A stretch of DNA of 64,000 nt, from contig NZ_JABEND010000009.1 in the NCBI RefSeq assembly GCF_013002705.1, forward strand, positions 1 through 64,000, written 5' to 3'. Positions within the stretch are counted from its first letter, which is position 1. Every line of letters starts with the position of its first letter. The translations under genes and the position numbers were made by a program. The notes beneath the pieces were generated by a model that was not told where the DNA came from, did no database searches, and saw only the letters and a program-made list of their open reading frames with translations. The DNA is from Nakamurella aerolata (GTDB lineage Bacteria > Actinomycetota > Actinomycetes > Mycobacteriales > Nakamurellaceae). Below are positions 1-64,000 of the stretch, one piece after another.

Positions 1-53
1 TCGAGGTCTTCCAGGTGGGCCGGTGTGAGAACCCCCATCATGCGGAAGACCTC
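1..53. repeat. 12-bp inverted repeat
   Basis: TCGAGGTCTTCC at 1-12 is repeated as its exact reverse complement at 42-53, around a 29-nt loop. It begins at the first base of the window, so the arms may extend further left. It could be a terminator hairpin or the end of a mobile element. Confidence 0.45.
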
Positions 54-297
54 GACACCCACCCGCAACCGGTCCCCGGCTCAGCCGATCAGACCTGCGC
101 TACACCCTCCATTGTGAAGAGCCCCCAATGCCCCCAGCGCCAGTGTCCCCGACCTCGGTTAGCCGACCACAGCGAGCCGTGACATCGCCCATACCCGATC
201 AGAAGCTCTCAAGCGTAGAACCTCCGGCATAACAAGATCTTGGACAGCCCGCGGCAATGCAAACACGCCCACGTGTCCTAGCCCCGATCTTTCGTGA
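1..297. other. Left-edge stretch without a confident gene
   Basis: No reading frame here has a convincing start, ribosome binding site and recognisable protein. It contains the inverted repeat at 1-53 and leads into a decayed integrase fragment, so it looks like degraded mobile-element DNA. A leftward 70-codon frame (159-371) crosses it but resembles nothing I know. Confidence 0.4.
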
Positions 298-552
298 GTC
301 CGGCGTCGCGGCTTGATGGGGACTGTCCGCATCGACGCGACCGTGCCGCTACTCGCTGGCGCACCTGTCAATATTGTCGCCGGCTGGCTGGGGCACGCCG
401 ACCCATCGATCCTCCTGCGGGTCTACGCGCACGTCGTCCCCGAAGCCGAGAGTCATACCACCGATGTGCTCGCTGCGGGCATGGGACGGCCCGCGCTCTT
501 CGTAATTCCTTGGTGGAGAGGTCCGCGGAGACCCCCAAGCAGCGGCGGTTGA
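298..552 (+). pseudogene. Tyrosine recombinase C-terminal remnant
   Basis: The frame encodes the hallmark end of phage tyrosine recombinases: VNIVAGWLGHADPS followed by LRVYAHVVPEAE, i.e. the catalytic GH motif and the nucleophile Tyr region. Only the last third of the catalytic domain remains; an in-frame stop at 295-297 cuts it off and no arm-binding or core-binding domain is visible upstream. It is unrelated in sequence to the intact integrase at 1605 and probably remains from an older element that used the same tRNA-Arg locus. Confidence 0.75.
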
Positions 553-613
553 CGTTGAGCTGCCTGACGAGATCAGTCCATGATGTCGCTTACTCGACTC
601 AGGAGGAACCGTG

Positions 614-1348
614 ATGTCTTTGTCGGATCAACAGCTTGAGCTGCTCAGATCGCACGTGCTGGCCAAACTTGGAGACCCTTCTGCTCTTATCGGACCTGAT
701 CTAACCAACAAGGGCCTGGCCCTCGCGATCATCGACTCCATCCAGTCCACGGGCGTGAGATACGGAAGTGTTGGCGGGGTGCTCGAGCGGTATAGCGAGT
801 ATCGGCGAAGCCGTGGTGGCGATCCGGCTAGCGATGGCACAGAGGAACTGCTGATGACGTTCGCTCAGCTCGGCGGCCCGCTCCAATGGGCAACGCGGAT
901 CGGGAACCAGCACAAGACCTCGACCGCGAAGGACGCTCCACTCAAGGCGGTAGCCGTCGAAGCGGCGGCGAAGGCTATGTCGAGCCTGGGCATCCACGAC
1001 CGCAGCGATATGCAAGCCGCAGCAAGGGACGCGGACCGACTCGGCGAGGCACGGACCGCCTGGTGCAACGTGACAGCTCAGCGTTCAGGCATCACCTGGC
1101 GGTATGTCCTGATGCTGGCAGGTGTACCGGGAGTGAAACCTGACCGCATGATCCGCGGCTTCGTGGCTGACGCGCTGAAGATCAACCTGCGCCGCGTCCA
1201 CCCTGACGACGCCGCGGAGCTGGTCGAGCGGGTCGCCGAAGGCTTCGGTATCTCGTCAACCACCCTCGACCACGCTATCTGGAAATATCAGCGAGACCCG
1301 AAGCAGCGAGCCGTTAGCAACCAGACCCGACACGGCGGCGAAGACTGA
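614..1348 (+). CDS. Conserved hypothetical protein (244 aa)
   Basis: A soluble protein of about 244 residues with no signal peptide or membrane segment. AGGAGG at 601-606 places the start at ATG 614 (GTG 611 is possible). The C-terminal half has a segment reading RSGITWRYVLMLAGVPGVKPDRMI, whose GVPGVKP part resembles a helix-hairpin-helix. I recall similar uncharacterised proteins in actinobacteria but cannot assign a reaction. It lies outside the prophage and is followed at once by a strong terminator. Confidence 0.8.
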   Translation: MSLSDQQLELLRSHVLAKLGDPSALIGPDLTNKGLALAIIDSIQSTGVRYGSVGGVLERYSEYRRSRGGDPASDGTEELLMTFAQLGGPLQWATRIGNQHKTSTAKDAPLKAVAVEAAAKAMSSLGIHDRSDMQAAARDADRLGEARTAWCNVTAQRSGITWRYVLMLAGVPGVKPDRMIRGFVADALKINLRRVHPDDAAELVERVAEGFGISSTTLDHAIWKYQRDPKQRAVSNQTRHGGED

Positions 1349-1349
1349 A

Positions 1350-1400
1350 GACGACGAAAGCCCCGACTCAGCGTTTCCGCTGATCGGGGCCTTCGTCGTC
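1350..1400. terminator. Strong hairpin terminator
   Basis: Two nearly perfect 17-nt arms (GACGACGAAAGCCCCGA and its complement) flank a short loop 1 nt after the stop of the 614-1348 gene. The hairpin is symmetrical, so it could also have terminated the original tRNA-Arg transcript from the right before the phage inserted. Confidence 0.8.
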
Positions 1401-1411
1401 TGTCTCAACCA

Positions 1412-1456
1412 GAGCGCGCCCGGAGGGATTCGAACCCCCAACCTTCTGATCCGTAG
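1412..1456. other. attL core (tRNA-Arg 3' fragment)
   Basis: 45 bp identical to 51548-51592. It carries the tRNA-Arg sequence from the anticodon loop to the 3' end but lacks the 5' half, so it is the displaced chromosomal end of the split gene. The identity stops exactly at CCGTAG. Confidence 0.93.
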
Positions 1457-1520
1457 CTACACAAAGTGTAGGCTCAGGGCACCATTAAACAGGCTTTGAC
1501 CTGCGCAAACGGATAGCAGT

Positions 1521-1577
1521 CTATGGCTTACTATGGCTTACTATAGCTGCCAATGGCTACACACATGGCTACACAAC
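1521..1577 (+). promoter_or_regulatory. Cluster of putative integrase arm sites
   Basis: Five imperfect direct repeats of TATGGCTTAC / AATGGCTACAC lie at 1521-1530, 1531-1540, 1541-1550, 1551-1562 and 1563-1575, between attL and the integrase start. The same ATGGCTACA motif occurs twice at the other end (51454-51477). Placement on both sides of the core and the about 10-bp phasing fit arm-type integrase binding sites. A palindrome CTACACAAAGTGTAG at 1457-1471 directly abuts the core. Confidence 0.65.
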
Positions 1578-1604
1578 TGGGCGTTCAGAAGGTCGTGACT
1601 GCAC

Positions 1605-2849
1605 ATGCGTCGTGAATACGGTTCAGGGAGCGTCTACCAGCGCGCCGACGGCCGCTGGATCGGCTCGATCAACGCCGGATACACCCGCTCCGGCACTCGA
1701 CGACGAATCACCATCTCGGCCAAGACCGAGGCGCAGGCCAAGCGCAAGCTCCGCGACAAGCTCCGCGACCTTGACCAGCACGGCACGCCAGAGGCAGCGG
1801 AACGCACCACCGTCAAGGGCTACGCCGATACTTGGCTCGACCGCCAGCAGTCCAGGCTCCGACCATCCACCCACCGCAACTACGCTTCGCACCTGCGGCA
1901 CTGGATCATCCCCACCATCGGACACAAGCAGCTCGCAAAGCTCACGCCAGCGGACGTGCGGGCCGTCGACAAGGCAATCCGCGGCGAGGGGCGGACCTCG
2001 ACCACGGCTCGCGTCATCCAGACTGTGCTGACCAAGATGCTCCGCGACGCGATCGCTGATGGCCACCGCGTCCCTGAGCGGCTGCTGTACCTCGACTCCC
2101 CTGCCCGCGCGGTCAACGACCGCGACGCCATCGACCCCGACCACGCCAAAGCGATCCTGCAGGCCGCCGCGGACCTGGCTGACGGGTCCCGCTGGGTCGC
2201 CGCGCTACTGCAGGGCATGCGCCAAGGCGAATGCCTGGGCCTGACGTGGGATTGCGTCGACACCACCGCCGGAACCATCGACGTGTCCTGGCAGCTGCAG
2301 GCACTCCCCTACCGCGAAAAGTACCGCCCCGCAACAGGTCTGCGCGTTCCCGATGGGTACGAGTACCGGCAGCTCGACGGTTCGCTGTGCCTCGTCCGAC
2401 CCAAGACCGCCCGCGGGCGGCGCATCATCCCGATGGTGCCGTGGATGGCCGCAGCGCTCACCGGCTGGCGACAGCAGGCGCCAGCCTCGCCGCACGGGCT
2501 GGTGTGGCCCCGCCCCGACGGGCGGCCGCAGGTCGCCGCCGACGACCTCGCGGCATGGAAAGCGTTGCAGGACAGGGCGAAAGCCCGACACGGCGCGGGG
2601 CGCCACTACCACCTACACGAAGCGCGCCACACCACGGCGACTTTGTTGATGTCCGCAGGTATCGATGCGTCAGTAGTCACTGCGATCCTGGGCCACTCGT
2701 CGATCGTCACCAGCCGCGGGTATATGCACGCGAACCAGGAGATGGCACGCCAGGCATTGTCGGCTGTGGCCGACAGACTGGGGTTGACAGATGGTCCCCC
2801 GCACCTGCTGGAACAGGCCGGGGGCATAGCCCACTCGGATGAGGAGTGA
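1605..2849 (+). CDS. Tyrosine integrase
   Basis: Catalyses site-specific recombination between phage and the tRNA-Arg attB site. About 414 aa: an N-terminal arm-binding AP2-like region (about 1-55), a SAM-like core-binding domain (about 70-165) and a catalytic domain. Visible catalytic motifs are Arg in GMRQGE (about 206), HEARH (about 338-342), LGHSS (about 362) and the Tyr nucleophile in RGYMH (about 373). ATG 1605 follows the arm-site cluster without a strong Shine-Dalgarno. The last 30-40 residues after EMARQALSAVADRLGL are unusual because nearly the same helix recurs at the end of the next gene (see findings). The stop overlaps the HNH start. Confidence 0.95.
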   Translation: MRREYGSGSVYQRADGRWIGSINAGYTRSGTRRRITISAKTEAQAKRKLRDKLRDLDQHGTPEAAERTTVKGYADTWLDRQQSRLRPSTHRNYASHLRHWIIPTIGHKQLAKLTPADVRAVDKAIRGEGRTSTTARVIQTVLTKMLRDAIADGHRVPERLLYLDSPARAVNDRDAIDPDHAKAILQAAADLADGSRWVAALLQGMRQGECLGLTWDCVDTTAGTIDVSWQLQALPYREKYRPATGLRVPDGYEYRQLDGSLCLVRPKTARGRRIIPMVPWMAAALTGWRQQAPASPHGLVWPRPDGRPQVAADDLAAWKALQDRAKARHGAGRHYHLHEARHTTATLLMSAGIDASVVTAILGHSSIVTSRGYMHANQEMARQALSAVADRLGLTDGPPHLLEQAGGIAHSDEE

Positions 2850-3505
2850 ACGTGAACCAATCTATTTGTGGCGTCGATGGGTGCAATAAACCAACCATTG
2901 CCCGAGGGCTCTGCACCCAGCACTACGACCGCGCCAGGAACGTCGGCGATGTGGAGTTCGGACCGCGCCGCCGCCGCCGTGCCGGCATGACTCATGCGGA
3001 AGTGTTCATGGCGACTCGGAAACACCTTTCCGAGTCAGGTTGTATCGAGTGGCAAGGTCATCGGTCTCGGTACAACTACGGCATCATCCAGAGCAAGACG
3101 TTCGGGTCCCGCAGCGCGCATAGGGTCGCGCTTGAGTTGGCCCTAGGCTTACCCATTCCGGATGACAAGCACGTCTGTCACCGATGCGACAATCCCCCAT
3201 GCGTGAACCCGGTGCACCTATTCGTAGGCGACGACTCGATCAACGTTGCCGACATGATCGCCAAAGGTCGACACGCGCACGGTGAAGGCGCCAGGCAGGC
3301 GAAGCTGAAGGAGGCGGATGTCCGCGACATCCTCGTTCGCTATCGCGCCGGCGGTATCGGTCGCCCTGCGCTCGCTCGCGAGTATGGCGTGTCGCCCGCT
3401 TGCATCCAGAAAATCACCGAGGGTAAGTCCTGGAAGCACGTCTCCACCGAGCTCGCCCGGCAGGCCATGGAGAAGGTCGCCGCGCGGCTCGGGTTGGAAG
3501 GCTAG
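2846..3505 (+). CDS. HNH_3-type endonuclease with integrase-like tail
   Basis: Probable free-standing homing endonuclease. A Cys-rich N-terminus (CGVDGCNKPTIARGLC) precedes an HNH_3 core: GCIEWQG, then AHRVALELALG, then CHRCDNPPCVNPVHL with the HNH metal/catalytic residues. A C-terminal helix-turn-helix-like element (REYGVSPACIQKITEGKSW) follows, as in phage HNH homing enzymes. Such proteins usually end about there; this one continues with ELARQAMEKVAARLGLEG, which matches the integrase C-terminal helix. GTG 2846 overlaps the integrase stop by 4 nt (a second GTG is at 2852). It probably invaded the integrase gene. Confidence 0.88.
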   Translation: MNVNQSICGVDGCNKPTIARGLCTQHYDRARNVGDVEFGPRRRRRAGMTHAEVFMATRKHLSESGCIEWQGHRSRYNYGIIQSKTFGSRSAHRVALELALGLPIPDDKHVCHRCDNPPCVNPVHLFVGDDSINVADMIAKGRHAHGEGARQAKLKEADVRDILVRYRAGGIGRPALAREYGVSPACIQKITEGKSWKHVSTELARQAMEKVAARLGLEG

Positions 3506-3517
3506 GACGTCAGGGTC

Positions 3518-4357
3518 CTACTTCGAGCACTGCACGATGGCATAGTCGCCAGACGACTCGTTCGACGTGACCTGCTCCCCTTCGTACTCGATCGCGCAGC
3601 TGATCTTGCCGCCGCCAGTCGAATGCTGAGCGCTGACCGAGATGAAGTCGTCCGAACCCACGCCCTCCAATGCTTTTGACCAGGGCAAGGAGGCGTCGGA
3701 TTGCTGGCTGATCTGACCCTGCGCGTCCGTGAAGGTAATCATTGCCGTGCCCTCGCCGGAGACCGTGTAGACAAGCTTCCCGGCGTTCTGTTGCTGTTGC
3801 GTCACGTCCTTCTCAGCCGCATCGAGCTTGCTCTGTAGTTCAGGGCACACGTTCTTGACCAGCAGCTTCAGGGCTGTGCGCTCGTCCTTTTTTGCTAGCG
3901 ACCAGTAGGTGTTCCAGTCGATGGTGATACCGAGATCATCGAACGGCTCCGTGCCAGCGCGCAGCCGCTTACACGCAGTCAGAGGGTCGCTGATGTCAAT
4001 TAGTCCACCAGTCATGCTCTCAACTTCTGGCCCTATACCTGCGGCCTTGATCTGTGCGCGATACCCCTCGACGCCATTCTTCTGCGCAGCCTCCGCTGAC
4101 GCCTTCGATGATGCGGCTGCCTTGCTTTTCGATGCGGCTACCGGGTCGTAGGTCACCGTCACGCGTTCGGTCGTCGGTACAGAGACTGTCTCTGTGTCCG
4201 GAGTCTCGGTCGCCGTCGAGATGACTGTCAGCAATCGCGTCGTGCTGATCGTCGTCCGGGCGGTCGATGTGACCGTCTGCGCCGCCGGCGCTGCAGAGCT
4301 GCAGCCCGCAAACAGCATCGTCAGCAGGGCAGCGCCGGCCGCTAACAGTTTTCGCAT
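3518..4357 (-). CDS. MmpS-like lipoprotein
   Basis: Predicted surface lipoprotein of 279 aa. A signal peptide ends in the lipobox LFAGC, giving lipid-anchored Cys19. A Thr/Ser-rich and then Ala/Lys-rich stalk (about 25-95) precedes a globular region. The C-terminus (about 195-279: KLVYTVSGEGTA, SLPWSKAL, GGGKISCAIEYEG, YAIVQCSK) has the beta-sandwich pattern of MmpS transport-accessory proteins, including two Cys that can pair. It ends 13 nt from the convergent HNH gene and lies at the far end of the leftward immunity block. This suggests expression in the lysogen, so host-surface modification or exclusion of other phages is a reasonable guess. Confidence 0.8.
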   Translation of the reverse strand: MRKLLAAGAALLTMLFAGCSSAAPAAQTVTSTARTTISTTRLLTVISTATETPDTETVSVPTTERVTVTYDPVAASKSKAAASSKASAEAAQKNGVEGYRAQIKAAGIGPEVESMTGGLIDISDPLTACKRLRAGTEPFDDLGITIDWNTYWSLAKKDERTALKLLVKNVCPELQSKLDAAEKDVTQQQQNAGKLVYTVSGEGTAMITFTDAQGQISQQSDASLPWSKALEGVGSDDFISVSAQHSTGGGKISCAIEYEGEQVTSNESSGDYAIVQCSK

Positions 4358-4417
4358 CGGGATTCTCCCTCGGGGTAGCGCGCCGATTCGGCGCGAGATG
4401 GATCGAATATTGGCAGA

Positions 4418-4636
4418 TCAGCGGCGTGCGCGCCAGGCCGCTCGGGACTGCATCAGTCTGCGGAGCCGGGCGGCGGTGGCCGGGTGGGCGGCGATCGCCG
4501 CCGGGTCGTCGAGCTCGGCCAGCAGCTGCTGGTAGTAACGGACCGGCGACAAGCCGAGGTCGTCGCGGATCGCGGCCTCTTTGGCGCCGGCATGCCGCCA
4601 GGGGCGCTCCTCGAACGCGAGCAGGTGGCCGGTCAC
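4418..4636 (-). CDS. DUF3263 family small protein
   Basis: 72 aa with the DUF3263 signature: LLAFEERPWRHAGAKEAAI, then a helix and LSPVRYYQQLL, then ARLRRLMQSR. The family is small, helical, actinobacterial and of unknown role, with an HTH-like look. GTG 4636 overlaps the protease stop (GTGA), so it is translationally coupled to it. Confidence 0.75.
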   Translation of the reverse strand: MTGHLLAFEERPWRHAGAKEAAIRDDLGLSPVRYYQQLLAELDDPAAIAAHPATAARLRRLMQSRAAWRARR

Positions 4637-5052
4637 GAGGTCATCCAGTGGTGCTCGGCGGCGTCCCGCACCGCGGTGGCCTCGGCGGGGGTGAGGTTCT
4701 GTAGGCGGGCGAGCGCGGTGTCGAGGTCGACCCAGCAGGCGTCGGCGACCTCGTGCACATCGAGGGACCAGCGCACCGCAGTGATCAACTCGTCGAGGCC
4801 GATCAGCCGCCGCGCGGCCTCCCGGCGCACGTCCGCCTCGGCGGCAGGTGAGACCCGGCCGCAGGTCTCGCCGCGCTCGTGGTGGATCAGCTCGTGGGTG
4901 ATGGTGCAGCGCCGCTCGGGCTGCAGCTGGCCGGCGTCCATCAGGACGGTGCGGCCCTCGATGACGCCGAGCACATCGATGGGCAGGTCGGGACGCCAGA
5001 CGACGTCGATCTCGGGGCGGTGGCGCAGCTCGCGCCAGGGGTGAAAGGTCAT
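4633..5052 (-). CDS. ImmA/IrrE-like metallopeptidase
   Basis: 139 aa with the zinc protease motif HELIHHERG (HExxH) at about residues 51-55. The N-terminus MTFHPWRELRHRPEIDVVW is typical of short ImmA-like proteins of actinophages, which decides ATG 5052 over the upstream TTG 5082. ImmA of ICEBs1 cleaves its element's repressor to trigger induction, and by analogy this may act on the repressor at 6404-7117 or on HigA. It lies 86 nt after the chaperone gene in the same direction and is coupled to the DUF3263 gene. Confidence 0.85.
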   Translation of the reverse strand: MTFHPWRELRHRPEIDVVWRPDLPIDVLGVIEGRTVLMDAGQLQPERRCTITHELIHHERGETCGRVSPAAEADVRREAARRLIGLDELITAVRWSLDVHEVADACWVDLDTALARLQNLTPAEATAVRDAAEHHWMTS

Positions 5053-5138
5053 GCGCCGAAGCCTCGGGTCGCGCACCGACAATCACACGCGTGTTATTCG
5101 GGACGAACTGGACAGAAGTTGCGCGCGCTGCGCGAGAT

Positions 5139-5588
5139 TCACTCGTTCGAGGGAGGGCCGGCTTCCTCGCCCTGGTCGGCGGCTTCCTCGTCCTCGATGA
5201 ACTCGAACCGAGGGAGCAGCAGGGGCGGCCTGAGTTGAAGGTCGGCCGATAGTGACGCGACCTTGGCTCGGATGAACGGCCATGCGTCATGCACACCGAC
5301 CTCCTCCGCGATCTGGCGCAGAACCGAGGGGTCTGAGGGAAACGGTTGCTCGCCGTCTTCGCCCCTGAGTACGTAGCGCAGCTCGAGTTCCACGTCGAAC
5401 TCGGCGGATTCGGTGCTGGCCAGGAATGTGAATCGGAACCCTCCGAGCGCCTCGTCGGTGCCGATGGCCAAGTTCATCTGGGTCATGACCTTCCCCTCGA
5501 ACTCGGGGTCGGACCGCTTCTCTGCGTGCACTCGTCGGAAGACGGCGCGCTTGAGATCGAGTTGCCCCGTGAGGCTCCACTCGGCCAT
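5139..5588 (-). CDS. SecB-like TAC chaperone
   Basis: 149 aa, acidic and close in length to E. coli SecB (155 aa). It has the SecB-type antiparallel strand pattern: FRFTFLASTES, then FDVELELRYVL, then a proline-rich PPLLLPRFEFIED end. Its ATG shares one base with the HigA stop (TGATG). The gene order toxin-antitoxin-SecB is that of the mycobacterial TAC systems, where the chaperone folds and protects an unstable HigA. Homology to SecB is judged from pattern and context only; the context makes the call fairly firm. Confidence 0.8.
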   Translation of the reverse strand: MAEWSLTGQLDLKRAVFRRVHAEKRSDPEFEGKVMTQMNLAIGTDEALGGFRFTFLASTESAEFDVELELRYVLRGEDGEQPFPSDPSVLRQIAEEVGVHDAWPFIRAKVASLSADLQLRPPLLLPRFEFIEDEEAADQGEEAGPPSNE

Positions 5589-5998
5589 CAGTAGGCCACG
5601 CGCCCCGTCGAGATGGGCGACATGAAGGTCCCCTCGTCCGGAACGTCCTCATCGTCGCTCTGGATGTACACCGCCACAGTGTGGACGGTCGCCCAAGATG
5701 TAGGCGTGCATGATCCCGGCTTCCGAACTGCCGGCATCAAAGGCAAGCGAGCACCGACGGCCCGGGCGTAGCGCTGAAGCGTGTCGATCCGGGGGTTGCT
5801 GCCCATCCTCTCGATGTCAGATACCACCGACTGCGAGCGGGCGCCCATCCGGTGCGCGACATCCTGTTGAGTGAGGCGTTGGTCGGTCCGCAGAGTGCGG
5901 AGCGCGTCAACGCACCGCTGGTAGTCCTCGGCATCCTCCACGGCGTCTCGAACCTCGGGGTCATCGACACCGAGGCCCAGCGCGTCGAAGGCGGTCAT
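5588..5998 (-). CDS. HigA-type antitoxin with C-terminal extension
   Basis: 136 aa. The XRE helix-turn-helix spans about 30-90 (LRTDQRLTQQDVAHRMG, SQSVVSDIERMGSNPRIDTL), followed by an extension of about 45 residues ending in TFMSPISTGRVAY. HigA antitoxins of ordinary two-gene systems lack this tail; in TAC systems a tail of this sort (chaperone-addiction region) binds the SecB-like partner. ATG 5998 lies 23 nt after a perfect palindrome that may be its operator. It should bind and neutralise the HigB-like toxin and repress the operon. Confidence 0.85.
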   Translation of the reverse strand: MTAFDALGLGVDDPEVRDAVEDAEDYQRCVDALRTLRTDQRLTQQDVAHRMGARSQSVVSDIERMGSNPRIDTLQRYARAVGARLPLMPAVRKPGSCTPTSWATVHTVAVYIQSDDEDVPDEGTFMSPISTGRVAY

Positions 5999-6020
5999 CT
6001 CGCGGGTTCCTTCCACTCGC

Positions 6021-6049
6021 CCAGCGTATCGGTAAAACCGATACGCTGG
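6021..6049. promoter_or_regulatory. 29-bp perfect palindrome, likely HigA operator
   Basis: CCAGCGTATCGGT, AAA, then the exact reverse complement. It lies in the 58-nt gap between the toxin stop and the antitoxin start. No T-run follows on either strand, so a protein-binding operator is more likely than a terminator. Its position suggests a separate promoter for antitoxin and chaperone. Confidence 0.7.
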
Positions 6050-6056
6050 CACCTCG

Positions 6057-6407
6057 TCAGCAGTCCTGACTCCACGTGTTGAGTCGCCCCTGGGCCGTCT
6101 CGATCCAGCCCGTTGGGGTGGTGCGGGACTTCTTCTTTTGGTACGACAGCGCCAGTAGGACTGCTTGGCCCTTGACCTTGGCGTAGAGGACTCGCAGGTA
6201 GACGCCGTCTGTTGCTGACCGGACCTCGCAGATCTCGCCACGCAGGTGCTTAACGTCGCCAGGATGCGTTGCGCCGTTTCTGACGCGTTCCATCACGAAG
6301 GCCAGCCGAGCGAGCGCAGGTTCGGTCACCGACCGGCGTAACCTGTCGCTCTCGCGCTGGGCTGATGGGTGATTCACCCACCGGAGATTCTCCGCCCTGT
6401 CGCTCAC
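6057..6407 (-). CDS. HigB-type toxin (Gp49-like)
   Basis: 116 aa. The RelE/HigB-fold signature is in the second half: VYLRVLYAKVKGQAVLLALS followed by YQKKKSRTTPTGWIETAQGRL, as in phage-derived Gp49-like toxins. The family are ribosome-dependent mRNA endonucleases. GTG 6407 overlaps the repressor stop by 4 nt (GTGA), so toxin translation is coupled to that of the repressor. The toxin precedes the antitoxin, the usual higBA order. Confidence 0.87.
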   Translation of the reverse strand: MSDRAENLRWVNHPSAQRESDRLRRSVTEPALARLAFVMERVRNGATHPGDVKHLRGEICEVRSATDGVYLRVLYAKVKGQAVLLALSYQKKKSRTTPTGWIETAQGRLNTWSQDC

Positions 6408-7117
6408 CCCTCGTCCTCCGGCGCCTGCTGATCCGGCCGCGACCGCCGGCCCGGGTCCACCCGGCGGGCGGCCTGGTCCTGCGCCCGGCGGACCATCGCG
6501 TCGATCCGCGCCTGCTCCTCCTCGAACGACTCCAGGGGCTCGTGCGGGCCGCGCCGGCCCTGCTTGGTGCGGCGGCTGAGCTGCGTCACCCCCGGCGGTG
6601 TCGTGTCCGCACCTATGGGGGGCGGTCCGCCCTCGCCGCCGCCTGCGCTGCGGTGCTCCGCGCTGCGCGTTTCATCAGCCAGCGGCAGTTCGGCTTCGAG
6701 TGCCGCGCGATCAAGATTTCCCCGCACATGTCGAGCAATGAACGAGTAGTCGCTGTCGAGCCAACGGCGAGCGTCCTTCACCATGGCCAATAGGGCACGC
6801 TTCGTCTGCACTGGCAGGGTGGCGTCTCGCAGGATCGCCTGCTCAACCGAGAGCGGAGGATCGCCCGACGGGAGCCCAGCTGACTCAAGTGCGGCCCGGA
6901 GCACATCGCGAATCGGCAGCTGCAGTCCGTCGGCCAGCGCCTGGATCTTCGCGGGAACGATCGTCGAGACGCCGGCCGTGCGGATGTCACTGATAGTGCT
7001 CTTGCTCATCTGGTGGCCCGCGCTTCGAGCCTGAGCAACGATCCGAGTGTCCGACCATCGATTGGCCTCCTTCGTCTCGTCGATCAGGCGGGCGAGCGGG
7101 TTGCTCGCTGTCGTCAT
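6404..7117 (-). CDS. Putative immunity repressor
   Basis: 237 aa. The N-terminal helix-turn-helix (about 8-80; MSKSTISDIRTAG is the likely recognition helix) is followed by a helical middle and a charged, disordered C-terminus with many Arg and Glu (about 160-237). ATG 7117 is preceded by GGAGGATC. It is divergent from the Cro-like gene across a 268-bp control region, the classic repressor/cro layout. It has no LexA-like autocleavage motif, consistent with control by antirepressor or the ImmA-like protease. It is the first gene of the operon continuing into higB, higA and secB. Confidence 0.8.
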   Translation of the reverse strand: MTTASNPLARLIDETKEANRWSDTRIVAQARSAGHQMSKSTISDIRTAGVSTIVPAKIQALADGLQLPIRDVLRAALESAGLPSGDPPLSVEQAILRDATLPVQTKRALLAMVKDARRWLDSDYSFIARHVRGNLDRAALEAELPLADETRSAEHRSAGGGEGGPPPIGADTTPPGVTQLSRRTKQGRRGPHEPLESFEEEQARIDAMVRRAQDQAARRVDPGRRSRPDQQAPEDEG

Positions 7118-7385
7118 GGGTCGATCCTCCGAGAGCAAGAGTGGCTGGCGCAAGCGGCCGGACACGTCGAACGGTTCGACCTGGACACTACGCGCGGACA
7201 CCAAGAGGCCGGCTTCGAAGGGGCGGCGTTTATGCAGGTCATTTGCCATCTGCAGAACTACATCCGTGTGACTGCTTGCGCACGCGGACACTAGGGGTGT
7301 ACAAAGTGATCGAGATTGCTGGACACTTTGACCGGAAAGGGCTACCGTGGTGACACTCCGCCGAACACTTGGAAGGAGGCTCTGG
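7118..7385. promoter_or_regulatory. Divergent immunity control region with GGACACT repeats
   Basis: The intergenic region between repressor and Cro-like genes has repeated GGACAC(T) motifs in one orientation at 7160, 7183, 7196, 7286 and 7321, with near matches at 7351 (TGACACT) and 7363 (GAACACT). A possible rightward promoter is TTGCGC (7276-7281) with TACAAA (7300-7305) at 18-bp spacing; the 7286 repeat lies between the two boxes. These are good candidates for operators of the repressor and Cro. Confidence 0.55.
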
Positions 7386-7643
7386 ATGCAAGTCCGAGAC
7401 CTCAAGAAGCTCAGGACCCTGGTGGCCATCCAGGAGCTGAGTCACCGAGATATCGCCGATGCCATGGGTTGGCGGTCTCACAGCTACGTGAGTCGGCTGC
7501 TCCGCGGGGAGGTCCGCTCGGTTCAGGGCGAGACCGCCCTAGCTCTCGCAAAGCTGCTCGGCTGCCCCGTCGATGACCTTTTTTTGACCAAGATGGACGG
7601 AAATGTCGATCGGTCCGTTCGAGCTAGCCGGAGGAGCGCCTGA
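7386..7643 (+). CDS. Cro-like HTH protein
   Basis: 85 aa consisting mostly of an XRE-type helix-turn-helix: LSHRDIADAMG, then SHSYVSRLLRGEVRSVQ, then ALALAKLLGCPVDDLF. GGAGG at 7375-7379 supports ATG 7386 over an upstream GTG in frame. As first gene of the rightward transcript opposite the repressor it is the natural Cro counterpart. Its stop overlaps the antirepressor start. Confidence 0.8.
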   Translation: MQVRDLKKLRTLVAIQELSHRDIADAMGWRSHSYVSRLLRGEVRSVQGETALALAKLLGCPVDDLFLTKMDGNVDRSVRASRRSA

Positions 7644-8509
7644 TGACTGAGGTCACTTGCGGCAACGACAGCGGGCCTTCGCCCTTCGATGCGATCCGCC
7701 AAGTCCATGCAGACGGCACCGAGTTTTGGTCCGCCCGCGATCTGATGCCGTTGCTCGGCTACGACAAGTGGGAGCGGTTCGCCGACGCAATCGAGCGCGC
7801 AATTGCATCGATGACGGCGCAGGGTCACGACCCGCAGGTGGAAGCTTCCCGGCTCCGGGAACCTTTCGGCCGGACCAACCAGATGGGCGAAAACTTCCAC
7901 CTGAGCCGGTTCGGCGCCTACCTGGTGGCTATGAACGGCGACCCTCGTAAGCCGGAGGTTGCCGCCGCGCAGGCGTACTTTGCTATCCGTACCCGCCACG
8001 CCGAAACGCAGCTCCCGGAGCTGACGCCGGAGTTGCTCATGGCGAAGGCGCTCAAGGTTGCCGACGCAACTATCCAGCGCACCGCGGCGCAGCTGGCCCA
8101 AGCCGAGTCCGAGGTTGCCGAGCTCAAACCGCGAGCGATCGTGGCCGACCGGATGCTTGACGCCTCCGGCGACCTCTCCATCGCTGATGCTGCCAAGGAG
8201 CTGTGCCGCGCCGGCCTCACCGACTGTGGCGAGCGACGGCTCTTCAAGGCACTCGAGACCCGGCGGTGGATCTACCGCGGCAAGGGCGACGGGAAGTGGC
8301 GGGTGTACCAGTCCGCGATCGAGGCCGGCTACATGTCGGTACTGCCGCAGTCCCACTACCACCCGAAGACCGGCGAGCTTGTCCTCGACGTGCCGCAGCC
8401 GCGGATCACACCGAAGGGCGTGCAGCGGTACTTGCTCGAGCACGGCGTCGCCGAGTACCAGATCGCCCTCCCGGACGTGTTCGAGCCAGCGATCGGCGGT
8501 CAGTCATGA
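7643..8509 (+). CDS. Phage antirepressor (DinD/BRO-like N-terminus, KilAC-like C-terminus)
   Basis: 288 aa. The N-terminal domain (about 25-120) contains FWSARDLMPLLGYDKWERF and GAYLVAMNGDPRKPEV, the DinD/BRO-type antirepressor fold. A coiled linker (about 128-160) leads to an ANT/KilAC-type DNA-binding domain (about 165-260: SIADAAKELCRAGL, ERRLFKALETRRWIYR, TPKGVQRYL). Such proteins lift repression and favour lytic growth. ATG 7643 shares one base with the cro stop. Confidence 0.88.
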   Translation: MTEVTCGNDSGPSPFDAIRQVHADGTEFWSARDLMPLLGYDKWERFADAIERAIASMTAQGHDPQVEASRLREPFGRTNQMGENFHLSRFGAYLVAMNGDPRKPEVAAAQAYFAIRTRHAETQLPELTPELLMAKALKVADATIQRTAAQLAQAESEVAELKPRAIVADRMLDASGDLSIADAAKELCRAGLTDCGERRLFKALETRRWIYRGKGDGKWRVYQSAIEAGYMSVLPQSHYHPKTGELVLDVPQPRITPKGVQRYLLEHGVAEYQIALPDVFEPAIGGQS

Positions 8510-8625
8510 CCTCAGCTCTCGATCAGCGGCAGCGGTCCGCGTGGGCCACCACGTGCGTCATGCACGTCCAGATGTCCGGAGCTGCGCAGATGCGCGACTA
8601 CGTCGCTATTGGCGGCCGGCCATGA
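8506..8625 (+). CDS. Small hypothetical protein (39 aa)
   Basis: Starts by ATGA overlap with the antirepressor stop and ends by ATGA overlap with the excisionase-like gene. This coupling chain is the main support; the sequence itself is not recognisable. Confidence 0.5.
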   Translation: MTSALDQRQRSAWATTCVMHVQMSGAAQMRDYVAIGGRP

Positions 8626-8810
8626 CAGCCGCCACTGACCATCGCATCGCCGTCAGCGCGAAAACCGCAGCCGAGCAGTGCGACTGCTCAGAGGACTTCA
8701 TCAAGTCCGCGATCCGGGCCGGCGAGCTGCCCGCGAAGCGGATCGGCCAGAAGTACTCGATCAAGATCGGCGATCTAGAGGCGTGGCACGACCAACTGCC
8801 CGACGCCTGA
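8622..8810 (+). CDS. Excisionase-like MerR/HTH_17 protein
   Basis: 62 aa with the winged-helix pattern of excisionase-family proteins: SAKTAAEQCDCSEDFIKSAI, then AGELPAKRIGQKYSIKIGDLEAW. It could be the Xis partner of the integrase or a small regulator; distance from int (6 kb) is not decisive. A hairpin follows directly. Confidence 0.8.
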   Translation: MTAATDHRIAVSAKTAAEQCDCSEDFIKSAIRAGELPAKRIGQKYSIKIGDLEAWHDQLPDA

Positions 8811-8819
8811 CAACGAAAA

Positions 8820-8850
8820 CGCCGCCCCCGGACAGGACCCAGGGGCGGCG
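8820..8850 (+). terminator. GC-rich hairpin after the antirepressor operon
   Basis: CGCCGCCCC and GGGGCGGCG form a 9-bp stem around a 13-nt loop, without a T-run. It may attenuate transcription between the regulatory genes and the early operon. Confidence 0.5.
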
Positions 8851-8882
8851 CCAAACAACCTCAACACGAAGGAGTATACCCG

Positions 8883-9056
8883 ATGCCCCCCAAGCATTCC
8901 CGTGACGAGCTCACCCCGCGGACCGGCGCGCTGATCGCCGCCGAGTCGATGCGCAAGCTGGACCCGGTGATCGCACAGGTCCGGCTCACGCGCCGGCTGA
9001 TGGCCGACGTCGAGTCGATCACCCGCCGCATCGAGACCCGGGCAGGTGCGCGATGA
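8883..9056 (+). CDS. Small helical protein (57 aa)
   Basis: Good ribosome site (AAGGAG, 8868-8873) before ATG 8883. Mostly helical and charged; no family recognised. First gene of the early operon; the stop overlaps the next start (ATGA). Confidence 0.65.
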   Translation: MPPKHSRDELTPRTGALIAAESMRKLDPVIAQVRLTRRLMADVESITRRIETRAGAR

Positions 9057-9193
9057 CCTGGTGGATGTGGTCTCTTGTGGCCTGCGGCATCTACATAGGT
9101 GTGAGCGTGGCCGCAGGGCTGGCGATTGGTCCGCTGATCACGTGGGGTCGCGCCGGCGATGAGGCTCTGCGCGCGCGGCGGGGTGGTCGGTGA
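9053..9193 (+). CDS. Small membrane protein (46 aa)
   Basis: One hydrophobic segment (WMWSLVACGIYIGVSVAAGL) spans about residues 4-28, followed by a basic tail. Start and stop overlap the neighbouring genes. Function unknown. Confidence 0.6.
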   Translation: MTWWMWSLVACGIYIGVSVAAGLAIGPLITWGRAGDEALRARRGGR

Positions 9194-9423
9194 TGGCGAT
9201 TGTCACGACCGACATCGACGATGGTGCGCTGGTCATCGCCTCCTACGAGGGGTCGGTGTTCAACATCCGGATCAGCGACGCGCCGGAGGTTGTGCATTTG
9301 CGCATCCATGACCGCAGCGTCGGGCCGCAGACCGTGATCCAGCTGGCGCAGCTGCTGGTCGAGCTGATCGAGGCGGCCGGCTACGGCGACGAGCTGCGCA
9401 TCCCCGAGGGGGTGGGCGCGTGA
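9193..9423 (+). CDS. Hypothetical protein (76 aa)
   Basis: Alternating strands then a helix (TVIQLAQLLVELIEAAGYG); no family recognised. ATG 9193 shares a base with the previous stop, and the end overlaps the RecE-like gene. Confidence 0.65.
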   Translation: MAIVTTDIDDGALVIASYEGSVFNIRISDAPEVVHLRIHDRSVGPQTVIQLAQLLVELIEAAGYGDELRIPEGVGA

Positions 9424-10253
9424 CGGCCACCGTCAAGTCGGGCATGCCGGAGCCGGAGTATCACGCCCATCCAGCCCTGTCGCAGTCGCTGGCGAAGCTA
9501 TTGCTGCCGCCCTCGGTGCCCGCAAAGTTCTTGTGGGCCCGCGAGAATCCGGCGCCGCCGAAGAAGGAGTTCGACTTCGGGCACGCCGCGCACGCGCTGG
9601 TGCTCGGTGAGGGTATGGGTGTCGAGATACTGCAGGTGACTGCGAAGGATGGCAGCCGCACTGACGCCGAGAATCGCCGGGCGAAGTCCACGCAAGAGCA
9701 CGAGGCGGCGGCCCGTGAGGCAGGGAACATTCCGCTGCTGCGGTCGGAGGCTGGCCGGGTGGAGGCGATGGCCGATGCGATCAAGCGTCACCCTGTCGCC
9801 TCCGTGTTGCTGTCCAGCGGTGCGGCTGAGCAGTCGGTGTTCTGGACCGACGAGCGGGGTGTCGATCGGCGCGCCAGGTTCGATCACGTCCCGGACCTGG
9901 CGGTGCCGGCGGTCACCGACTACAAGACGACGACTGACGCTAGCCCGGGGGCGTTCGCGAAAAGCGTTGCAGGGTACCGGTATCACTTCCAGGCGGCCTG
10001 GTATGTCGAGGCCGCCGCGGCCGCCGAGCTCGGCCATGTCGAGTTCGCACTGATCGCGCAGGAGAAGGAGCCGCCGTACCTCGTCGGCGTGTACCAGCCG
10101 AGCGTCCGCGCGATCGAGCGGGGGCGGGACCTCGTAGCCCGCGCCCTCGACATCTACCAGCAGTGCACCGAAACCGGCGTGTGGCCGGGCTACTCACCAG
10201 ACATTGAGCCCCTTGATCTTCCGGAGTGGGCCTACCGAGAGGACATCGCATGA
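9420..10253 (+). CDS. RecE-like PD-(D/E)XK exonuclease
   Basis: 277 aa. It has the exodeoxyribonuclease VIII/DUF3799-type arrangement: LSQSLAKLLL near the start, DFGHAAHALVLGE, a metal-binding FDHVPD ... TDYKTTT pair (D and D-x-K) at about 142-167, and FQAAWYVEA (the Q-x3-Y motif). It should resect double-strand ends to give 3' overhangs for the RecT-like protein encoded next. GTG 9420 overlaps the previous stop. Confidence 0.87.
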   Translation: MTATVKSGMPEPEYHAHPALSQSLAKLLLPPSVPAKFLWARENPAPPKKEFDFGHAAHALVLGEGMGVEILQVTAKDGSRTDAENRRAKSTQEHEAAAREAGNIPLLRSEAGRVEAMADAIKRHPVASVLLSSGAAEQSVFWTDERGVDRRARFDHVPDLAVPAVTDYKTTTDASPGAFAKSVAGYRYHFQAAWYVEAAAAAELGHVEFALIAQEKEPPYLVGVYQPSVRAIERGRDLVARALDIYQQCTETGVWPGYSPDIEPLDLPEWAYREDIA

Positions 10254-11062
10254 CCACCACCGAGGTTGCCACCCGGCAAGCACCACCCCTGGCTGATCGG
10301 GTTGAGTACTCGAAAACCCTTTCCGCGGCGGACCTTTTGCCGCCTGCGTTCAAGGGGAAGCCGGCGAACATTTTGCTGGCGATGGATTTGGCGGAGTCGT
10401 TGGGCCGCTCGCCCATTGAGGTGATGCAGCAGTCGCAGGTGATCTCCGGGAAGCTCGGCCTGTCCGCCGAGTTCATGCGCTCTCTGGTCCTGGCGTCCGG
10501 GCACAAGCTGCGGGTTTTCATGGATGGTGACACCGCCGTGGCGCAGGGCATCCGCTCGGACGACCCAGGATTCACGTACGAGGCGCGGTGGGACGAAGCG
10601 AGGGCCCGCACCGCGGGATTGTGGGGCAAAGGCAACTGGACTAACCACCCCACGGCAATGTTGAAAGCGCGTGCCACAACAGAGCTTTGCCGTGACGCGT
10701 TCGCCGATGTCATTCACGGTGTGCGGTCCGCGGATGAACTTGACGAGATCGCCGAGCGGGAACCGGAGCCGCGTACCCCGCTGGCCGCGGCGGTGCAGTC
10801 TGCCATCGCCCCCGAGCATGAGGTTGTCGAGGCCGAGGTCGTCGAGGAAGCCACTGCTGGGATCAGTGCGGCGCAGTCGAAGAAGATGCACGCGCTGTTC
10901 TCCGAGAAGGGGTTCCGGGACCGTGAGGACCGGCTCGACTACGTGCGGTCCATCGTCGGCATCGACGTTGCGTCGAGCAAGGAGCTGACGAAAGATCAAG
11001 CGTCGCAGGTCATTGAGCAGCTCGACGCTCTGTCGGACGTCGAGGCGGAGCCAGCGTCATGA
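10250..11062 (+). CDS. RecT-like ssDNA annealing protein
   Basis: 270 aa. The RecT core (about 25-160) is visible in ILLAMDLAESLGRSPIEVMQ, GLSAEFMRSLVLASGH and NHPTAMLKARATTELCRDAF. The C-terminal part (about 205-262) is a separate small helical domain with SAAQSKKMHALFSEKGF, as often fused to phage RecT proteins. It pairs with the RecE-like nuclease immediately upstream (ATGA overlap) for phage recombination. Confidence 0.88.
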   Translation: MTTTEVATRQAPPLADRVEYSKTLSAADLLPPAFKGKPANILLAMDLAESLGRSPIEVMQQSQVISGKLGLSAEFMRSLVLASGHKLRVFMDGDTAVAQGIRSDDPGFTYEARWDEARARTAGLWGKGNWTNHPTAMLKARATTELCRDAFADVIHGVRSADELDEIAEREPEPRTPLAAAVQSAIAPEHEVVEAEVVEEATAGISAAQSKKMHALFSEKGFRDREDRLDYVRSIVGIDVASSKELTKDQASQVIEQLDALSDVEAEPAS

Positions 11063-11310
11063 GCGTCTACCGCGACTCTGTGACCGGCTCGATCTACGCG
11101 GACTTCACTGAACACACTGCGCCGCAGCTCATCCAGGTCGGCCCGACGATTGAATACGACCACAACGGCGCGGCGTCACCACTGATCGACGCCGGCCCGA
11201 TCCGAGACCGGTTGAGCGTCATCGAGTGGGACAGATCGATCGTGCCACTCGATCGTCAGTGCCCGCAGTGCGCAACTCGCATCGACGCAGCGAAGGTGGG
11301 AATGCGATGA
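11059..11310 (+). CDS. Hypothetical protein with C-terminal CxxC
   Basis: 83 aa; mainly strands, with one CPQCATR motif near the end that could be half of a zinc ribbon. Coupled on both sides by 4-nt overlaps. Confidence 0.6.
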   Translation: MSVYRDSVTGSIYADFTEHTAPQLIQVGPTIEYDHNGAASPLIDAGPIRDRLSVIEWDRSIVPLDRQCPQCATRIDAAKVGMR

Positions 11311-11672
11311 GCACCAACACGTTTCCCCGCCCGATCGACCCGTCGGAGATTCGCGAGGGTGACCTGATCCGCGCCGAGCACGGTGATCAGGCGCGTGAGG
11401 ATCGGGTCAGATTCGTCGGGGAGCGACCCCTCAGTAGCGGCGGCGTCATCGGGGACCTCTTCCTGAGTGGGCACGGTGACGCCAAGCGCATCGCTGAGCT
11501 GAGCCCCGTGGTTGAACGCACCTGGCAGGACGCCATTGATGCGCTGCGAACTGCCGCCGCCGGCTTCCCGTCCGGGACGCGCGGTAGGGCCGACATGCGC
11601 GAGGTAGCCGACTACCTCGAATCCCTTGCGGCATCCCGACCGTCACCGACGTGGCCGCGCAGGGTGACGTGA
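11307..11672 (+). CDS. Hypothetical protein (121 aa)
   Basis: Begins with a beta-type segment (IREGDLIRAEHGDQAREDRV) and ends in a helix pair. The family is not recognised. ATG 11307 is chosen because of the ATGA overlap with the previous gene. Confidence 0.6.
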   Translation: MSTNTFPRPIDPSEIREGDLIRAEHGDQAREDRVRFVGERPLSSGGVIGDLFLSGHGDAKRIAELSPVVERTWQDAIDALRTAAAGFPSGTRGRADMREVADYLESLAASRPSPTWPRRVT

Positions 11673-11965
11673 CCATCGTGTCCACCAAGCATCTGCGGCT
11701 CAAGGAAGCCACGACTCCGCTGCCCCGTGAGGGTGTGGTGGTGATGCAGGCCGAGCGGGGCGGGCACACCCACACTCTGCACGGCGAAGGCTGCCTGTAC
11801 GACACCATCGAAACCGACTTGCACATCGGCACTCTCACGGTGCCGGAGGGGCGGGAGGCGCTGCTGACGCATCAGGAGCACGGTGCGCTGCTGATCGGTC
11901 CGGGGTCGTATCGGATCGGTGGTCAGCGCGAGTACGCCGGGGAGTGGCGTCGTGTCGCAGACTGA
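11669..11965 (+). CDS. Small beta-rich protein, copy A of a duplicated module
   Basis: 98 aa, His- and Gly-rich, with HTHTLHGEGCLYD, HIGTLTVPEGREALLTHQEH and GPGSYRIGGQREY. This looks like a small cupin-like fold; I recall similar uncharacterised proteins in actinobacterial elements. The last 82 residues are repeated in the gene at 15063. GTG 11669 overlaps the previous stop. Confidence 0.65.
   Translation: MTIVSTKHLRLKEATTPLPREGVVVMQAERGGHTHTLHGEGCLYDTIETDLHIGTLTVPEGREALLTHQEHGALLIGPGSYRIGGQREYAGEWRRVAD
11717..11965 (+). repeat. 249-bp direct repeat, copy A
   Basis: Matches 15261-15509 over the same length with scattered, mostly third-position differences. Copies lie 3544 bp apart in the same orientation and reading phase. 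Confidence 0.9.
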
Positions 11966-12000
11966 CATCAACCATTCAACCACCAAGGGAGACAACGACA

Positions 12001-12306
12001 ATGCCTGACATCGTGATCGACGGCACCATCTACGTGCCGAAAACCGAAGCCACCGCAACCGAGGCGAAAATCCTGATCCTGGACCGGCGCTGGGTTATCG
12101 CCGGGCTAGTGTCCAGTGACGGGGGTCAGACACTCATCACCACGTGCAAGCAGATCGAATACTGGGGCACAACAAAGGGTTTGGGGGAGCTGGCGTTGGG
12201 TGGGCCGACGAGCAAGACCCTGCTGCGCGACCTGGGTACTGTGCGTATCCCCGCCGGGAGTGAGATCGCGGCGATTGACATCGTGGACTGGTCGTCATGG
12301 CTGTGA
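12001..12306 (+). CDS. Hypothetical protein (101 aa)
   Basis: Preceded by AAGGGAG at 11984-11990. A beta-rich small protein with ILILDRRWVIAGLV and IEYWGTTKGLGELALGG. No family recognised. Ends inside the start of the Gly-Tyr repeat gene. Confidence 0.65.
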   Translation: MPDIVIDGTIYVPKTEATATEAKILILDRRWVIAGLVSSDGGQTLITTCKQIEYWGTTKGLGELALGGPTSKTLLRDLGTVRIPAGSEIAAIDIVDWSSWL

Positions 12307-12560
12307 TGCCGCTGACCGCCCGTGACGGCTACGGCTACGGCTACGGCTACGGCGACGGCGACGGCTACGGCTACGGCTACGGCGACGGCGGTGGCGACGG
12401 CGACGGCTACGGCGACGGCGACGGCGACGGCTACGGCGACGGCTACGGCTACGGCTACGGCGACGGCGGTGGCGACGGCTACGGCGGTGGCGACGGCGGT
12501 GGCGACGGCGACGGCTACAGCTACGGCGGTGGTGTGCCGGGATCGCGGCGGCGGTCATGA
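12297..12560 (+). CDS. Gly-Tyr/Gly-Asp repeat protein
   Basis: 87 aa: a short leader (MAVMPLTARD), then about 68 residues made almost only of GY, GD and GG dipeptides, then a basic end. It is coded by a hexanucleotide array of GGCTAC and GGCGAC units. Alternation of Gly with Tyr/Asp suggests a disordered, possibly phase-separating or Ca-binding chain. Start and stop overlap neighbouring genes, so it is embedded in the translated operon. Confidence 0.7.
   Translation: MAVMPLTARDGYGYGYGYGDGDGYGYGYGDGGGDGDGYGDGDGDGYGDGYGYGYGDGGGDGYGGGDGGGDGDGYSYGGGVPGSRRRS
12328..12535 (+). repeat. GGCTAC/GGCGAC hexanucleotide array
   Basis: About 34 consecutive 6-bp units, mainly GGCTAC and GGCGAC with interspersed GGCGGT. 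It is in frame throughout, and prone to length change by slippage. Confidence 0.9.
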
Positions 12561-12646
12561 GCACCCGCGAGCGGATCGTCTACGCCGCAGCGGTTCTCGC
12601 CGGTGCGCTGCTCATCGCCTGCGTGCCGACAGGCTGGTGGCTGTGA
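12557..12646 (+). CDS. Tiny membrane peptide (29 aa)
   Basis: MSTRERIVYAA, then a hydrophobic stretch VLAGALLIACVPTGWWL: a single-span peptide. Both ends overlap neighbouring genes (ATGA; shared base). Function unknown. Confidence 0.5.
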   Translation: MSTRERIVYAAAVLAGALLIACVPTGWWL

Positions 12647-12864
12647 TGACCCGCGATGAGACCGAGACCTACGCGCAGCAGACCTTGGAAGCTGTGGCCC
12701 CGCCCGCTGATTGGTACCGCGCCGAAGACGGCTTCGGTGACGACGTTATTTGGGCGCGTCGGCCCGGCGGGAACCACGACGACGTGATCGCCACCAGCTA
12801 CGACACCAGCCTTGCGCTGTGGGAGTGGCTGGAACGGGTTGTGCCCGAGGGGGAACCATGCTGA
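12646..12864 (+). CDS. Hypothetical acidic protein (72 aa)
   Basis: Tyr/Trp-rich and acidic (DWYRAEDGFGDDVIWARRPGG). Not recognised. ATG 12646 shares a base with the preceding stop; its end overlaps the methyltransferase start. Confidence 0.6.
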   Translation: MTRDETETYAQQTLEAVAPPADWYRAEDGFGDDVIWARRPGGNHDDVIATSYDTSLALWEWLERVVPEGEPC

Positions 12865-14117
12865 CGTTAGGGTCGCTGTTCACCGGCGCAGGTGGCCTCG
12901 ACATAGCAGTCGAGGACGTGTTTGGTGCCCGCACGGTGTGGCGGTCCGATATCAAACCCGCATCGGTACGGCTCATCGACCACTACTGGCCGGGCAGCAA
13001 CATCGGGGACATCACCGAGGCGGATTGGTCGCAGGTACCGCCGGTCGATGTGATCAGCGGTGGCAGCCCGTGCCAGGACATGTCAGCGGCTGGTCGGCGT
13101 GCCGGTATGACCACGGGCAGCCGGTCGGGGTTATGGGCGCACATGCGCCAAGCTATCGAGGCTATCCGTCCCCGCTATGTGGTGTGGGAGAACGTGGAAG
13201 GGGCCTATAGTGCCTGCGCCGAAACAGATTCGGACGATCACCTGGGACCGTGCCCGCGATGTGTGGAAATGGACAACCGGCGACTCCGGCACGCACCAAA
13301 TGTTCGAGCTGTCGGGCGTGTACTCGGAGACCTGGCCAACCTCGGGTTCGATGCGGAATGGATCAATGTCCGTGCGTCCGACGTCGGCGCCCCCCACAGG
13401 CGAGGGCGAGTGTTTACCCTCGCCTGGCGTGCTGATGCCCACCCCGTCGGTGGCGGATGGGATGGGGGGGCACATGTCCCGGTCGGGCAGCCGGTCGGGG
13501 GAGCTGCTGCTACCGGGGGTGGCGCGGAGACTCGCGGAGGGCTGACCCTGCTGCCGACACCCACTGTGGTGCAGCGCCCCAACAAGTCGGCCAGTCCTGG
13601 CGCGGCGCTTCGCCTGCCCCTGGAGGGGGTGGTGCAGCTGCTGCCGACGCCGCGCGTGTCCGACAGCACCGGGCCAGGGGTTCACGGCAACGGCGGTCTC
13701 GATCTACGGACCGCCGTGATCGAGCACCTACTGCCGACTCCCCGGCACTCTGACGGGCCGCACGGCACGGTCAGTGACACCCCCGCCGCGCGCCGGCATG
13801 TTGCGGAGGGTCGCGGGACGCTGCCGGAGGTGGCGGCGACCACGCAGGATTGGCAAAAGTACGAGCGGGCGATCCGGCATTGGGAGGCGCGTACACGCCC
13901 GGCACCGGCACCGACCATCACGGGACCGAAAGGCGGGCAACGGATCTCCCCGGATTTCGTGGATTGGATGATGGGTTGGCCCGCCGGGTGGACGGCGGTG
14001 CCTGGTGTGTCCCGACCGCAGCGGCTGTCCCTCGGTGGTGACGGGGTGGTGCCGCAACAAGCCGCGGCGGCACTCCGAATCATGCTGGCCCGCGCTACCG
14101 GCGAGGCGGTGGCGTGA
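12858..14117 (+). CDS. C5-cytosine DNA methyltransferase
   Basis: 419 aa. Motif I is SLFTGAGGLD, motif IV GGSPCQDMS (catalytic Cys), motif VI WENVEGAY, motif VIII VGAPHRRGRVF, and a motif X-like GGDGVVPQQAAAAL lies at the end. A Pro/Gly-rich variable region of about 190 residues between VIII and X holds the target recognition domain and has three LLPTP repeats. It methylates phage (and host) DNA, likely protecting it from host restriction; no partner restriction enzyme is nearby. ATG 12858 overlaps the previous gene. Confidence 0.93.
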   Translation: MLTLGSLFTGAGGLDIAVEDVFGARTVWRSDIKPASVRLIDHYWPGSNIGDITEADWSQVPPVDVISGGSPCQDMSAAGRRAGMTTGSRSGLWAHMRQAIEAIRPRYVVWENVEGAYSACAETDSDDHLGPCPRCVEMDNRRLRHAPNVRAVGRVLGDLANLGFDAEWINVRASDVGAPHRRGRVFTLAWRADAHPVGGGWDGGAHVPVGQPVGGAAATGGGAETRGGLTLLPTPTVVQRPNKSASPGAALRLPLEGVVQLLPTPRVSDSTGPGVHGNGGLDLRTAVIEHLLPTPRHSDGPHGTVSDTPAARRHVAEGRGTLPEVAATTQDWQKYERAIRHWEARTRPAPAPTITGPKGGQRISPDFVDWMMGWPAGWTAVPGVSRPQRLSLGGDGVVPQQAAAALRIMLARATGEAVA

Positions 14118-14890
14118 TGCCCTCCTACATCGTGAAGCCTCGGCCCGACGAGGACTGGTACTTCGTCTATTCCACCGTCGTGGACGCCCCGACCTACTGG
14201 GGCACCCGCGCCGAGCTAGTGGCCGACTACGGCGCCGACCACGGCGCAGAGGCGGTCGCGCCGGAGCGGTTCGACCGGGCCGACGCTCACGGAACCTCCT
14301 GCAGGATCGGCGGTCCGGGGCACTGGCGGTTCGGCTGGCAGGACAACGAGTTCACCATCGCCCACGGTCCCGGCTCGGACCGGGCCATCGAGCCCGAGCA
14401 GGTGGCGGTACTGGCTCGCTCGGATGTGCGCGCCTACTGCGAGCGCTACGGCGCCGGCGACGAGGCAGGGGCGGCGGCGCTGTGCAGCGTGATCAGCGCC
14501 GAGACCGGCGAGGGTCATCACCTCAGCGAGCGCCCAATGACCGGCGACCGCATCAGCTTCGACCACTACGCCGACACTCGCTACAGCCTCGACCACCGCA
14601 TCCTCGATGAGATCGTCACCAGCCATGCCAGCGTGCACTTGGAGCAGATGTCCACGCACACGTGGTGGTGTCACATCAACCTTCCCGGCGGGGGGTTCAT
14701 CGAGCTGGACCTGCGGGACGTGCGGGTCATCGAGATGGGCGGCCCGCTCCCGCCGGTGACTGTGAGCCCCTTGGTGCCGGGGTTGGTGCATTGGATCGAC
14801 GGGGCGGGCCGTGAGCACCTGTGCGACGACCACGAGGCGCGCGTGTGCCGCTGCGAGTGCGGCGCCGAAAAGCCAGGCGGTGCGACGTGA
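14117..14890 (+). CDS. Hypothetical phage protein (257 aa)
   Basis: The N-terminal part (about 1-75) reads like a small ligand-binding fold (YIVKPRPDEDWYFVYSTVVDAP, RADAHGTSCR). The C-terminus carries a CDDHEARVCRCECG zinc-binding motif. It may be two joined modules. Function unknown. Confidence 0.7.
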   Translation: MPSYIVKPRPDEDWYFVYSTVVDAPTYWGTRAELVADYGADHGAEAVAPERFDRADAHGTSCRIGGPGHWRFGWQDNEFTIAHGPGSDRAIEPEQVAVLARSDVRAYCERYGAGDEAGAAALCSVISAETGEGHHLSERPMTGDRISFDHYADTRYSLDHRILDEIVTSHASVHLEQMSTHTWWCHINLPGGGFIELDLRDVRVIEMGGPLPPVTVSPLVPGLVHWIDGAGREHLCDDHEARVCRCECGAEKPGGAT

Positions 14891-15066
14891 AACCCGACCA
14901 GGACCGCACCCGCACGATCCCGCTGCGCACCCTGCGGCACATCACGCCCTGCGCCTGCGGGCACTCGTGGGTGCTGCACCGGCCCACCACCCTGGCGTGC
15001 CGGGTGTGCGCCTGCGACCACTACCAACCGGAGGGACTGCAATGGGACAGCGGGAGCGGTCGATGA
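14887..15066 (+). CDS. Small zinc-ribbon protein A
   Basis: 59 aa with HITPCACGHSWVLHR and CRVCACDHYQP (C-x-C-x-H ... C-x2-C-x-C). Closely resembles the 41-aa protein at 17422. GTG 14887 overlaps the previous stop. Confidence 0.65.
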   Translation: MKPDQDRTRTIPLRTLRHITPCACGHSWVLHRPTTLACRVCACDHYQPEGLQWDSGSGR

Positions 15067-15509
15067 GAGACGACCCCAACCCAACACTCGACGCCGCACG
15101 TGCCTGGGCTGCCGCCGGCGCCAGCATCGTCCCCGTCGCCACCGACGGCAGCAAACGCCCAGCGGGACAATGGAAACACTGGCAAACCCAACGCGCCGAC
15201 ACGGCCCAAATCGACGCATGGCTCACCGGCGGGTGGCTGCATGGCTGGCTGTGCAATGAGCCGCTGCCCCGTGAGGGTGTGGTGGTGATGCAGGCCGAGC
15301 GTGGGGGTCACACCCACAACCTGCACGGCGAGGACTGCCTGTACGACCCGATCGAAACTGGTTTGCACATCGGCACTCTCACCGTCCCGGAGGGACGGGA
15401 GGCGCTGCTGACGCATCAGGAGCACGGTGCTCTGCTGATCGGTGCGGGCACCTATCGGGTCGGTGGTCAGCGGGAGTACGCCGGGGAGTGGCGTCGTGTC
15501 GCGGACTAG
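15063..15509 (+). CDS. Truncated Prim-Pol N-terminus fused to duplicated module
   Basis: 148 aa in two parts. Residues 1-65 (LDAARAWAAAGASIVPV, DGSKRPAGQWKHWQTQ) match the start of bifunctional primase-polymerase (Prim-Pol/AEP) proteins but stop before any catalytic Asp motif. Residues 66-148 are copy B of the module in the 11669 gene. It therefore cannot be an active primase. The fusion arose when the 249-bp repeat replaced the rest of the primase gene. ATG 15063 overlaps the previous stop. Confidence 0.75.
   Translation: MRDDPNPTLDAARAWAAAGASIVPVATDGSKRPAGQWKHWQTQRADTAQIDAWLTGGWLHGWLCNEPLPREGVVVMQAERGGHTHNLHGEDCLYDPIETGLHIGTLTVPEGREALLTHQEHGALLIGAGTYRVGGQREYAGEWRRVAD
15261..15509 (+). repeat. 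249-bp direct repeat, copy B
   Basis: Second copy of 11717-11965. Its left border falls exactly at the fusion with the Prim-Pol fragment; the right border is the stop codon region (GACTAG versus GACTGA). Confidence 0.9.
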
Positions 15510-15744
15510 CTCTGTCGCTACCTGCCACGCGGTCACCACCCGCGACGGCATCGAGGATGCCTGCGGCAAACCTGCCGTGTGCGTGAAGCGCTGGCCCGAG
15601 GACGAGTGGGACACCGAGCTGCGAGCGACGGGCCCGGCGTGCGCCTACCACGCACACCGGTACGGTCACGCGCTGCCGATCACGGATGAGATCGAGCAGG
15701 CGATAGTGGCTGCTAATCGACAGGTTCCGTGCGGTGAGCGATGA
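15496..15744 (+). CDS. Cys-rich hypothetical protein (82 aa)
   Basis: Four Cys (ATCHAV, DACGKPAVC, PACAYH) with the look of a zinc-binding module and a C-terminal helix. GTG 15496 overlaps the previous gene by 14 nt. Confidence 0.55.
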   Translation: MSRTSSVATCHAVTTRDGIEDACGKPAVCVKRWPEDEWDTELRATGPACAYHAHRYGHALPITDEIEQAIVAANRQVPCGER

Positions 15745-15911
15745 GCACGCACTGGTATCTGCAATCGCGTCCCGGCCGTCCGCTGCACCTGGCGCCGTGG
15801 ATCGCTGACCGCGCCGAACACCAATCGCTGCCTGGCCGTGCTGGCCGAACTCACCGCCGCAGCCGAGAACGCCACAGCCACAACACAATCCAAGGAGAAC
15901 TGAACCAATGA
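15741..15911 (+). CDS. Small protein, possibly frameshifted
   Basis: The open frame gives 56 aa, and start and stop overlap the neighbours (ATGA). After about residue 26 the +2 frame has stronger GC3 and a more natural sequence (NTNRCLAVLAELTAAAENA), suggesting a single-base change that moved the C-terminus out of frame. Confidence 0.4.
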   Translation: MSTHWYLQSRPGRPLHLAPWIADRAEHQSLPGRAGRTHRRSRERHSHNTIQGELNQ

Positions 15912-16678
15912 CCATCCCCAATTTCATGCCCTTGCTGCGCAAGGGCATCGGCAAGATCCCCGCCGAAGGCGGCTGTCTCGTACAGGTGGCGTCCTATCTG
16001 GCCGATGGACTCTCGTGGACGGATCAGACCCCGTGCGTGCACCCGGTGCTGCGGAGTCTGGCAATCGCAGTGAATGACCGCGTGTCGGATGCGGTGCGCC
16101 CCACTCTGGCGCCGCTGGCGGTTGACCTGGTAGGCACAGGGCCGGGACCGAAAGGGGTTGAGGGACAACAGCTTTCAGTGCGGCTGGCAGTGTGGTTTGC
16201 CCGCCAGGTGCTGCGCGAGAGTGACCAGGTGTCACTGCGGGCAATCGAGACTGCCGAGGCGTGGGCGGACGAGCCGACCAGACGGAACGCCCACGCCGCT
16301 GCCAATGCTGCCCGTACTGCCCGTGCTGCTGCCAATACTGCCAGTGCTGCTGGGGGTACCGCTGCCAATACTGCCAATACTGCCAATACTGCTGCTCGTG
16401 CTGCTGCCTATGCTGCTGCCAGTGCTGCTGCCAGTGCTGCTACCAGTGCTGCCAATTTTGCTGCTGCCAGTGCTGCTGCCAATACTGCCAGTGCTGCTGG
16501 GGGTACCGCTGCCACCAGCAGTGCATTGGTCGCCCTGCTCACTGGCGCTATCGCAGAGCACCGCCGCCTGACTGGTCACCAGCCCGAGCCCATCGATCCC
16601 GAGCGTCAGCAGTACGTGCTGGAAACTCTGGGCGTTGGCGGTGATCAGCCGGAGCGGGCCAGTCAGGCGGTGGAGTGA
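15908..16678 (+). CDS. Alanine-rich repeat protein
   Basis: 256 aa. A folded N-terminal region of about 120 residues (LLRKGIGKIPAEGGCLVQVASYLADG) is followed by about 75 residues of Ala with Asn, Thr, Ser and Tyr (AANTASAAGGTAANTA type). The protein ends in a short domain (LTGAIAEHRRLTGHQPEP). The Ala tract should form long helices. Start overlaps the previous stop (ATGA). Confidence 0.7.
   Translation: MTIPNFMPLLRKGIGKIPAEGGCLVQVASYLADGLSWTDQTPCVHPVLRSLAIAVNDRVSDAVRPTLAPLAVDLVGTGPGPKGVEGQQLSVRLAVWFARQVLRESDQVSLRAIETAEAWADEPTRRNAHAAANAARTARAAANTASAAGGTAANTANTANTAARAAAYAAASAAASAATSAANFAAASAAANTASAAGGTAATSSALVALLTGAIAEHRRLTGHQPEPIDPERQQYVLETLGVGGDQPERASQAVE
16291..16512 (+). repeat. GCTGCC/AATACTGCC trinucleotide-type array
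   Basis: In-frame low-complexity DNA dominated by GCTGCC, AATACTGCC and AGTGCTGCC units. The 30-nt segment around GCTGGGGGTACCGCTGCC occurs twice (about 16350 and 16496). It codes for the Ala-rich tract. Confidence 0.85.
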
Positions 16679-16926
16679 TGCCTGTACACGAGTGCCCGCA
16701 GTGCACCTGCATCGACGACGAGAGCTACGACCCGACCCCGATCACACTGCCGTGCACCAGTATCGAGCCCGGCAGGTGCACCGACCCATGGTGTCCAGCG
16801 CACGCCACGTGCGGCGCCTGCGGCAGCGGCCTGGTCATCAACGATGGCGACCCGGCGTTCTGCCCAGAGTGTCAGCACGACGTGATGCCAGCCGGCACTT
16901 GCCTGTTGGACGGGACGGTGGCGTGA
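16678..16926 (+). CDS. Cys-rich zinc-binding protein (82 aa)
   Basis: Twelve Cys arranged as pairs (CPQCTC, CTDPWC, CGACG, CPEC), probably two zinc ribbons. ATG 16678 shares a base with the preceding stop. Function unknown. Confidence 0.6.
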   Translation: MPVHECPQCTCIDDESYDPTPITLPCTSIEPGRCTDPWCPAHATCGACGSGLVINDGDPAFCPECQHDVMPAGTCLLDGTVA

Positions 16927-17120
16927 TGCGCACCTACAGCGACCCCGACCACAGCCAGCCTATGCACCCCGACGTGTGCCCCTGCTCGCAGCGCGTCGAT
17001 CACCCGCGGCTCCACCGGTGGCGGTTCGACGGGGATGACCACTACGTCATCTGCGTGTACTGCGATCAGATGCGGGACGCGATGTCGGGGCGGATCATCC
17101 GGGCAGGCGGTGCGTCGTGA
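16926..17120 (+). CDS. Small CxxC protein (64 aa)
   Basis: VCPCSQR and VICVYCDQM supply four Cys spaced for one metal site. Coupled to both neighbours. Confidence 0.55.
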   Translation: MRTYSDPDHSQPMHPDVCPCSQRVDHPRLHRWRFDGDDHYVICVYCDQMRDAMSGRIIRAGGAS

Positions 17121-17425
17121 GCATCTGGGCATCCCGCACCCCGATCGGCTGGTCCGCCGACTACGGAAAAGTCAAGGTATGCGAAGACTCTCACCGCTAC
17201 CCGGACTACGACGGGGGGCTATCCGAGGTGGAGGTTGCCTCCATCCCGGCGTGGTGCGTGCCCGGCCACGAGGACCAGTACGAGTCGGAGGCGGTCGGGC
17301 CGTGGCTGCGCCTGACCGGCATCGAGAGTGTGGTGCTGGACGAGCAGGCGGTGAGGGTGCTGTGCGGGCAGCTGTGCGAGTGGCTCGCCCAGGACAAGGT
17401 ACGACCACCAGGGGACGCGTCGTGA
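17117..17425 (+). CDS. Hypothetical protein (102 aa)
   Basis: Acidic, with the helical end EQAVRVLCGQLCEWLAQDKV similar in layout to the end of the 9193 protein. GTG start overlapping the previous stop. Not recognised. Confidence 0.6.
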   Translation: MSIWASRTPIGWSADYGKVKVCEDSHRYPDYDGGLSEVEVASIPAWCVPGHEDQYESEAVGPWLRLTGIESVVLDEQAVRVLCGQLCEWLAQDKVRPPGDAS

Positions 17426-17547
17426 TCGGCCGGCGGCTCCTGCACGCCATCACCCCGTGCCTGTGTGGGCACTGGCAGTGGCAACACCGCACCGCCTGCC
17501 GGGTGTGCGCCTGCGGGTGGTACCGACCAGACAAGGACACACCATGA
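17422..17547 (+). CDS. Small zinc-ribbon protein B
   Basis: 41 aa with HAITPCLCGHWQWQHR and CRVCACGWYRP: the same motif order as the 14887 protein, so the two are paralogues from a local duplication. Confidence 0.6.
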   Translation: MIGRRLLHAITPCLCGHWQWQHRTACRVCACGWYRPDKDTP

Positions 17548-17840
17548 CCCGAGACCCATTGCCGCAGTTGGAGTTCAGCACCCCGCTGTGCCCTCTGTGC
17601 GAAACCGAGACACGTTTCGAACCCGGTGTCGGCTTCCTCTGCGACGACTGCAACGCCGCTTGGAACGAAGACGGCGCTTTCGATGAGTTCACGGACTCGG
17701 CGGAGCAGTGTCCCGAGACGAGAGTGAACGAGTGGACCGGGAGAACGTTCCGGTGCCAGCTCGCCGCCGGGCACACCGGAGACCCGTTGCTGCACATGAA
17801 CGCTGCGGTGCTGCCGTGGCGTCAGGGCGGTGCGTCGTGA
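17544..17840 (+). CDS. Zinc-ribbon protein (98 aa)
   Basis: LCPLCETETRFEPGVGFLCDDCNAAW is a clear four-Cys ribbon at about 15-40. A second Cys/His region (FRCQLAAGHTGDPLLH) follows. May bind nucleic acid or a protein partner. Confidence 0.65.
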   Translation: MTRDPLPQLEFSTPLCPLCETETRFEPGVGFLCDDCNAAWNEDGAFDEFTDSAEQCPETRVNEWTGRTFRCQLAAGHTGDPLLHMNAAVLPWRQGGAS

Positions 17841-18148
17841 CCACGACGACACTGCTTGCGTTGGGCGAGGTGTGGCGCGTCTTCGACAGCCACCAGATCA
17901 GCCCAGAGGGGCTCCACGTCGAAGGATCGCTGATCGCATACCCGATCATCGATGTGCGGTTCGAGTCGCGCGCCGACCTCGACGCGTTCGCCGCTGCCGA
18001 CAAGGCCACCAAGCACGTCGAGCACAACCACACGAAAAACCGCGGGTACGACAAGGTGTCGGCGCGGTATGAGCGCCCCGGCCGGCGGATGCGGTTGCGG
18101 CACTTCTGCTTTCCGCACTGCGACGACTACCAGGACGGTGCATCATGA
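17837..18148 (+). CDS. Hypothetical protein (103 aa)
   Basis: A beta-rich first half (IIDVRFESRADLDAF), then a basic helix and FCFPHCDDY. GTG start overlaps the previous stop. No family recognised. Confidence 0.6.
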   Translation: MTTTTLLALGEVWRVFDSHQISPEGLHVEGSLIAYPIIDVRFESRADLDAFAAADKATKHVEHNHTKNRGYDKVSARYERPGRRMRLRHFCFPHCDDYQDGAS

Positions 18149-18597
18149 CCCACGACACCGACCTTCTGCCACCGCCAGACCCGGTGGTCCCGTGCTGCGA
18201 CACCGCCGCGTACAGCTACGGCGAGCAGTGCACCTGTTGGGTGGCCGAGTACGACCAGCCGCAGCAGCCGATCATGCCCGGCCCGCCACCGGTTCGCCGA
18301 TCGATGTGTCGAGACTGCGCCTACCGCACCGACTCTCCCGAGCGCGCCGATATCGGCGGTGACCCGCTCGATTTCACCCGCGCGACACCGTTCTACTGCC
18401 ACCAGGGGGTGCGGAGCGTCGCGCGGTGGCGGCACCCCTCCGGCGCTGTCATCGAGGCGCCAGCGGGTGCCTACGACCCGCCGCAGACCCCCGGGGTGAT
18501 CTACGCGGCCGACGGTCGCCCCGAGCCGCTGTGCGCCGGCTGGGCGGCGTCGAATGGCCTGCCGCGGACGTACGAGCCTGCCGGCGGTGCGTCGTGA
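18145..18597 (+). CDS. Cys-rich hypothetical protein (150 aa)
   Basis: Cys pairs PCCDTA, CTCW, CRDC and PFYCHQG, with a proline-rich linker (about 38-52). It probably binds metal. Coupled by ATGA and GTGA overlaps. Confidence 0.6.
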   Translation: MTHDTDLLPPPDPVVPCCDTAAYSYGEQCTCWVAEYDQPQQPIMPGPPPVRRSMCRDCAYRTDSPERADIGGDPLDFTRATPFYCHQGVRSVARWRHPSGAVIEAPAGAYDPPQTPGVIYAADGRPEPLCAGWAASNGLPRTYEPAGGAS

Positions 18598-18887
18598 CCC
18601 CCACCGCCGCGCCCGAGCGGCTCGCCGCGGCGGTCCGCACCATCAGCCCACTGATCGGTGTCTCGGCCCCGCTGGGGGTGTGGCGGCACCGCGGTATCGG
18701 TTCCACCGCATGGATTGTCGGCTGCCGGCGCTGCTACTGGTGGCGCGGCTGCGCGACGTGGCGGGGCGCGGTCGATGCCGGAGGCCAGCATCTGGTCGGC
18801 GTGCATCGGTGGCCAGGCGTGTGGGCCGTGGAGTTATCCACAGAGCAGGTTGGCAGACCTGCCCAGCGTGTGACACAACCGAGCTAG
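18594..18887 (+). CDS. Hypothetical Trp/Cys protein (97 aa)
   Basis: Central segment VGCRRCYWWRGCATWRGAV has three Cys and four Trp. Not recognised. Last gene of the long 4-nt-overlap train; a 14-nt gap with a new ribosome site follows. Confidence 0.55.
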   Translation: MTPTAAPERLAAAVRTISPLIGVSAPLGVWRHRGIGSTAWIVGCRRCYWWRGCATWRGAVDAGGQHLVGVHRWPGVWAVELSTEQVGRPAQRVTQPS

Positions 18888-18901
18888 GAGGTGAGAAAGT
18901 C

Positions 18902-19081
18902 ATGCCGAGAGACGGCGATGTGAATGATGAAGAACTGCGCCGACGCAATGCCCTCGCGCTATCGATTATTCAACACCGGGCGCTGTCTGAGCGCAGTTGG
19001 GATTCCGTGCGCCTGGCACTTCTCGGCGCGACGGTTCAGGAAATCATGGAAGTGGAAAGGGGCACTCGACGATGCCAGTGA
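18902..19081 (+). CDS. Small helical protein (59 aa)
   Basis: AGGAGGTGAG at 18886-18895 is the best Shine-Dalgarno of the early region and restarts the operon. Sequence is helical and charged (DEELRRRNALALSII). Ends inside the next gene. Confidence 0.6.
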   Translation: MPRDGDVNDEELRRRNALALSIIQHRALSERSWDSVRLALLGATVQEIMEVERGTRRCQ

Positions 19082-19815
19082 CCTTTCATGTCGATCCAGA
19101 CTTCTACGACCACCCCAAGTGCATCGGCTTGTCTGATGCTGCGGTGGCGCTCTGGGTGCGTGCCGGTTCGTACTCCGTGGCCAAGCTGACTGACGGCTTG
19201 ATCACCGTGGCGACCCTCGCACTGCTCTCCCGAGACGCTGATGCGGCAGCTGACGAGCTGGTCCGTGCGGGGTTGTGGCGTAGAGCTCGAGGCGGGTTTC
19301 GGTTCCATCAGTGGGGGGAAAGAAACCTAACGAGAGCAGCAGTCTCGAAGAAGCGGAAGGCATGGAGGGACGAGAAGCGCAACGCAAAGGACAAATCGGA
19401 TACCCGCAGGTCAGAGGGCAAGTTTTCCGGTCCGGAATCCGGTCCGGAATCTGACCCGGAATCGGCGCGGAATCCGGTCCGGATTCTCACACATGGTAGT
19501 GGTAGTGGTTCTGGTAGTGGTTCTGGTGGTGAGACGCGCAAGCGCGCACACCGCCTCCCAGACGATTGGCAACCCGACGACGGTCTGATAGCGTGGGCTG
19601 CAGCGAAGTGCCCAGACGTGAACTACGATCGTGCAGTCGAACGATTCAGGAACTTCTGGCACTCGTCGTCCGGCTCATCAGCTTCAAAGCTGGATTGGCG
19701 TAAAGCATTTCAAAACTGGATGCTGAAAGATCAAACCGATCTCGAAGCGAAACGGCCCGCTAAAGTTCAACGTTTGCGGACCTCCGACGGTCGCCCATTC
19801 CTGGGGCCACTATGA
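19072..19815 (+). CDS. Replisome-organiser-like protein
   Basis: 247 aa. The N-terminus (FHVDPDFYDHPKCIGLSDAA, ALWVRAGSYSVAKLTDG) and gene position match actinophage replication initiators/organisers of DnaD-like layout. A winged-helix domain (about 1-90) is followed by a basic region, a GPES and a Gly-Ser repeat linker (about 120-160), and a C-terminal domain with RFRNFWHSSSG and DWRKAFQNWML. It would load the DnaB-like ATPase encoded next (ATGA overlap). The origin may lie in or near this gene. Confidence 0.7.
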   Translation: MPVTFHVDPDFYDHPKCIGLSDAAVALWVRAGSYSVAKLTDGLITVATLALLSRDADAAADELVRAGLWRRARGGFRFHQWGERNLTRAAVSKKRKAWRDEKRNAKDKSDTRRSEGKFSGPESGPESDPESARNPVRILTHGSGSGSGSGSGGETRKRAHRLPDDWQPDDGLIAWAAAKCPDVNYDRAVERFRNFWHSSSGSSASKLDWRKAFQNWMLKDQTDLEAKRPAKVQRLRTSDGRPFLGPL

Positions 19816-21086
19816 GTGATATCCAGGAAACCGCCGTTTACGCCGAGCACGCGGTCATCGGCTCCGCGCTACTAGGCTCAACCCGATCACTGCTCGAGCT
19901 GACCGACGGCGATTTCACCGACGGTCGGTGCCGACTCATTGCCACGACCATCCGGGACATGCTCCGCCGCGAGGAACACGTCGACACCATCACCGTGGCC
20001 GACAAGCTGTTCGGCAGGGTCGGGCCCGAACACATCCACAAGCTCGCCTCCGCAGTGCCGATGGCCGATGCCGGCGGCTGGTACGCCGGCATCGTCCGCA
20101 ACGCCACCCGGGTTCGCGTCACCGCGCAGGCGCATCGCCGTGCCCTGCAGGCACTTTCCGGCGATGAGCCGGCCGAGGTGGTCGATCAGACTCACACGGA
20201 CACGATCTCCGACCTCGAGGCCGTGCCGCCCCTGCTGGACGTGGCACCTGACGCGGACCCGCCGACGATCGCCGACCTGCTCGACCTCGAGTTCACCCAC
20301 GACTGGCTCGTGCCCGGTCTCATGGAACGTCGCGAGCGGATAGTCCTCGTCGCCGCCGAAGGCGCGGGAAAGTCGGTGTGGCTCAGCCAGATCGGCATTG
20401 CCCTCGCCGGCGGCTGCCACCCCATGACCGGTCAGCGCATCGACGGGCCGAAGCGGGTCCTGCTGATCGACGCGGAGAACTCGCTGCAGCAGACGCAACG
20501 GCGCTTCCGGTGGATCGCCGACCGGTTCGGCGATCGGCTGACCGTCGGCTGGGCGAGGAACGTCATCCACCACATCCGCCCCGAGGGATTGGACCTGCCC
20601 GGCCGCGACCGGGCCTGGCTGATGAAGGTGTGCGCCGCGGCGAGCCCGGACCTGATCATCTTCACCCCCGCCTACAAGCTGATGCGCGGAAACCCGCAGC
20701 TCGACTCAGATGTGCTAGCCCTCCTGCAGGTGATGGACGAGGTGCGGGTGCGGCACAACGCAGCCCTGCTCATCGAAACCCACACCGGACACGGCCTCGA
20801 CGAGACCGGCCGCCGGGCAGTGCGCCCCTACGGATCGTCGGTGTGGCTGCGGTGGCCGGAGATCGGCATCGGACTCACCCGCCACGTCGTCAACGAGATG
20901 GTGATGGACGACGAGCTCGCCGTGGGTCAGTGGCGCGGCATGCGCGAAGAACGCGCCTGGCCCTCTGTCATTCAGCGCGGCCGTGACCGGCAGCTGCCAT
21001 GGATCGAAGCCGGATCCGAGTACTGGGGTGCCGTGCGCCGAGCACCCCTCGACATCCCACCCGACCCGAGAGTGAAGGACGACTGA
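19812..21086 (+). CDS. DnaB-N/RecA-fold replicative ATPase
   Basis: 424 aa. A DnaB-type N-terminal domain (about 8-110: EHAVIGSALLG, DMLRREEHVDTITVAD) is joined to a RepA/AAA_25-like motor. The Walker A is AAEGAGKS (about 180) and the Walker B LLIDAEN (about 218), followed by LIIFTPAYKL and LIETHTGHG. It is probably the phage helicase or a helicase loader. It is shorter than bacterial DnaB and lacks a primase part. Confidence 0.82.
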   Translation: MSDIQETAVYAEHAVIGSALLGSTRSLLELTDGDFTDGRCRLIATTIRDMLRREEHVDTITVADKLFGRVGPEHIHKLASAVPMADAGGWYAGIVRNATRVRVTAQAHRRALQALSGDEPAEVVDQTHTDTISDLEAVPPLLDVAPDADPPTIADLLDLEFTHDWLVPGLMERRERIVLVAAEGAGKSVWLSQIGIALAGGCHPMTGQRIDGPKRVLLIDAENSLQQTQRRFRWIADRFGDRLTVGWARNVIHHIRPEGLDLPGRDRAWLMKVCAAASPDLIIFTPAYKLMRGNPQLDSDVLALLQVMDEVRVRHNAALLIETHTGHGLDETGRRAVRPYGSSVWLRWPEIGIGLTRHVVNEMVMDDELAVGQWRGMREERAWPSVIQRGRDRQLPWIEAGSEYWGAVRRAPLDIPPDPRVKDD

Positions 21087-21114
21087 TGCCCATTGAAACC
21101 TGTTGGTGGCGGCC

Positions 21115-21480
21115 ATGATCGCCACCAGTCAGACCCTGGACCTGCCCTACCCGACGCTGCCGCTCCGCTCGAACCACCGGCACCACTGGCACACCCGAGC
21201 TCGCATCACCGCGGAGATTCGCGGGCAGTCCGCGTGGATCGCGAAAGCCGCACTGCGCCCGGTGGTCGGGCCGGTGACGGTCACGCTGCTGTGGTGCGTC
21301 ACCGACAAACGCATCCGCGACGCCGGCGCCGGCGCACCGACGTTGAAAGCGGTGATCGACGGGCTGGTCGACGCGGGCATCCTGCCTGCCGATGACGACT
21401 CGGTGGTCGTGGCCGAGACGTACCGGGTGGTCCGTGGCACCTACCGCGGGGTGCGGGTGCTGATCGAGGCCGCGTCGTGA
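21115..21480 (+). CDS. RusA-like Holliday junction resolvase
   Basis: 121 aa with the RusA pattern: LPLRSNHRHHWHTRARIT, then the acidic cluster DKRIRDAGAGAPTLKAVIDG and DDSVVVAETY. The canonical R-x-D-x2-N is seen here as R-x-R-D with Asp120-type acids downstream, so activity needs checking. It cuts Holliday junctions made during phage recombination or before packaging. ATG 21115 is chosen; in-frame GTG and TTG codons lie upstream. Confidence 0.8.
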   Translation: MIATSQTLDLPYPTLPLRSNHRHHWHTRARITAEIRGQSAWIAKAALRPVVGPVTVTLLWCVTDKRIRDAGAGAPTLKAVIDGLVDAGILPADDDSVVVAETYRVVRGTYRGVRVLIEAAS

Positions 21481-21668
21481 ACGAAGTGACCTCACTGGCC
21501 GAGAGGGTCGGACCTGCCCGCCACGTCGAGCTCGACGTGCAAGCCGCAGCCCTCGTCGTCCTCGCCAGGCATGGCGCGCTGGACCTGAGAGAGCCGCTGG
21601 GCATCGACCTGGACGCCCTGCGAGTGTGGAGACAGAAAAGGAAATCTGATGCCGCAGAAACGATCTGA
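21477..21668 (+). CDS. Hypothetical protein (63 aa)
   Basis: Helical; no family recognised. GTG overlaps the resolvase stop; its end overlaps the next gene by 20 nt. Confidence 0.5.
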   Translation: MNEVTSLAERVGPARHVELDVQAAALVVLARHGALDLREPLGIDLDALRVWRQKRKSDAAETI

Positions 21669-21906
21669 GGGCTTCGCTGAGCTCCGCCGCATCGCTGCGG
21701 AAAGCCCACCACCGCCACGGCCGTTCGACCCTGCTGCCGAGTTCCGCGTCGCCGCGGCCTACTGCCGCGGCATCTACGGGCCACCTCGTCACCGGCACCG
21801 CCTGCACCCGCACTGGGAGGCGCATGCACGAGGGCGCACATCCCGGCTTCGAGCCGCGCGCAGCGACTACCGCCGGAAGACCAAGCACCGCAGGAGGAAC
21901 CGATGA
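21649..21906 (+). CDS. Basic hypothetical protein (85 aa)
   Basis: Very rich in Arg, His and Pro, with a highly basic C-terminus (RKTKHRRRNR); likely binds nucleic acid. Starts in the previous gene and ends by ATGA overlap. Confidence 0.55.
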   Translation: MPQKRSEGFAELRRIAAESPPPPRPFDPAAEFRVAAAYCRGIYGPPRHRHRLHPHWEAHARGRTSRLRAARSDYRRKTKHRRRNR

Positions 21907-22253
21907 TGAACCAGTGGACCTTCATTGCTGCCGTTGCAGCTTTCTGGGCAGCCGTCCTTGTCTGGACAACCTGGATGAGTCGCCGGCAGGCTGACAGGGA
22001 GGCGCAGCGACGAGAACGCCAGCAGGAGAACGAACATCGCTGGCAGGAGCGGCGCGATGAGCGCATACGGGAAGCCAGGCGCTCAGACGACCAGGAGTAC
22101 CTGACTGCGCTTCGGACAGTCATCCAGCCTCGGCCGGGAGTGTTCGTCGCGGATGCCAATCAGATCGGACGCGTCGTCAAGGCCGCCGCGGAGCGCGCTG
22201 GGCGAGGCCTCGGGCGCATCGCCACAGACAGGGACGATCAGGAGACCATGTGA
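21903..22253 (+). CDS. Membrane-anchored coiled-coil protein
   Basis: 116 aa. One N-terminal transmembrane helix (FIAAVAAFWAAVLVWTTWM, about 7-25) is followed by about 45 residues of Arg/Glu-rich coiled coil and a small C-terminal domain. Function unknown. Confidence 0.65.
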   Translation: MMNQWTFIAAVAAFWAAVLVWTTWMSRRQADREAQRRERQQENEHRWQERRDERIREARRSDDQEYLTALRTVIQPRPGVFVADANQIGRVVKAAAERAGRGLGRIATDRDDQETM

Positions 22254-23065
22254 GCCAGCGCACCTGTGTTGCATGCCGGGCCGAGACCCTCGACGCCTAC
22301 CTGTGCCGCGGCTGCGGTAACCGCCTCGCCGCGGACCTGCGCGAGCTGCCGCTACTCGTGCACGAGCTGGAGATCACCATCCATCGGCAGTCGGTAACCG
22401 ACACTGACAAGCGCCGATCGAGGGACTCGTCGGCCCCGCTGCCCTACGACTGGTCGGCAGATCACACCCGCGACGATCTGGTCAACACCATCGAGACCTG
22501 GATCAGAGAGCTGGTGCTGGACGCTCGCGAGACCGAGCACCTGGCGCCCAACCTGCGGTCGTGTTGCCACTGGCTAGCCTCAGCGATCGAGCGCATCCGG
22601 ATGCACCCGGCCGCCGATGAGATCTTCGATGAGATCACCTATGCGGTGGCTGACGTGCGACGTGCCATCGACACTCCGCTACCCGCGGAGTACTACGGCA
22701 AATGCCCGGTCTGCGACAGCGACCTGCTCGGGCGTGCCGATGCCGACGAGGTGGTGTGCCGGCGCTGTGCCCGGCTCAACGTCGACACGGTGGTGCCGAC
22801 TGCCGGCCGACGGCAGGGCATGTGGGTCAAAGCCAAGGACCAGCTGGTGACCAGGGCCGTAGCGTTGGCAGCGTTGCCGGTGTACAAGATTCCGCCGCCT
22901 AAGCCGTCGACCTGGCGGACTTGGATCGAGCGCGGCAGGACCGGTGAAGCCAAGGGTCTGGTGCCGGCCAAGATCGATGGCGCCGGCCGGCCGCTGTACC
23001 GACTGGGGGATGTGCTGGCGTTGGCGGGCGGTGCCGATGGACACGCCGAGCGGACGCCTGCTTGA
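22250..23065 (+). CDS. Zinc-ribbon/HTH phage protein
   Basis: 271 aa. An N-terminal ribbon (CVACRAETLDAYLCRGCG), a helical middle, a second ribbon (CPVCDSDLLG ... CRRCARL, about 160-185) and a winged-helix end (TWRTWIERGRTGEAKGLVPAKI ... RLGDVL) that looks like an excisionase-type DNA-binding domain. It is probably a late-early regulator: it is the last intact gene before the terminator and the late region. Confidence 0.7.
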   Translation: MSQRTCVACRAETLDAYLCRGCGNRLAADLRELPLLVHELEITIHRQSVTDTDKRRSRDSSAPLPYDWSADHTRDDLVNTIETWIRELVLDARETEHLAPNLRSCCHWLASAIERIRMHPAADEIFDEITYAVADVRRAIDTPLPAEYYGKCPVCDSDLLGRADADEVVCRRCARLNVDTVVPTAGRRQGMWVKAKDQLVTRAVALAALPVYKIPPPKPSTWRTWIERGRTGEAKGLVPAKIDGAGRPLYRLGDVLALAGGADGHAERTPA

Positions 23066-23111
23066 CAATGCTGTGACCTGCTGCGACGCTGTGGGTGCAA
23101 CAAGTGTGCCC

Positions 23112-23141
23112 AGACCCCGGTAGCTCAGGCTGTCGGGGTCT
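23112..23141 (+). terminator. Terminator after the early operon
   Basis: AGACCCCG and CGGGGTCT form a stem around a 14-nt loop, followed by TTTGCGTT. Located 46 nt after the zinc-ribbon gene and before the TnpB remnant. Confidence 0.6.
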
Positions 23142-23184
23142 TTGCGTTACCCAGCGCGGCTCAGGTACTCGGCCAGTGCGCGGC

Positions 23185-23802
23185 GTGCCAACTTCGAGAC
23201 CAGATGCGACGGTCGGGCTGGATGCGGGCATCACGACACTGGTCACGCTCTCCACCGGAGAGAAGATCACCAACCCGAAGCACGAGAAGAAGGACCGGGC
23301 CAAGCTCGCCAAGGCGCAGCGCAACCTGTCACGCAAACAGAAGGGTTCGAACAACCGGGCCAAGGCGAGGTTGAAGGTCGCCAAGGTCTACGCCCGCATC
23401 GCCGACCGGCGACGGCACCACCTGCACGAGCTCACGACTCGAATCGTTCGCGAAAACCAAACGATCGTTATCGAGGACCTGGCCGTGCGGAACATGGTGA
23501 AGAACCGATCACTGGCGCGGGCTATCTCCGACGCGTCCTGGTCGGAACTCCGGTCGATGCTGGAGTACAAGGCCGACTGGTACGGCCGCGAAGTGATCGC
23601 GATCGACCGTTGGTATCCGAGCAGCAAGACCTGCTCCGACTGCGGTCACCTGCTGCGGTCCCTGCCGCTGAATATTCGGGAGTGGGTGTGTGCCGAGTGT
23701 GGCGCCGTCCACGACCGGGACGTCAACGCGGCACGAACGATTCTGGCCGCGGGGCTCGCGGTTTCAGCCTGTGGAGATGGAGTGAGACCGCCTCGCTCCT
23801 GA
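23185..23802 (+). pseudogene. Truncated TnpB (RNA-guided nuclease family), C-terminal part
   Basis: About 205 aa remain of a protein normally 370-400 aa. Present are RuvC-I (VGLDAGITTLVTLS), the helical insert (KLAKAQRNLSRKQKGSNNR), RuvC-II (TIVIEDLAVRNM), the zinc finger (CSDCGHLL ... CAECGAVHDRD) and RuvC-III Asp in DRDVNAARTI. The WED/REC half that binds target DNA and the guide RNA is missing, so it should not act as a programmable nuclease. No tnpA transposase is nearby. Confidence 0.88.
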
Positions 23803-23866
23803 AGCGAGGAGGCATCCGTTGAAGAAGCAGGAATCCCCCGGCTTTAGCCGTGGGGAGCAAGTCAAC
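23803..23866 (+). mobile_element. TnpB element right end with hairpin
   Basis: Downstream of the TnpB stop, AATCCCCCGGCT-TT-AGCCGTGGGGAG (23832-23857) folds into the hairpin typical of the 3' end of IS200/IS605-type TnpB elements, where the guide (omega) RNA ends. It is followed by GTCAAC, after which phage coding sequence resumes. Confidence 0.7.
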
Positions 23867-24034
23867 TACCACCGCTGCACCACCGACCAGTGCGATCAAT
23901 GGACCGACCGCGAGCACTGCGACGACTGCGAGGACGAGAGGCAGGCGCGACGTGAAGTACCGACGTTGCCTCGACTGTCCCGCGGTGATCGACGCGAAGC
24001 GGACCCGATGCCCGAACTGCAGCAAGACCTTTGA
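23861..24034 (+). pseudogene. Cys-rich phage gene missing its 5' end
   Basis: Directly after the element end the frame reads NYHRCTTDQCDQWTDREHCDDCEDERQARR, a Cys-rich small protein like others in this region. It has no start of its own. The TnpB element apparently replaced or separated its beginning. Confidence 0.5.
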
Positions 24035-24257
24035 GCAGCAGCGCGGTAGCTCAACCGCCCGCGGCTACGGCGCACCGCACCGGCGGATACGGGCGGCCAC
24101 CGCGAAAAACGTTGCCGCCGAAGGCTTCACCTGCTGGCGCTGCGGACAGAGCTTCCCGCCCGGAAGCCAATTCGACCTCGGTCACACTGACGACCGGACC
24201 GGATACGCTGGACCGGAGTGCATGCCCTGCAATAGGGCGACAGCATCACGAAGATGA
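23952..24257 (+). CDS. HNH endonuclease (terminase-associated)
   Basis: 101 aa. A zinc-binding start (CLDCPAVIDAKRTRCPNC) is followed by the HNH fold (RGYGAPHRRIRA, CWRCGQSFPP, FDLGHTDD, GPECMPCNRAT). HNH proteins next to the terminase are needed for DNA packaging in HK97-type cos phages, and position fits. The C-terminus (NRATASRR) is short and differs in DNA sequence from a second tail copy at 24862-24921. It appears to be a replacement end brought by the following gene. Confidence 0.85.
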   Translation: MKYRRCLDCPAVIDAKRTRCPNCSKTFEQQRGSSTARGYGAPHRRIRAATAKNVAAEGFTCWRCGQSFPPGSQFDLGHTDDRTGYAGPECMPCNRATASRR

Positions 24258-24310
24258 CCCCGCGAGGTTGCAGCCTCCGGGGTTACGGCCGATCTGAGAT
24301 GGAGATCGAC

Positions 24311-24865
24311 ATGGACAACGCTACCTGCTCGGTGACCAACTGCGACTTGCCGACAAGGAAGGCGGGCATGTGCGTCAGCCACTACATGAAGCAATGGCGG
24401 TACGGGACACCGACGCCAACCTTTGAACCGCGCGCCCTGCGCGATGTCGTGGGCAGACGGTTTGGCGCCTTGATGGTCACAGGCGAGCGCATCGGCCGCA
24501 CGTGGGTCTGTCTCTGCGACTGCGGTAACACCACGCGCGCCACGCGGGACGGCCTGCTGAATGGGATGCGGATCGCTTGTGGCGACAAAGCGGCGCACTA
24601 CCGCCGCGAGGATGCCGGTTACTACGCGGCGCACGACCGCGTGAAACGGGACCGAGGCCGAGCTGCCGAACACCTGTGTGTCGACTGCAGCCAGCCAGCC
24701 CAGGAGTGGTCATACAACCACGATGATCCGGACGAGCGGATCTCGGTGGCCTCTTCCTCGGCCGGAGCGCCGTACAGCCTGAGTCCCGCTCACTACTCGC
24801 CGCGTTGCATCGCGTGTCACCGCCGTTTCGACGGGAACCCTGTAGCGACGCGGCGCCCTGCATGA
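24311..24865 (+). CDS. HNH homing-endonuclease-like protein inserted in the upstream HNH gene
   Basis: About 184 aa. A Cys-rich start (CSVTNCDLPTRKAGMCVSHY) is followed by an AP2/NUMOD-like DNA-binding module (VGRRFGALMVTGERIG, WVCLCDCGNTTRATRDGLL) and a degenerate HNH core (LCVDCSQPAQEWSYNHDD, YSPRCIACHRRFDGN). GGAGA at 24301-24305 favours ATG 24311; ATG 24254, overlapping the upstream stop, or ATG 24299 are alternatives. It separates the upstream HNH gene from what looks like that gene's original 3' end. Confidence 0.75.
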   Translation: MDNATCSVTNCDLPTRKAGMCVSHYMKQWRYGTPTPTFEPRALRDVVGRRFGALMVTGERIGRTWVCLCDCGNTTRATRDGLLNGMRIACGDKAAHYRREDAGYYAAHDRVKRDRGRAAEHLCVDCSQPAQEWSYNHDDPDERISVASSSAGAPYSLSPAHYSPRCIACHRRFDGNPVATRRPA

Positions 24866-24921
24866 CCGCCCCCGAATGCCGCCCGTGCAACCGGGCGACA
24901 GCCGGCCGCACAGCGCTCTGA
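24862..24921 (+). pseudogene. Orphan 3' tail of the terminase-associated HNH gene
   Basis: The frame reads (MT)APECRPCNRATAGRTAL and stop, the canonical end of phage HNH proteins and clearly the same tail as GPECMPCNRATASRR at 24210-24257. DNA differs at most third positions (gag/gaa, ccc/ccg, aat/aac, agg/cgg). It is in frame with an ATG overlapping the endonuclease stop but is too short to be a gene. Confidence 0.75.
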
Positions 24922-25042
24922 CCTGCGGAAACGCAAAACGGACACCCCGGGGGGGACACCCCCGCTGACCTGGGCTTTTGGACCGCGGGGAAGGTGACAA
25001 GCTGTCCGGAGTGCTGAGTTACTTCCGAAGAAGGGGATCACC
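24922..25042. other. Intergenic region before the terminase, candidate cos/late promoter
   Basis: GC-rich with two copies of GGACACCCC (24940-24948, 24954-24962) around a G-run. It lies between the HNH and terminase genes, where cos sites of HNH-bearing phages are often found. No defined ends can be read from the sequence. Confidence 0.3.
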
Positions 25043-25144
25043 GTGACTGATTGCTCAAGAGGTGGCAAGCACGATCCTGGCAACGTTCAAGTCGCTCACC
25101 TGTCCTGCAATGTGGCGAAAGGTTCGCGGTGCTTAACGGCCTAG
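25043..25144 (+). CDS. Possible 33-aa leader ORF overlapping terS
   Basis: GTG 25043 has a good ribosome site (GAAGAAGGGGA) and opens a short frame ending in TAG at 25142-25144, overlapping the terS start in another frame. It could be a coupling leader, or the true terS start separated from the gene by a frameshift. Confidence 0.3.
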   Translation: MTDCSRGGKHDPGNVQVAHLSCNVAKGSRCLTA

Positions 25145-25521
25145 GTGATCGCGGCCGGCGGCTGTGGGGGTCACTGCTGGCCCAAGATTCAGCGCTCGAG
25201 GATGAACTGAACCCGATGCGTGAGGTTGCCCTGTCGGCGTGCCGGACGGCGGACCGGGTAGAGAATCTGGAGTCTCGGGCTACATCTGTCGATCCCGTTG
25301 TTGAGGGCCGAGCGGGTCCGATGATTCATCCGTTGTTCGCAGAGGTTCGGCAGCAGTCGGCGTTGTTGGCCCGATTGGTGGCGGCATTGCGGCTGCCGGA
25401 CGAGGTTTCGGGTAAGCGCCCGATACGCCGGCAGATTCGTGGGGTCCAACAGCCGTCAAAGGTGTCATCGCTGGATCGGGTGTCGAGCTTGGATCGCGCT
25501 CGGGCGGCGCGGAGTTCCTGA
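25129..25521 (+). CDS. Terminase small subunit
   Basis: 130 aa. LNGLGDRGRRLWGSLL followed by a helical region (LEDELNPMREVALSACRTADRVENLES, HPLFAEVRQQSALLARLVAALRLP) matches the common actinophage small terminase, which recognises phage DNA and recruits the large subunit. GTG 25129 (after GCGAAAGG) is the likeliest start; the frame is open upstream to TTG 25051. The repeat SSLDRVSSLDRARA marks the basic tail. Ends overlapping terL. Confidence 0.8.
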   Translation: MLNGLGDRGRRLWGSLLAQDSALEDELNPMREVALSACRTADRVENLESRATSVDPVVEGRAGPMIHPLFAEVRQQSALLARLVAALRLPDEVSGKRPIRRQIRGVQQPSKVSSLDRVSSLDRARAARSS

Positions 25522-27107
25522 TGCCCTGGACAGGGCCGCTTTTCGAGGGCCACGTCTGCTCGCTCGGCTACGAGCTGCTGGACTGGATTCACGAGTTTGA
25601 ATGCCACGGCCCCGGCGACGTACAGGGCGAGCCGCTCGACTATGACGACGAGATGCGGGACTTCGTCATCGAGGCGTACCGGCTGGATCCGAACACCGGC
25701 CGGCGGGTCTACGACGAGGGCGTGCTGTCGCGACCGAAAGGCCGAGCGAAGTCGGAGATTGCCGGCCACATTGCGATCGCTGAGGCGTTCGGCCCGGTAC
25801 GGTTCGGCGGATGGGGTGCCGACAGTCAGCCTGTCGGCCGGCCGGTCACGTCGCCGCTGTTGAAGTGCCTGGCGACAGAGGAAAGCCAGACCGGCAACAC
25901 TTTCGAGGTCGTCGCGTTCATCGCAGCCGATTGGGGCCAGGACGTTCATCCCGACGTCTACGGCGGCGCGTCGGGCGTCCGTCAGTACCAGTCGGCTACG
26001 GCGATCTACCTGCCTCATGGTGGTGAGATTCGCGCATGCACCAGCGGGGCGGCGAGCAAGGACGGCGGCAAGGAGACGTTCGTCGTCGCTGACGAGTCGC
26101 ACCTGTACGTGCTGCGTGAGCTCAAGTCGATGTACGGAACGGTCCGGCGGAACCTCGGCAAGCGGAAGCTGGCTGAGCCGTGGATGCTGCAGACGTCGAC
26201 GGCGTACCGGCCGGGTGAGCAGTCGGTGTTCGAGGACACGTTGACCGCTTGGCGCAAGGGCGAGCTGTCGTCGACGGTGTACGTCAACCACCGTGAGGCC
26301 AAGGGCCGGGTGGACATCTCGGACCGTCCGCACACGATGGCGCAGTTGCGGGATGTGTACGGCGCTGCGGCCGAGTGGATGGATCTGGATCGGATCTACC
26401 GGGAGATGACGGATCCGCGGTCGTGTCCTGACGAAGAGACGGCGGCGCGGTACTTCCTGAACCGGCCGATGTCGGGTAAGGACGCGTGGATCCCTGATGC
26501 GGTGGTGGAGCGGCAGGCCCGTAAGGAGCCCGTTGAGGAAGGCTCCGCGATCGCGCTCGGGTTCGATGGGTCGCTGAACGATGACTCGACGGTGCTGATC
26601 GGTTCACGAATGTCCGACGGGTTCCTGTTCCCGATCGGTATCTGGGCGAAGCCCACGGGCCCCGAGGGGAACTGGTGGGAAGTGCCGAGGGCCGACGTGC
26701 TGGCCATGATCCGTGAGGCGTTCGAGCGGTACAACGTGTCGCGGCTGTACGCCGATCCGCACGAGTGGCGCTCCGACATCGATGCGCTGCAGCAGGATCT
26801 CGGCGAGCGGGTGTTGCCGTGGGCAACGTCCCGTGAAGTGCAGATGTCAGCCGCGCTGGACCGGCTCCGCGTCGACCTGATGAGCGGTGCGGTGTGGCAC
26901 GACGGCGACGGGGTGCTGATGGAGCATTTCCGCAACGCCTACGTGGCGCGTAAGGGCGGGAAGCGTCTGGTGCGCAAGGAATATCCGAACTCTGACCGCA
27001 AGATCGACTCGGTGGTTGGTGCGGCGTTGGCGTACGAGGCGCGCGCTGACGCGATCTCCGCCGGCTGGACTGAGTCATCGGACGACAACCGTGTGTTCTG
27101 TTGGTGA
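25521..27107 (+). CDS. Terminase large subunit
   Basis: 528 aa packaging motor and nuclease. The deviant Walker A SRPKGRAKSE is at about 70, Walker B TFVVADESHL at about 190 and the coupling motif LQTSTAY at about 225. The C-terminal RNase H-like nuclease starts at LGFDGSLNDDS (Asp, about 352), with further acids in YADPHEW and SDRKIDSVVGAAL. ATG 25521 shares a base with the terS stop. Confidence 0.95.
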   Translation: MPWTGPLFEGHVCSLGYELLDWIHEFECHGPGDVQGEPLDYDDEMRDFVIEAYRLDPNTGRRVYDEGVLSRPKGRAKSEIAGHIAIAEAFGPVRFGGWGADSQPVGRPVTSPLLKCLATEESQTGNTFEVVAFIAADWGQDVHPDVYGGASGVRQYQSATAIYLPHGGEIRACTSGAASKDGGKETFVVADESHLYVLRELKSMYGTVRRNLGKRKLAEPWMLQTSTAYRPGEQSVFEDTLTAWRKGELSSTVYVNHREAKGRVDISDRPHTMAQLRDVYGAAAEWMDLDRIYREMTDPRSCPDEETAARYFLNRPMSGKDAWIPDAVVERQARKEPVEEGSAIALGFDGSLNDDSTVLIGSRMSDGFLFPIGIWAKPTGPEGNWWEVPRADVLAMIREAFERYNVSRLYADPHEWRSDIDALQQDLGERVLPWATSREVQMSAALDRLRVDLMSGAVWHDGDGVLMEHFRNAYVARKGGKRLVRKEYPNSDRKIDSVVGAALAYEARADAISAGWTESSDDNRVFCW

Positions 27108-27132
27108 CTGAACTCGAAGGAGGGTCTGCGCT

Positions 27133-28503
27133 GTGACCCTCCCCGTGGCTTCCGTGCTGTCCGACGACGAGAAGACAGCGATCTCAGCGTTGTCGGCGAA
27201 GATCCGCAAGGACGAGCCCGGTCTGGAACTGCTGGACCGCTATTACGACGGTGCGCAGCGCATCGAGCACTTGGGTCTGGCGGTGCCGCCGGAGTTGCGG
27301 CACTTCATGACGGTCATCAACATCCCGCGGATCGCCGTGGACGAGCCGACGATCCGCCAGTTGGTGCGCGGGTTCTACCGCTCGGGTGATTCCACCAAGG
27401 AAGATCCGGCGTTGCGAGAGGCGTGGGAGTACAACAACCTCGCGTCGGAGTCGACGTTGGTGCATACCGACGAGAAGATCTTCGGCCGCTCGTACGTGTC
27501 GGTCGGCTCGAACGCTGAGGACTCCGAGCACCCACTGATCACCGCCGAGAGCCCTATGCAGATGGGCGTGCAGGTCGATCGCCGGTTCCGTCGGATCACT
27601 GACGCCTTCCGGATGTACCGGGACGAGGAGCGGGTCACTCGCGGCACCTTGTACGAGCCGGACTCGACGGTGCATGTGGTGCGTGGGCGGAACGGTTGGG
27701 TGGTCGATGACGAGCGTGGTCGGGACGATCACGACCTCGGCGTGGTCCCGATCGTCGGATTCGTTCACCGCCGGCGGGGGCAGGGGTTTCACGGCCTGTC
27801 GGAGATGGCTGACGTCGTGCAGATGACCGATGACATCGCCCGGCTGATGTCGAACATGATCGTCGCGTCGGAGTCGCTGGCTTTGCCGCACCGGTGGGCG
27901 TCCGGGGTGAAGAAGGAAGACTTCGTCGACAAGGCCGGCAAGTTGCTTCCCCAGTGGGAGGCGTACATGACGGCCATCAAGGCGACGTCGAACACGGACG
28001 CGAAGTTCGGCCAGTTCGACGCGGCGTCGCTGTCGAACTTCCACGACACGGTGAACAACATGTTCGCCTGGTGCGCAGCGATTCTCGGCCTGCCGGTGCG
28101 GTACGCCGGCCAGCAGACGTCGAACCCGGCCAGCGAGGGCGCCATCCGAGCGGACGAATCGCGGCTGATCGCCCGGGTCAACGCGATGAACCGGTTCGAC
28201 GGCGATTCGTGGGCGTGGGTGATGGGCCTCGAGGAACGGTTCCGTACCGGGTCGTGGGGTCAGCGCAACTCGATCCGCGTGTTGTGGCAAGACCCGGGCA
28301 CGCAGACGTTGGCGGAGATCGCCGACGCCGCGGTGAAACTGCGTCAGGTGCAGGGACTTTCGGTCGAGGGCATGTGGGACATGCTCGGCTGGGACGAGCC
28401 ACGCAAGCAGCAAGAGGCCAGTCGACTGCAGTCGGAGGCGAACGATCCGAGTATCGCCCGGTTGACGGAGGCGCTGAGCAGTGGCGCTGCCGCAGGCGGC
28501 TGA
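27133..28503 (+). CDS. Portal protein (SPP1 Gp6-like)
   Basis: 456 aa. Forms the dodecameric DNA gate at one capsid vertex. Family features are YYDGAQRIEHLG near the start, the internal SEMADVVQMTDDIARLMSNM, and the C-terminal LGLPVRYAGQQTSNPASEGAIRADES. Preceded by GGAGG; GTG start 5 bases after GTCTGC. Confidence 0.93.
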   Translation: MTLPVASVLSDDEKTAISALSAKIRKDEPGLELLDRYYDGAQRIEHLGLAVPPELRHFMTVINIPRIAVDEPTIRQLVRGFYRSGDSTKEDPALREAWEYNNLASESTLVHTDEKIFGRSYVSVGSNAEDSEHPLITAESPMQMGVQVDRRFRRITDAFRMYRDEERVTRGTLYEPDSTVHVVRGRNGWVVDDERGRDDHDLGVVPIVGFVHRRRGQGFHGLSEMADVVQMTDDIARLMSNMIVASESLALPHRWASGVKKEDFVDKAGKLLPQWEAYMTAIKATSNTDAKFGQFDAASLSNFHDTVNNMFAWCAAILGLPVRYAGQQTSNPASEGAIRADESRLIARVNAMNRFDGDSWAWVMGLEERFRTGSWGQRNSIRVLWQDPGTQTLAEIADAAVKLRQVQGLSVEGMWDMLGWDEPRKQQEASRLQSEANDPSIARLTEALSSGAAAGG

Positions 28504-29449
28504 CGAGCACTACCGGAACAACGCCCGGATCGTCGGGTCGGTCCTGGTCGGGTTGCGGTCGCTGTGGTCTCGACTGCCGGCTGTCGGCCTGGGCGCGGCG
28601 TGGGATCGCGTCGAGGACGATGCGCTCGGCCTGCTGACGGCCGGCCAGGCGGCCGCGGCGTCGGAGGCCAGCGCGTACGTGCCGGCCGTGCTCGCCGAGC
28701 TCGGCCTGCCGGACAACCCGACCACCCGTGTCGATCGCTCATCGGTCGTGGGCGTTGCGGCGTCCGGTGTTCCGCTGCTGGACTTGCTGCGCTTCCCGGT
28801 GCAGCGGGCGCTGGCCGACATGGACGACGGGCTTGAGCCGCTGGCGGCGAAGGCGTCGGGCGGGAAGCTGCTGGAAGGTATCGCGCAGACGCAGGTCGTT
28901 GACGCGGGCCGGGCGATCGAGAGTGTCGAGTCGGTCGTGCGGCCGGCGGTCACCGGCTACGTGCGGATGCTGCGGCTGCCGTCGTGCGCACGGTGCGCGA
29001 TCTTGGCGGGCCGGTTCTACCGGTGGTCGGCTGGGTTTCAGCGTCATCCGCGCTGCGATTGCGTCCACGTCCCGGCGTCGGAGGATGTCGCTGGCGATAT
29101 GCGCACCGATCCGGCAGCGGCGATCCGCGCCGGCCGGGTGCATGGTCTGTCGCAGGCGGATCTGAAGGCGATCGTCGAGGACGGCGCCGATCCGGCGCGG
29201 GTGGTCAACGCCAACAAGGGCATGGGCACTGGCCAGGTGTTCGGTGTGCCGGGCATCAAGACGACGGCGGCCGGGTTCGTCGGCAAGGACAAGAAGCTGA
29301 TTCGGCTCCGGCCAGAGTCGATCTACCGGCTGGCCGACGGGGACCGCGACGAAGCGATGCGTCTGCTGCGGGCGCACGGGTACACCACCGACGCGCCGAA
29401 GCCCAAAGCCGCAGCCGGCGGTGGTGGCGGCAAGCCGCCGAGACATTGA
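28481..29449 (+). CDS. MuF-like capsid morphogenesis protein
   Basis: 322 aa. A helical N-terminal half leads to LPSCARCAILAGRFYRW ... FQRHPRCDCVHVP (about 166-200), the Cys-bearing signature of actinophage MuF/VG15-like proteins. It sits on the portal at the start of head assembly. GTG 28481 overlaps the portal gene by 23 nt. Confidence 0.85.
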   Translation: MALPQAADEHYRNNARIVGSVLVGLRSLWSRLPAVGLGAAWDRVEDDALGLLTAGQAAAASEASAYVPAVLAELGLPDNPTTRVDRSSVVGVAASGVPLLDLLRFPVQRALADMDDGLEPLAAKASGGKLLEGIAQTQVVDAGRAIESVESVVRPAVTGYVRMLRLPSCARCAILAGRFYRWSAGFQRHPRCDCVHVPASEDVAGDMRTDPAAAIRAGRVHGLSQADLKAIVEDGADPARVVNANKGMGTGQVFGVPGIKTTAAGFVGKDKKLIRLRPESIYRLADGDRDEAMRLLRAHGYTTDAPKPKAAAGGGGGKPPRH

Positions 29450-29699
29450 GGCGGAGCACAAGGGGCTCAGTGAGACGACGCCAGCCGATGCCGTTCACAT
29501 CGGCCGTCAGATCGCAAAGGCGACCGCCAAGAACAAGCGCCGCAAGACCGTCCACACGGTCATCGTTGATATTGGCGCCAGGGACGTTACGAATGAGGAG
29601 TTCGCCGCCCTGCAGCGGTACAACGACACTGCGGAGCGCCGCATCGGGGAACTGTGGCTGCTGGCACAGGGCACGTTGCGGCAAGTGCTCGAGGAATAG
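29421..29699 (+). CDS. Hypothetical protein between MuF and scaffold
   Basis: 92 aa, mostly helical with a short basic stretch (KATAKNKRRKT). GTG 29421 overlaps the MuF gene by 29 nt. Not recognised. A hairpin follows immediately. Confidence 0.55.
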   Translation: MVAASRRDIEAEHKGLSETTPADAVHIGRQIAKATAKNKRRKTVHTVIVDIGARDVTNEEFAALQRYNDTAERRIGELWLLAQGTLRQVLEE

Positions 29700-29701
29700 A
29701 A

Positions 29702-29747
29702 CAAGCGGGCCGTTTCCCCAGTTAACACCGAGGCCGGTTCCCGCTTG
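29702..29747 (+). terminator. Hairpin after the 29421 gene
   Basis: CAAGCGGG (29702-29709) and CCCGCTTG (29740-29747) can pair across a 30-nt loop with some internal GGCC pairing. No clear T-run, so it may attenuate rather than stop transcription into the scaffold-capsid genes. Confidence 0.4.
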
Positions 29748-29843
29748 CAAGGCCAACTCTACGCCGCAATCGCGCCACGGGAAAGCCGAGGCGCTCAACG
29801 TCCCAGCGATGCAAGGTCGCCGGGCCAACCCCAGGAGTGAACG

Positions 29844-30473
29844 ATGCCGCAGCAGCCTGCCCAGACGGAGCCGAAGGACGCCGACCGGGGAGATCAGTCG
29901 GGCCAGCAACCAGCCGGCGGGAACGCCGCCCCCGATCCGAACGCCGGGACCGGCGCCCCCGATCCGAACGCCGGGACCGGCGCGGGTCAGGGTGACGGCG
30001 AGTGGCAGGGCAAGTACCAGGGCCAGTTGCAGGTGAATCGCAACCTGGAGTCGCAGCTGAACCAGCTCAAAGACGGCATGAAGGCCGCGCTCGGGCTGGG
30101 CGACAAGAAGGTCGATCCGGCTGACCTGGTGAACCAGCTGCAGGGCGTGTCCGCGCTGCAGGAACAGGTGACCGTGCTGACCCACCGGAACACGGTGAAC
30201 GAGGTCGCGATGGAGCACCACATCACCGACAAAGACGACGTCGCGTTGCTGGCCGGAATCTCCGACCGCAATGCGATGGAGAAGTTGGCGGCCCGGCTCG
30301 CGCCGGCCGCCGGCTCCGACTCGGGCAAGCCGAGCGGGAACGGCAGCAACTCGGGAAAGCCGGGAACCCCGCGCCCAGACCCCTCACAAGGGGCGACCGG
30401 CGCAGGGAAGGCAACCACCTCAGTCTCGGCGGGCCGAGACCTGTGGTCGGAGCGCCACCCCACCAAGCAGTAG
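29844..30473 (+). CDS. Capsid scaffolding protein
   Basis: 209 aa. A disordered, acidic, repeated N-terminus (two copies of PDPNAGTGA), a coiled-coil centre (LQVNRNLESQLNQLKDGMKA), and a basic Gly/Ser C-terminus. This layout, with position just before the decoration and capsid genes, identifies the scaffold, which guides procapsid assembly and leaves before packaging. Confidence 0.88.
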   Translation: MPQQPAQTEPKDADRGDQSGQQPAGGNAAPDPNAGTGAPDPNAGTGAGQGDGEWQGKYQGQLQVNRNLESQLNQLKDGMKAALGLGDKKVDPADLVNQLQGVSALQEQVTVLTHRNTVNEVAMEHHITDKDDVALLAGISDRNAMEKLAARLAPAAGSDSGKPSGNGSNSGKPGTPRPDPSQGATGAGKATTSVSAGRDLWSERHPTKQ

Positions 30474-30495
30474 CCCAACAACCAAGGAGGCATCC

Positions 30496-30864
30496 ATGCC
30501 CCGTCTCAAGCGAGAGACGTTCGGCAGTGGTGACCAGACCTGGCTCGGGTCCGACCACGGGCTGTTCAACGCCCGCACCGGCACTCTCGACGTCAGCACG
30601 TTCACCGCTGGAACGCACTACCCCAACGGGTACTTCCCGTCGGGTCTGATCGTGAACTGCGCCGACGAAGGCGCGATCAAGCCGTTCACGGGCGGCGCCG
30701 GCGAGCAGCTCGGATTCGTGCTCACCGACCAGTCCACCGACGGAGTCGCGGACATCGCGATTCCGGTCCTGCGGCACGGCCTGATCAAGACCGCACACCT
30801 GCCCGTGTCCACCAACCTGCCGGCCACCGCGCCAGCCGGGTTCGTCTTCATCGGGGGTAACTGA
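30496..30864 (+). CDS. Head decoration protein
   Basis: 122 aa. Beta-rich, with TAGTHYPNGYFPSGLIVN and LPATAPAGFVFIG, as in lambda gpD-like decoration proteins of actinophages that stabilise the expanded capsid. AAGGAGG precedes ATG 30496. Confidence 0.85.
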   Translation: MPRLKRETFGSGDQTWLGSDHGLFNARTGTLDVSTFTAGTHYPNGYFPSGLIVNCADEGAIKPFTGGAGEQLGFVLTDQSTDGVADIAIPVLRHGLIKTAHLPVSTNLPATAPAGFVFIGGN

Positions 30865-30866
30865 TC

Positions 30867-31886
30867 ATGGCTCTCTGGACCGACATCATCACGCCCGCCG
30901 AGCTGACCGGGTACGCCCGGGAGAGCCTGGCTGCCTACGAGCAGCGCAAGGGCACCCTCGCGCAGTTCCTCCCGAACCGCGAAGTCGCTGACATCGTGGC
31001 GCGTTTCGTCGCCGGCCAGTACGGGCTGGTGGACGAGGCCCGTTACCGGGCGTACGACGCGGAACCGGAGATCGGCAAGCGCCAGCCGGGCAAGCGAGTC
31101 AGCATCGAGCTGCCGGCCGTGGGGCAGAACATCCCCGTGTCCGAGTACCTGCAGCTGCGCACCCGCAACGCCACCGACCTCGACGTGCAGAACCAGATCC
31201 TGCGCGACACCGAGACGGTGGTACAGGCGGTCGCGGACCGCACCGAGCGGATGCGCGGCACGGTGCTGACCACCGGCAAGGCGACGATCGATCAGCCGAA
31301 CTTCAAGACGGAGGACGACTTCCAGCGCGACGCGTCGCACACCGTCACGGCCGGCACCCTGTGGAACGATCCGGCGGCCGATCCGATCGGCTACCTGGAG
31401 ACGCTGCAGGATCTGTACGTCACCGACACCGGCGACGAGCCCGGCGCTGTGCTGATGTCCCGCAGGGCGTTCCGGGCGATGCAGGCCAATGCGAAGCTGG
31501 CGACGCTGCTGGTCAGTGGTGCCACTCGCCAGGCCACTGACTCGGACGTCCGGGCACTGGTGTCCGGCGCAGGCCTGCCGGACATCGTCATCTACGACCG
31601 CCGCACTTCGGCCGGCCGGGTCATCCCGGACGATCGGGTGTTCCTGCTGCCGGCACCGGTCGCGGTGAACGACTGGCAGGGCACGCAGCTCGGCGCGACG
31701 TTCTGGGGCCAGACCCTGACGTCGGTGGACCCGGACTTCGGGATCGAGCCGTCCGAGCAGCCGGGCATCGTGGTGGGCGTGTACCGCAACGAGAAGCCTC
31801 CGATGATCGCTGAGGTCATCTCGGATGCCATCGCTCTGCCGGTGCTGGCCAACGCGAACCTGTCCATCGCCGCCAAGGTGCTGTGA
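30867..31886 (+). CDS. Major capsid protein (lambda E-like)
   Basis: 339 aa. The phage-E family pattern is seen in LAQFLPNREVADIVARFV at the start, RAYDAEPEIGKRQ, LRDTETVVQAVADRTE in the spine region, and a C-terminal SVDPDFGIEPSEQPGIVVGVY. Two nucleotides separate it from the decoration gene. No maturation-protease gene is seen, so assembly uses the separate scaffold. Confidence 0.93.
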   Translation: MALWTDIITPAELTGYARESLAAYEQRKGTLAQFLPNREVADIVARFVAGQYGLVDEARYRAYDAEPEIGKRQPGKRVSIELPAVGQNIPVSEYLQLRTRNATDLDVQNQILRDTETVVQAVADRTERMRGTVLTTGKATIDQPNFKTEDDFQRDASHTVTAGTLWNDPAADPIGYLETLQDLYVTDTGDEPGAVLMSRRAFRAMQANAKLATLLVSGATRQATDSDVRALVSGAGLPDIVIYDRRTSAGRVIPDDRVFLLPAPVAVNDWQGTQLGATFWGQTLTSVDPDFGIEPSEQPGIVVGVYRNEKPPMIAEVISDAIALPVLANANLSIAAKVL

Positions 31887-32071
31887 TGGCGGCCGTCACC
31901 GAGACGGTCGTCGTCCGAGGACAGGATGGTTCGCCGCACGTGATTCACGCCGGATCCGAGATCCCTGAGTGGGCTGAGGGTCAGGTCGGGGATCACGTGC
32001 GGGCCGAGCCGAAGGCCAAGCCGCCGGCGCGCCGGCAGAAGCCGAAGCCAGATTCCGACGACGACGAGTGA
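31886..32071 (+). CDS. Small head protein (61 aa)
   Basis: A short beta segment (ETVVVRGQDGSPHVI, then GSEIPEWAEG) followed by a Lys/Pro/Asp-rich tail. Common after the capsid gene in actinophages. ATG shares a base with the capsid stop. Confidence 0.65.
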   Translation: MAAVTETVVVRGQDGSPHVIHAGSEIPEWAEGQVGDHVRAEPKAKPPARRQKPKPDSDDDE

Positions 32072-32092
32072 GCGGGACGGGGGTGGCGTGCC

Positions 32093-32512
32093 ATGTTGAC
32101 ACCCGATGACATCGCGGGCGAGCTCGGCATGCCGCCCCCGGCCGAAGGCTCGACGACGTGGAATCAGTGGGAGCGATGGATCAGTGACGCCATGTTGCTG
32201 ATTCGTCTTGCCGCGGAGGCGCGCGGGCTGTCGGTGGCTTTGCTCGATCCGGAGGTCGTTGACTACGTGGTGCGCAGGTTGGTTGCGGGGCAAGCCCGTC
32301 AACCGCGAGACGGTGCCTTGCAGGTGTCGGTGTCGGTGGACGACGCCAGCTCGGCGCGAACGTACTCGGCGCCCGACAGGGTGACGGTTCTGCCGGATGA
32401 CCTGCTGGACATGCTTTTCCCGGGATCGGAGAGGGCGTCGTTCAGCATTCGCCCCGGCTACCAACCCGGTTGCCCGACAGCGCCGGCCGCGCCGTACCGA
32501 CGGTGGCACTGA
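32093..32512 (+). CDS. Head-tail connector (Gp6/gp15-like)
   Basis: 139 aa. A helical start (PDDIAGELGMP, WISDAMLLIRLAAEARG, VDYVVRRLVAGQARQP) is typical of first head-tail adaptors that dock beneath the portal. Ends with a base shared with the next ATG. Confidence 0.8.
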   Translation: MLTPDDIAGELGMPPPAEGSTTWNQWERWISDAMLLIRLAAEARGLSVALLDPEVVDYVVRRLVAGQARQPRDGALQVSVSVDDASSARTYSAPDRVTVLPDDLLDMLFPGSERASFSIRPGYQPGCPTAPAAPYRRWH

Positions 32513-32925
32513 TGCTCGCCGACGACATCGACCTGGCTCTCCCGGAGTTGAGGGCGCACACAGAGTCGCTGATGCAGGACACCTGCGTGATCACGGTGGC
32601 CGGCGATGGTCTGCCGGTGTGGGACGAGGAGACGCAGACATCGGTTCCACCTGAGCCGCAGGTGATCTATGAGGGCAAGTGCCGGATTCGTTTGCCACAG
32701 ATGAACTCCGACCGACCTCTGTTGGCGGTCGATCAGGTGGTCACGGTGCAGCACATCATCTCGATCCCGGTAGCGGCCGTCGATGTGCCCAACGGTGCCA
32801 CGGTCACTGTCACGGCATCCAGGTGGGATGCGGCGAACGTTGGCCGCCGGTTCACGGTGCGCTCGACGGTGCACCAGTCGCAGGCAACAGCGCAACGTCT
32901 CGCGTGTGAGGAAGTGCAGTCCTGA
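32512..32925 (+). CDS. Head-tail stopper-like protein (DUF6093-type)
   Basis: 137 aa beta-barrel protein with EGKCRIRLPQ, VQHIISIPVAAVDVPNGATV and RRFTVRSTVHQSQATAQRL, a layout common to connector/stopper proteins. ATG 32512 overlaps the previous stop. Confidence 0.72.
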   Translation: MLADDIDLALPELRAHTESLMQDTCVITVAGDGLPVWDEETQTSVPPEPQVIYEGKCRIRLPQMNSDRPLLAVDQVVTVQHIISIPVAAVDVPNGATVTVTASRWDAANVGRRFTVRSTVHQSQATAQRLACEEVQS

Positions 32926-33308
32926 TGGCCGTCGAAGTTGAAGGTCTCCGCGAGCTGCAAGACGCCTTCCGTCAGCTCGGTAAGGACGTCCAGAGGACCG
33001 CGCGAAGGGTGGTGCGCCGTGCGGCCGTGAACGTGAAAGCCGATGCGCGCAAACGCATTGAGTCCATGATCAGCGACCAGCATTCCTACCTGCCGCACTA
33101 CCCGGCGTCGATTGACTTCGACATGGATGGCAGGACCGCCGCCGTGATCGGCCCAAACATCGAGAAGAAGCAGGGGAAGTTCGGCCGCGGCGTCGAGTTC
33201 GGTTCGGCCCGCACGCCACCGATGCCGCACATGCTGCCAGCTGCTGACGCGGAAGAACCGCGGTTCCTCCAGGCGATGGGCGACGAGATCGGGAAGCTGC
33301 TGCCGTGA
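32925..33308 (+). CDS. HK97 gp10-like tail completion protein
   Basis: 127 aa with LRELQDAFRQLGKDVQRTARR, then RAAVNVKADARKRI, and VEFGSARTPPMPHMLPA, the gp10/neck family pattern. It acts in head-tail joining. Confidence 0.82.
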   Translation: MAVEVEGLRELQDAFRQLGKDVQRTARRVVRRAAVNVKADARKRIESMISDQHSYLPHYPASIDFDMDGRTAAVIGPNIEKKQGKFGRGVEFGSARTPPMPHMLPAADAEEPRFLQAMGDEIGKLLP

Positions 33309-33727
33309 CCGTCGAGAACGCGTTGGTCGCAGCCGTCAAGGCGGCCGCAGGGAACGTGCCGGTGTACGACTCGATCGTGCAACATGCACCGGAAGTGGTT
33401 GTGCCACGGTACGTCGTCGTCTACCCGTCGGTGGGTGAAACTTTGGAGCCGGCGATTTGCGAGCTTGGGCGCCGAGATCGGACCTGGGCACCGAGGTTGA
33501 CGTTCTTGGTGGCCGGACGGAATCTTGCACTGGGCCCAGAGGTTCGGGCACTGGCCGACCGGGTGCTCAATGCCCTGACCGTTCAACGATTGTCACTCGC
33601 AGGCTGGTCGGCGGGGCCGATCGAGGTCGACTTCGTCAACCCTCCGCAGCGTGACGAATCAGTGCTTGCCGCACCCACGGTCTACCTCACTGCCGGTGTG
33701 AAGATCAGCGCCACCAGCGCTGCCTGA
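33305..33727 (+). CDS. Tail terminator protein
   Basis: 140 aa with the small alpha/beta fold of tail terminators (lambda gpU-like): an N-terminal helix, YVVVYPSVGETLEPA, RLTFLVAG and EVRALADRVLNAL. It caps the tail tube and stops its polymerisation. GTG 33305 overlaps the previous stop. Confidence 0.8.
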   Translation: MTVENALVAAVKAAAGNVPVYDSIVQHAPEVVVPRYVVVYPSVGETLEPAICELGRRDRTWAPRLTFLVAGRNLALGPEVRALADRVLNALTVQRLSLAGWSAGPIEVDFVNPPQRDESVLAAPTVYLTAGVKISATSAA

Positions 33728-33776
33728 CCAGCATCCATCCCGAAACACTGAACCCGCGAACACGGGAGGAATCACC

Positions 33777-34004
33777 GTGCCAAAAACCAAGTACTACAAG
33801 GCGTTTCCCGCCGTTCGGACACAGTCGGCAGCGGACATCACCCGCGCTCTGCGCCAGCGTGACGCAGGCGAACCTAAGACCGCCGCATCAGGAACTGATG
33901 CGGTAGCGGCGTCCGCCGCACCCTCCGCGCCTGGACCTGCGGAATCCACCCCACCCGATCCGGTCACCTACTCCGGTGACTTTGCGGAAGGACACCAGGC
34001 ATGA
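33777..34004 (+). CDS. Small Ala/Pro-rich protein (75 aa)
   Basis: Starts KTKYYKAFPAVRTQSAADI and ends in a disordered Ala/Ser/Pro stretch. Placed between terminator and major tail protein. GGAGG precedes GTG 33777. Function unknown. Confidence 0.6.
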   Translation: MPKTKYYKAFPAVRTQSAADITRALRQRDAGEPKTAASGTDAVAASAAPSAPGPAESTPPDPVTYSGDFAEGHQA

Positions 34005-34522
34005 CCTCACCAACACCGACCACCACCAGCCAGCACACCCTCGTCAACGGGAACCGCCGCATCGTCTGGGTGGAGACCCTGGCCGATCCTGCCCATCCCA
34101 AGCTGTCGGAAATTGCTGCCGGCAAGGACCTTTCCTGCGACATCGTCAAGGGCAACGTCGACGTCGGCATGCAGGAGTCCGACACCAACGACGAATCGCC
34201 GTTGTGCCAGACCGCCAACGGCAAGTCGATCACCGCGGCCAACTACCAGGCCACCTTCACTACGTTCCGGCTCTACACCCCGGAGGGTCTGCCTGCGGAG
34301 GACGATCCGGTGGTACTGCTCGGGGACCAGCCGCACGGCTATATTTTGGACTTCCAGGGTAAGCCGGTACTGACCAGCTCCGTGAAAGCTGGAGACCCGG
34401 TTGCGGTGTACGGCGGCCAGCTCGACTATCCCCGCCCGAACGCGGCCGAGGGCAAGTTCAAGAGCGACTGGACTGTCGTGCCATCCGGCGAGGTCTTCCC
34501 GAACGCGACCGTCGCCGCCTGA
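34001..34522 (+). CDS. Major tail protein
   Basis: 173 aa beta-rich tube subunit: NGNRRIVWVETLADPAHP, LSCDIVKGNVDVGMQES and YQATFTTFRLYTPEGLP. Position before the frameshifted tail chaperones supports the call. ATG 34001 overlaps the previous stop. A strong hairpin follows. Confidence 0.88.
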   Translation: MTSPTPTTTSQHTLVNGNRRIVWVETLADPAHPKLSEIAAGKDLSCDIVKGNVDVGMQESDTNDESPLCQTANGKSITAANYQATFTTFRLYTPEGLPAEDDPVVLLGDQPHGYILDFQGKPVLTSSVKAGDPVAVYGGQLDYPRPNAAEGKFKSDWTVVPSGEVFPNATVAA

Positions 34523-34528
34523 TGAACG

Positions 34529-34563
34529 CCCCGGCCCGTCGAGTCCAGGTCGGCGGGCCGGGG
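34529..34563 (+). terminator. GC hairpin after the major tail gene
   Basis: CCCCGGCCCG and CGGGCCGGGG form a perfect 10-bp stem around a 15-nt loop. It lies 6 nt after the major tail stop and may lower expression of the downstream tail genes relative to the tube subunit. Confidence 0.6.
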
Positions 34564-34616
34564 TCCTCAACTCTGACCTGGACGCCGTAATGCCTTACCT
34601 GGACTAAGGAGTCACG

Positions 34617-35207
34617 ATGGCAGCGATCAACAAGGAAACACAGGACGCGGCAAAGACTTTCGACATCGGCGCGTTCATGCGCAACTCTGTGGGAGGCTAC
34701 TCGAAGCCGTTCAAGGTTCACCTGCGGTTCGACCTGTACGCGCAGATGGACGAGATCAAGGAACGGATCGACGCGCTCCCCGCCGAGGGCGATGAGCAGT
34801 CGATCGCAGCGGCCGGCGAGAGAGACAAGCTCGTCCAGCAGTACAACGACCTGCTCGACGAGTTCGAGGCCGCCGCCCTCGAAATGCAGTTCCGCCCGTC
34901 GACGAGCGCCGATTGGGACCGGGCGCGTGACAAGTTCTCTGCCACCCTCCCCAAGGGTGACAAGCTCGAATCCCACAAGGTGGATGAGCTGCTGCCGTTC
35001 GTGTGGGCGGAGTGCCTGATCAAGCCGGAAGGCATGACCGGCCAGGACTTTCAACAGATTCAGCAAGCCGTCGGTGACTTCGCTGTCGCCGCCGAGATCG
35101 GGTTGGAGTGGGAGCGCACCAACAAGATGGGCAACCTGGATGTGGACGCCCCTTTCTCTCGATCGCGCTTGCCTTCTCCGAACACGGAGACGACGTCACC
35201 AAGCTGA
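34617..35207 (+). CDS. Tail assembly chaperone (G-type)
   Basis: 196 aa, helical, with GYSKPFKVHLRFDLYAQMDEIKERI and SADWDRARDKFSATLPKGD. Zero-frame product of the paired chaperone genes that coat the tape measure before tube assembly. The last 17 or so residues are read only when ribosomes do not shift at 35150. Confidence 0.87.
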   Translation: MAAINKETQDAAKTFDIGAFMRNSVGGYSKPFKVHLRFDLYAQMDEIKERIDALPAEGDEQSIAAAGERDKLVQQYNDLLDEFEAAALEMQFRPSTSADWDRARDKFSATLPKGDKLESHKVDELLPFVWAECLIKPEGMTGQDFQQIQQAVGDFAVAAEIGLEWERTNKMGNLDVDAPFSRSRLPSPNTETTSPS

Positions 35208-35584
35208 GAACCGCGCGAGAGCAACACTGGCCCGCCTCCGTCGTCTACAACGGCGGCGGGCGGACCGATGTTCTGTCCGACCGCGATGTCATTGCGGCAG
35301 AAGCACTTCGCCGCTACGAAGACTCACTGTGCGCCGGTTGCGGCCAGCCCGTTTGGCTTTCGTACGACACCGGCGAGAAGTACATCATCCAGTCGGTGAC
35401 CTGCGCATCCTGCGCTGTCGCGCAAGCGGACGCGCAAGCCGAGAAAGACCCGGCGCCAGGTGTCAAAAGGTACCCCGTGCACGCCGGTCAGATCGACCAC
35501 GTGCATGTCATGAACGAAGTGTCGGCCGAGCGCGAGGCGTTCCGACAAAGCCAGCAACGACTCAAGGAGGCTGCGAGTGTCTGA
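34617..35584 (+). CDS. Tail assembly chaperone G-T fusion by -1 frameshift
   Basis: Slippage at 35150-35156 joins the first 178 residues of the G-type protein to the downstream frame, giving about 322 aa. The T part reads FLSIALAFSEHGDD, then ASVVYNGGGR and a four-Cys site (CAGCGQP ... CASCAVA). The length is an exact codon number only with a -1 shift. The end overlaps the tape measure start. Confidence 0.85.
35150..35156 (+). promoter_or_regulatory. -1 slippery heptamer C CCT TTC
   Basis: Fits X XXY YYZ in the zero frame (GCC CCT TTC). After slippage the tRNAs re-pair on CCC and TTT. Both frames are coding in the right direction around it. Confidence 0.85.
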
Positions 35585-38500
35585 TCGCCTTGTCTCCGTG
35601 AGGTTCTCAGCCGATGTGTCTCAACTGCAGCGGGCGATCGGAACACTGAACCGCAGCCTTGGGACGGTCAGCAGCCAAGCCGAGACAGCAAGCCGCAGCA
35701 CCGATCAGATGGCGCAGACTGCGCAGCGGTCGTCCCGCAGTGTGCAGCAGATGTCGCGGAACACCGACTCGAGCGGCCAGTCAATGGCTGCCATGGCCAA
35801 GAAGGCCGTGGCGTTCGTCGGTGTCGGCGCTGCCATCAAGTCGACCGTTAAGGCCGGTGCGGACTTCCAGTCGTCGCTGAACGAAATGGGAGCCGTGTCG
35901 CAGGCGACCGCGCAGCAGATGGCGCAGGTGTCCGAGACTGCCCGCCAGCTCGGAAACGATGTGTCCCTGCCGGGCACGTCAGCGGCCACCGCTGCGGCGG
36001 CGATGACCGAGCTCGCCAAGGGCGGATTTACGGCCCAGCAGGCGATGTCGGCCGCCAAAGGCACGCTGCAGTTGGCGGCGGCAGCACAGATCGATGGGGC
36101 GCAGGCTGCCGAGATTCAGGCCAACGCGCTGAATACCTTCGGTGTGAGCGCCGCCGACGCCGGCAAGGTCGCCGACATTTTGGCGAACACCGCCAACGCC
36201 GCCAGCGGCGAGATTACGGACTTCTCGCAGGGTCTCGCGCAGGTGGGCACCCCTGCGAAGTCGTTGGGTATCAGCCTGCAGGACACGAGTGCGGCGCTTG
36301 GGCTTTTCGCCAACAATGGCATCAAGGGATCGGATGCCGGCACCAGCTTGAAATCGATGCTGGTGCAACTGCTGTCACCGTCGAAGCAGCAGGCCGCAGC
36401 CCTCCAAGAGCTGGGCGTGCAGGCATTCGACGCGCAGGGCAACTTCGTCGGCCTAGAGTCTCTGTCGGGACAGCTGGCCGACGCGTCGAAGCGCATGACG
36501 ACCGAGCAGTACAACGCCGCCGCCGCAACAGCTTTCGGCACGGACGCGGTCCGTGCGGCCAGCGTGTTCGCGGCCGAGGGCGCTCAGGGCTTCGACAAGA
36601 TGTCGACCGCCGTGGGTCGCTCGGGTGGTGCTGCCGAGCTAGCTCAGGCGAAGATGAAGGGTCTCGCCGGCGTCGGCCAGATCATCCAGAACGCCGTGCA
36701 GGACGCCCAGCTATCGCTGATGGACAAGCTCAGTCCGTCACTGGAATCAGCCGGCAAGCAGCTGGCCGACCTAATTCCATCAGCGGCCGATCGGCTCGTC
36801 CCGGCACTCACTGACGTGGCCACCGGCGCGGTCAGCCTGGCACAGGGCGCGCTGCCACTGCTCACGTCCGGGGTGAGGATTCTCGGGCCGGTGCTGAACG
36901 CCGCCGGCGACGCGATGTCAGCGGTGCGGGTCGTACTGGAACCGCTGGTGACAGTCGTGGGTAGCGCGGTCGGGTTCTTCTCCGACCTGCCGGGGCCGGT
37001 TCAAACCGCGGCGATCGCTCTCGGTGTCGCAGCGGTAGCGTCCCGCCGGCTCGGCACCAGCATCGGCACCATGGCGACAAACCTGGCCAACGGGAACGGG
37101 CCGCTGCGAACCTTTGGCCGGCAGGTCCAATATCTGCAATCGCAGCAGGGGATGTCGGGGCTGTCAGCACTCGCCGTGACGACCGGCGCCCGGATTCGCT
37201 CGATGAGCAGCGGGGTCACGTCGGTATCCGGGGCGATGCGGTCCCTCAGCTCCGGCGCGCTCAGCGTCGGCAAAGGCCTGATGGGCGCGTTCGGCGGCCC
37301 CATCGGCCTCGCCATCACCGGCGTTACCGCAGCGATCAGCTACTTCTCGGCCAAGAACGCCGAGGCCAAACAGCGCGAGGAGGAGCACCGCGCGGCAGTG
37401 GACGAACTGGCAGGCAGCTTCGACCGCCTCACCGGCTCGGTCAACGAGGCCGGCGCGCAGATGGTCACCAAATCGTTCGCCGACAGCGCTGCCGCATTCA
37501 AGGAGATCGGCTTGTCAGCGGGCGACGCGGCTGCCGCCGCACTCGAGGGCGGCCGGGCGTGGATCGACTACCAAGCGAAGATCGCCGGCGCTGCCGAGAA
37601 GACCGGCAAAATCGGTGCGGCACTTGAGAACCTGTCGAACCAGAGCGTCCCAGCCATTCGCGACCTCTCGTCCCAGCTCGGCCTGTCCGAGACCGAGATT
37701 GCGAAGCTGGCCATCTCAGGCTCGGCATCAGCGGACAAGCTGGTTCAGGCGTTCATCGCGATGGGCGACCCGCCGGAGTACGCCAGGCAGAAGGTCAACC
37801 AGCTCCGCTCCGACATTGAGAACTACGTGCCTGCCGCTGCGAAGGCCCGCACCGAGAGCGAGACCCTCGCGGATGCGCAGCGGAAGACCGGCGACGAGTT
37901 TGCAGCGACAGCCGACCGTATCGGAAAGGCCGCTGGCGTAACGGGTTCCACCGTCGGCGCCGCCATCAAAACAGCTGAGGGGTCGCAACGCTCGCTCGAA
38001 GCTGTGATGAAGGATTGGGGTCTGTCGCAGGCCCAGCAGACCGCGATCCTCAAGGGCTACAAGGACACCCTGATCGAGGTCAACGGCCAGCACTACGCCA
38101 CCCAAGAGGCCGCGGACGCAGCATCGGCGTCAATGTCCGCGGCCGGCGCGTCAGGCCAGACCGCTGCTACCGGAATGGATGCCGCAGGCAATGCCGCGGC
38201 CGGGCTGACAGAGGATGCTGCGGGGGCGAAAGAGCCGACGTCAGCGCTAGCCGACGCGATGAAGGAAATCGCCGATCAGGCGTCGTTCGCCGACACCCAA
38301 ACGCAGTACCTGCAGATGACGCTGGACAAGATGGCCGGCAAAGACACTGCCGCCGAAACGGCCTCACGGGCCGCCGCGGCGGCTATGCGGGACGTCGGCA
38401 ACGCTGCACGCGACGAGGCCGACGCAAAAGCGCGCGTGACCGAGATCGAAGACAAGCTCAACAAGCTGCGCTCGGACGGCCTGGCGAAAGATGAGACTCG

Positions 38501-41500
38501 GGCTCAGCGGACCGCCGCTATTGCGCAGACTGAACGCGATCTGGCCAACGCCAAGAACAGTGTGAAAGACGCCGCTGATCGTCAGGCTGACTCGCTCGAC
38601 AAGGCCGCGACGGCTGCCGTGCAGCAGACCCAGGCGGCGATGAACGCTGCCCTTGCCAACGGCAATCTCGCCGGTGCCGCAAAGGCCGGCACCGACAAGA
38701 TGGCGGCGATGCGGTCCGAGTTCATTGCGAACGCTAAGGCGGCGGGCGTGCCGCAGAAGGAAGCGGAAAAGCTCGCCGACAAGTACGGCCTGATCCCGAA
38801 GAACGTCAAGACCGCGTTCCAGGCCGAGACCGCCCAGGCGACCGCGAACGGACAGGGTCTGTACCGGGTCTACGACCCGCTGCAGAAGAAGTTCACTGCG
38901 CAGTTCCTGACCGCCGGTCAAGCCCAGGCGACGACCAATGCGGGAAACGTGGTGCAGAAGTACAACACCGCGAAGGGCACGTGGACTGGATACCTCAAGG
39001 CCAACAACGACGATGCCAACGCAAAGATCGATGAGACCAAGCGGCAGATAGACGGCCTTACCGGCAAGAAGTTGAAGATCACTTACGAGGGCACCCTCGA
39101 TCCGACGTTCGGCAGCAAGTCGAAGATGGCTGCGAAGGCGACCGGCGGGTTCATGCGCGGACCTGGCACCGGTACGAGTGACGACATCCCGGCATGGCTG
39201 TCGAACGGCGAGTTCGTGATGAATGCCAACGCCACCAAGCGTTTTCGTCCGCTGCTGGAACACCTCAACTGGAACGTCGCACCGGCCTTCGCATCCGGCG
39301 GCTACCTCGGCACCAAGGGCACCGACGTCAAGTGGGACATCGGCGGTCTCGGTCTCCCGCCAAACTTCGACAGCATGACCGTCGCGGCCGGCAAGGCCAT
39401 GGCGAAGGCCGCGGGCGATGCATTGAAGTCGATGCTGTTGCTGGGCGGCGGTGCGTTCGCGCCCGGCTCCGGTAATTGGGGCCCGGAGAACATGTCTGGT
39501 CTGGCGCAAAACACTGCTGCTGCAATGGCTTTCATCAAGTCGACGTTTGGGATCAACAACATTGGCGGGTGGCGCGCGTCGGGTTCGGTGGCGGCGTCGG
39601 ATCATCCCAAGGGCAAGGCTCTGGACGTGATGATCAACGGTTGGTCCTCGCCGGCCGGCATCCAGCAGGGCAACAAGGTCGCCGCGTATTTCACGGGTAA
39701 TCCCAGCGCTTATGGCACCAAGTACGTGATCTGGCGGAACCAGATCAACAAGGGTGGCGGCTGGGGTCCGTACATTCGCAGCGACGGTGGTAACGCCACC
39801 GACCCGACGCTGGCGCACATGGACCACGTTCACATCAGCTTTCTGTCGGGCCCGTCGGGTCCGATGGGTGGCGGTGGTGGTGCCGAGCCGGCAGGGTCGG
39901 GTGTGGAGCGGTGGCGGCCACTTGCGAACCGGGTTGCGATGGCCAAGGGTGTGCCGCTGTACGCCGTGGATCACATGATGCGGCAGATGAACCGGGAGTC
40001 TTCGGGTAACCCCAAGGCCATCAATCTGTACGACATCAACGCCCGCCGGGGGACGCCCTCAAAAGGCTTGCTGCAGTTCATTGATCCTACGTTCCGGCGA
40101 TACGCGGACCCTGGTTACAACACGAACATTTGGGATCCGGAATCGCAGATGAGGGCGTTCTTCAACTATGTGCCGTCCGTGTACGGGTCGTTCGAAGCGT
40201 TGCAGCGCAGAGGATATGGCGCATACGCTTCCGGCGGCCTAGTGGGCGGCAAGGGTACCGGAACCAGTGACAGTAATGTCGCGCGGGTGTCCCGCGGCGA
40301 GTACATCGTCAACGCCAAAGCGACGAGTGAGAACCTCGGCCTGCTGCACGCGATCAACAACGGCGTCGCCCGGTTCGCAACCGGGGGGCTGGTGGGCCGG
40401 TCGGCGCTGATGGGCAACTCGCCGCGGCAGTTGGGTGATCGAGAATCCAACATTGCCAACGCGATCAGCGATCTGCTCGAGTTCCAGAAGTCGTTCCGAG
40501 CAGCGGCGAACGAGCTGATCTCCGCGTCGAACGAGGCGGCGAAGGCCGCTGCCCGGCATCGCGGCGAGTTGCGCAGCCAGGAGGCGTCGAGCAAGCGCGC
40601 GGTGTACGAGGCGCGACGTGCTGCAGCGGCGAGGGTGAAGGAAGCCGAAGCCAGCAGTGCTGCTGCTCGCCGCGCTGTCACGGCGGCTGAGCGGCGCAAG
40701 GCCACCGCGAGGACCGGGCAGCAGCGGGCCGCCGCAACAAAGGCGTTGGCGTCGGCGCAGACCCGCGCCGCGCAGGTGGAGCGCTCGCTGTCGATCATCC
40801 GCCGGCAGCAGGCATCCGAGGTCGCCAAGGTCGTGGCGGCAGAGCAGCGGAAGGTCGCATCGTCGCGGGCCGAGCAGGCCGCGCTGGACAAGACCGCCCG
40901 GCGGAACGCATCCGCGGCCGAGGCGGCGAAGGCTAGGGCCGCGGCAGAGAACCGCTCGATCGAGGTGTCGCGGCGCTGGCGGTCGCAACTGGCGTCGGCA
41001 GGCAGGGCGATGGACAACCTCAACGCCCGGCTGACCGCCACCAAAGACCGCCTCGGTGATGTGAAGGATCAGATCAAGTCGACGTTGGCTGACCGGTCGT
41101 CGGCGATCTCGCAGATGGCCGGCCAGATCGGCGGCACTGAGCTGACCGGCAACCGCGACACCCGTAACACCGCGTCGCGGTTCCTGCAGGGGATGCGGTT
41201 CGACACCGGGCAGCTGGTGCAGCTGAACACTGACAACGCGAAGTTGTCGCGGCTCGGGCTGAACAACTCCGCCCTACAGCAACTCTCGCAGCTGGGTGAC
41301 GGCGCGTCGGTGCTGCACATGCTGGCCCGCACCGGCAGCGCCGGGCAGATCAAGGCGATCAACGCGGAGTTGGCAAAGCAGTCGCGGATCGCGACAGCGG
41401 TGGCCACCCGTACGATCGCCCCGCAATTCTCGGGCGAGCTGGCGGCGCTGACCCGTGGCGCCGCGGTGACGCAGCAGACGTTGACGGCGCTGACGCGTGA

Positions 41501-41639
41501 GCAGCTGCGGACCACGCAGCAGATAGGCACGATCGCCGACCGCATGGCCAAGGCTGCGGCGATGGCCGGCACTGTCGCGTCGAAGGCCGAGCTGGCGCAG
41601 CTCGAGCGGGATCTGCGGAAGCTGGTGGCGCAGCGGTGA
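35577..41639 (+). CDS. Tape measure protein with two wall-hydrolase domains
   Basis: 2020 aa. Sets tail length; at about 0.15 nm per residue the tail would be near 300 nm. The N-terminal TMP domain (about 60-280; LGNDVSLPGTSAATAAAAMTEL) is followed by hydrophobic and coiled regions. Residues about 1300-1425 hold an ARB_07466/M15-like domain (GGWRASGSVAASDHPKGKAL ... MDHVHISF). Residues about 1440-1555 form an SLT transglycosylase-like domain (MRQMNRESSGNP ... GLLQFIDPTFRRYA). The last 400 residues are Arg/Ala-rich coiled coil. GTGTSD...NGEF/RGEY repeats flank the hydrolase region. These domains probably help pierce the cell wall at infection. Confidence 0.93.
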   Translation: MSDRLVSVRFSADVSQLQRAIGTLNRSLGTVSSQAETASRSTDQMAQTAQRSSRSVQQMSRNTDSSGQSMAAMAKKAVAFVGVGAAIKSTVKAGADFQSSLNEMGAVSQATAQQMAQVSETARQLGNDVSLPGTSAATAAAAMTELAKGGFTAQQAMSAAKGTLQLAAAAQIDGAQAAEIQANALNTFGVSAADAGKVADILANTANAASGEITDFSQGLAQVGTPAKSLGISLQDTSAALGLFANNGIKGSDAGTSLKSMLVQLLSPSKQQAAALQELGVQAFDAQGNFVGLESLSGQLADASKRMTTEQYNAAAATAFGTDAVRAASVFAAEGAQGFDKMSTAVGRSGGAAELAQAKMKGLAGVGQIIQNAVQDAQLSLMDKLSPSLESAGKQLADLIPSAADRLVPALTDVATGAVSLAQGALPLLTSGVRILGPVLNAAGDAMSAVRVVLEPLVTVVGSAVGFFSDLPGPVQTAAIALGVAAVASRRLGTSIGTMATNLANGNGPLRTFGRQVQYLQSQQGMSGLSALAVTTGARIRSMSSGVTSVSGAMRSLSSGALSVGKGLMGAFGGPIGLAITGVTAAISYFSAKNAEAKQREEEHRAAVDELAGSFDRLTGSVNEAGAQMVTKSFADSAAAFKEIGLSAGDAAAAALEGGRAWIDYQAKIAGAAEKTGKIGAALENLSNQSVPAIRDLSSQLGLSETEIAKLAISGSASADKLVQAFIAMGDPPEYARQKVNQLRSDIENYVPAAAKARTESETLADAQRKTGDEFAATADRIGKAAGVTGSTVGAAIKTAEGSQRSLEAVMKDWGLSQAQQTAILKGYKDTLIEVNGQHYATQEAADAASASMSAAGASGQTAATGMDAAGNAAAGLTEDAAGAKEPTSALADAMKEIADQASFADTQTQYLQMTLDKMAGKDTAAETASRAAAAAMRDVGNAARDEADAKARVTEIEDKLNKLRSDGLAKDETRAQRTAAIAQTERDLANAKNSVKDAADRQADSLDKAATAAVQQTQAAMNAALANGNLAGAAKAGTDKMAAMRSEFIANAKAAGVPQKEAEKLADKYGLIPKNVKTAFQAETAQATANGQGLYRVYDPLQKKFTAQFLTAGQAQATTNAGNVVQKYNTAKGTWTGYLKANNDDANAKIDETKRQIDGLTGKKLKITYEGTLDPTFGSKSKMAAKATGGFMRGPGTGTSDDIPAWLSNGEFVMNANATKRFRPLLEHLNWNVAPAFASGGYLGTKGTDVKWDIGGLGLPPNFDSMTVAAGKAMAKAAGDALKSMLLLGGGAFAPGSGNWGPENMSGLAQNTAAAMAFIKSTFGINNIGGWRASGSVAASDHPKGKALDVMINGWSSPAGIQQGNKVAAYFTGNPSAYGTKYVIWRNQINKGGGWGPYIRSDGGNATDPTLAHMDHVHISFLSGPSGPMGGGGGAEPAGSGVERWRPLANRVAMAKGVPLYAVDHMMRQMNRESSGNPKAINLYDINARRGTPSKGLLQFIDPTFRRYADPGYNTNIWDPESQMRAFFNYVPSVYGSFEALQRRGYGAYASGGLVGGKGTGTSDSNVARVSRGEYIVNAKATSENLGLLHAINNGVARFATGGLVGRSALMGNSPRQLGDRESNIANAISDLLEFQKSFRAAANELISASNEAAKAAARHRGELRSQEASSKRAVYEARRAAAARVKEAEASSAAARRAVTAAERRKATARTGQQRAAATKALASAQTRAAQVERSLSIIRRQQASEVAKVVAAEQRKVASSRAEQAALDKTARRNASAAEAAKARAAAENRSIEVSRRWRSQLASAGRAMDNLNARLTATKDRLGDVKDQIKSTLADRSSAISQMAGQIGGTELTGNRDTRNTASRFLQGMRFDTGQLVQLNTDNAKLSRLGLNNSALQQLSQLGDGASVLHMLARTGSAGQIKAINAELAKQSRIATAVATRTIAPQFSGELAALTRGAAVTQQTLTALTREQLRTTQQIGTIADRMAKAAAMAGTVASKAELAQLERDLRKLVAQR

Positions 41640-42427
41640 GCGTGACCATCGTGGCCACCGTGGAGGCAACGAACATGCCGCCGCGGGTGCGGCTGCACAT
41701 CGAGTCGACGGCGCCGACCCCGGCCGCGGCGACGATCAACCTGCGCCGCACCCACGCTGACGGGTCCGCGCTGCGAGTGATCCTGCCCCGCGGCTCTCAG
41801 ACCGTCGGCGGGCAGGCCGACGTGTACGACTACCACGCCCCGATCAACGAGACCGTGTCGTACACGGTGCAACTCGGCTCGGACAGCGGCTCGTCGCAGC
41901 AGGTGACCCTGCCGGCGTCAGTGTCGTGGCTGATGCACCCGGTCAACCCTGCCCGCTCGACACCGATCGATGCGGTGATGTCGTTCGGGGACAGGACGTT
42001 TGCCAGCACCGCGGCCGGCCACCGGCCGTTCGGGGCGCGCCGTGCGATCTTCATCGACGAGGGTGTGCGCCGCGACGCCACCGGCGACGTGGTGGTGCGG
42101 GTCGATTCGCGGCAGCAGGAGCTGGATGTGCTGAGCTGCCTGTCCGACTCGGGACCGATCCTGCTGAACCTCGCGAAAAAGCCGGGCTGGTGGGACGTGG
42201 CCTACGCGTGGGTGCAGCCGGGTGACGTCAGCGCCGCTGCCCGCCCGACGCTGGACTATCCGTATCGGCACATCACCATCCCGATCGAGATTATCGACCA
42301 GCCGGCGGTGGCGGCGATGGCGCAGTGGACCTACGGCGCTGCGACCGCCACCGGGCGGACCTATGCGCAGCGGTCGGCCACCTACGCCAGCTACGCGGAC
42401 GCCACCACGGACACCAGGTCGGCGTGA
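41636..42427 (+). CDS. Distal/minor tail protein
   Basis: 263 aa beta-rich protein directly after the tape measure, the usual place of the distal tail protein linking tube and tip. Features include TINLRRTHADGSALRV and HITIPIEIIDQPAV. GTG 41636 overlaps the tape measure stop. Confidence 0.78.
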   Translation: MSVTIVATVEATNMPPRVRLHIESTAPTPAAATINLRRTHADGSALRVILPRGSQTVGGQADVYDYHAPINETVSYTVQLGSDSGSSQQVTLPASVSWLMHPVNPARSTPIDAVMSFGDRTFASTAAGHRPFGARRAIFIDEGVRRDATGDVVVRVDSRQQELDVLSCLSDSGPILLNLAKKPGWWDVAYAWVQPGDVSAAARPTLDYPYRHITIPIEIIDQPAVAAMAQWTYGAATATGRTYAQRSATYASYADATTDTRSA

Positions 42428-43497
42428 TGCAGGCCGTCTCTGATCAGTGGGCGCCGGCGCTGCGGGCCTCGCACAGCCTCAAAGGGGCTGTGTTCGTGGA
42501 GTTTTGGTCGGGTCGCAGCAAGGTCGGTACCGCCCGGCCGTTGGACGGGCAGGTGACCGCCGATTGGGTGACCGGTGTGCGCCGCTCGTTGGACTGCTTG
42601 TTCGACCCGACGTGGGAGACCACGATCAAAGCGAACATGATCCTGCGCCCCTTCCGCGGCATTTTCTACGGGTACGGCCAGCCGGAGGTTCTGCCGCTCG
42701 GCAGGTTCCTCGTTGATACCGACGACGTGGGTATCCAGCCGGACCGGACGGTCGGCATCTCGGGGGCGCACGATCTGTGGGAGTACGTGGTGCGCAGCAG
42801 GTTTCCGCAGCCGCAGGCGTCCACGCCGGGTATCCGGGTTACGGAGCAGATCCGCCGGCTGGTGCTGGGCACGGGTATGTGGTCGCCGGACGAGATCATG
42901 GTGACTGCCACATCGTCGGCGACAGTGCCGCCGCTGGTGTGGGAGGAAGACCGGCACCAGGCGATCGCGGACCTGTGTGAAATGGCTGCGTGCGAGGCGT
43001 TCTGCGACCGGCTCGGGCGGGTGGTCATCCGCAACCGGCCAGGCAAAGGTGCGGCGGTGGCGACGCTGGACCTGCCGATCGACATGCAGGCCACGGTCTC
43101 CACCGCCGACGTGTGCAATCAGGTCGTCGCGTCGTCGACGGTGACTGATCCGGCTTTTCGGCCCGATCCGGTGACGGTGCGGATCACCGACCGGACCCGA
43201 CCGGACAGGTACATCGCGGGTGTGACACCGCTTGTGACGAAACGCATCGAGGGTGCATGGACGTCGACGGGTGAGATGCGGTCGGCGGCACTGACCGCGC
43301 TGGACAAGGCCGCCGCGGCGGCTCGGACGGTGACCGTCACGGCTATCCCGAACGCCGCTCTGGATGAGGCCGACACCGTGAACCTGCCCTGGCCGGGCGG
43401 CGCGTCGGAAGCGCTGCAGCTGCAGCAGATTCGGCTGCCGCTGGACGCAGCCGGGGACATGCAGGTGACAACCGTGACGACAGGGGGTGCCGAGTGA
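42427..43497 (+). CDS. Minor tail protein (DUF5047-type)
   Basis: 356 aa. The N-terminal DUF5047-like region (FVEFWSGRSKVGTARPLDGQ, WVTGVRRSLDCLFDP) and beta-rich remainder match actinophage tail-tip proteins of the gp27 kind. ATG 42427 shares a base with the previous stop. Confidence 0.78.
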   Translation: MQAVSDQWAPALRASHSLKGAVFVEFWSGRSKVGTARPLDGQVTADWVTGVRRSLDCLFDPTWETTIKANMILRPFRGIFYGYGQPEVLPLGRFLVDTDDVGIQPDRTVGISGAHDLWEYVVRSRFPQPQASTPGIRVTEQIRRLVLGTGMWSPDEIMVTATSSATVPPLVWEEDRHQAIADLCEMAACEAFCDRLGRVVIRNRPGKGAAVATLDLPIDMQATVSTADVCNQVVASSTVTDPAFRPDPVTVRITDRTRPDRYIAGVTPLVTKRIEGAWTSTGEMRSAALTALDKAAAAARTVTVTAIPNAALDEADTVNLPWPGGASEALQLQQIRLPLDAAGDMQVTTVTTGGAE

Positions 43498-43757
43498 GCC
43501 AGACGACGCAGCGCCTCGCCGAACGCATCGTCGCTGCGATGCCGGCGCAGCGGGGGCCGGTGGCGGTCGGGTCGCTGGCCGGCTGGCAGGGGCCGTACCT
43601 GCTGGTCACGGTCGCCGGATCGGATGTGCCGGTGGCGATCTGGACCGCGACCTTCGACGCCTGGCTGGCCGGCCGGGAGACCCCGACCGGCCTGGTGTTG
43701 GTGACGTTCTACGACAGGCAGCCGGTGGTCATTGACCGGCTGGTGACGAGAGGCTGA
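43494..43757 (+). CDS. Small tail-tip protein (87 aa)
   Basis: Beta-barrel-like (GSLAGWQGPYLLVTVAGSDV, TGLVLVTFYDRQPVVIDR). Placed among tail genes; may be an OB-fold tip component. GTG overlaps the previous stop. Confidence 0.65.
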   Translation: MSQTTQRLAERIVAAMPAQRGPVAVGSLAGWQGPYLLVTVAGSDVPVAIWTATFDAWLAGRETPTGLVLVTFYDRQPVVIDRLVTRG

Positions 43758-43764
43758 GACACGC

Positions 43765-44421
43765 ATGGGCACAACCGCTTTGGGTACGCGCTACGCCGAC
43801 CCGTCCGATCCGGACAACGTTCCGTCGACCACGAAGAATCTCGCGGAAGACGTGGATCTGCGGTCGGTGCCGGCGTTCACGACGACGCAGCTGCGGGACG
43901 CCGGGATGCAGCCGGCTAGCAATGGCCGCATGTGCGTGATGGTGCCGCCCGGTGGGGCGCCGTATCTGCTGGTGCGCTCCGGCGGCGCGTGGGTTGAGCC
44001 GGCGCGGCTCGGTTTCGGCGCCATGGAGATGAGCTCGGCGAACGCGCAGGGTATCGCCGACAACGCGTGGCGTGCCTGCAACTGGTCCTCGACCGACTAT
44101 TTCGAGGGGGCGGGTTTGGGTGCCCGCGCCGAGGGAGTGTCCATCTCGCAGACCGGCCGGTATCTGGTCACCGCGTGGGTCGCATTCGATAAGTATGGAT
44201 CGGGCAGGCGGGCTATCGGTGTCGGGCCGGCGTCGGGCGCGGGCCCGACGGGTATCACTGCGGTGGTGCCCAACGCCCCGGCCAACAACTCCCAGGTGGT
44301 GGACGTGACCGACGAGCTGACGTTCACGGCGGGGCAGGTCGTCACGGCGTGGGTGCTGCAGGACTCCGGTGTGCCGATCAACATCACGAACCGGCGGCTG
44401 AAAGTGCGGCGGGTGGGGTGA
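43765..44421 (+). CDS. Minor tail/fibre protein
   Basis: 218 aa. A short N-terminal attachment region (TKNLAEDVDLRSVPAF) is followed by a C-terminal jelly-roll-like region (GVSISQTGRYLVTAWVAFD ... ELTFTAGQVVTAWVLQDSG) resembling C1q/TNF-type receptor-binding heads. Probably part of the adhesion apparatus. Confidence 0.7.
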   Translation: MGTTALGTRYADPSDPDNVPSTTKNLAEDVDLRSVPAFTTTQLRDAGMQPASNGRMCVMVPPGGAPYLLVRSGGAWVEPARLGFGAMEMSSANAQGIADNAWRACNWSSTDYFEGAGLGARAEGVSISQTGRYLVTAWVAFDKYGSGRRAIGVGPASGAGPTGITAVVPNAPANNSQVVDVTDELTFTAGQVVTAWVLQDSGVPINITNRRLKVRRVG

Positions 44422-44476
44422 CACCCGCACGCCCCTGATCCCTCTCTCAGCGCTACCCCGGAGGGAGGCGACAAGT

Positions 44477-44794
44477 ATGGATTTCGCAGACATCAGCCCG
44501 TGGCTGTCGCTCGGACCGACGGGCGCACTCACTGGCTATCTGATCCGCGACAACATTAGGTTGCGGCGGGAAAACCGCGACCAGGAAGCGGCGATCAATT
44601 CGGAGCGTCAGCTCCGGTACGCCGCGGAGGAACGCGCCGCCAAGGCCGTCGCAAAGGTCGGCGGGTTGGAGACGCAGGTGCAGTACCTCACCACGGAGGT
44701 GCACCGCCTGAACACCATGCTGGGGCTGCAACCGCTGCCGCTGCCGGCCCCGCCACCACCAGCCGCCGAGGGGGACGATGATGACCAGTCCTGA
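44477..44794 (+). CDS. Membrane-associated coiled-coil protein
   Basis: 105 aa. A weakly hydrophobic start (SPWLSLGPTGALTGYLI), a long coiled coil (about 25-80), then a Pro-rich acidic end. Placed at the start of the lysis region, so it may be a spanin-like or holin-accessory protein. GGAGGGAGG lies upstream. Confidence 0.55.
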   Translation: MDFADISPWLSLGPTGALTGYLIRDNIRLRRENRDQEAAINSERQLRYAAEERAAKAVAKVGGLETQVQYLTTEVHRLNTMLGLQPLPLPAPPPPAAEGDDDDQS

Positions 44795-45878
44795 GCGGCG
44801 CCGCGGACTCACCGGCGGCCAGATGATCGCCCTAGCCGCAGCGTGTTTCCTGCTGGGTATCGCTGTGCTGATCGGCTGGCGGGCCGGGGTGGAGTCCCGC
44901 GCCACCACGCAGGTGGAGCAGGCGCAGCAGACAGCCGAGTCGGTGCAGTCGTCCGCGTCCGCCGTCGAATCCCAAGGCAAGGCAGCAGCCACGCAGGCGT
45001 CCATTCTGCAGTCGGCCGGGCTGGTGGCTGTCCGCGACGTGTGCCCGTATGTCACCGAGGCGCAGGCTGTCCGGGCGTGCCGCGCCGTCGGCTACGTCGT
45101 CGCCGCGCAGTCGTCGATCATCTCCGTCGGAGGCACCGCCACGCCTGGTGCGGTGACGCAGGTGGTCGTGCAGCCCACCATCGAAACCCGCACCGCGCTG
45201 CAACTGTCCACCGTGCCGCCGCCGTCGCGGGCAGTGGTCACCCTCACCCCGCGTGCGGCGACGGTCACCATCGACGGGCAGCGCCGCACCCTGCCGGCCG
45301 GGCCACCGCAGACCACCACCGTGACGCTCGCCAGGGGCACAGTCACCCGGCAGGTCCCGGTGACCGTGGCCCGGTCCACCGTGGCCGGTACGCAGACCGT
45401 CCGGACCACCCTGCCCGCCGAGACCGTCACCGTGCAGGGCGAGACCGTGACCATCGCCGGGCCGACCACCACCCTCGCCGTGACCGAGCAGGGCTCGACC
45501 GTGGTGGTGACTGCCACTGATGTGCGGACTGTCGCGGCCACTGTCACCGACCGGCAGACCGCCACGGAGGTCGCGACTGTCACCGACGTCCGGGAGGTAC
45601 CGGTGACGGCGACGCAGACCGTGACCCGCGACGTGCCCACCATCCAGACGGTGACGGCGACCCAGACCCGTGACGTGCCCGGCCCCACGGTCACCGAGCC
45701 GGGACCGACTGTCACTCACACCGCGACCGTCACCGAGCCGGGCCCGACGGTGACGACCACGGAAACCCGCGACGTGCCCGGACCGACCGTGACCGAGACA
45801 GCGCCGACCACGGTGACCGTGACCGTCACCGAGACGGCGCCGATCTTCCCACCCCCACCTCTGAGCGGAGGACCGTGA
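44778..45878 (+). CDS. Membrane-anchored Thr/Val repeat protein
   Basis: 366 aa, type II topology. A transmembrane helix (GGQMIALAAACFLLGIAVLIGW, about 13-35) follows a basic start, then a helical stretch and a CPYVTEAQAVRAC loop. From about 130 on there are Thr/Val-rich short-period repeats (TVTxP, VPGPTVTEP) ending PIFPPPPLSGGP. The repeat part should be extended and could span the cell wall. Role unknown; it lies just before the lysis genes and overlaps its upstream neighbour by 17 nt. Confidence 0.65.
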   Translation: MMTSPERRRGLTGGQMIALAAACFLLGIAVLIGWRAGVESRATTQVEQAQQTAESVQSSASAVESQGKAAATQASILQSAGLVAVRDVCPYVTEAQAVRACRAVGYVVAAQSSIISVGGTATPGAVTQVVVQPTIETRTALQLSTVPPPSRAVVTLTPRAATVTIDGQRRTLPAGPPQTTTVTLARGTVTRQVPVTVARSTVAGTQTVRTTLPAETVTVQGETVTIAGPTTTLAVTEQGSTVVVTATDVRTVAATVTDRQTATEVATVTDVREVPVTATQTVTRDVPTIQTVTATQTRDVPGPTVTEPGPTVTHTATVTEPGPTVTTTETRDVPGPTVTETAPTTVTVTVTETAPIFPPPPLSGGP

Positions 45879-46144
45879 ACGTCCGCCTCATCGTCCTAGC
45901 CGTCCTATCCGTGGCGGTGCTGGTCTGTCTGTCTGTGGCCGCGGTGCGCCGCCGGCATCTAACCGCCGCCGGCTGGGCCGTCGTCGTCGCTGTGCCGTGC
46001 TTCCTGCTCGGCCAGATCGCCCTGCTCGTCATCAACCTGGTCAGCTACGTCCCGCCCCGCGGGTCCAGCCTCGTGCTCATCCCGACGGCGCTGATCGGTG
46101 TCCTCGCCGTCATCGTCGCCACCCGGCCGTCACAAACCAGCTAG
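45875..46144 (+). CDS. Small membrane protein, holin candidate 1
   Basis: 89 aa with three hydrophobic segments (about 4-23, 32-57, 65-82) separated by short basic loops (AAVRRRHLTAAG). Size and location before the endolysin suit a holin. GTG overlaps the previous stop. Confidence 0.6.
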   Translation: MNVRLIVLAVLSVAVLVCLSVAAVRRRHLTAAGWAVVVAVPCFLLGQIALLVINLVSYVPPRGSSLVLIPTALIGVLAVIVATRPSQTS

Positions 46145-46164
46145 CCGACCATCCATCCACCCCC

Positions 46165-46192
46165 GCCGCTTCCGTCACGTGACGAGAGCGGC
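46165..46192 (+). repeat. Interrupted palindrome before the endolysin gene
   Basis: GCCGCT-tc-CGTCAC and its mirrored arm GTGACG-ag-AGCGGC. May be a transcript hairpin or operator; it lies 29 nt upstream of the endolysin start. Confidence 0.4.
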
Positions 46193-46220
46193 TCACTGCC
46201 AACCCGTTTGGAGGCAACTC

Positions 46221-47108
46221 ATGGCTGGAATCGCCAGCACCGCCGACATTCTGCGCGCCGCAGGATGCCGTGTCATGATCGCATCGACCTGGCCGACCAA
46301 ACCTCTCGGCACCATCCCTGACCCGCCGAGAGCGATTGTCTGGCACCACGACGCGAGCCCGCCCGGACCATCACCGGGCGCACTGTCGTGGATCACCAGC
46401 AGCTACGCCGGACAGAAGCCCAGCGCGCAGTTCTGGGTGGACACGCAGGGCACCTGGTGGCTCATCGGCCAGGGCAAAGCCTGGCACGCCGGCACCGTCG
46501 GTCCGCCGTACAAGGGCGTCGCAGACAGCGCCAACAGCGTCGGCATCGAGACCGACCACACCGTCGGCGAGCCGTGGCCGCCGGTCATGCTCGACAGCCT
46601 CCGTCGCGGCACCGCAGCCCTGCTGAAAGCGTGGGGGCACGGCCCGGACCGGCTGTTCTTTCACAAGCAAATCGGCTACCCGTACGGCCGTAAGGTCGAT
46701 CCGGCCGGGCTTGACCTTGAGCCGGAGCGTCAGCGCGTCGGGGAGCTGATGCGCGGCGGCGCACCCGCACCGAAGCCCACCGCGCCGGCGCCGAAACCGC
46801 TGGGCGGCAAGCCATCCCCGGCACAGGTGGCGTTCCCGCTCGGCCCCGACGGCAAGTTGTATTTCGGGCCGCGGGGTGGCCGCGGCGCCGTGTCCGGATT
46901 CGAGGGCACCAACCTCATGGCAACCGACCTGGCGCCGCGGGTCAGGGGATGGATCGCGCAGATTCAGCGCGCCGTCGGCGTCACGGCCGACGGGTTGTAC
47001 GGCGACCGCACCAAGGCCGCCGTCGCCGCCTGGCAACGCAAGCAGGGCCTCGACCCTGACGGTCTCGTCGGGTGGCGCAGCTGGGAGAAACTGGGAGGCA
47101 AGAAGTGA
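46221..47108 (+). CDS. Endolysin (N-acetylmuramoyl-L-alanine amidase)
   Basis: 295 aa. The amidase_2 domain (about 10-170) has zinc ligands in IVWHHDASP, a catalytic-type AHAGTVG-like segment (GKAWHAGTVG), VGIETDHTVGE, and FFHKQIGYPYGRKVDP. A Pro/Ala linker leads to a C-terminal PG_binding_1 domain (about 232-292: IQRAVGVTADGLYGDRTKAA ... LDPDGLVG). It cuts the peptide from N-acetylmuramic acid to lyse the host. No lipase-type lysin B is recognisable, although an SGNH hydrolase lies downstream. ATG 46221 has TTGGAGG upstream. Confidence 0.93.
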   Translation: MAGIASTADILRAAGCRVMIASTWPTKPLGTIPDPPRAIVWHHDASPPGPSPGALSWITSSYAGQKPSAQFWVDTQGTWWLIGQGKAWHAGTVGPPYKGVADSANSVGIETDHTVGEPWPPVMLDSLRRGTAALLKAWGHGPDRLFFHKQIGYPYGRKVDPAGLDLEPERQRVGELMRGGAPAPKPTAPAPKPLGGKPSPAQVAFPLGPDGKLYFGPRGGRGAVSGFEGTNLMATDLAPRVRGWIAQIQRAVGVTADGLYGDRTKAAVAAWQRKQGLDPDGLVGWRSWEKLGGKK

Positions 47109-47473
47109 GCACGAACAACATTTGGACCGGCACGTTCTGGCGGGCCACCGCGGAACGGGTGCTGTCAACGGCGCTGCAAGCGGCGGTGCCATCGATCACC
47201 GTCGCGTCGCTGTCCGAAATCCCTTGGTGGACAGTGTTTACCATCGCCGGAGCGGCGGCACTGCTGTCGCTGGTGAAGTCGGTGATCGCGGGGATCAACA
47301 CCGGCTCTCCCGGCCTGGGCACCGCGGAGGTTCTGTCCGAGCCGGGACAGACCGGGGAGTCCTCGGATGCCGGCCTGGTGGAGGTGGTGCCCGAGCAGCA
47401 GCCCACCAGCACACCCGAGCCGGACCTGTCCCGCCTCGACCGCCTCGACGGGCTCGACCGCAGGGAGCCGTGA
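47105..47473 (+). CDS. Holin (r1t-type)
   Basis: 122 aa. NIWTGTFWRATAERVLSTALQAAVPSI begins the pattern of r1t-like holins of actinophages, followed by a second hydrophobic helix (WTVFTIAGAAALLSLVKSV) and an acidic soluble tail with LDRLDGLDRRE. Directly after the endolysin (GTGA overlap). Confidence 0.82.
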   Translation: MSTNNIWTGTFWRATAERVLSTALQAAVPSITVASLSEIPWWTVFTIAGAAALLSLVKSVIAGINTGSPGLGTAEVLSEPGQTGESSDAGLVEVVPEQQPTSTPEPDLSRLDRLDGLDRREP

Positions 47474-48489
47474 TGGCACTCCCCGCAGGGCTGGACACCG
47501 GCACCGTCAAAGGCACCTACGTCAACGCCAAGGGCGAGCCGCTGTCCGGGAAAGTCACTGCTACGCCGAGCATTCCGGTGGTGAAAGTCCCCGGCAAGGG
47601 CGTGGTCGCCCTCGACACGGTGTCGGTGGACCTCGACAAGAGCGGCAGTTTCACGCTGCCGCTGATCGCCACCGATGACCCCGACGCCGACCCGATCGGC
47701 TGGACCTGGACGGTGCAGGTCGGCAAGCTCCCGGCCGCGAGTTTCGCGCTGGCGCCCGGCCAGACCGTCGACATGTCCAGCGCACAGCCGGTCCAGTCCT
47801 CGAAGGGCGTACCGAACGTCATCATCGGCGGTGCGGGCGGCGGTGCGACGACCGTGGACGGTCTGACCGACGCGACCGCCGTGGGTAAGCAACTCGTCAA
47901 AGCTCCCGATGCTGCGGCAGCGCGGCAGGCGATAGGTGCTGGCACGTCGAGCTTTTCGGGCGCGTACAGCGACCTGACGGGCAAGCCCACCATCCCGACT
48001 GTGCCGCCGCTCGCCGCCGTGGCCACCAGCGGCAACTTCAACGACCTGGCGAACCGGCCGACACAGTTTCCGCCGGCACCGCACAATCACACTCTGGCCG
48101 ATGTCCCAGCCATAACCCCGCTCGGACAGCAGCTCGCCACCGCCAGCTCTGCTGGGGATGCGCAGACTGCCATCGGCGCAACGACTGTCGGCAAGGCGCT
48201 ATTCGCGGCGTCTGACCAAGTTGCGGCACAGTCCGCACTCGGCGTGAGCGCAGCCGACATCCAGGCCGTCAAGGACGGTGCACTGAAATCGGCCACGATC
48301 AACAATTCCGGACGCTTGATCCTCACGACCGTTTCCGGAGCGGTCATCGACGCCGGAGCCATCGGCCAAGCCGGCGCTCGCGGCGCGTCGTGGTTCGTCG
48401 GCAATGGCGCTCCCGGCAGCATCGCCGGATCGCAGCCAGGCGACCAGTACCTGGACCTGTCGACCGGCGACATTCACACCCTGAGCTGA
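47473..48489 (+). CDS. Fibre-like protein
   Basis: 338 aa. The beta-rich N-terminal domain (about 1-115: KGTYVNAKGEPLSGKVTATP, FALAPGQTVDMS) may attach to the tail. The rest contains the FNDLANRP-type fibre segment (YSDLTGKPTIP, NFNDLANRP) and Ala-rich pieces. The end (ASWFVGNGAPGSIAG, GDQYLDLSTGDI) is a common phage fibre terminus. It probably contacts the host surface, although it is encoded after the lysis genes. Confidence 0.78.
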   Translation: MALPAGLDTGTVKGTYVNAKGEPLSGKVTATPSIPVVKVPGKGVVALDTVSVDLDKSGSFTLPLIATDDPDADPIGWTWTVQVGKLPAASFALAPGQTVDMSSAQPVQSSKGVPNVIIGGAGGGATTVDGLTDATAVGKQLVKAPDAAAARQAIGAGTSSFSGAYSDLTGKPTIPTVPPLAAVATSGNFNDLANRPTQFPPAPHNHTLADVPAITPLGQQLATASSAGDAQTAIGATTVGKALFAASDQVAAQSALGVSAADIQAVKDGALKSATINNSGRLILTTVSGAVIDAGAIGQAGARGASWFVGNGAPGSIAGSQPGDQYLDLSTGDIHTLS

Positions 48490-48505
48490 GAGGGAGGCAC
48501 TGCGC

Positions 48506-49543
48506 ATGGCGTGGGAGAAGACCGGCAACATCGCCCGTTGGCTTCATTCGCTGCCTGACGCCCGGTCGATCGTCATCATCGGGGACTCCGTTTCCGAGGG
48601 CCAGGGTTCGGTTACCAGCGTGCAGAACCGTTGGGGCAACAAACTTTCCGATGCTTTGCGCGCCAAGCGTGGACTGCCCGCCGGGAACATAGGTTGGATA
48701 CCGGCGTCGACATCGGCGCTGGATCAGTCCCTGCCGTATAGCTTCACCACTATGCAGCGCGGTTCATCGATGACCACGGCGTTCACCGCCACCGGCCTGC
48801 CTGGCGCGATGAAGTTTGGCACCCCCGCTGATCAGGCGTGGATCGGGGTTGATCAGGCGCTCCCGGCGATGACAGTGCACCTGTACGAGCCATCCGGTGG
48901 CAGCACCTACGCAAACGCGCCCGGCGGCGGCTCATTCACCACATCGACGGCACCGACCGCCGGCAGATACGGGCGATATCGGGTGCCCGCCGGCGGAGGA
49001 AACCTGTACTTGAATCTGTCGGCCGGGACCAGCTACCTTCTGGGCATGGACGGTCGCATCGACGACGCCCTAGTGGTCCACACCATCGCCCGATCCGGCG
49101 CGACCATCACCGACTGGAACGCATGGCTCGCCGGCACGGGGGGAGCACAATCAGCATTGAGAGTCCTCACTGCACTGGCGCCCGATCTGGTACTGGTGCA
49201 GCTCGGCGGCAACGACATTTTCGGCGGCTCATCCTCCCCGGACGAGACGTCGTGGAGGTCCCGATTGACCACGCTAAAAGCCACACTGGACGGACTGCCC
49301 ACCAAACCTGCCATCCGGTACGTGGTCACACCCTTGCCAGCCAAGTTACTCGGCGGAATGGCGAGCTACTGGCAGCAGTACATTGACGTGGCAAGCCAGA
49401 TCCTCGGCGGCCTGCTCGACGCCCGCAGCGTCCCCAACCAGGATGCCCAACCCAGCTGGTACCACTCCGACGGCGTACACCTCGGCGATCGAGCGGCATC
49501 CGAGATAGCCACCGTCATCGCCAGCCAAATCAACCCGGCCTAG
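48506..49543 (+). CDS. SGNH/GDSL hydrolase
   Basis: 345 aa esterase/lipase fold. Block I is VIIGDSVSEGQG (nucleophile Ser), block III LVQLGGNDIFGG (Asn oxyanion), block V WYHSDGVHLGD (Asp/His pair). A beta-rich insert lies at about 60-180. No signal peptide. Next to the fibre gene it is probably a virion-bound enzyme deacylating cell-envelope polymers; a lysis role on mycolate esters is another possibility. ATG 48506 is preceded by GAGAGGGAGG. Confidence 0.85.
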   Translation: MAWEKTGNIARWLHSLPDARSIVIIGDSVSEGQGSVTSVQNRWGNKLSDALRAKRGLPAGNIGWIPASTSALDQSLPYSFTTMQRGSSMTTAFTATGLPGAMKFGTPADQAWIGVDQALPAMTVHLYEPSGGSTYANAPGGGSFTTSTAPTAGRYGRYRVPAGGGNLYLNLSAGTSYLLGMDGRIDDALVVHTIARSGATITDWNAWLAGTGGAQSALRVLTALAPDLVLVQLGGNDIFGGSSSPDETSWRSRLTTLKATLDGLPTKPAIRYVVTPLPAKLLGGMASYWQQYIDVASQILGGLLDARSVPNQDAQPSWYHSDGVHLGDRAASEIATVIASQINPA

Positions 49544-49559
49544 ACCCCCGCACCACACC

Positions 49560-49600
49560 GCGGCGCCCCCGTCACCAATCTGGTGGCGGGGGCGCCGCTT
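49560..49600. terminator. Bidirectional terminator at the end of the late operon
   Basis: GCGGCGCCCCCG and CGGGGGCGCCGC with an inner CACCA/TGGTG stem form a nearly perfect 39-nt hairpin between convergent genes, followed by TTTGG. Confidence 0.85.
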
Positions 49601-49610
49601 TGGTGTCTGG

Positions 49611-50381
49611 TCAACCGGTCAATCGTCGAACAATCTGCCGCACCCGCGTCCGAGTGATTCCGAACTGGGCGGCCACCTGATCGGTGGGCCGGCCGAGCGT
49701 GACGACCTGCGCATAGATGCGTGCGTCCCGCGCGCGGTTGACCTGGCGTTTGTTGCCCCAGCTCTGCCACACATGCCAGCACGCCGGTGAGCAGGTGATC
49801 CGTGGGTTCGTCTCCGGCAACTGGCACCAGGTGGCCTGGCATACCGGACAACAGGCGATCCGGCCGAGCCGAGCGGCTCGGCCGTTCTGCGCGGCCCGCT
49901 CCGCGAGCTCGGCGCGCTGCCGACCCCGCTTCACGTACGAGTCCGGGGTCTTCGCACGGGACGCCGCAGTCGGATCACGCCGAGCTTCTAGTCGTGCCCA
50001 ACCGACCGACCCGACCAGCGCCCTGGACAGCGCCGACCGTTCCTCCGCCGCGTCCCGCGACAGCAAACCACGCCCCCGCGGGAGTCCGTGCTTTCTCTTG
50101 TACTCGGCGGCCGTCATGCCATGGTCGGCACCAAGGTGACTGCCGAGGATGCGGCGCCGCTGGCCGCACTCGTGGCACAGCACCGTCTGCCCGTCGTCGT
50201 CCAGCACCCCGTACAGGCCGTGCCCGGACGGCGACCCCGCAACCGGAGTCGTGTCGGTGAGCGGCTGGCCACGAGCGGCGCGTTTGTAGTGCATCCGGCA
50301 CCAGCCTTTGGCTACCACTGGCCGGCCGCATCCCGGCACCGAGCACTCCGGCCGGGGCGTCGTCTGCGAGTGCGCGGGCAT
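49611..50381 (-). CDS. Ros/MucR-like zinc finger regulator
   Basis: 256 aa with three parts. A Cys/His start (CSVPGCGRPVVAKGWCRMHY). A Ros/MucR-type zinc finger (about 68-105: VLCHECGQRRRILGSHL ... MTAAEYKRKHGLPRGRGLLS). A C-terminal zinc site (CCPVCQATWCQL ... CSPACWHVW) ends in a helix-turn-helix (RPTDQVAAQFGITRTRVRQI). Likely DNA-binding. It shares a base with the upstream gene stop (TGATG) and is last in the leftward cargo operon. Confidence 0.78.
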   Translation of the reverse strand: MPAHSQTTPRPECSVPGCGRPVVAKGWCRMHYKRAARGQPLTDTTPVAGSPSGHGLYGVLDDDGQTVLCHECGQRRRILGSHLGADHGMTAAEYKRKHGLPRGRGLLSRDAAEERSALSRALVGSVGWARLEARRDPTAASRAKTPDSYVKRGRQRAELAERAAQNGRAARLGRIACCPVCQATWCQLPETNPRITCSPACWHVWQSWGNKRQVNRARDARIYAQVVTLGRPTDQVAAQFGITRTRVRQIVRRLTG

Positions 50382-50722
50382 CAGCGCTTGCCGAGCACCC
50401 TGCGGATCGTCATCCGGTCCAGGCCGAGTGTCTGCGCGGTGTCAACCTCTGTTGCGCCAGCAGCTACCGCCAGCCGCGCCATTACTTTCGCTGCGGCGAG
50501 CGCCCCGAACATCTGCGTCCGGGCTGCTGCCAGCCGACGCCCGGCCTCGACCGGCGTGGTGACACCGAGCAGGTACTGCACGGCCGCGCTTATCGCTTCG
50601 GTCCGCTCGTCAGGGTTAGGGTATTCCTGCTCGACCCACTCGACCTCGTCGCGCAGCGTGTCCCGCTGCTCGTCGGTCAGCTCGACATCGCCCAGCCAGG
50701 CATCCAACTCATAGTCCTGCAT
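50381..50722 (-). CDS. HTH protein (113 aa)
   Basis: An acidic helical start (LDAWLGDVELTDEQRDTLRDEVEWVE) and a C-terminal helix-turn-helix (AGATEVDTAQTLGLDRMTIRRVLGKR). ATG 50722 is preferred (GAGGAAATG), 4 nt after the GNAT stop. Probably a regulator, maybe of the operon's own operators. Confidence 0.65.
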   Translation of the reverse strand: MQDYELDAWLGDVELTDEQRDTLRDEVEWVEQEYPNPDERTEAISAAVQYLLGVTTPVEAGRRLAAARTQMFGALAAAKVMARLAVAAGATEVDTAQTLGLDRMTIRRVLGKR

Positions 50723-50726
50723 TTCC

Positions 50727-51044
50727 TCAGTCCTCCTGCTCGCAGCATCCGTAACGGCACTCAAGTGCCGGGCCGCCCACGGCGTGAGCGAAGCCATTTC
50801 CGTCCTCGGTCCGGTGGGACTCAGGGGCGTGGAAGATTTCCATCTGCCCGCTGGCCGCCTTGTACAGTGCGCGGGCCAGACCCTCGCCGCGGCGGTCTTC
50901 GCGGACCTCGATGTTCATGATCTCCAGGTCGTCCATGGAGACGTACAGCGCGGCGGCCAGGCCGTCGGCGTCGGTGATCATCCAGCGGTGCAGGATGGCC
51001 GGCTCGCTGTAGTAGGCGCCGGTGCTGTACTCGATCGCTTCCAT
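50727..51044 (-). CDS. GNAT-like acetyltransferase
   Basis: 105 aa. Motif A of GNAT enzymes is visible in IMNIEVREDRRGEGLARALYKAA (acetyl-CoA pyrophosphate loop R-x2-G-x-G/A). The fold is shorter than usual GNATs (about 140 aa), so it may need a dimer. The start codon ATG 51044 lies within the first operator copy. First gene of the leftward operon; substrate unknown. Confidence 0.72.
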   Translation of the reverse strand: MEAIEYSTGAYYSEPAILHRWMITDADGLAAALYVSMDDLEIMNIEVREDRRGEGLARALYKAASGQMEIFHAPESHRTEDGNGFAHAVGGPALECRYGCCEQED

Positions 51045-51102
51045 GTAGACCACTCTACAGCGAGAATGTAGATCGGTCTACACAAATGTAGATCGGTCTA
51101 CA
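51044..51102. promoter_or_regulatory. Three TGTAGA-N4-TCTACA operators
   Basis: Perfect palindromic half-sites occur three times: 51044-51059 (spacer CCAC), 51067-51082 and 51087-51102 (both spacer TCGG). Centre spacings are 23 and 20 bp. They cover the start and upstream region of the GNAT operon, indicating cooperative repression by a dimeric regulator. Confidence 0.85.
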
Positions 51103-51170
51103 GATCCACCCGATCGGGTGAATAATCAGCCTGGGCGGGGGCGCCGGACCATCCCGCCACATATGAGCCG

Positions 51171-51410
51171 TCAGCCGCCTACAACCCCACCCTGCGGCCC
51201 GGTCAGCCCCTGCTCACCCACCAGCCGGCCCCGTCCCCGACACGGCGGCACCAGTACCTCCACGCCGCACTCCGCGCACCAGTACGAGCGATGCCCACCA
51301 GGGATCCGCCCCAGCGCCCCGCACCCGCACGGCTGCCAGCCGACCAGCGTGCGACCCGGCCGGCGCGCAGCACCACACGGGCACGGCGGCGGCTGCTCGA
51401 TCACCTGCAT
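51171..51410 (-). CDS. Possible zinc-ribbon protein at the prophage right end
   Basis: 79 aa with PCPCGAARR, PCGCGALGR and YWCAECGVEV, which could hold one or two zinc ions; the end is Gly/Val-rich. No good ribosome site before ATG 51410, and GC bias alone could open this frame. Confidence 0.4.
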   Translation of the reverse strand: MQVIEQPPPCPCGAARRPGRTLVGWQPCGCGALGRIPGGHRSYWCAECGVEVLVPPCRGRGRLVGEQGLTGPQGGVVGG

Positions 51411-51452
51411 AGGCGGGGAGGGTAGGCGGTAGGGCCGACAGCACTTCTCTGT

Positions 51453-51477
51453 CACATGGCTACACAATGGCTACATT
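51453..51477. promoter_or_regulatory. Right-arm integrase sites
   Basis: Two tandem copies of (A/C)ATGGCTACA at 51455-51464 and 51466-51475, matching the left-arm repeats at 1521-1577 and lying 71 bp from the attR core. Confidence 0.6.
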
Positions 51478-51508
51478 GGCCGCGATTACTAAACCCGGAT
51501 ACCAGAAA

Positions 51509-51543
51509 GCCCCTCACCTGTTCTCGCAGGTGAGGGGCCTTTT
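51509..51543. terminator. Phage-supplied terminator for tRNA-Arg
   Basis: GCCCCTCACCTG and its exact complement around a 6-nt loop, followed by CTTTT on the plus strand. It stands where the tRNA 3' side needs a new terminator after integration. Confidence 0.8.
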
Positions 51544-51547
51544 CACT

Positions 51548-51592
51548 GAGCGCGCCCGGAGGGATTCGAACCCCCAACCTTCTGATCCGTAG
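51548..51592. other. attR core
   Basis: Identical to 1412-1456. Here the core is joined to the tRNA 5' half, so the phage copy restores a complete tRNA-Arg gene. Confidence 0.93.
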
Positions 51593-51623
51593 TCAGATGC
51601 TCTATCCGTTGAGCTACGGGCGC
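51551..51623 (-). tRNA. tRNA-Arg(ACG)
   Basis: 73 nt. The acceptor stem GCGCCCG/CGGGCGC, D-arm TAGCTCAACGGATAGAGC, anticodon loop CTACGGA (ACG) and T-arm GGTTCGAATCC are all present. CCA is not encoded. This is the prophage integration site. Confidence 0.95.
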
Positions 51624-51699
51624 AGTACCGCTCCATCGTACGTGCCCCGCGCAGCTGAATTGACCACGAGGCCGCTCAGCTGCGCAGCGATGGAGAGCG

Positions 51700-51787
51700 C
51701 GGAAGCGGAGGGATTTGAACCCTCGGTGCCCTTAACAGGCACAACACATTAGCAGTGTGTCCCAATCGGCCGCTCTGGCACGCTTCC
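51700..51787 (-). tRNA. tRNA-Ser(GCU)
   Basis: 88 nt class II tRNA with acceptor stem GGAAGCG/CGCTTCC, anticodon loop CTGCTAA (GCU), a long variable arm and T-loop GGTTCAAATCC. Its 5' 39 nt are also the last codons of the upstream GGDEF gene. Confidence 0.95.
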
Positions 51788-52816
51788 ATCGGCGCCCGCG
51801 CCACGGGCACCGGTTGATGAGGCTACCCGTCGCCCACGCGCTGACGCAAAGCGCCCGTGCGCCGCCACCGGATGCCGGCGCCGCTTGTCGGCGTACATAC
51901 CGTCGTCGGCTGCCCGCATCGCGGCCTGGTACGACACCGTGCTGTTCAGTTCGCTGCCGCCGATCGACGCGGCGACACCCGCACGTTGCAGCGCCGCCCG
52001 CAGCGCGCCCATCACCTGCTGCAGCTGCCACCGATCGGCCAGCGGCAGCAGCACGCCGAACTCGTCACCGCCGAGCCGGGCGACCTGGTCGCCGGGCCGA
52101 ACGGCGGAGCGCAGGGCCTGGCTGGCGGTCCGCAGATGGTCGTCACCGGCGGCGTGCCCGTCGGAATCGTTGACCGCCTTGAGGTGATCCAGGTCCACCA
52201 CCAGGATCCCGGCCACGCTACCGAGCTCACGCACCCGCTGCTGCTCGGATCGGCACGCTATCTCCCAAGACCGGCGGTTCAGCAGGCCGGTCAACGAGTC
52301 GGTGTCGGCCTGCAGCCGCACCGACTCAAGGTCGCGCTCCACCTGCTGCCTGCGCGACTCGGAACGGAGCACCTCGGACAGCAGATCGCCGAGCACCGCC
52401 AGCTCCGCGCGATGCTGCAGCAACTCCGGGCGCACCTGGCGATCCAGCGCACACAGGGTGCCGAGCAGCGAACCGTCGTCGCCGGTCAGCGGCATCCCGA
52501 CGTAGCTGGCCAGCCCTGGATTGAATTGGGCGGCCCGGCCGGCGTAACCGCGCACCGCATGCAGATCGGGAGCGATCCGCGGCGCGCCCTCCTCCCACAT
52601 CACCTGGCACAGCGTCTGCGACCACGGGACGGCCTCGCCTGGCCGCATGCCCAACGGGTTCTTGGTGACATGCCGGTGCACCTGCTGGGTGTCGACCACC
52701 CGCGACACCCCCCAGAACTCCAGCGGCATCGTCTGTTTCAGGTACACAAGGACCCGGCGCGCGGCTCTGTCGAAGGCGGACTCCACCTCGGGCAGCGGCG
52801 GCGGGGAATCGGGCAT
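51749..52816 (-). CDS. GAF-GGDEF diguanylate cyclase
   Basis: 355 aa. A GAF-like sensor domain (about 15-160: NPLGMRPGEAVPWSQTLC, SYVGMPLTGDDGSLLGTLCA) and a coiled linker precede the GGDEF domain (about 185-320). That domain has DSLTGLLNRRSWE, ILVVDLDHLKAVND and an intact RLGGDEF, with an RxxD I-site five residues before it. It makes cyclic di-GMP from two GTP and may be product-inhibited. The last 13 codons (GSVPERPIGTHC and stop) are the 5' part of tRNA-Ser. Confidence 0.9.
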   Translation of the reverse strand: MPDSPPPLPEVESAFDRAARRVLVYLKQTMPLEFWGVSRVVDTQQVHRHVTKNPLGMRPGEAVPWSQTLCQVMWEEGAPRIAPDLHAVRGYAGRAAQFNPGLASYVGMPLTGDDGSLLGTLCALDRQVRPELLQHRAELAVLGDLLSEVLRSESRRQQVERDLESVRLQADTDSLTGLLNRRSWEIACRSEQQRVRELGSVAGILVVDLDHLKAVNDSDGHAAGDDHLRTASQALRSAVRPGDQVARLGGDEFGVLLPLADRWQLQQVMGALRAALQRAGVAASIGGSELNSTVSYQAAMRAADDGMYADKRRRHPVAAHGRFASARGRRVASSTGARGAGADGSVPERPIGTHC

Positions 52817-52837
52817 TCGATCAGTCTTCCGGCCGGC

Positions 52838-54928
52838 TCAGGCGTCTCGCCGGATGGCAGCGAGGAACCCGTCGAAGCCGTCGGGATCGGCCAGCGCATC
52901 CCTGGACACCGCCCGCTGGACATCCATCCCTGCCAGGATCCGCTTCACCGGCACCTCCACTTTCTTGCCGTTGAGGGTGCGCGGGATCACCGGCACCGCG
53001 ATCACCCGGTTCGGGACGTGCCGCGGCGACAGCTCGCTGCGGATCGCCGCCCGCAGCTGTGCCGTAACCTGCTCGAGCTGGGCGTCGTCGGAGAGCACGA
53101 CGAACAACAGCAGATCCCCTTCTCCGGACGCGCCGGTGGTGTCGATCACCAGCGAGTCGGTCACCCCTGGTTGGGTCTCCACCACCCGATAGAACTCGGC
53201 GGTGCCCATCCGCACCCCGCCGCGGTTGAGGGTGGCGTCCGAGCGGCCCTCGATGATGCACGAGCCGCGCTCGGTGATCCTGATCCAGTCGCCGTGCCGC
53301 CACACCCCGTCGAACACATTGAAGTAAGCCTCGTGCAGCCTGCTGCCGTCGGGGTCGCCCCAGAACGACACCGGCATGGACGGCATCGGCTCGGTGATCA
53401 CCAGTTCGCCCACCTCATCGATCACCGGGCGGCCGTGCTCGTCGTAGGCCTGGACCTTGGCGCCGAGCATCCGGCAGGAGATCTCGCCGAGCCACACCGG
53501 GACGGTCGGCGCTGCGCCGACCACCGCGGTGCACAGATCGGTACCGCCGGACACCGAACAGATCTGGACGTGATCGCCGATCTCGGCGGCGATCCACCTG
53601 AACCCGTCGGTGGTGAGCGGCGACCCGGTCGACCCCAGGGCCGCCATCGCGGTCAGGTCCAGCTCGGCGGCCGGCGTCAAACCCTTTGCGCGGCAGGCGG
53701 AAATGAACGGAGCCGAGGTACCGAAGTAGGTGACCCGATGGCGTTCCGCCAGCCGCCACAGCGCCATCATGTCCGGGTAGCCCGGGTTGCCGTCGTACAG
53801 CACGATGGTGGATCCGACCAGCAGCCCACCGACCAGAAAGTTCCACATCATCCACCCGGTGGTGGTGAACCAGAAGAACCGGTCGCCAGGTCCGATGTCG
53901 CACTGCAGCCGCAGAGTCTTCAGGTGCTCCAACAGGATTCCGCCCACCGACTGCACAATCGGCTTGGGCAGACCGGTGGTTCCCGACGAGTACAGCACCC
54001 AGAGCGGATCACTGAAATCCCTTGCCACATAGTCGATATGGTCGGCGGCTGCGGACTCGTCGGCGAATGAATCCCAGCTGATCGCTCCGTCGGGCAGCGG
54101 GTCGCCGAGCACGTCGACGATGACGGTCTGCCGCAGCCCGGCGATGGCTGCGCGGGTCTGCTTGACGGTGTCGGCGGTGCGGAACTCCTTGCCCCCGTAG
54201 CGATATCCGTCCACCGCGAGAAAGACAGTAGGCTCGATCTGGGCGAACCGGTCGATCACCGAGCCAGGGCCGAAGTCCGGTGAACACGACGACCACACGG
54301 CGCCGCTGGCAGCGGTGGCCAGGAACGCGACCAACGCGTGGATCCCGTTGGGCAGCAACGCCGCCACCCTATCCCCCGGCCGCACCCCGGCGCGCCGCAA
54401 ACCGGCCTGGGCCGCGGCGACCATCCGGGTCAGTTCGCCGTAGCTGATCGACCGGTCCGCGGACCCGGGCCGCCCGGTTCCGGACTCACCGGTTGCCGAG
54501 TCCGCCGAGTCGCCGGCTGCGGGTTCGGCGGCGACGATGACGGCAACGTCATCGGCCCTGCGCCCGTCGGCCAGGCTCAGCGCGTGCTCGGCGTAGTTCA
54601 GCCGGCCGCCGGGAAACCAGTCGGCCCGCTCGGCCCCGTCCCCGCGCACCAGAACCTGGCTGGGCCGCTGCGCCCAGCGCACCCCGAAGTAGTCGGCGAC
54701 GGCACCCCAGAACTCGCTGAGTTCGGTGGTCGAGTACTCCCAGAGCTGGGAGTACCCGTCGGCTCCGTCAGCGAAATCACGGCCCACCCGCTCGGCGAGA
54801 TAGCCGGAGAAATCGCTGATCGCGGCGCGGGCCGCCCGCTCCGGCGTCGGCCGCCACAACACCTCAGGCGGCCCTGCCGCCGCTTTCTCGGCGGCAGCGT
54901 TGAACACGGGTCGGCCGGCGTTGGTCAT
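52838..54928 (-). CDS. aacS: Acetoacetyl-CoA synthetase
   Basis: 696 aa acyl-activating enzyme (ANL superfamily) forming acetoacetyl-CoA from acetoacetate and ATP. The N-terminal ACAS_N-like domain (VLWRPTPERAARAAISDFSGYL) and long length single out this branch from acetyl-CoA synthetase. AMP-binding motifs are WVLYSSGTTGLPKPI, GWMMWNF, and FNVFDGVWRHGDWIRI; the C-terminal catalytic Lys is in RTLNGKKVEVPVKRIL. ATG 54928 is chosen because homology begins there. It lets the cell use ketone bodies or feed polyester/lipid pathways. Divergent from the aminotransferase gene. Confidence 0.92.
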   Translation of the reverse strand: MTNAGRPVFNAAAEKAAAGPPEVLWRPTPERAARAAISDFSGYLAERVGRDFADGADGYSQLWEYSTTELSEFWGAVADYFGVRWAQRPSQVLVRGDGAERADWFPGGRLNYAEHALSLADGRRADDVAVIVAAEPAAGDSADSATGESGTGRPGSADRSISYGELTRMVAAAQAGLRRAGVRPGDRVAALLPNGIHALVAFLATAASGAVWSSCSPDFGPGSVIDRFAQIEPTVFLAVDGYRYGGKEFRTADTVKQTRAAIAGLRQTVIVDVLGDPLPDGAISWDSFADESAAADHIDYVARDFSDPLWVLYSSGTTGLPKPIVQSVGGILLEHLKTLRLQCDIGPGDRFFWFTTTGWMMWNFLVGGLLVGSTIVLYDGNPGYPDMMALWRLAERHRVTYFGTSAPFISACRAKGLTPAAELDLTAMAALGSTGSPLTTDGFRWIAAEIGDHVQICSVSGGTDLCTAVVGAAPTVPVWLGEISCRMLGAKVQAYDEHGRPVIDEVGELVITEPMPSMPVSFWGDPDGSRLHEAYFNVFDGVWRHGDWIRITERGSCIIEGRSDATLNRGGVRMGTAEFYRVVETQPGVTDSLVIDTTGASGEGDLLLFVVLSDDAQLEQVTAQLRAAIRSELSPRHVPNRVIAVPVIPRTLNGKKVEVPVKRILAGMDVQRAVSRDALADPDGFDGFLAAIRRDA

Positions 54929-55105
54929 GCCCAAAGTTTTACGCCACGGCCTGACGGGACTGCCAGCTCCCCTCGCCGCGCGCGTCGCCGCCCGCACTCG
55001 CCACCCGACTGCCAGCACCGCCGCCGGCCGGCCGCCGGCAGCCCCGGGCGCCGAACCGCCGCGCGGCAGCCGATAGCCTCGGTGCACATCCGGAGGAGGT
55101 CAACG

Positions 55106-56239
55106 GTGTCCGTCCAACTGCGCTCAGCGCTCGCCGAGCTGCCCGCATACGCACCGGGCCGCAACGTGCCCGGCGCCATCAAGCTCGCGTCCAATGAGCT
55201 CAGCTTTCCGCCGCTGCCTGCGGTGGCCGACGCCATCGCCGGTGCCGTCGCCGACAGCTCCGCCACCGCGCAGTCGGGCGTCAACCGATACCCGGACAAC
55301 GGCGCCGCCGCGCTGTTGCAGAAGCTGTCGGAGGCGACCGGAGTCCCGACCGGCAACCTGATCGCCGGGTGCGGCTCTGTGGCCCTGTGCCAGCAGCTGG
55401 TGCAGATCGTCGCCGGCGCGGAAGATGCACTGCCGCAACCGGATTCACCGGATCCGCAGCTGCCGGAGGTCGTCTTCGGCTGGCGTTCGTTCGAGGCCTA
55501 CCCGATCGTTACCCAGATCGCCGGGGCCACCCCGGTGCGGGTTCCGCTGACCGCCGACCACCAGCTCGACCTCGACGCGATGGCGCAGGCCGTGACGCCG
55601 GCCACCAGGCTGATTTTCTTGTGCAGCCCCAACAATCCCACCGGCACGGCGCTGTCCGCGCCGGCCGTCGAGGCGTTTCTGGACAGCGTGCCGTCGGACG
55701 TTCTCGTGGTGCTCGACGAGGCCTACCGCGAGTTCAACCGCGCCGACAACGTGCCGGACGGCGCCGCGCTGGCCCTGGCCCGGCCCAACGTGGTGGCACT
55801 GCGCACGCTGTCGAAGGCGTACGGGCTGGCGGGGCTGCGGGTGGGCTACGCCATCGCCGCGCCGGACGTGATCGCTGCGCTCTCCAAGGTGGCGATCCCG
55901 TTCGCGCTCAACACGTTGGCGCAAGCTGCCGCGGTGGCCGCCCTCGGTCAGTGCGACGAGCTGCAGCCACGCTGGGACGAGGTGGTGGCCGAGCGCAAGC
56001 GGGTCACCGATGCGTTGCTGGCGCAGGGTTATCAGGTGCCCCCGTCGCAGGCGAACTTCGTGTGGCTGCCGCTGGAGGACGACTCGGCCCGCTTCTCCGC
56101 TCATTGCGAGCAGGCCGGTGTCACCGTCAGGGGCTTCTCCCATGCCAACGGCGGCGGCGTGCGGGTGACGATCGGCCGGCCGGACGAGAACGACGCTTTC
56201 CTCACTGCCGCCGCCAGTTTCGACCGCAAGGAACGCTGA
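55106..56239 (+). CDS. pat: Aromatic/histidinol-phosphate-type aminotransferase
   Basis: 377 aa PLP enzyme, fold type I. NELSFPPLPAVADAIA, the cofactor-binding GCGSVALCQQLVQIV, LCSPNNPTGTAL, VVLDEAYREFNR and the Schiff-base Lys in LRTLSKAYGLAGLRVGY are all visible. It resembles the second histidinol-phosphate-type aminotransferase of mycobacteria (HisC2/Pat), thought to make phenylalanine. Without his genes nearby, Pat is the better name. GTG 55106 has GGAGGAGGT 5 nt upstream. The 177-bp gap to aacS must hold divergent promoters. Confidence 0.9.
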   Translation: MSVQLRSALAELPAYAPGRNVPGAIKLASNELSFPPLPAVADAIAGAVADSSATAQSGVNRYPDNGAAALLQKLSEATGVPTGNLIAGCGSVALCQQLVQIVAGAEDALPQPDSPDPQLPEVVFGWRSFEAYPIVTQIAGATPVRVPLTADHQLDLDAMAQAVTPATRLIFLCSPNNPTGTALSAPAVEAFLDSVPSDVLVVLDEAYREFNRADNVPDGAALALARPNVVALRTLSKAYGLAGLRVGYAIAAPDVIAALSKVAIPFALNTLAQAAAVAALGQCDELQPRWDEVVAERKRVTDALLAQGYQVPPSQANFVWLPLEDDSARFSAHCEQAGVTVRGFSHANGGGVRVTIGRPDENDAFLTAAASFDRKER

Positions 56240-56335
56240 GACCGGCACCGGCAAAGTATCGGCAAACTCCCCGGCGGGGGGATCCGGCGCCCGACTGCGG
56301 CGTCCTAAGGTCGTACCCGGGGCGGGTGAAGAGCT

Positions 56336-56405
56336 CGGTGCCAACCGGTTGTCGACAGTGGGGCCAGGGGGGCCCGGGGCGGGCAGTCGACACCGGTTGG
56401 CACCG
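56336..56405. terminator. Long inverted repeat between convergent genes
   Basis: Arms of about 20 nt (CGGTGCCAACCGGTTGTCGAC and its near-complement at 56386-56405) around a G-rich 29-nt loop. Placed between convergent genes, so a two-way terminator is likely; the arms are unusually long and lack T-runs. Confidence 0.6.
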
Positions 56406-56417
56406 AACAACTTCCGA

Positions 56418-57248
56418 TCAGTGATCGCCCGGCGCCTTGCCGCCGTCCGGCCGCTCCGGCGGCGTCTGCACCGCGATCGTCTTCAGATCACCGGAAATCG
56501 TGACGCGCACCCGGGTCGCGGCATCGCCGCTGCCTTTGCTGCCGAAGCCGACATAGCTGCCGTCGTCCACCTTGACAACGCGCTGCAGGGTGACAGCGGA
56601 GTCCTTGGACTTGACCGCCGCGGTGATCTTGCTGAGTTGGTCGCCGGTGACGTCGGTGCCGCGCTCGGCACCTGGACCCCTGCCGTGGCCGCCGGGCCCA
56701 CCTGGACCACCCGGACCGCCAAGGCCGCCGGAGCCGCGGCTGCGAACGGTGACGGTCGCCAGGTCCTTCGACACGTCGACCAGCACCGGCTCGCCGGCCT
56801 TGGTGCCCGCCGCCCGGAACGACCCGTCGGCCAGTTTGGTGACTCCCGCGACGGTGACGGCACCGTCCTTGGCCTTGACCGCAGCGACCACCTTGTCCAC
56901 CTCGGCGCCGGTGAGCGCCGTCGTCGACAACTCCTTGCCGGGCTTGGGCGCGTCCGGCGCATCCGGTGCGGCTGCGCCGCCGGATTCGGCGCCGGACGAG
57001 CCCGATGAGGAGGACGGCCCGGACGAACTGCCGGTCGAACTGCCGGACGAACTGCCGGTGCCGTCGCCGCTGCCGGCCGAGTCCGACGTGCCCGCCGCGG
57101 CGAGCTGGACCGTAGCCGCGGCGGGTTCAGCGACGGCGACCCCTGGCACGGTCCCGGCGGCCGCACCCGCCGTGCCGACGACGATGACAGCGGCGCCGGC
57201 CGCTGCGGCCGCCGCCCGAATGTTCTTCAACTTCTTGTTCCATGGCAT
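56418..57248 (-). CDS. Secreted protein with two tandem repeat domains
   Basis: 276 aa. A basic start MPWNKKLKNIR and hydrophobic AAAAAAGAAVIVVGTAGAAAG form a signal peptide or anchor. A Ser/Gly/Asp-rich spacer (about 50-95) follows. Two copies of one domain of about 60 residues come next: LTGAEVDKVVAAVKAKDGAV ... VDVSKDLATVTV and VTGDQLSKITAAVKSKDSAV ... VTISGDLKTIAV, joined by a Gly/Pro linker. The domain resembles PepSY-type modules. It lies outside the cytoplasm; role unknown. Confidence 0.78.
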   Translation of the reverse strand: MPWNKKLKNIRAAAAAAGAAVIVVGTAGAAAGTVPGVAVAEPAAATVQLAAAGTSDSAGSGDGTGSSSGSSTGSSSGPSSSSGSSGAESGGAAAPDAPDAPKPGKELSTTALTGAEVDKVVAAVKAKDGAVTVAGVTKLADGSFRAAGTKAGEPVLVDVSKDLATVTVRSRGSGGLGGPGGPGGPGGHGRGPGAERGTDVTGDQLSKITAAVKSKDSAVTLQRVVKVDDGSYVGFGSKGSGDAATRVRVTISGDLKTIAVQTPPERPDGGKAPGDH

Positions 57249-57402
57249 GTGCCGGTAACCCTTTCGTTTGAGGCCCTGACCTGCGACGCCGGCCGGGGCA
57301 GCTGCATGTGGGTCGAGTCTGTGGCGACCAGCTGTGCGCGGCGGTCTGCCAGCTGTCAACGAGCTGTGAGTCCTGTCGTCGGCGCGCCGGTGGGAGGTCA
57401 CA

Positions 57403-57630
57403 ATGGTGCTGGTGAGTGCACAGGCCGGCGATTGGAGCCGCTTCGGCGACGCGCTCGGGGCGCGCCCCGGGTTGTGTCGCGACTGCGCGCACGCGTTGCT
57501 CCGGCCCACTCGCAGGGGCACCGTCTATCTGCGTTGTGCCGCAGCCGATTCGGAAGCGTTCAGCCCTCCGCTACCCCGCTACCCGGCACTGCCGGTACTG
57601 AGCTGCGCCGGCTTCCGGTCGGTGGGCTGA
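57403..57630 (+). CDS. Small conserved actinobacterial protein (75 aa)
   Basis: CRDCAHALLRPTRRGTVYLRC and FSPPLPRYPALPVLSCAGF match a short family I recall in Mycobacteriales with Cys pairs suited to zinc. GAGGTCACA precedes ATG 57403. Role unknown. Confidence 0.72.
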   Translation: MVLVSAQAGDWSRFGDALGARPGLCRDCAHALLRPTRRGTVYLRCAAADSEAFSPPLPRYPALPVLSCAGFRSVG

Positions 57631-57763
57631 TCGCCGAGGCGGCGCCGGGCCGCGCTGATCGCCCCGTCCCACCCCTAAAATGATCACCGTGCTCGACCCC
57701 ACCCCGCCGCGTGCGGAGACGGAGCTATCCCGTGCCAATGGCGTCAGCTGATCGAGAGCGCTG

Positions 57764-60745
57764 ATGGTTCTCGCGCTGATCGCCCTGCACTTCGTGGCGG
57801 CCCTGCTCACGCCGCTGCTGCTGAGCCGGCTCGGAGCCCGCGGCTTCTACGTGGTGGCGTTGGTGCCGTTGCTCGGCATGGTCTATCTGCTCACCCTCAC
57901 CGGCAGGGTCGCCGCCGGCGAGCGGATCACCGAGTCGGTGAACTGGATTCCGGCGCTCGATGTGCGCATCTCGGTGTCCATCGGGGTGCTGCAGTGGGTG
58001 CTCGGCATGCTGGTCTGCGGCATCGGCGCTGTGGTGCTGTTCTACTGCCGTTGGTACTTCGGCGGCGACCCGCCGCGCCGTACCGGTGCCGTCCTTGTCG
58101 CGTTCGCCGGGGCCATGCTCGGGTTGGTCACCAGCGACGACCTGATGGTGATGTACGTCTTCTGGGAGTTGACGACGGTCTTCTCCTACCTGTTGGTCGG
58201 GCACCGGCCGACCAAGTCGGCCAACAGGTCTGCGGCGATGACGGCGCTGATCGTCACCACCGCCGGCGGCCTGGCGATGTTGGTCGGCATCGTGATGCTC
58301 AGGGTGCAGACCGGGTCGTTCAGCGTCTCGGCGCTGTTGGCGGATCCGCCGTCCGGCACCGTTACCACCGTTGCGGTGCTGTTGATGGTGGTCGGTGCGC
58401 TCACCAAGTCGGCGCAGGTGCCGTTCCACTTCTGGCTGCCGGGCGCGATGGCGGCACCGACGCCGGTGTCGGCCTACCTGCACGCCGCCGCCATGGTGAA
58501 GGCCGGCGTTTACCTGGTGGCGTTGCTGGCCCCGGCTTTCGCCGATACTCCCGGCTGGCGGCCGATTCTGCTCGGTCTCGGCGTGCTGACCATGCTGCTC
58601 GGCGGCTACCGCTCGTTGCGGCAGTACGACATCAAACTGCTGCTGGCCTACGGCACCGTCAGCCAGCTCGGGTTCTTGATGGTGCTGGTCGGCATGGGCA
58701 GCAAGGCCGCTGCGCTGGCCGGGCTGGCGATGACTATCGCGCACGCACTGTTCAAGGCCGCGCTGTTCATGGTGGTCGGCATCGTCGACCACAACGCCGG
58801 AACCCGCGACCTGCGGGCCCTCAGCGGCGTCGGGCGGCAGCTCCCGTGGGTGTGCGCCGCCGCCGTTGTGGCCGGGATGTCGATGGCCGGCCTGCCGCCG
58901 TTGCTCGGTTTCATCAGCAAGGAGTCGGCCTTCGTCGCGGCCACCGACTTTGTCGGCGATCACGGTTCCACCCCACCCGCCGCTGCCGTGTTGATCGTGA
59001 TCGGCCTGTTGGTCGGTTCGGCGCTGACGTTCGCCTATACGCTGCGGTTTCTGTGGGGCGCGTTCGCCGACAAGTCTTCCGATGCAGTGTTTTTGGCCAA
59101 GGCTGTCCCGCCGGCGACCACCTGCCGCCCGGTGCACCGCGGGTTCGTCGCGGCCCCGCTGCTGCTGGCGGCGCTCAGCCTGATCGGCGGTTTCGCCGGC
59201 GGCCCGCTGACCAAGCTGCTCACCCCCTACGTCGAATCGTTCCGGTTCGGCGAGGAGCCGGAGAGTCTGGCGCTCTGGCACGGATTCACTGTGCCGCTTG
59301 GTCTTTCGGTGCTGGCCTGGATCGGCGGCGCCACGCTGTTCGCCCGCCGCGACCGGGTGGCACGGGTGCAGGCGACGTTCCCGCGGGTGTGGGACGCCGA
59401 GCTGGTCTACCACCGGGTGATGCGCGGCGTCGACCGGGCGGCGGTGGAGACCACCGGTCGCACCCAGCGCGGCTCGCTGCCGGTCTACCTGGGTTCGATC
59501 TTGTTGGTTGTGGTGTTGGTACCCGGCTCGGCAATGCTGATGGCGCCGAGTTGGCCCGCGGTCCGCTGGTTCGACACCCCGACGCAGCTGGTGGTCGGCG
59601 CGGTGATCGTGCTGGCCGCGTTCCTCACGGCGACCTCGCGGGGCCGGCTGAAGGCCGTACTCCTGTTGGGCGTCACCGGATACGGGGTGGCTTTTCTGTT
59701 CCTGCTGCACGGCGCCCCCGACCTGGCACTCACCCAGGCGCTGGTGGAGACCGTCACACTGATCGTGTTCGTCCTGGTGCTGCGGACGCTGCCGAAGTAC
59801 TTCACCAGGCGCCCGCTGCGGTCCAACCGCTGGTGGCGGCTGGCGATCGCGGTGGCGGTGGCGGTGGTGGCCTGCGGCATTGCTGTGCTGTCCGCCGGCG
59901 CCAGGGTCAGCGAGCCGATCTCGCAGGCGTACAGCAGGTTTGCCTACGAGTTCGGGTACGGCAAGAACATCGTGAACGTGATCCTGGTCGACGCCAGGGC
60001 CTGGGACACCATCGGCGAGGTGTCGGTGCTGGTGGTGGCCGCCACCGGCGTGGCCAGCCTGATCTTCCTGAATCGCCGCTACAGCAACGATGTGGCCCCG
60101 ACCAATCGCGGACACCGGCACGAGCGCGCCGTCGCGGTGGCCAGCGGCCGGCGCCAGCTGGTGTGGCTGCGCGGCGGGCAGAGCCTGTCGCCGTCCAGCC
60201 GGTCGATCGTTTTCGAGGTGATGACCAGGCTGCTGTTCCCGACGATGATCCTCGTCTCGCTGTTCTTCTTGTTCAGCGGGCACAACCGGCCGGGCGGCGG
60301 CTTCGCCGGTGGTCTGGTGGCCGGGCTGGCGCTGATGATCCGGTATCTGGCCGGCGGCCGGAACGAACTCGACGACGCCGCCCCGGTCGAGGCCGGCAAG
60401 GTGCTCGGCGCCGGTCTGGTGGTGGCCTGCGTGAGCGCGCTGGCCCCGATCGCCTTCGGCGGCAGGGTGTTGCAGAGCTACGCCTTCGAGCCCGACCTCG
60501 GGCTGCTGGGCACCGCCCGGCTGCCGTGGGGCGACCTCGCGCTGCTGGGTGATCCCAAGTTCGTGACGTCGCTGTTCTTCGACATCGGGGTGTATCTGAT
60601 CGTCATCGGGGTGATGTTGGACATCGCCCGCAGCCTCGGTTCGGCGATCGACCGGCAGGCCGAGCAGTCGCTCACCCCGAGGCCGCTCGACCCGTCCACC
60701 GCGACGGCCGCGATGGCCGATGCCACGCAGGGGCGGGACACATGA
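57764..60745 (+). CDS. mrpA: Mrp antiporter subunit A (with fused MrpB domain)
   Basis: 993 aa membrane protein of the multi-subunit Na+/H+ antiporter, related to the NuoL subunit of complex I. Core proton-channel motifs include TKSAQVPFHFWLPGAMAAPTP and HALFKAALFMVVGIVDH. The C-terminal about 180 residues (FEVMTRLLFPTMILVSLFF, HNRPGGGFAGGLVAGLALM) form an MnhB/MrpB domain, so no separate mrpB follows. The complex exports Na+ for pH and salt homeostasis. Its stop overlaps mrpC. Confidence 0.95.
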   Translation: MVLALIALHFVAALLTPLLLSRLGARGFYVVALVPLLGMVYLLTLTGRVAAGERITESVNWIPALDVRISVSIGVLQWVLGMLVCGIGAVVLFYCRWYFGGDPPRRTGAVLVAFAGAMLGLVTSDDLMVMYVFWELTTVFSYLLVGHRPTKSANRSAAMTALIVTTAGGLAMLVGIVMLRVQTGSFSVSALLADPPSGTVTTVAVLLMVVGALTKSAQVPFHFWLPGAMAAPTPVSAYLHAAAMVKAGVYLVALLAPAFADTPGWRPILLGLGVLTMLLGGYRSLRQYDIKLLLAYGTVSQLGFLMVLVGMGSKAAALAGLAMTIAHALFKAALFMVVGIVDHNAGTRDLRALSGVGRQLPWVCAAAVVAGMSMAGLPPLLGFISKESAFVAATDFVGDHGSTPPAAAVLIVIGLLVGSALTFAYTLRFLWGAFADKSSDAVFLAKAVPPATTCRPVHRGFVAAPLLLAALSLIGGFAGGPLTKLLTPYVESFRFGEEPESLALWHGFTVPLGLSVLAWIGGATLFARRDRVARVQATFPRVWDAELVYHRVMRGVDRAAVETTGRTQRGSLPVYLGSILLVVVLVPGSAMLMAPSWPAVRWFDTPTQLVVGAVIVLAAFLTATSRGRLKAVLLLGVTGYGVAFLFLLHGAPDLALTQALVETVTLIVFVLVLRTLPKYFTRRPLRSNRWWRLAIAVAVAVVACGIAVLSAGARVSEPISQAYSRFAYEFGYGKNIVNVILVDARAWDTIGEVSVLVVAATGVASLIFLNRRYSNDVAPTNRGHRHERAVAVASGRRQLVWLRGGQSLSPSSRSIVFEVMTRLLFPTMILVSLFFLFSGHNRPGGGFAGGLVAGLALMIRYLAGGRNELDDAAPVEAGKVLGAGLVVACVSALAPIAFGGRVLQSYAFEPDLGLLGTARLPWGDLALLGDPKFVTSLFFDIGVYLIVIGVMLDIARSLGSAIDRQAEQSLTPRPLDPSTATAAMADATQGRDT

Positions 60746-61257
60746 CGGCGAACCTGACCCTGGTGATCATCGCCGGCGTGCTGATCGCCGCCGGCGTCTA
60801 CCTGACGCTGGAACGGCTGCTGACCCGCATTCTTGTTGGCGTCGTGCTGATCTCCAACGGCGTCAACGTGCTGTTCCTGGTGGCGTCCGGCAATGCAGGT
60901 GGGCCGGCCTTCATCGGATCGACCCCGCCGGGCGACATGAGCGACCCGCTGCCGCAGGCCATGGTGCTCACCGCCATCGTCATCACCCTCGGGGTGACGG
61001 CATTCTTACTTGCGTTGGCCTACCGCAGTTTTCAGCTGAACGGGCACGACGAGGTGGTGGACGACGTCGAGGACGCGTTGATCCGGGATCTGGCCGAGGC
61101 CGACCGGGTGTCGGAGTCGTTCGACGCCTCAGATCACCCTGACGACTCCACACCGGACGAAGAGGGCCTGGACTTCGACCGGCCGGAACGCGAACCACGC
61201 CCGGACGACGATCTGCACGATCGCACCCCGGAGAGCGCCGAGGAGGCCGACAGCTGA
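60742..61257 (+). CDS. mrpC: Mrp antiporter subunit C
   Basis: 171 aa, NuoK-like, three membrane helices in the first 110 residues (LVIIAGVLIAAGVYLTLER, GVVLISNGVNVLFLV, VLTAIVITLGVTAFLLALAY). The acidic C-terminal tail of about 60 residues (DEEGLDFDRPEREPRPDDD) is longer than in typical MrpC (about 110-125 aa). Four-nt overlap with mrpA, one-base overlap with mrpD. Confidence 0.93.
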   Translation: MTANLTLVIIAGVLIAAGVYLTLERLLTRILVGVVLISNGVNVLFLVASGNAGGPAFIGSTPPGDMSDPLPQAMVLTAIVITLGVTAFLLALAYRSFQLNGHDEVVDDVEDALIRDLAEADRVSESFDASDHPDDSTPDEEGLDFDRPEREPRPDDDLHDRTPESAEEADS

Positions 61258-63077
61258 TGGAGAACCTGCTGACCCTTCCGGTGCTGCTGCCGCTGTTCGG
61301 CGCGGCGCTGACACTGGCGTTCGACAAGCTGCCAAGGGTGCAGCGCTGGGTGTCCGGTGCGGTGCAGGTGGCGGTGGTAGCGGTCGCCGTCACCCTGGTG
61401 TTCCTGGTCGATTCCCGCGGCACCCAGGTGCTGTGGGTGGGCAACTGGCCACAGCCCCTCGGCATCACGCTGGTGGCAGATCACTTGTCCGCCTTGATGT
61501 TGCTGGTGTCGACGGTGGTCACCGCGACGGTGTTCTTCTACTCGATGGGGCAGGATCTGGACACCAGACAGCGGGAGACCCCGGTGTCGGTGTTCCACCC
61601 GACCTTCCTGGTGCTGTCCGCCGGTGTCAGCGATGCGTTCCTGGCCGGCGACCTGTTCAACCTGTTCGTCGGGTTCGAGATCCTGCTGTTCGCCTCGTAC
61701 GTGCTCATCACCATCGGCGCCACCCGCGACCGGGTGCGGTCGGGAACCACCTATGTGGTGGTCGGGGTGCTGTCGTCGTCGCTGTTCCTCACCGCCATCG
61801 CCGCGGTGTACGCCGCCACCGGAACGGTGAACCTCGCGCAGCTGTCGGTGCGGCTGTCCGAGCTGTCGCCGGGGGTCAGCCTGATGCTGCAACTGTTGCT
61901 GCTGACGGTTTTTGCGGTGAAGGCCGCGGTTTTCCCGTTGTCGGCGTGGCTGCCCGATTCTTACCCAACAGCACCGGCCCCGGTGACGGCGGTGTTCGCC
62001 GGCCTGCTCACCAAGGTCGGGGTGTACTCGATCATCCGCACCCAGACCCTGCTGTTCCCGAACAATCCGCTGTCCGCCCTGTTGATGTGGGCCGCGCTGC
62101 TCACCATGGTGATCGGCATTCTGGGGGCGGTGGCGCAGTCGGAGATCAAGCGGATGCTCTCGTTCACCCTGGTGAGCCACATCGGCTACATGATCTTTGG
62201 GGTGTCGCTGGGCACCCAGGCCGGGCTGGCCGGGGCGATCTTCTACACCGCGCACCACATCACCATCCAGACAACACTTTTCCTCGTGGTCGGGCTGATC
62301 GAGCGCCGCGGCGGCACCACTTCGCTGAACCGGCTGGGCGGCTTGGCGGCGGTGTCACCGTTGCTGGGCATCCTGTTCTTCATCCCGGCGATGAACCTGG
62401 CCGGCATCCCGCCGTTATCCGGCTTCATCGGCAAGATCGGCCTGTTCGGCGCCGGCGTCCAGGTCGGTACCCCGCTGGCCTGGCTGCTGGTGGCCGGCTC
62501 GGTGGTGACCAGCCTGCTCACGCTGTACGCCATGGCCAAGGTATGGAACCGCGCGTTCTGGCGGGACGTGCCGGAACAGTTGTCGGATCAGCCTTCCGGG
62601 CTGACGGTGTCCCGCCGGCACGGCGCCAGGCGTGGCACCCAGCCCACCGACGGCCGCGGCGCCGCTCACCCCGAAGTGCCTGCGGCCGCCGAGCCGACAC
62701 CGGGCGGCACCGGGGCATCGCCGACCCGGCCGAGTGCGGCCACCGGCACCCGCCCCGACCCTTCCGAGCTCTGGGAGGAAGCCAACGATTCCGCCGACGG
62801 CGGCGTGCTGGAACCGTCAAGAGTGCCGCGGCCGATGGCCGCCACCGCCGGGGTGCTGGTGGTGCTTGGCATCGGGCTGACGGTGATTGCCGGTCCGCTG
62901 TACGGCTATTGCGAGCGTGCCGCGGCCGAGCTGTCCTCGCCGGGCAACTATGTGGGTGCGGTGCTGGGCGACGGTGCGCTGCTCGACGGGCCCGTCGGCT
63001 GGAACGGCACCCACGGCGATGCCGGTGACGGCGCCGGCGGCGCTGACAGCACCGACAACCAGGGCGGTGCCGGGTGA
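61257..63077 (+). CDS. mrpD: Mrp antiporter subunit D
   Basis: 606 aa, NuoM/N-like proton channel. AVFPLSAWLPDSYPTAPAPV (channel Lys and Pro motif), VFAGLLTKVGVYSIIR and YTAHHITIQTTLFLVVGLIE are present. A hydrophilic Pro/Ala/Thr-rich insert of about 85 residues (about 440-525) separates the last helix from the core, and the C-terminus is Gly/Asp-rich. Most MrpD are about 500 aa, so the insert explains the excess. Confidence 0.94.
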   Translation: MENLLTLPVLLPLFGAALTLAFDKLPRVQRWVSGAVQVAVVAVAVTLVFLVDSRGTQVLWVGNWPQPLGITLVADHLSALMLLVSTVVTATVFFYSMGQDLDTRQRETPVSVFHPTFLVLSAGVSDAFLAGDLFNLFVGFEILLFASYVLITIGATRDRVRSGTTYVVVGVLSSSLFLTAIAAVYAATGTVNLAQLSVRLSELSPGVSLMLQLLLLTVFAVKAAVFPLSAWLPDSYPTAPAPVTAVFAGLLTKVGVYSIIRTQTLLFPNNPLSALLMWAALLTMVIGILGAVAQSEIKRMLSFTLVSHIGYMIFGVSLGTQAGLAGAIFYTAHHITIQTTLFLVVGLIERRGGTTSLNRLGGLAAVSPLLGILFFIPAMNLAGIPPLSGFIGKIGLFGAGVQVGTPLAWLLVAGSVVTSLLTLYAMAKVWNRAFWRDVPEQLSDQPSGLTVSRRHGARRGTQPTDGRGAAHPEVPAAAEPTPGGTGASPTRPSAATGTRPDPSELWEEANDSADGGVLEPSRVPRPMAATAGVLVVLGIGLTVIAGPLYGYCERAAAELSSPGNYVGAVLGDGALLDGPVGWNGTHGDAGDGAGGADSTDNQGGAG

Positions 63078-63712
63078 GCGAGCCGACCAGCGCCCAGCTG
63101 CCCTTCACCGAAGGGCACGACAGCGTGCCGCCGGAGCCGACCCGACGACACCGCTGGCGGCAGGACCGGCGGCCGCCGGTGCTGATGCTGGTGTCGTGTG
63201 CGGTGGTGTGGTGCCTGTTGTGGGGGCAGTTCTCCATCGCCAACGCCGTCGGCGGATTCGTGCTGGGAGTGTTGGTGTGGCTGGTGTTTCCGCTGCCGCG
63301 GCTGGCGCTGCGCGGCCGGATCAGGCCGCTCGGGTTGCTGCAGCTGCTTGGCAAGCTCGCTGTCGAGTTGATGACCTCAAGCGTGCACGTGCTGTACCTG
63401 GTGCTGCGCCCCGGCCCACCGCCGCGCAGCGTGATTCTGGCTGTGCACCTGCGCTCCCGCTCCGACCTGTACCTGACGCTGACCTGCGAGTTGGTGTCGT
63501 TGATTCCCGGCAGTCTGGTGCTGGAGGCGCGCCGCAACACCGGCACCGTCTACATTCACGTGCTCGGCGTCGACAGCCCGAAAGGCATTGCGGCGGCCCG
63601 TCGTTCGGTGCTGGACGCCGAAGAGATGGTGATCCGGGCGTTCGGGCATCGCAACGAGGTGGCCGCGCTGCGCCGCAACCAGCCCGTACCGACCTGGGAG
63701 GAGATCCCGTGA
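63074..63712 (+). CDS. mrpE: Mrp antiporter subunit E
   Basis: 212 aa. Two membrane helices (LMLVSCAVVWCLLWGQFSI, AVGGFVLGVLVWLVFPLP) and a cytoplasmic part with LYLTLTCELVSLIPGSLVLE and VYIHVLGVD typical of MrpE. GTG 63074 overlaps mrpD; its stop overlaps mrpF (GTGA). Confidence 0.93.
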   Translation: MSEPTSAQLPFTEGHDSVPPEPTRRHRWRQDRRPPVLMLVSCAVVWCLLWGQFSIANAVGGFVLGVLVWLVFPLPRLALRGRIRPLGLLQLLGKLAVELMTSSVHVLYLVLRPGPPPRSVILAVHLRSRSDLYLTLTCELVSLIPGSLVLEARRNTGTVYIHVLGVDSPKGIAAARRSVLDAEEMVIRAFGHRNEVAALRRNQPVPTWEEIP

Positions 63713-64000
63713 CCGGGGTGGTGCTCACCGTCGGCGGCATCGCGATGCTCGGCATCGCCGCCGTGCTCAGCGTGATCCGAATCGCCAAGGGGCCAAGCAC
63801 ATTGGACCGAGTGGCCGGCTCGGACGTATTGGTGGCCGTCATGATCACCGGCATGGCCATCGTCGCGGCCGTCACCAGAACCGGCTACGCGCTGCCGGTG
63901 ATCCTGGTGCTGGCGCTGCTCGGCTTCGCCACCTCGCTGGCCACCGCACGGCTGGTCTCCGCGCGCGACCGCGCCGATCCGTGGGCCGACGTGGACTCCT
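63709..64000 (+). CDS. mrpF: Mrp antiporter subunit F (cut by window end)
   Basis: The first 97 codons are present: VLTVGGIAMLGIAAVLSVIR, the MrpF signature RIAKGPSTLDRVAGSDVL, then two more hydrophobic helices. GTG 63709 overlaps the mrpE stop. The frame is open at the window edge; mrpG would be expected next. Confidence 0.92.
   Translation, partial: MTGVVLTVGGIAMLGIAAVLSVIRIAKGPSTLDRVAGSDVLVAVMITGMAIVAAVTRTGYALPVILVLALLGFATSLATARLVSARDRADPWADVDS

Follow-up and report, generated by a model that had tools for sequence, protein, structure and literature searches.

A predicted HigB-type toxin-antitoxin-chaperone module in the lysogenic operon of a Nakamurella aerolata prophage, a candidate phage exclusion system

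The prophage and its lysogenic operon

The window, i.e., the whole 64-kb stretch of N. aerolata DNA that was analysed, contains a 50.1-kb prophage integrated in a tRNA-Arg gene. The features considered here are the following:

1412-1456, no strand: left attachment repeat, 45 bp, perfectly identical to 51548-51592
1605-2849, plus: tyrosine integrase (PF00589, 1.1e-18; phrog_1, 6.4e-66)
4418-4636, minus: DUF3263 small DNA-binding-like protein, final gene of the run (PF11662, 8.3e-24)
4633-5082, minus: ImmA/IrrE metalloprotease with the motif HELIHHE (phrog_87, 5.2e-18)
5139-5588, minus: SecB-like toxin-antitoxin-chaperone (TAC) chaperone, 149 aa (AlphaFold model and Foldseek; profile, 6e-6)
5588-5998, minus: HigA antitoxin, 136 aa, HTH_3 domain (9.6e-9) and C-terminal tail
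6021-6049, no strand: perfect palindrome between higB and higA with a putative regulatory function; no other perfect inverted repeat in the window is as long
6057-6407, minus: HigB toxin, 116 aa, GTG start (PF05973, 3e-7; Rv1955 fold)
6404-7117, minus: immunity repressor, 237 aa, related to the Kamaru repressor; the lysogenic operon begins with this gene
7386-7643, plus: Cro-like HTH protein (HTH_31, 3.8e-8), divergent from the repressor
7643-8509, plus: antirepressor with Bro-N and KilAC domains (PF03374, 3.8e-22; PF02498, 9e-8)
51548-51592, no strand: right attachment repeat, in the 3′ portion of tRNA-Arg(acg), which spans 51550-51623

The six minus-strand genes between 4418 and 7117 (repressor, HigB, HigA, SecB-like, ImmA-like and DUF3263) lie where a preliminary description of this DNA had placed them, and both of the overlaps it reported are present, GTGA between the repressor and HigB genes and TGATG between HigA and the 149-aa protein. 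Additionally, the ImmA-like gene overlaps the DUF3263 gene, with a GTG at 4636 as the likely DUF3263 start. The ImmA-like gene itself more likely starts at the ATG at 5052. Residues 5-117 of the repressor are 43% identical (E 4e-13) to the annotated immunity repressor of the Gordonia phage Kamaru, and Gordonia is the host of the nearest phages.

The ImmA-like protein combines its family match with an HExxH zinc motif, and relatives of it are present in 264 phage records. The ImmA-DUF3263 pair adjoins the repressor whether the interval between them is empty or holds unrelated cargo; since ImmA is present whatever the cargo, it is predicted to belong to the phage switch and not to the TAC, and the natural partner of the pair is, on this gene order, the repressor circuit. 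The suggestion that the protease might act on the antitoxin is thus not supported, and an action of ImmA on HigA was set aside.

The HigB toxin and the HigA antitoxin

By sequence, HigB also matches HigB1 of Mycobacterium tuberculosis (Mtb; 5e-5), and the top Foldseek match of its structural model, the best of all PDB entries, is Rv1955 (TM 0.73). The protein has a RelE/HigB fold and most of the catalytic residues of this toxin family: K53, E61, R63 and R72 correspond to Mtb K58, E66, R68 and R77, while the equivalent of K95, which lacks an exact alignment and has lysines 91-93 adjacent to it, is uncertain and counts against our reading. Only two other toxins of the same kind were found in 399 genomes of the order, and HigA and SecB-like genes lie downstream of both.

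HigA is 44% identical to the HigA of a chromosomal TAC (L013). Its tail comprises approximately residues 90-136 (5588-5731) and includes W102 and Y111. The aromatic position of the tail is common to other SecB-paired HigA proteins and is absent from two non-SecB ones. The spacing of nine residues between W102 and Y111 differs from that of six between W108 and Y114 in Mtb. The tail is a candidate C-terminal chaperone addiction (ChAD) region, and the sequences of such regions are not conserved (PMC5105189).

The 149-aa protein has a SecB fold

As a single sequence, the 149-aa protein had no match in Pfam, PHROG or the PDB, and single-sequence searches of phages, plasmids, viral contigs and genome contigs with the chaperone or the toxin returned only the prophage itself. 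These negatives are misleading, because profile, fold and neighbour searches turned up related phage proteins. The AlphaFold model of the 149-aa protein (pLDDT 77.8), which was built on four sequences and is of moderate confidence, had Rv1957 as its top Foldseek hit (E 1.3e-6, probability 1.00), followed by E. coli SecB (1e-4); Rv1957 is its best PDB match, and both proteins outrank every hotdog protein. The SecB fold anticipated for 5139-5588 was therefore found. Additionally, a profile of chromosomal TAC chaperones recovered the 149-aa ORF with its E-value of 6e-6, above 2109 background ORFs. The host genome holds one copy of the chaperone.

Relationship to known TAC systems

The toxin, antitoxin and SecB-like genes are adjacent and in that order, as they are at four other loci (L013, L014, L017 and L018). 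Together with the SecB fold and the HigB1-like fold of the toxin, this order supports the assignment of the module to the TAC systems, as first proposed, and to a HigB type that is Mtb-like in its toxin. The Mtb system HigB1-HigA1-SecB(TA) (Rv1955-Rv1956-Rv1957) has the same toxin-antitoxin-chaperone order, provides the best PDB matches of both the toxin and the chaperone, and has a HigA tail with Trp and Tyr, as here. Unlike the Mtb system, the present module is prophage-borne and coupled to a prophage repressor, its chaperone is shorter and only 17-19% identical, and its probable HigA operator lies between higB and higA, whereas the Mtb operator is upstream of the operon (PMC3912914).

The E. 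coli systems CmdTAC (PMC9519451) and MqsRAC (PMC11618068) are proven phage defences in which surplus chaperone abolishes protection. They have the TAC logic with a SecB-like chaperone in common with the present module, but their toxins (an ADP-ribosyltransferase and MqsR, respectively) and antitoxins are unrelated to HigB-HigA, and they have no known tie to a phage repressor. The comparison with CmdTAC made in the preliminary description thus holds as a functional analogy, while Mtb HigBA-SecB is closer in toxin type. Membership of the CmdTAC family was rejected, as the toxin here has a HigB fold and not that of the ADP-ribosyltransferase CmdT.

Translational coupling and a putative HigA operator

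The GTG start of HigB overlaps the repressor stop codon, which agrees with the earlier claim that the toxin is translationally coupled to the repressor. The palindrome at 6021-6049, which the preliminary description does not mention, is a 13-bp perfect inverted repeat whose length was unmatched in ten shuffles. A half-site, [AG]CCGATA, picked by eye after inspection, occurs in five of seven related higB-higA gaps and is shared by chromosomal relatives. A gap-by-gap comparison of palindrome strength with shuffles (combined P 0.03) gave weak results for every gap except those of the window and L014; only the common half-site is strong among these comparisons, and the individually weak palindromes of the other gaps count against our reading. 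A scan for the sigma-70 promoter consensus between 4380 and 7660 found none. Based on the position of the palindrome between toxin and antitoxin and on its conserved half-site, we suggest that 6021-6049 is the probable HigA operator and higA-secB promoter region, and that HigA-SecB probably has its own autoregulated promoter there. The earlier view that the whole module shares one transcript is then probably half right: it would apply to the toxin, which is coupled to the repressor, while the antitoxin and the chaperone would have a separate HigA-controlled promoter.

The repressor-ImmA interval of Gordonia phages carries variable cargo

In Gordonia phages, the interval from the repressor to ImmA-DUF3263 is a variable cargo slot, a point absent from the preliminary description. 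It is empty in Utz, Malachai and Budski, in which the repressor, ImmA and DUF3263 are present, and holds RexAB-like genes in CarolAnn and Sidious, a colicin-type toxin in Kamaru and the candidate defence gene PDC-M41A in BaxterFox. We also found unannotated TAC-like modules in the slots of Blueberry/Gambino, Suerte, JuJu, Ecliptus, BeeGee and Horus, and two in Agueybana. These have the same gene order in the same slot and a third gene that profile or fold comparison places with SecB, with weak profile support in Ecliptus and BeeGee; their toxins and antitoxins are strongly diverged or different from those described here. In Blueberry, the predicted module corresponds to gp42-gp40 and the repressor to gp43. 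By eye, Horus gp53/gp52 and the first Agueybana pair look HicAB-like, an appearance that Pfam did not confirm.

The RexAB-like CarolAnn gp43/gp44 occupy the same slot between repressor and metalloprotease with the same repressor gene overlap, and have been proven to mediate exclusion and to be co-transcribed with the repressor (PMC6426606). Their proteins are unrelated to the present module and do not form a toxin-antitoxin-chaperone set. The cargo described here is likewise located between the repressor and the metalloprotease, with a start overlapping the repressor. Because the CarolAnn slot holds this proven, repressor-co-transcribed defence, exclusion of other phages becomes a more likely function of the module, by analogy. 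Two observations on Blueberry count against it: the genes that its prophage expresses are stated not to be expressed together with its repressor (PMC6426606), and although its lysogen excludes many phages, this exclusion is not assignable to its TAC.

Proposed function and alternative explanations

The explanation we favour, with somewhat better than even confidence, is that the module is a lysogen-expressed HigB-HigA-SecB TAC that occupies the prophage cargo slot and excludes other phages. In the lysogen, the toxin would be translated on the repressor message, given its overlapping start. HigA and the chaperone would also be produced from the internal promoter, with HigA repressing at the 6021-6049 palindrome. 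HigB would be a ribosome-dependent mRNA nuclease, kept inactive while the SecB-like protein, bound to the HigA tail, folds HigA and guards it from proteolysis. Proteins of an incoming phage may then pull the chaperone away, so that HigA would be lost, HigB would halt translation and the infection would abort.

Type II toxin-antitoxin modules generally stabilise mobile elements, and the TAC might accordingly be a prophage addiction module, in which the loss of the labile antitoxin and chaperone upon prophage loss leaves HigB behind to arrest the cell and defence is not the main role. The module belongs to a prophage that is excisable and whose attachment repeats are intact, and any expression of it would be with the repressor; both points are consistent with this explanation. 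However, several temperate phages that form stable lysogens have nothing in the slot (Utz; PMC6426606), which elsewhere holds exclusion genes, not just toxin-antitoxin modules, and we regard addiction as unlikely to be the main role.

It is less probable still that the module mainly tunes the lysis-lysogeny switch of its own phage, in that HigA or HigB would adjust induction, the growth of the lysogen or the amount of repressor, with the involvement of ImmA. The translational overlap with the repressor occurs in all slot loci compared, HigA is a DNA-binding protein, and ImmA is next in line; however, Utz, Malachai and Budski, whose switches are closely related, keep the rest of the circuit without the module, which is thus dispensable for the switch, and the palindrome is located in the higB-higA gap and not in the repressor-cro region. 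That the 149-aa protein is no TAC chaperone, and that an ordinary HigBA pair merely lies beside an unrelated gene, is very improbable: the missing Pfam match, the shallow model and the different third gene in two other actinobacterial HigBA operons (L015 and L016) would fit, but the Foldseek ranking, the profile match and the tail aromatic shared with SecB-paired HigA proteins argue against it.

Implications

A wider and more tentative proposal can also be made, to which we give rather less than even weight. Actinobacterial temperate phages may have a standard swap-in slot in their immunity operons, into which SecB-dependent TACs, belonging to several unrelated sequence types, would have moved many times. 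With the toxin tied to repressor translation, and the antitoxin and chaperone on their own autoregulated promoter, the TAC would be armed only in the lysogenic state, toxin synthesis would end at prophage induction, and chaperone capture by incoming phages would be the trigger.

The trigger and the purpose of TAC systems have been open questions since the Mtb system was found, one answer having come from CmdTAC in E. coli. Here, a phage carries a TAC with a HigB of the Mtb kind within its lysogenic operon, at a position proven to bear defence genes in CarolAnn. Strains with which to address these questions directly already exist: for at least one phage with a TAC-like module in this position, Blueberry, lysogens, RNA-seq data and a plating table have been published, and Gordonia terrae genetics is established (PMC6426606). 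The slot also offers an easy guide to additional exclusion genes, as its cargo in many phages is annotated only as hypothetical.

Gene order in the prophage

Six consecutive minus-strand genes span positions 4418-7117 of the window, and the order proposed in the preliminary description (repressor, HigB, HigA, SecB-like protein, ImmA and DUF3263, with GTGA and TGATG overlaps) was confirmed.

Table. The six-gene run and the prophage ends
6404-7117, minus strand: repressor, first gene of the run
6057-6407, minus strand: HigB; its start shares GTGA with the repressor stop
5588-5998, minus strand: HigA; its stop shares TGATG with the start of the gene for the 149-aa protein
5139-5588, minus strand: 149-aa protein (SecB-like chaperone), third gene of the module
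4633-5082, minus strand: ImmA/IrrE protease, after the gene for the 149-aa protein
4418-4636, minus strand: DUF3263 protein, last gene of the run
1605-2849: integrase
1412-1456 and 51548-51592: perfect 45-bp repeat, the second copy in the 3′ part of a tRNA-Arg gene

The 45-bp repeat pair marks a 50.1-kb prophage, in which a cro-like gene and a Bro-N/KilAC antirepressor are oriented opposite to the run. Three copies of GGACACT and a CAAAGTG/CACTTTG inverted repeat, likely repressor operators, are located between the repressor and cro (7183-7333). On the same strand as the lysogenic operon and adjoining it, 3518-4357 encodes a protein that resembles lipoproteins and weakly matches Mycobact_memb (PF05423, 1.6e-4), a candidate for lysogenic conversion or exclusion.

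The three proteins of the module

The 149-aa protein had no match in the sequence libraries (Pfam, PHROG and a single-sequence PDB search). A four-member profile gave Rv1957, the Mtb chaperone, as its single PDB match (E 0.012); a seven-member profile, which takes in closer Rv1957 relatives, matched Rv1957 at 2.3e-21. A profile of chromosomal TAC chaperones alone, scored against 2109 background ORFs and shuffles, recovered the 149-aa protein at 6e-6. The SecB fold anticipated for 5139-5588 was found by Foldseek: based on an AlphaFold model from four sequences (pLDDT 77.8), four Rv1957 chains ranked first (1.3e-6 to 2.2e-5), followed by E. coli SecB (1e-4).

HigB matches PF05973 (3e-7), and its sole PDB sequence match is the TAC toxin HigB1 of Mtb (5e-5), again the best structural match of its model (pLDDT 82.9; TM 0.73). 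K58, R68, R77 and K95 are among the residues needed for HigB1 toxicity, and E66 lies in the catalytic pocket (PMC9098466). The first three are retained as K53, R63 and R72 and the pocket glutamate as E61; K95 aligns with Q90, which three lysines adjoin.

A search of 399 genomes from the order for this kind of HigB (E 1e-5) gave just two more, each with genes for HigA and a SecB-like protein next in line. The wider HigB class led to four further loci (L015-L018), with Rv1957-like chaperones in L017 and L018. L015 and L016 are HigB-HigA operons of two other actinobacterial genomes in which the third gene is non-SecB-like; these third genes resemble each other by eye (LGAGWSVTG and VVGFNQN motifs), and the operons are possibly another type of tripartite HigBA system.

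The window HigA combines an HTH_3 domain (9.6e-9) with a tail of ~45 residues, PTSWATVHTVAVY, which contains W102 and Y111. In Mtb, the chaperone is bound by antitoxin tail residues W108, R110 and Y114 (PMC6377645; PMC5105189), and ChAD sequences are known to lack conservation. An aromatic residue (Trp, Phe or Tyr) opens the tail in all aligned SecB-paired HigA and is absent there from HigA of L015 and L016, a comparison of few sequences in which these are the only two HigA without a SecB-like partner.

Regulation

The higB-higA gap holds the longest perfect palindrome of the window, CCAGCGTATCGGT-TTT-ACCGATACGCTGG. Of seven such gaps (chromosomal HigBA relatives plus the window), five contain its half-site [AG]CCGATA, with an optimistic P of about 4e-8, the motif having been chosen by eye. 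In Blueberry and Suerte the equivalent place is taken by a perfect palindrome of another sequence, GTGTTGCA-N5-TGCAACAC. Whereas in Mtb a HigA-repressed promoter precedes the whole operon (PMC3912914), the window palindrome is located within it; we infer that HigA and the chaperone are served by a separate, autoregulated promoter, and that toxin synthesis relies on the repressor transcript.

A variable slot in Gordonia phages

ImmA relatives were found in 264 phage records, and the repressor-ImmA interval was inspected in 22 Gordonia phages, a non-random sample with several found by mutual homology.

Table. Contents of the slot
Budski, Utz, Malachai: empty
CarolAnn: gp44/gp43
Sidious: RexA/RexB
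Kamaru: colicin-type Cytotoxic domain
BaxterFox: PDC-M41A
MichaelScott: DUF3800
Ruthy: weak AbiJ-like match
Malibo, Vasanti, ThankyouJordi, Dorito, Kuwabara: other genes
JuJu, BeeGee, Ecliptus, Gambino, Blueberry, Horus, Agueybana, Suerte: TAC-like modules

None of the TAC-like modules is annotated as such. Chaperone profile matches ranged from 1e-22 to 1e-27 in Blueberry/Gambino, Suerte, Horus and Agueybana, where the assignment is strong. They were moderate for the second Agueybana module (6e-5), 0.0085 for JuJu, and weak for Ecliptus (0.07) and BeeGee (0.26). A fold match (1.1e-4) fell on A0A516KR42, a JuJu protein of 182 aa, the length of JuJu gp44; the Ecliptus and BeeGee candidates are mutually related (1e-16) and share gene order. 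Each of the seven loci compared has an overlap of 4 to 8 nt between the repressor stop and the first gene of its cargo.

Individual phages showed further features. In Agueybana (L037, 2062-5031) a single slot carries two SecB-containing TA-like modules in tandem, whose SecB-like genes end at 3435 and 5031 and whose toxin-antitoxin pairs differ; no annotation covers the first toxin-like frame, which directly follows the repressor. In Horus (L036, 2036-3441) and locus L003, the genes ahead of the SecB-like chaperones, which the profile matches strongly, form a TA-like pair with no relation to HigBA; by eye the pair looks HicA-like, which a Pfam search did not confirm. The annotation of BeeGee gp47 (L025, 2887-3363) begins at 3154; translation from the GTG at 2887, which overlaps the repressor stop, gives a longer HigB-like protein.

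ImmA acts with ImmR in ICEBs1. The ImmA-DUF3263 pair adjoins the repressor whether the slot is empty or holds any cargo and is therefore most likely part of the induction circuit. Protease action on HigA, also entertained in the preliminary description, is possible and gains no support from a pair whose presence is independent of cargo.

Working model and possible phage exclusion

HigB cleaves mRNA on ribosomes (PMC9098466), and Mtb HigA depends on its chaperone for folding and for protection from proteolysis (PMC5105189). In E. coli, a phage capsid protein captures CmdC; degradation of the antitoxin and release of the toxin follow, and CmdTAC and MqsRAC defence is lost with extra chaperone (PMC11618068; PMC9519451). 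CarolAnn demonstrates that slot genes can be co-expressed with the repressor and bring about phage exclusion (PMC6426606). The window module fits this picture, from which we infer each functional step: the module would be co-expressed with the repressor and bring about exclusion, HigA would need the chaperone to fold and evade proteolysis, and phage capture of the chaperone would lead to antitoxin degradation and release of HigB, which would cut mRNA on ribosomes.

Exclusion of many heterotypic phages is listed for the Blueberry lysogen in Table 1 of PMC6426606 and is compatible with a TAC effect; the repressor or other genes may account for it. Genes expressed from this prophage were reported not to be co-expressed with the repressor, and the gene meant as repressor is not evident from the text (PMC6426606). 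Blueberry gp41 (L035, 2798-4920), the "immunity repressor" of KU998236, is the HigA-like antitoxin of the TAC-like module, and the repressor by position is gp43, annotated as hypothetical, which bears on the reading of the published lysogen RNA-seq.

The core of the preliminary interpretation stands, and two of its details, one transcript for the whole run and protease action on the antitoxin, are weak. The module, a HigB-type TAC and a variant of known TAC systems, is lysogenic cargo and is coupled to a phage repressor, and such modules recur in a slot that also holds proven and candidate defence genes.

Follow-up and report, generated by a model that had tools for sequence, protein, structure and literature searches.

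A free-standing HNH-like endonuclease gene has inserted near the 3' end of the HNH gene beside the terminase genes of an actinobacterial prophage, in such a way that the host gene carries a differently spelled replacement of its tail, while the native tail is left as an orphan downstream of the insert. The prophage lies in the 64,000-nt stretch of Nakamurella aerolata DNA analyzed here (contig NZ_JABEND010000009.1, positions 1 to 64,000; referred to as the window) and is also held in IMG/VR as IMGVR_UViG_2910384349_000001. The host HNH gene ends in PECMPCNRATASRR followed by a stop codon, and an orphan reading PECRPCNRATAGRTAL and stop begins right at the stop codon of the endonuclease gene. 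The same anatomy is found at several unrelated phage genes and in two HNH families, and we consider it likely that it represents a mobile cassette made of a recoded piece of its target gene, a structured leader RNA, and an HNH-like homing endonuclease.

Results

Anatomy of the insertion in the window

The duplicated tail reported in the preliminary description of this sequence is real. Tail 1 compared with the orphan scores 64 in BLOSUM62, whereas the next best place in the whole window scores 37 and the best of 500 shuffles of the downstream 1.26 kb scores 34. Over 13 aligned codons, identity by codon position is 10, 11, and 5 of 13, so most third positions differ. Small corrections concern the likely start of the HNH gene, a GTG at 23952, and the point at which the orphan begins, directly at the endonuclease stop codon; the ATG start of the endonuclease at 24311 is supported by L054, the closest relative at the same site, which has the same ATGGACAACG.

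Table 1. Positions in the window of the cassette, its surroundings, and the parallel case at the integrase gene.
Position	Strand	Feature	Support
23952..24257	+	Terminase-side HNH gene (GTG start), host gene of the insertion, now a hybrid with a replacement 3' end	PHROG HNH families phrog_1808/phrog_144; relatives lie about 45-70 bp left of cos
24210..24257	+	Replacement (recoded) tail 1, GPECMPCNRATASRR and stop	GC3 7/13 against 13/16 in the orphan and 0.77 in the gene body
24255..24286	+	Leader hairpin 1 (GACCCCG c GAGG loop CCTC CGGGGTT)	Covariance model match 24250-24296, E 7e-8; window sequence is in the training alignment
24290..24308	+	Second inverted repeat CGATCT-gagatgg-AGATCG around the ribosome-binding site	6-bp stem, p 0.015 against shuffles; same layout in most leaders
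24311..24865	+	HNH-like free-standing endonuclease gene (184 aa)	phrog_22195 E 9.5e-36; conserved residues and fold comparison, see text
24868..24921	+	Orphan native tail of the HNH gene, APECRPCNRATAGRTAL and stop	Similarity to tail 1; native distance to cos
24940..24998	+	cos region, with cos-like core GGACCGCGGGGAAGGTGAC at 24980-24998	Matches L040 CCCCCGCCCTGACCTGGGAAGACGGACCGCGGGGGAGA, L039, and the genome ends of Hum25
25051..25521	+	Terminase small subunit (start not fixed)	phrog_1496 E 9e-12
25521..27107	+	Terminase large subunit	71% identical to TerL of Arthrobacter phage Hum25
2739..2786	+	Parallel case: replacement tail segment EMARQALSAVADRLGL near the 3' end of the integrase gene (1605-2849)	Tail scan, see text
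2789..2837	+	Parallel case: same leader hairpin, inside the integrase C-terminal extension	Covariance model, 27.5 bits, E 2e-4; not in the training set
2846..3505	+	Parallel case: HNH_3 endonuclease gene whose last codons (3449-3502, ELARQAMEKVAARLGLEG and stop) are the orphan integrase tail (18 codons) fused in frame	Pfam HNH_3 E 6.7e-8; homologues end before the tail

A nucleotide search of the junction in public phages returned nothing, and protein and pattern searches were therefore used. Genomes of the same genus contained no close copy of the insert or of the terminase of this phage. Just upstream of the HNH gene lies a TnpB (OrfB_IS605) gene (23095-23870), apparently truncated at its N terminus and followed by a CCCCCGGCTTTAGCCGTGGGG end sequence, which may be an IS605-type remnant. 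A possible ATGACC repeat at both ends of the insert was judged too short to interpret. Elsewhere in the window, long low-complexity repeat stretches at 12322-12600 and 16158-16571 code for Ala/Thr-rich ORFs.

Relatives with an intact HNH-cos-terS junction, the comparison that the preliminary description had proposed, do exist. In Hum25, the HNH gene is the last gene, 69 bp from the genome end, and terS is the first. Two IMG/VR phages with the rare PEC form of this HNH (L039 and L040) run HNH, about 45 bp, GGACCGCGGGG, and terS without an insert. In the window, the same cos-like core is found 58 bp after the orphan stop, so the orphan occupies the native place, with the cassette to its left. 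By nucleotide identity, the two window tails are equally far from L039 and L040 (25-26 of 36), and tail 1 differs from the orphan as much as tails of separate phages do (25/36 against 25-27/36 nt). Hence, in this phage it is position and not identity that identifies the native tail, and the term "recoded" rests on the sister cases described below.

Recurrence at unrelated target genes

To assess generality, the family of the insert was aligned and 80 IMG/VR loci were retrieved. A survey of about 70 loci of this family, in which we scanned for a protein-level repeat between the gene before the endonuclease and the sequence at its stop codon, found the same layout, besides the window, at a RusA-like resolvase gene (L128, 29 codons), at three other HNH genes (L057, 18 codons; L120, 12 codons; L125, 11 codons and stop), and at a connector-like gene (L089, 9 codons and stop). 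The target names for L128 and L089 come from reading the sequence rather than from a profile search. The orphan starts at the endonuclease stop in the window, L128, and L057, and is fused in frame to the endonuclease C terminus in L120, L089, and L125. In a second, unrelated family (HNH_3), the scan found gp52/gp53 of Mycobacterium phage SkinnyPete, where the target is a DNA methylase (score 96), and the integrase/HNH pair of the window (score 65). The isolated phages Awesomesauce, DocMcStuffins, Misha28, and TootsiePop likewise carry the methylase with recoded tail, HNH gene, and orphan native tail.

Cross-locus null comparisons had a 99% point of 50 and a maximum of 60; the short cases L089, L120, and L125 (47-52) rest on matched stop codons and position as well. 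Among 493 non-endonuclease ORFs of the same loci, only one scored 60 or more, a low-complexity match. Most loci of these families show no detectable duplicate. Long low-complexity RRP/SPT matches were set aside on the basis of the cross-locus and non-endonuclease controls. L180 scored high, but its nearly identical repeat (934-1017 and 2022-2105) is a promoter/leader sequence in front of two genes flanking an HNH gene and not a gene tail. L189 and L192 remain weak and were not counted. In L107 (1608-2350), the endonuclease is inserted near the 5' end of an SNase-like gene on the other strand, with a duplicated N-terminal segment; the polarity is the same, but because of an apparent frameshift this locus was not counted either.

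Empty sites

Uninterrupted alleles are available for three of the sister cases. L134 has the host gene of L057 uninterrupted: the 664-bp cassette lies exactly between adjacent bases 8247 and 8248, the orphan is identical to native at 52/54 nt and the upstream copy at 38/54 nt, and the gene body is 82% identical. L215 has the intact RusA gene of L128, with the orphan identical at 87/87 nt and the replacement at 59/87. The methylase is intact in Piper2020, Sparky, and Spartacus, for which the SkinnyPete orphan matches 66, 68, and 59 of 78 nt and the replacement 47, 47, and 52, respectively. In these cases the orphan is the native tail, and the upstream copy keeps the protein but changes the codons.

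The preliminary description had named the occurrence of both tails without an endonuclease as an observation that would speak against it, and we searched for this in one case: the SkinnyPete methylase tail occurs at 166 places in 160 phage records, and the six extra places equal the number of records with the HNH gene in this place. Gordonia phage Wrigley (L222, 1480-2145) carries a related HNH gene followed by the orphan methylase tail, next to an unrelated upstream gene, so endonuclease and orphan can move on together.

Codon changes in the replacement tails

Codon by codon, L057 and L134 agree (one synonymous change in fifteen) up to codon -16 and then differ, mostly synonymously, from -15 to +17, except for a short core around the insertion point. 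SkinnyPete and Piper2020 agree from -10 to -4 and then differ at nearly every synonymous site from -3 to +16, giving runs of synonymous changes with sharp left borders. Across eight cases, replacement tails have a mean GC3 of 0.54 against 0.86 in orphans, 0.84 in gene bodies, and 0.74 in the endonuclease genes (Wilcoxon p 0.016, 0.016, and 0.055). The SkinnyPete replacement has a GC3 of 7/22 against 13-21/22 in eleven natural or orphan tails, and 18% identical codons against 48% among natural pairs; its codon use lies outside that of nine natural homologues. This favors selection for a different DNA spelling over the mere import of a homologue, although eight cases are few and L125 does not follow the trend, being no richer in AT and keeping many codons.

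A conserved leader hairpin

A hairpin with a one-base bulge followed by TGRCCGA precedes the endonuclease in both window cassettes and in many loci of both HNH families (within L053-L132 and L135-L214). Covariation over 23 sequences is strong: 92.8% of cells are paired, 45 cells have changes on both sides, and the score is 0.462 against 0.124 when shuffled (0 of 500) and at most 0.094 when slid. The alignment was built from hairpin matches and thus leans toward the structure. A second inverted repeat encloses the ribosome-binding site in most sequences. Rfam has no match to this two-hairpin leader, which is a candidate new RNA family.

The endonuclease

Thirteen positions are invariant in 27 homologues of the endonuclease, among them the zinc and HNH residues H108, C123, C126, W133, Y135, C166, C169, H170, and D174. 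Profile searches gave a divided answer, with PHROG matches to HNH profiles (phrog_1271, E 6.5e-9; phrog_374, E 3.2e-7) but no match in Pfam, and on their own do not settle the assignment. In the structural model (pLDDT 88), residues 100-184 align best with Cas5-HNH (Z 5.4), GVE2 HNH (4.8), and Gme HNH nickase (4.2); these Z scores are low and no Foldseek hit was obtained at E 0.001, so the fold evidence is weak and leaves the presence of an HNH fold undecided. A PDB sequence search with the family profile gave only chance matches to ribosomal proteins.

Relatives sit at other places in phages, for instance just right of cos in Mercurio and Pinnie, as expected of a mobile gene. L054 (60% identical endonuclease) sits at the same HNH-cos junction with the same leader but without a readable orphan, which indicates that the orphan is dispensable or was never present there; this locus perhaps represents a later stage.

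Discussion

The interpretation offered in the preliminary description, an endonuclease placed at the 3' end of a phage gene together with a diverged replacement tail as a general strategy for harmless, self-protecting insertion, with the integrase as another instance in the same prophage, is supported by our analysis. What the sequences demonstrate directly is the insertion itself, with empty sites in sister cases, the restoration of the gene end to encode a complete protein, the orphaned native tail, and the changed codons. The mechanism is inferred from this anatomy: the endonuclease would recognize and cut the native coding sequence around the insertion point in phages that lack it, and repair from the cassette-bearing phage would copy the cassette in. 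As the host gene would rebuild a cuttable site if it regained its native tail, the tail it regains must differ in DNA but not in protein, which would give rescue of a useful gene, so that the gene still works, together with immunity to self-cleavage. Neither cleavage of the native tail, nor immunity of the recoded one, nor spread in mixed infection was assayed here. Besides the lack of cleavage data, the absence of a detectable duplicate from most loci, the behavior of L125, the lack of a readable orphan in L054, and the weak fold evidence for the nuclease count against this explanation. The hairpin leader probably keeps endonuclease expression low or timed.

The main alternative is that the endonuclease came with the 3' end of a homologous HNH gene from a diverged phage, by illegitimate recombination or co-conversion, such that the tail differs only because the donor differs and immunity is a by-product. 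The divergence of the two window tails, no greater than that between separate phages, fits this reading, as does the changed tract of L057, which starts 15 codons left of the insertion, as a crossover would; the corresponding cases in fungal mitochondria are also read in this way (PMC3630166). However, the replacement tails have lower GC3 than the gene bodies and tend to be lower than the endonuclease genes they travel with, the SkinnyPete tail lies outside its natural homologues, and several unrelated targets show the same direction. We thus regard this alternative as possible but unlikely.

A relic of recombination between two HNH genes or two phages, with the endonuclease present by chance and the second tail derived from another HNH gene, is very unlikely. 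HNH genes and endonucleases do cluster near cos and terminase and mark boundaries of exchange (PMC10448857), and similar endonucleases also sit just right of cos in Mercurio and Pinnie, but the orphan lies at its native distance from cos, it is in place and matches the uninterrupted gene in three sister cases, and the anatomy repeats at RusA, methylase, and connector-like genes. Least likely is an unrecognized intron or intein, in which the insert is spliced out and only the orphan tail is used, a reading suggested by an insertion in ShiLan whose 5'-end mimicry its authors considered as an intron sign (PMC11855218), since Rfam returned no intron match at either threshold, only 53 nt separate tail 1 from the endonuclease and none separate the endonuclease from the orphan, leaving no room for a ribozyme core, and tail 1 ends in a stop codon (TGA at 24257), which rules out an intein.

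In a broader reading, which we consider somewhat more likely than not, phage HNH endonucleases of at least two families spread as modular home-and-rescue cassettes, consisting of a target-specific piece of the host gene driven by selection to differ from the native DNA at nearly every synonymous site, a conserved two-hairpin leader RNA, and the endonuclease. The recoded piece would make insertion into needed genes harmless and block self-cutting without an intron or intein, the textbook ways for a homing endonuclease to sit in a needed gene without killing it. Such a recoded spare part, a further way in phages that needs no splicing, explains diverged duplicate tails and odd endonuclease C termini that annotation overlooks. 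The orphan tails mark the likely cut site of many uncharacterized endonucleases, so their targets could be read from the genome.

The order of parts has a precedent in the mobile ORFs of fungal mitochondria (Allomyces macrogynus atp6; Glomus sp. atp6, atp9, cox2, and nad3; PMC3630166), in which a gene core is followed by an inserted, diverged C terminus in frame, an endonuclease ORF, and the native C terminus left downstream, and in which the native copy matches relatives and the inserted copy does not (64-81% nt identity). The window and its sister loci share this order, and L057, L128, and SkinnyPete share the relation of the two copies to relatives; for the window itself, relatives are too distant to decide this by identity. 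Those elements reside in an organelle, encode LAGLIDADG or GIY-YIG enzymes, and are read as gene transfer, whereas the cassettes described here carry HNH-type enzymes in actinophages, tails of about 9-35 codons, replacement codons shifted to AT-ending, and a conserved hairpin leader. Our literature searches, which covered only open-licence papers and are thus no proof of novelty, found no report of replacement tails in phages.

Free-standing endonucleases in T4-like phages (SegA-G and MobA-E; PMC2988022) take part in intronless homing, lie near essential genes, often overlap the 3' end of the upstream gene, and have their expression damped by RNA hairpins; that account describes HEGs between genes or splitting genes into two polypeptides, makes no mention of duplication, and no replacement tail was found in it. 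The ShiLan insertion places an HNH gene in an actinophage DNA methylase, and the first 11 residues of the insert resemble the first 11 after it, a mimicry that is unexplained (PMC11855218). There the host frame reads through the insert, while here the replacement tail ends the gene; we infer that ShiLan may be a relative of this class. Synthetic home-and-rescue drives (HomeR; PMC7968924) follow the same logic of a nuclease aimed at an essential gene plus rescue of that gene. They are engineered CRISPR drives in Drosophila, whereas the phage cassette is natural and uses a protein endonuclease, representing a natural precedent for recoded-rescue gene drives.
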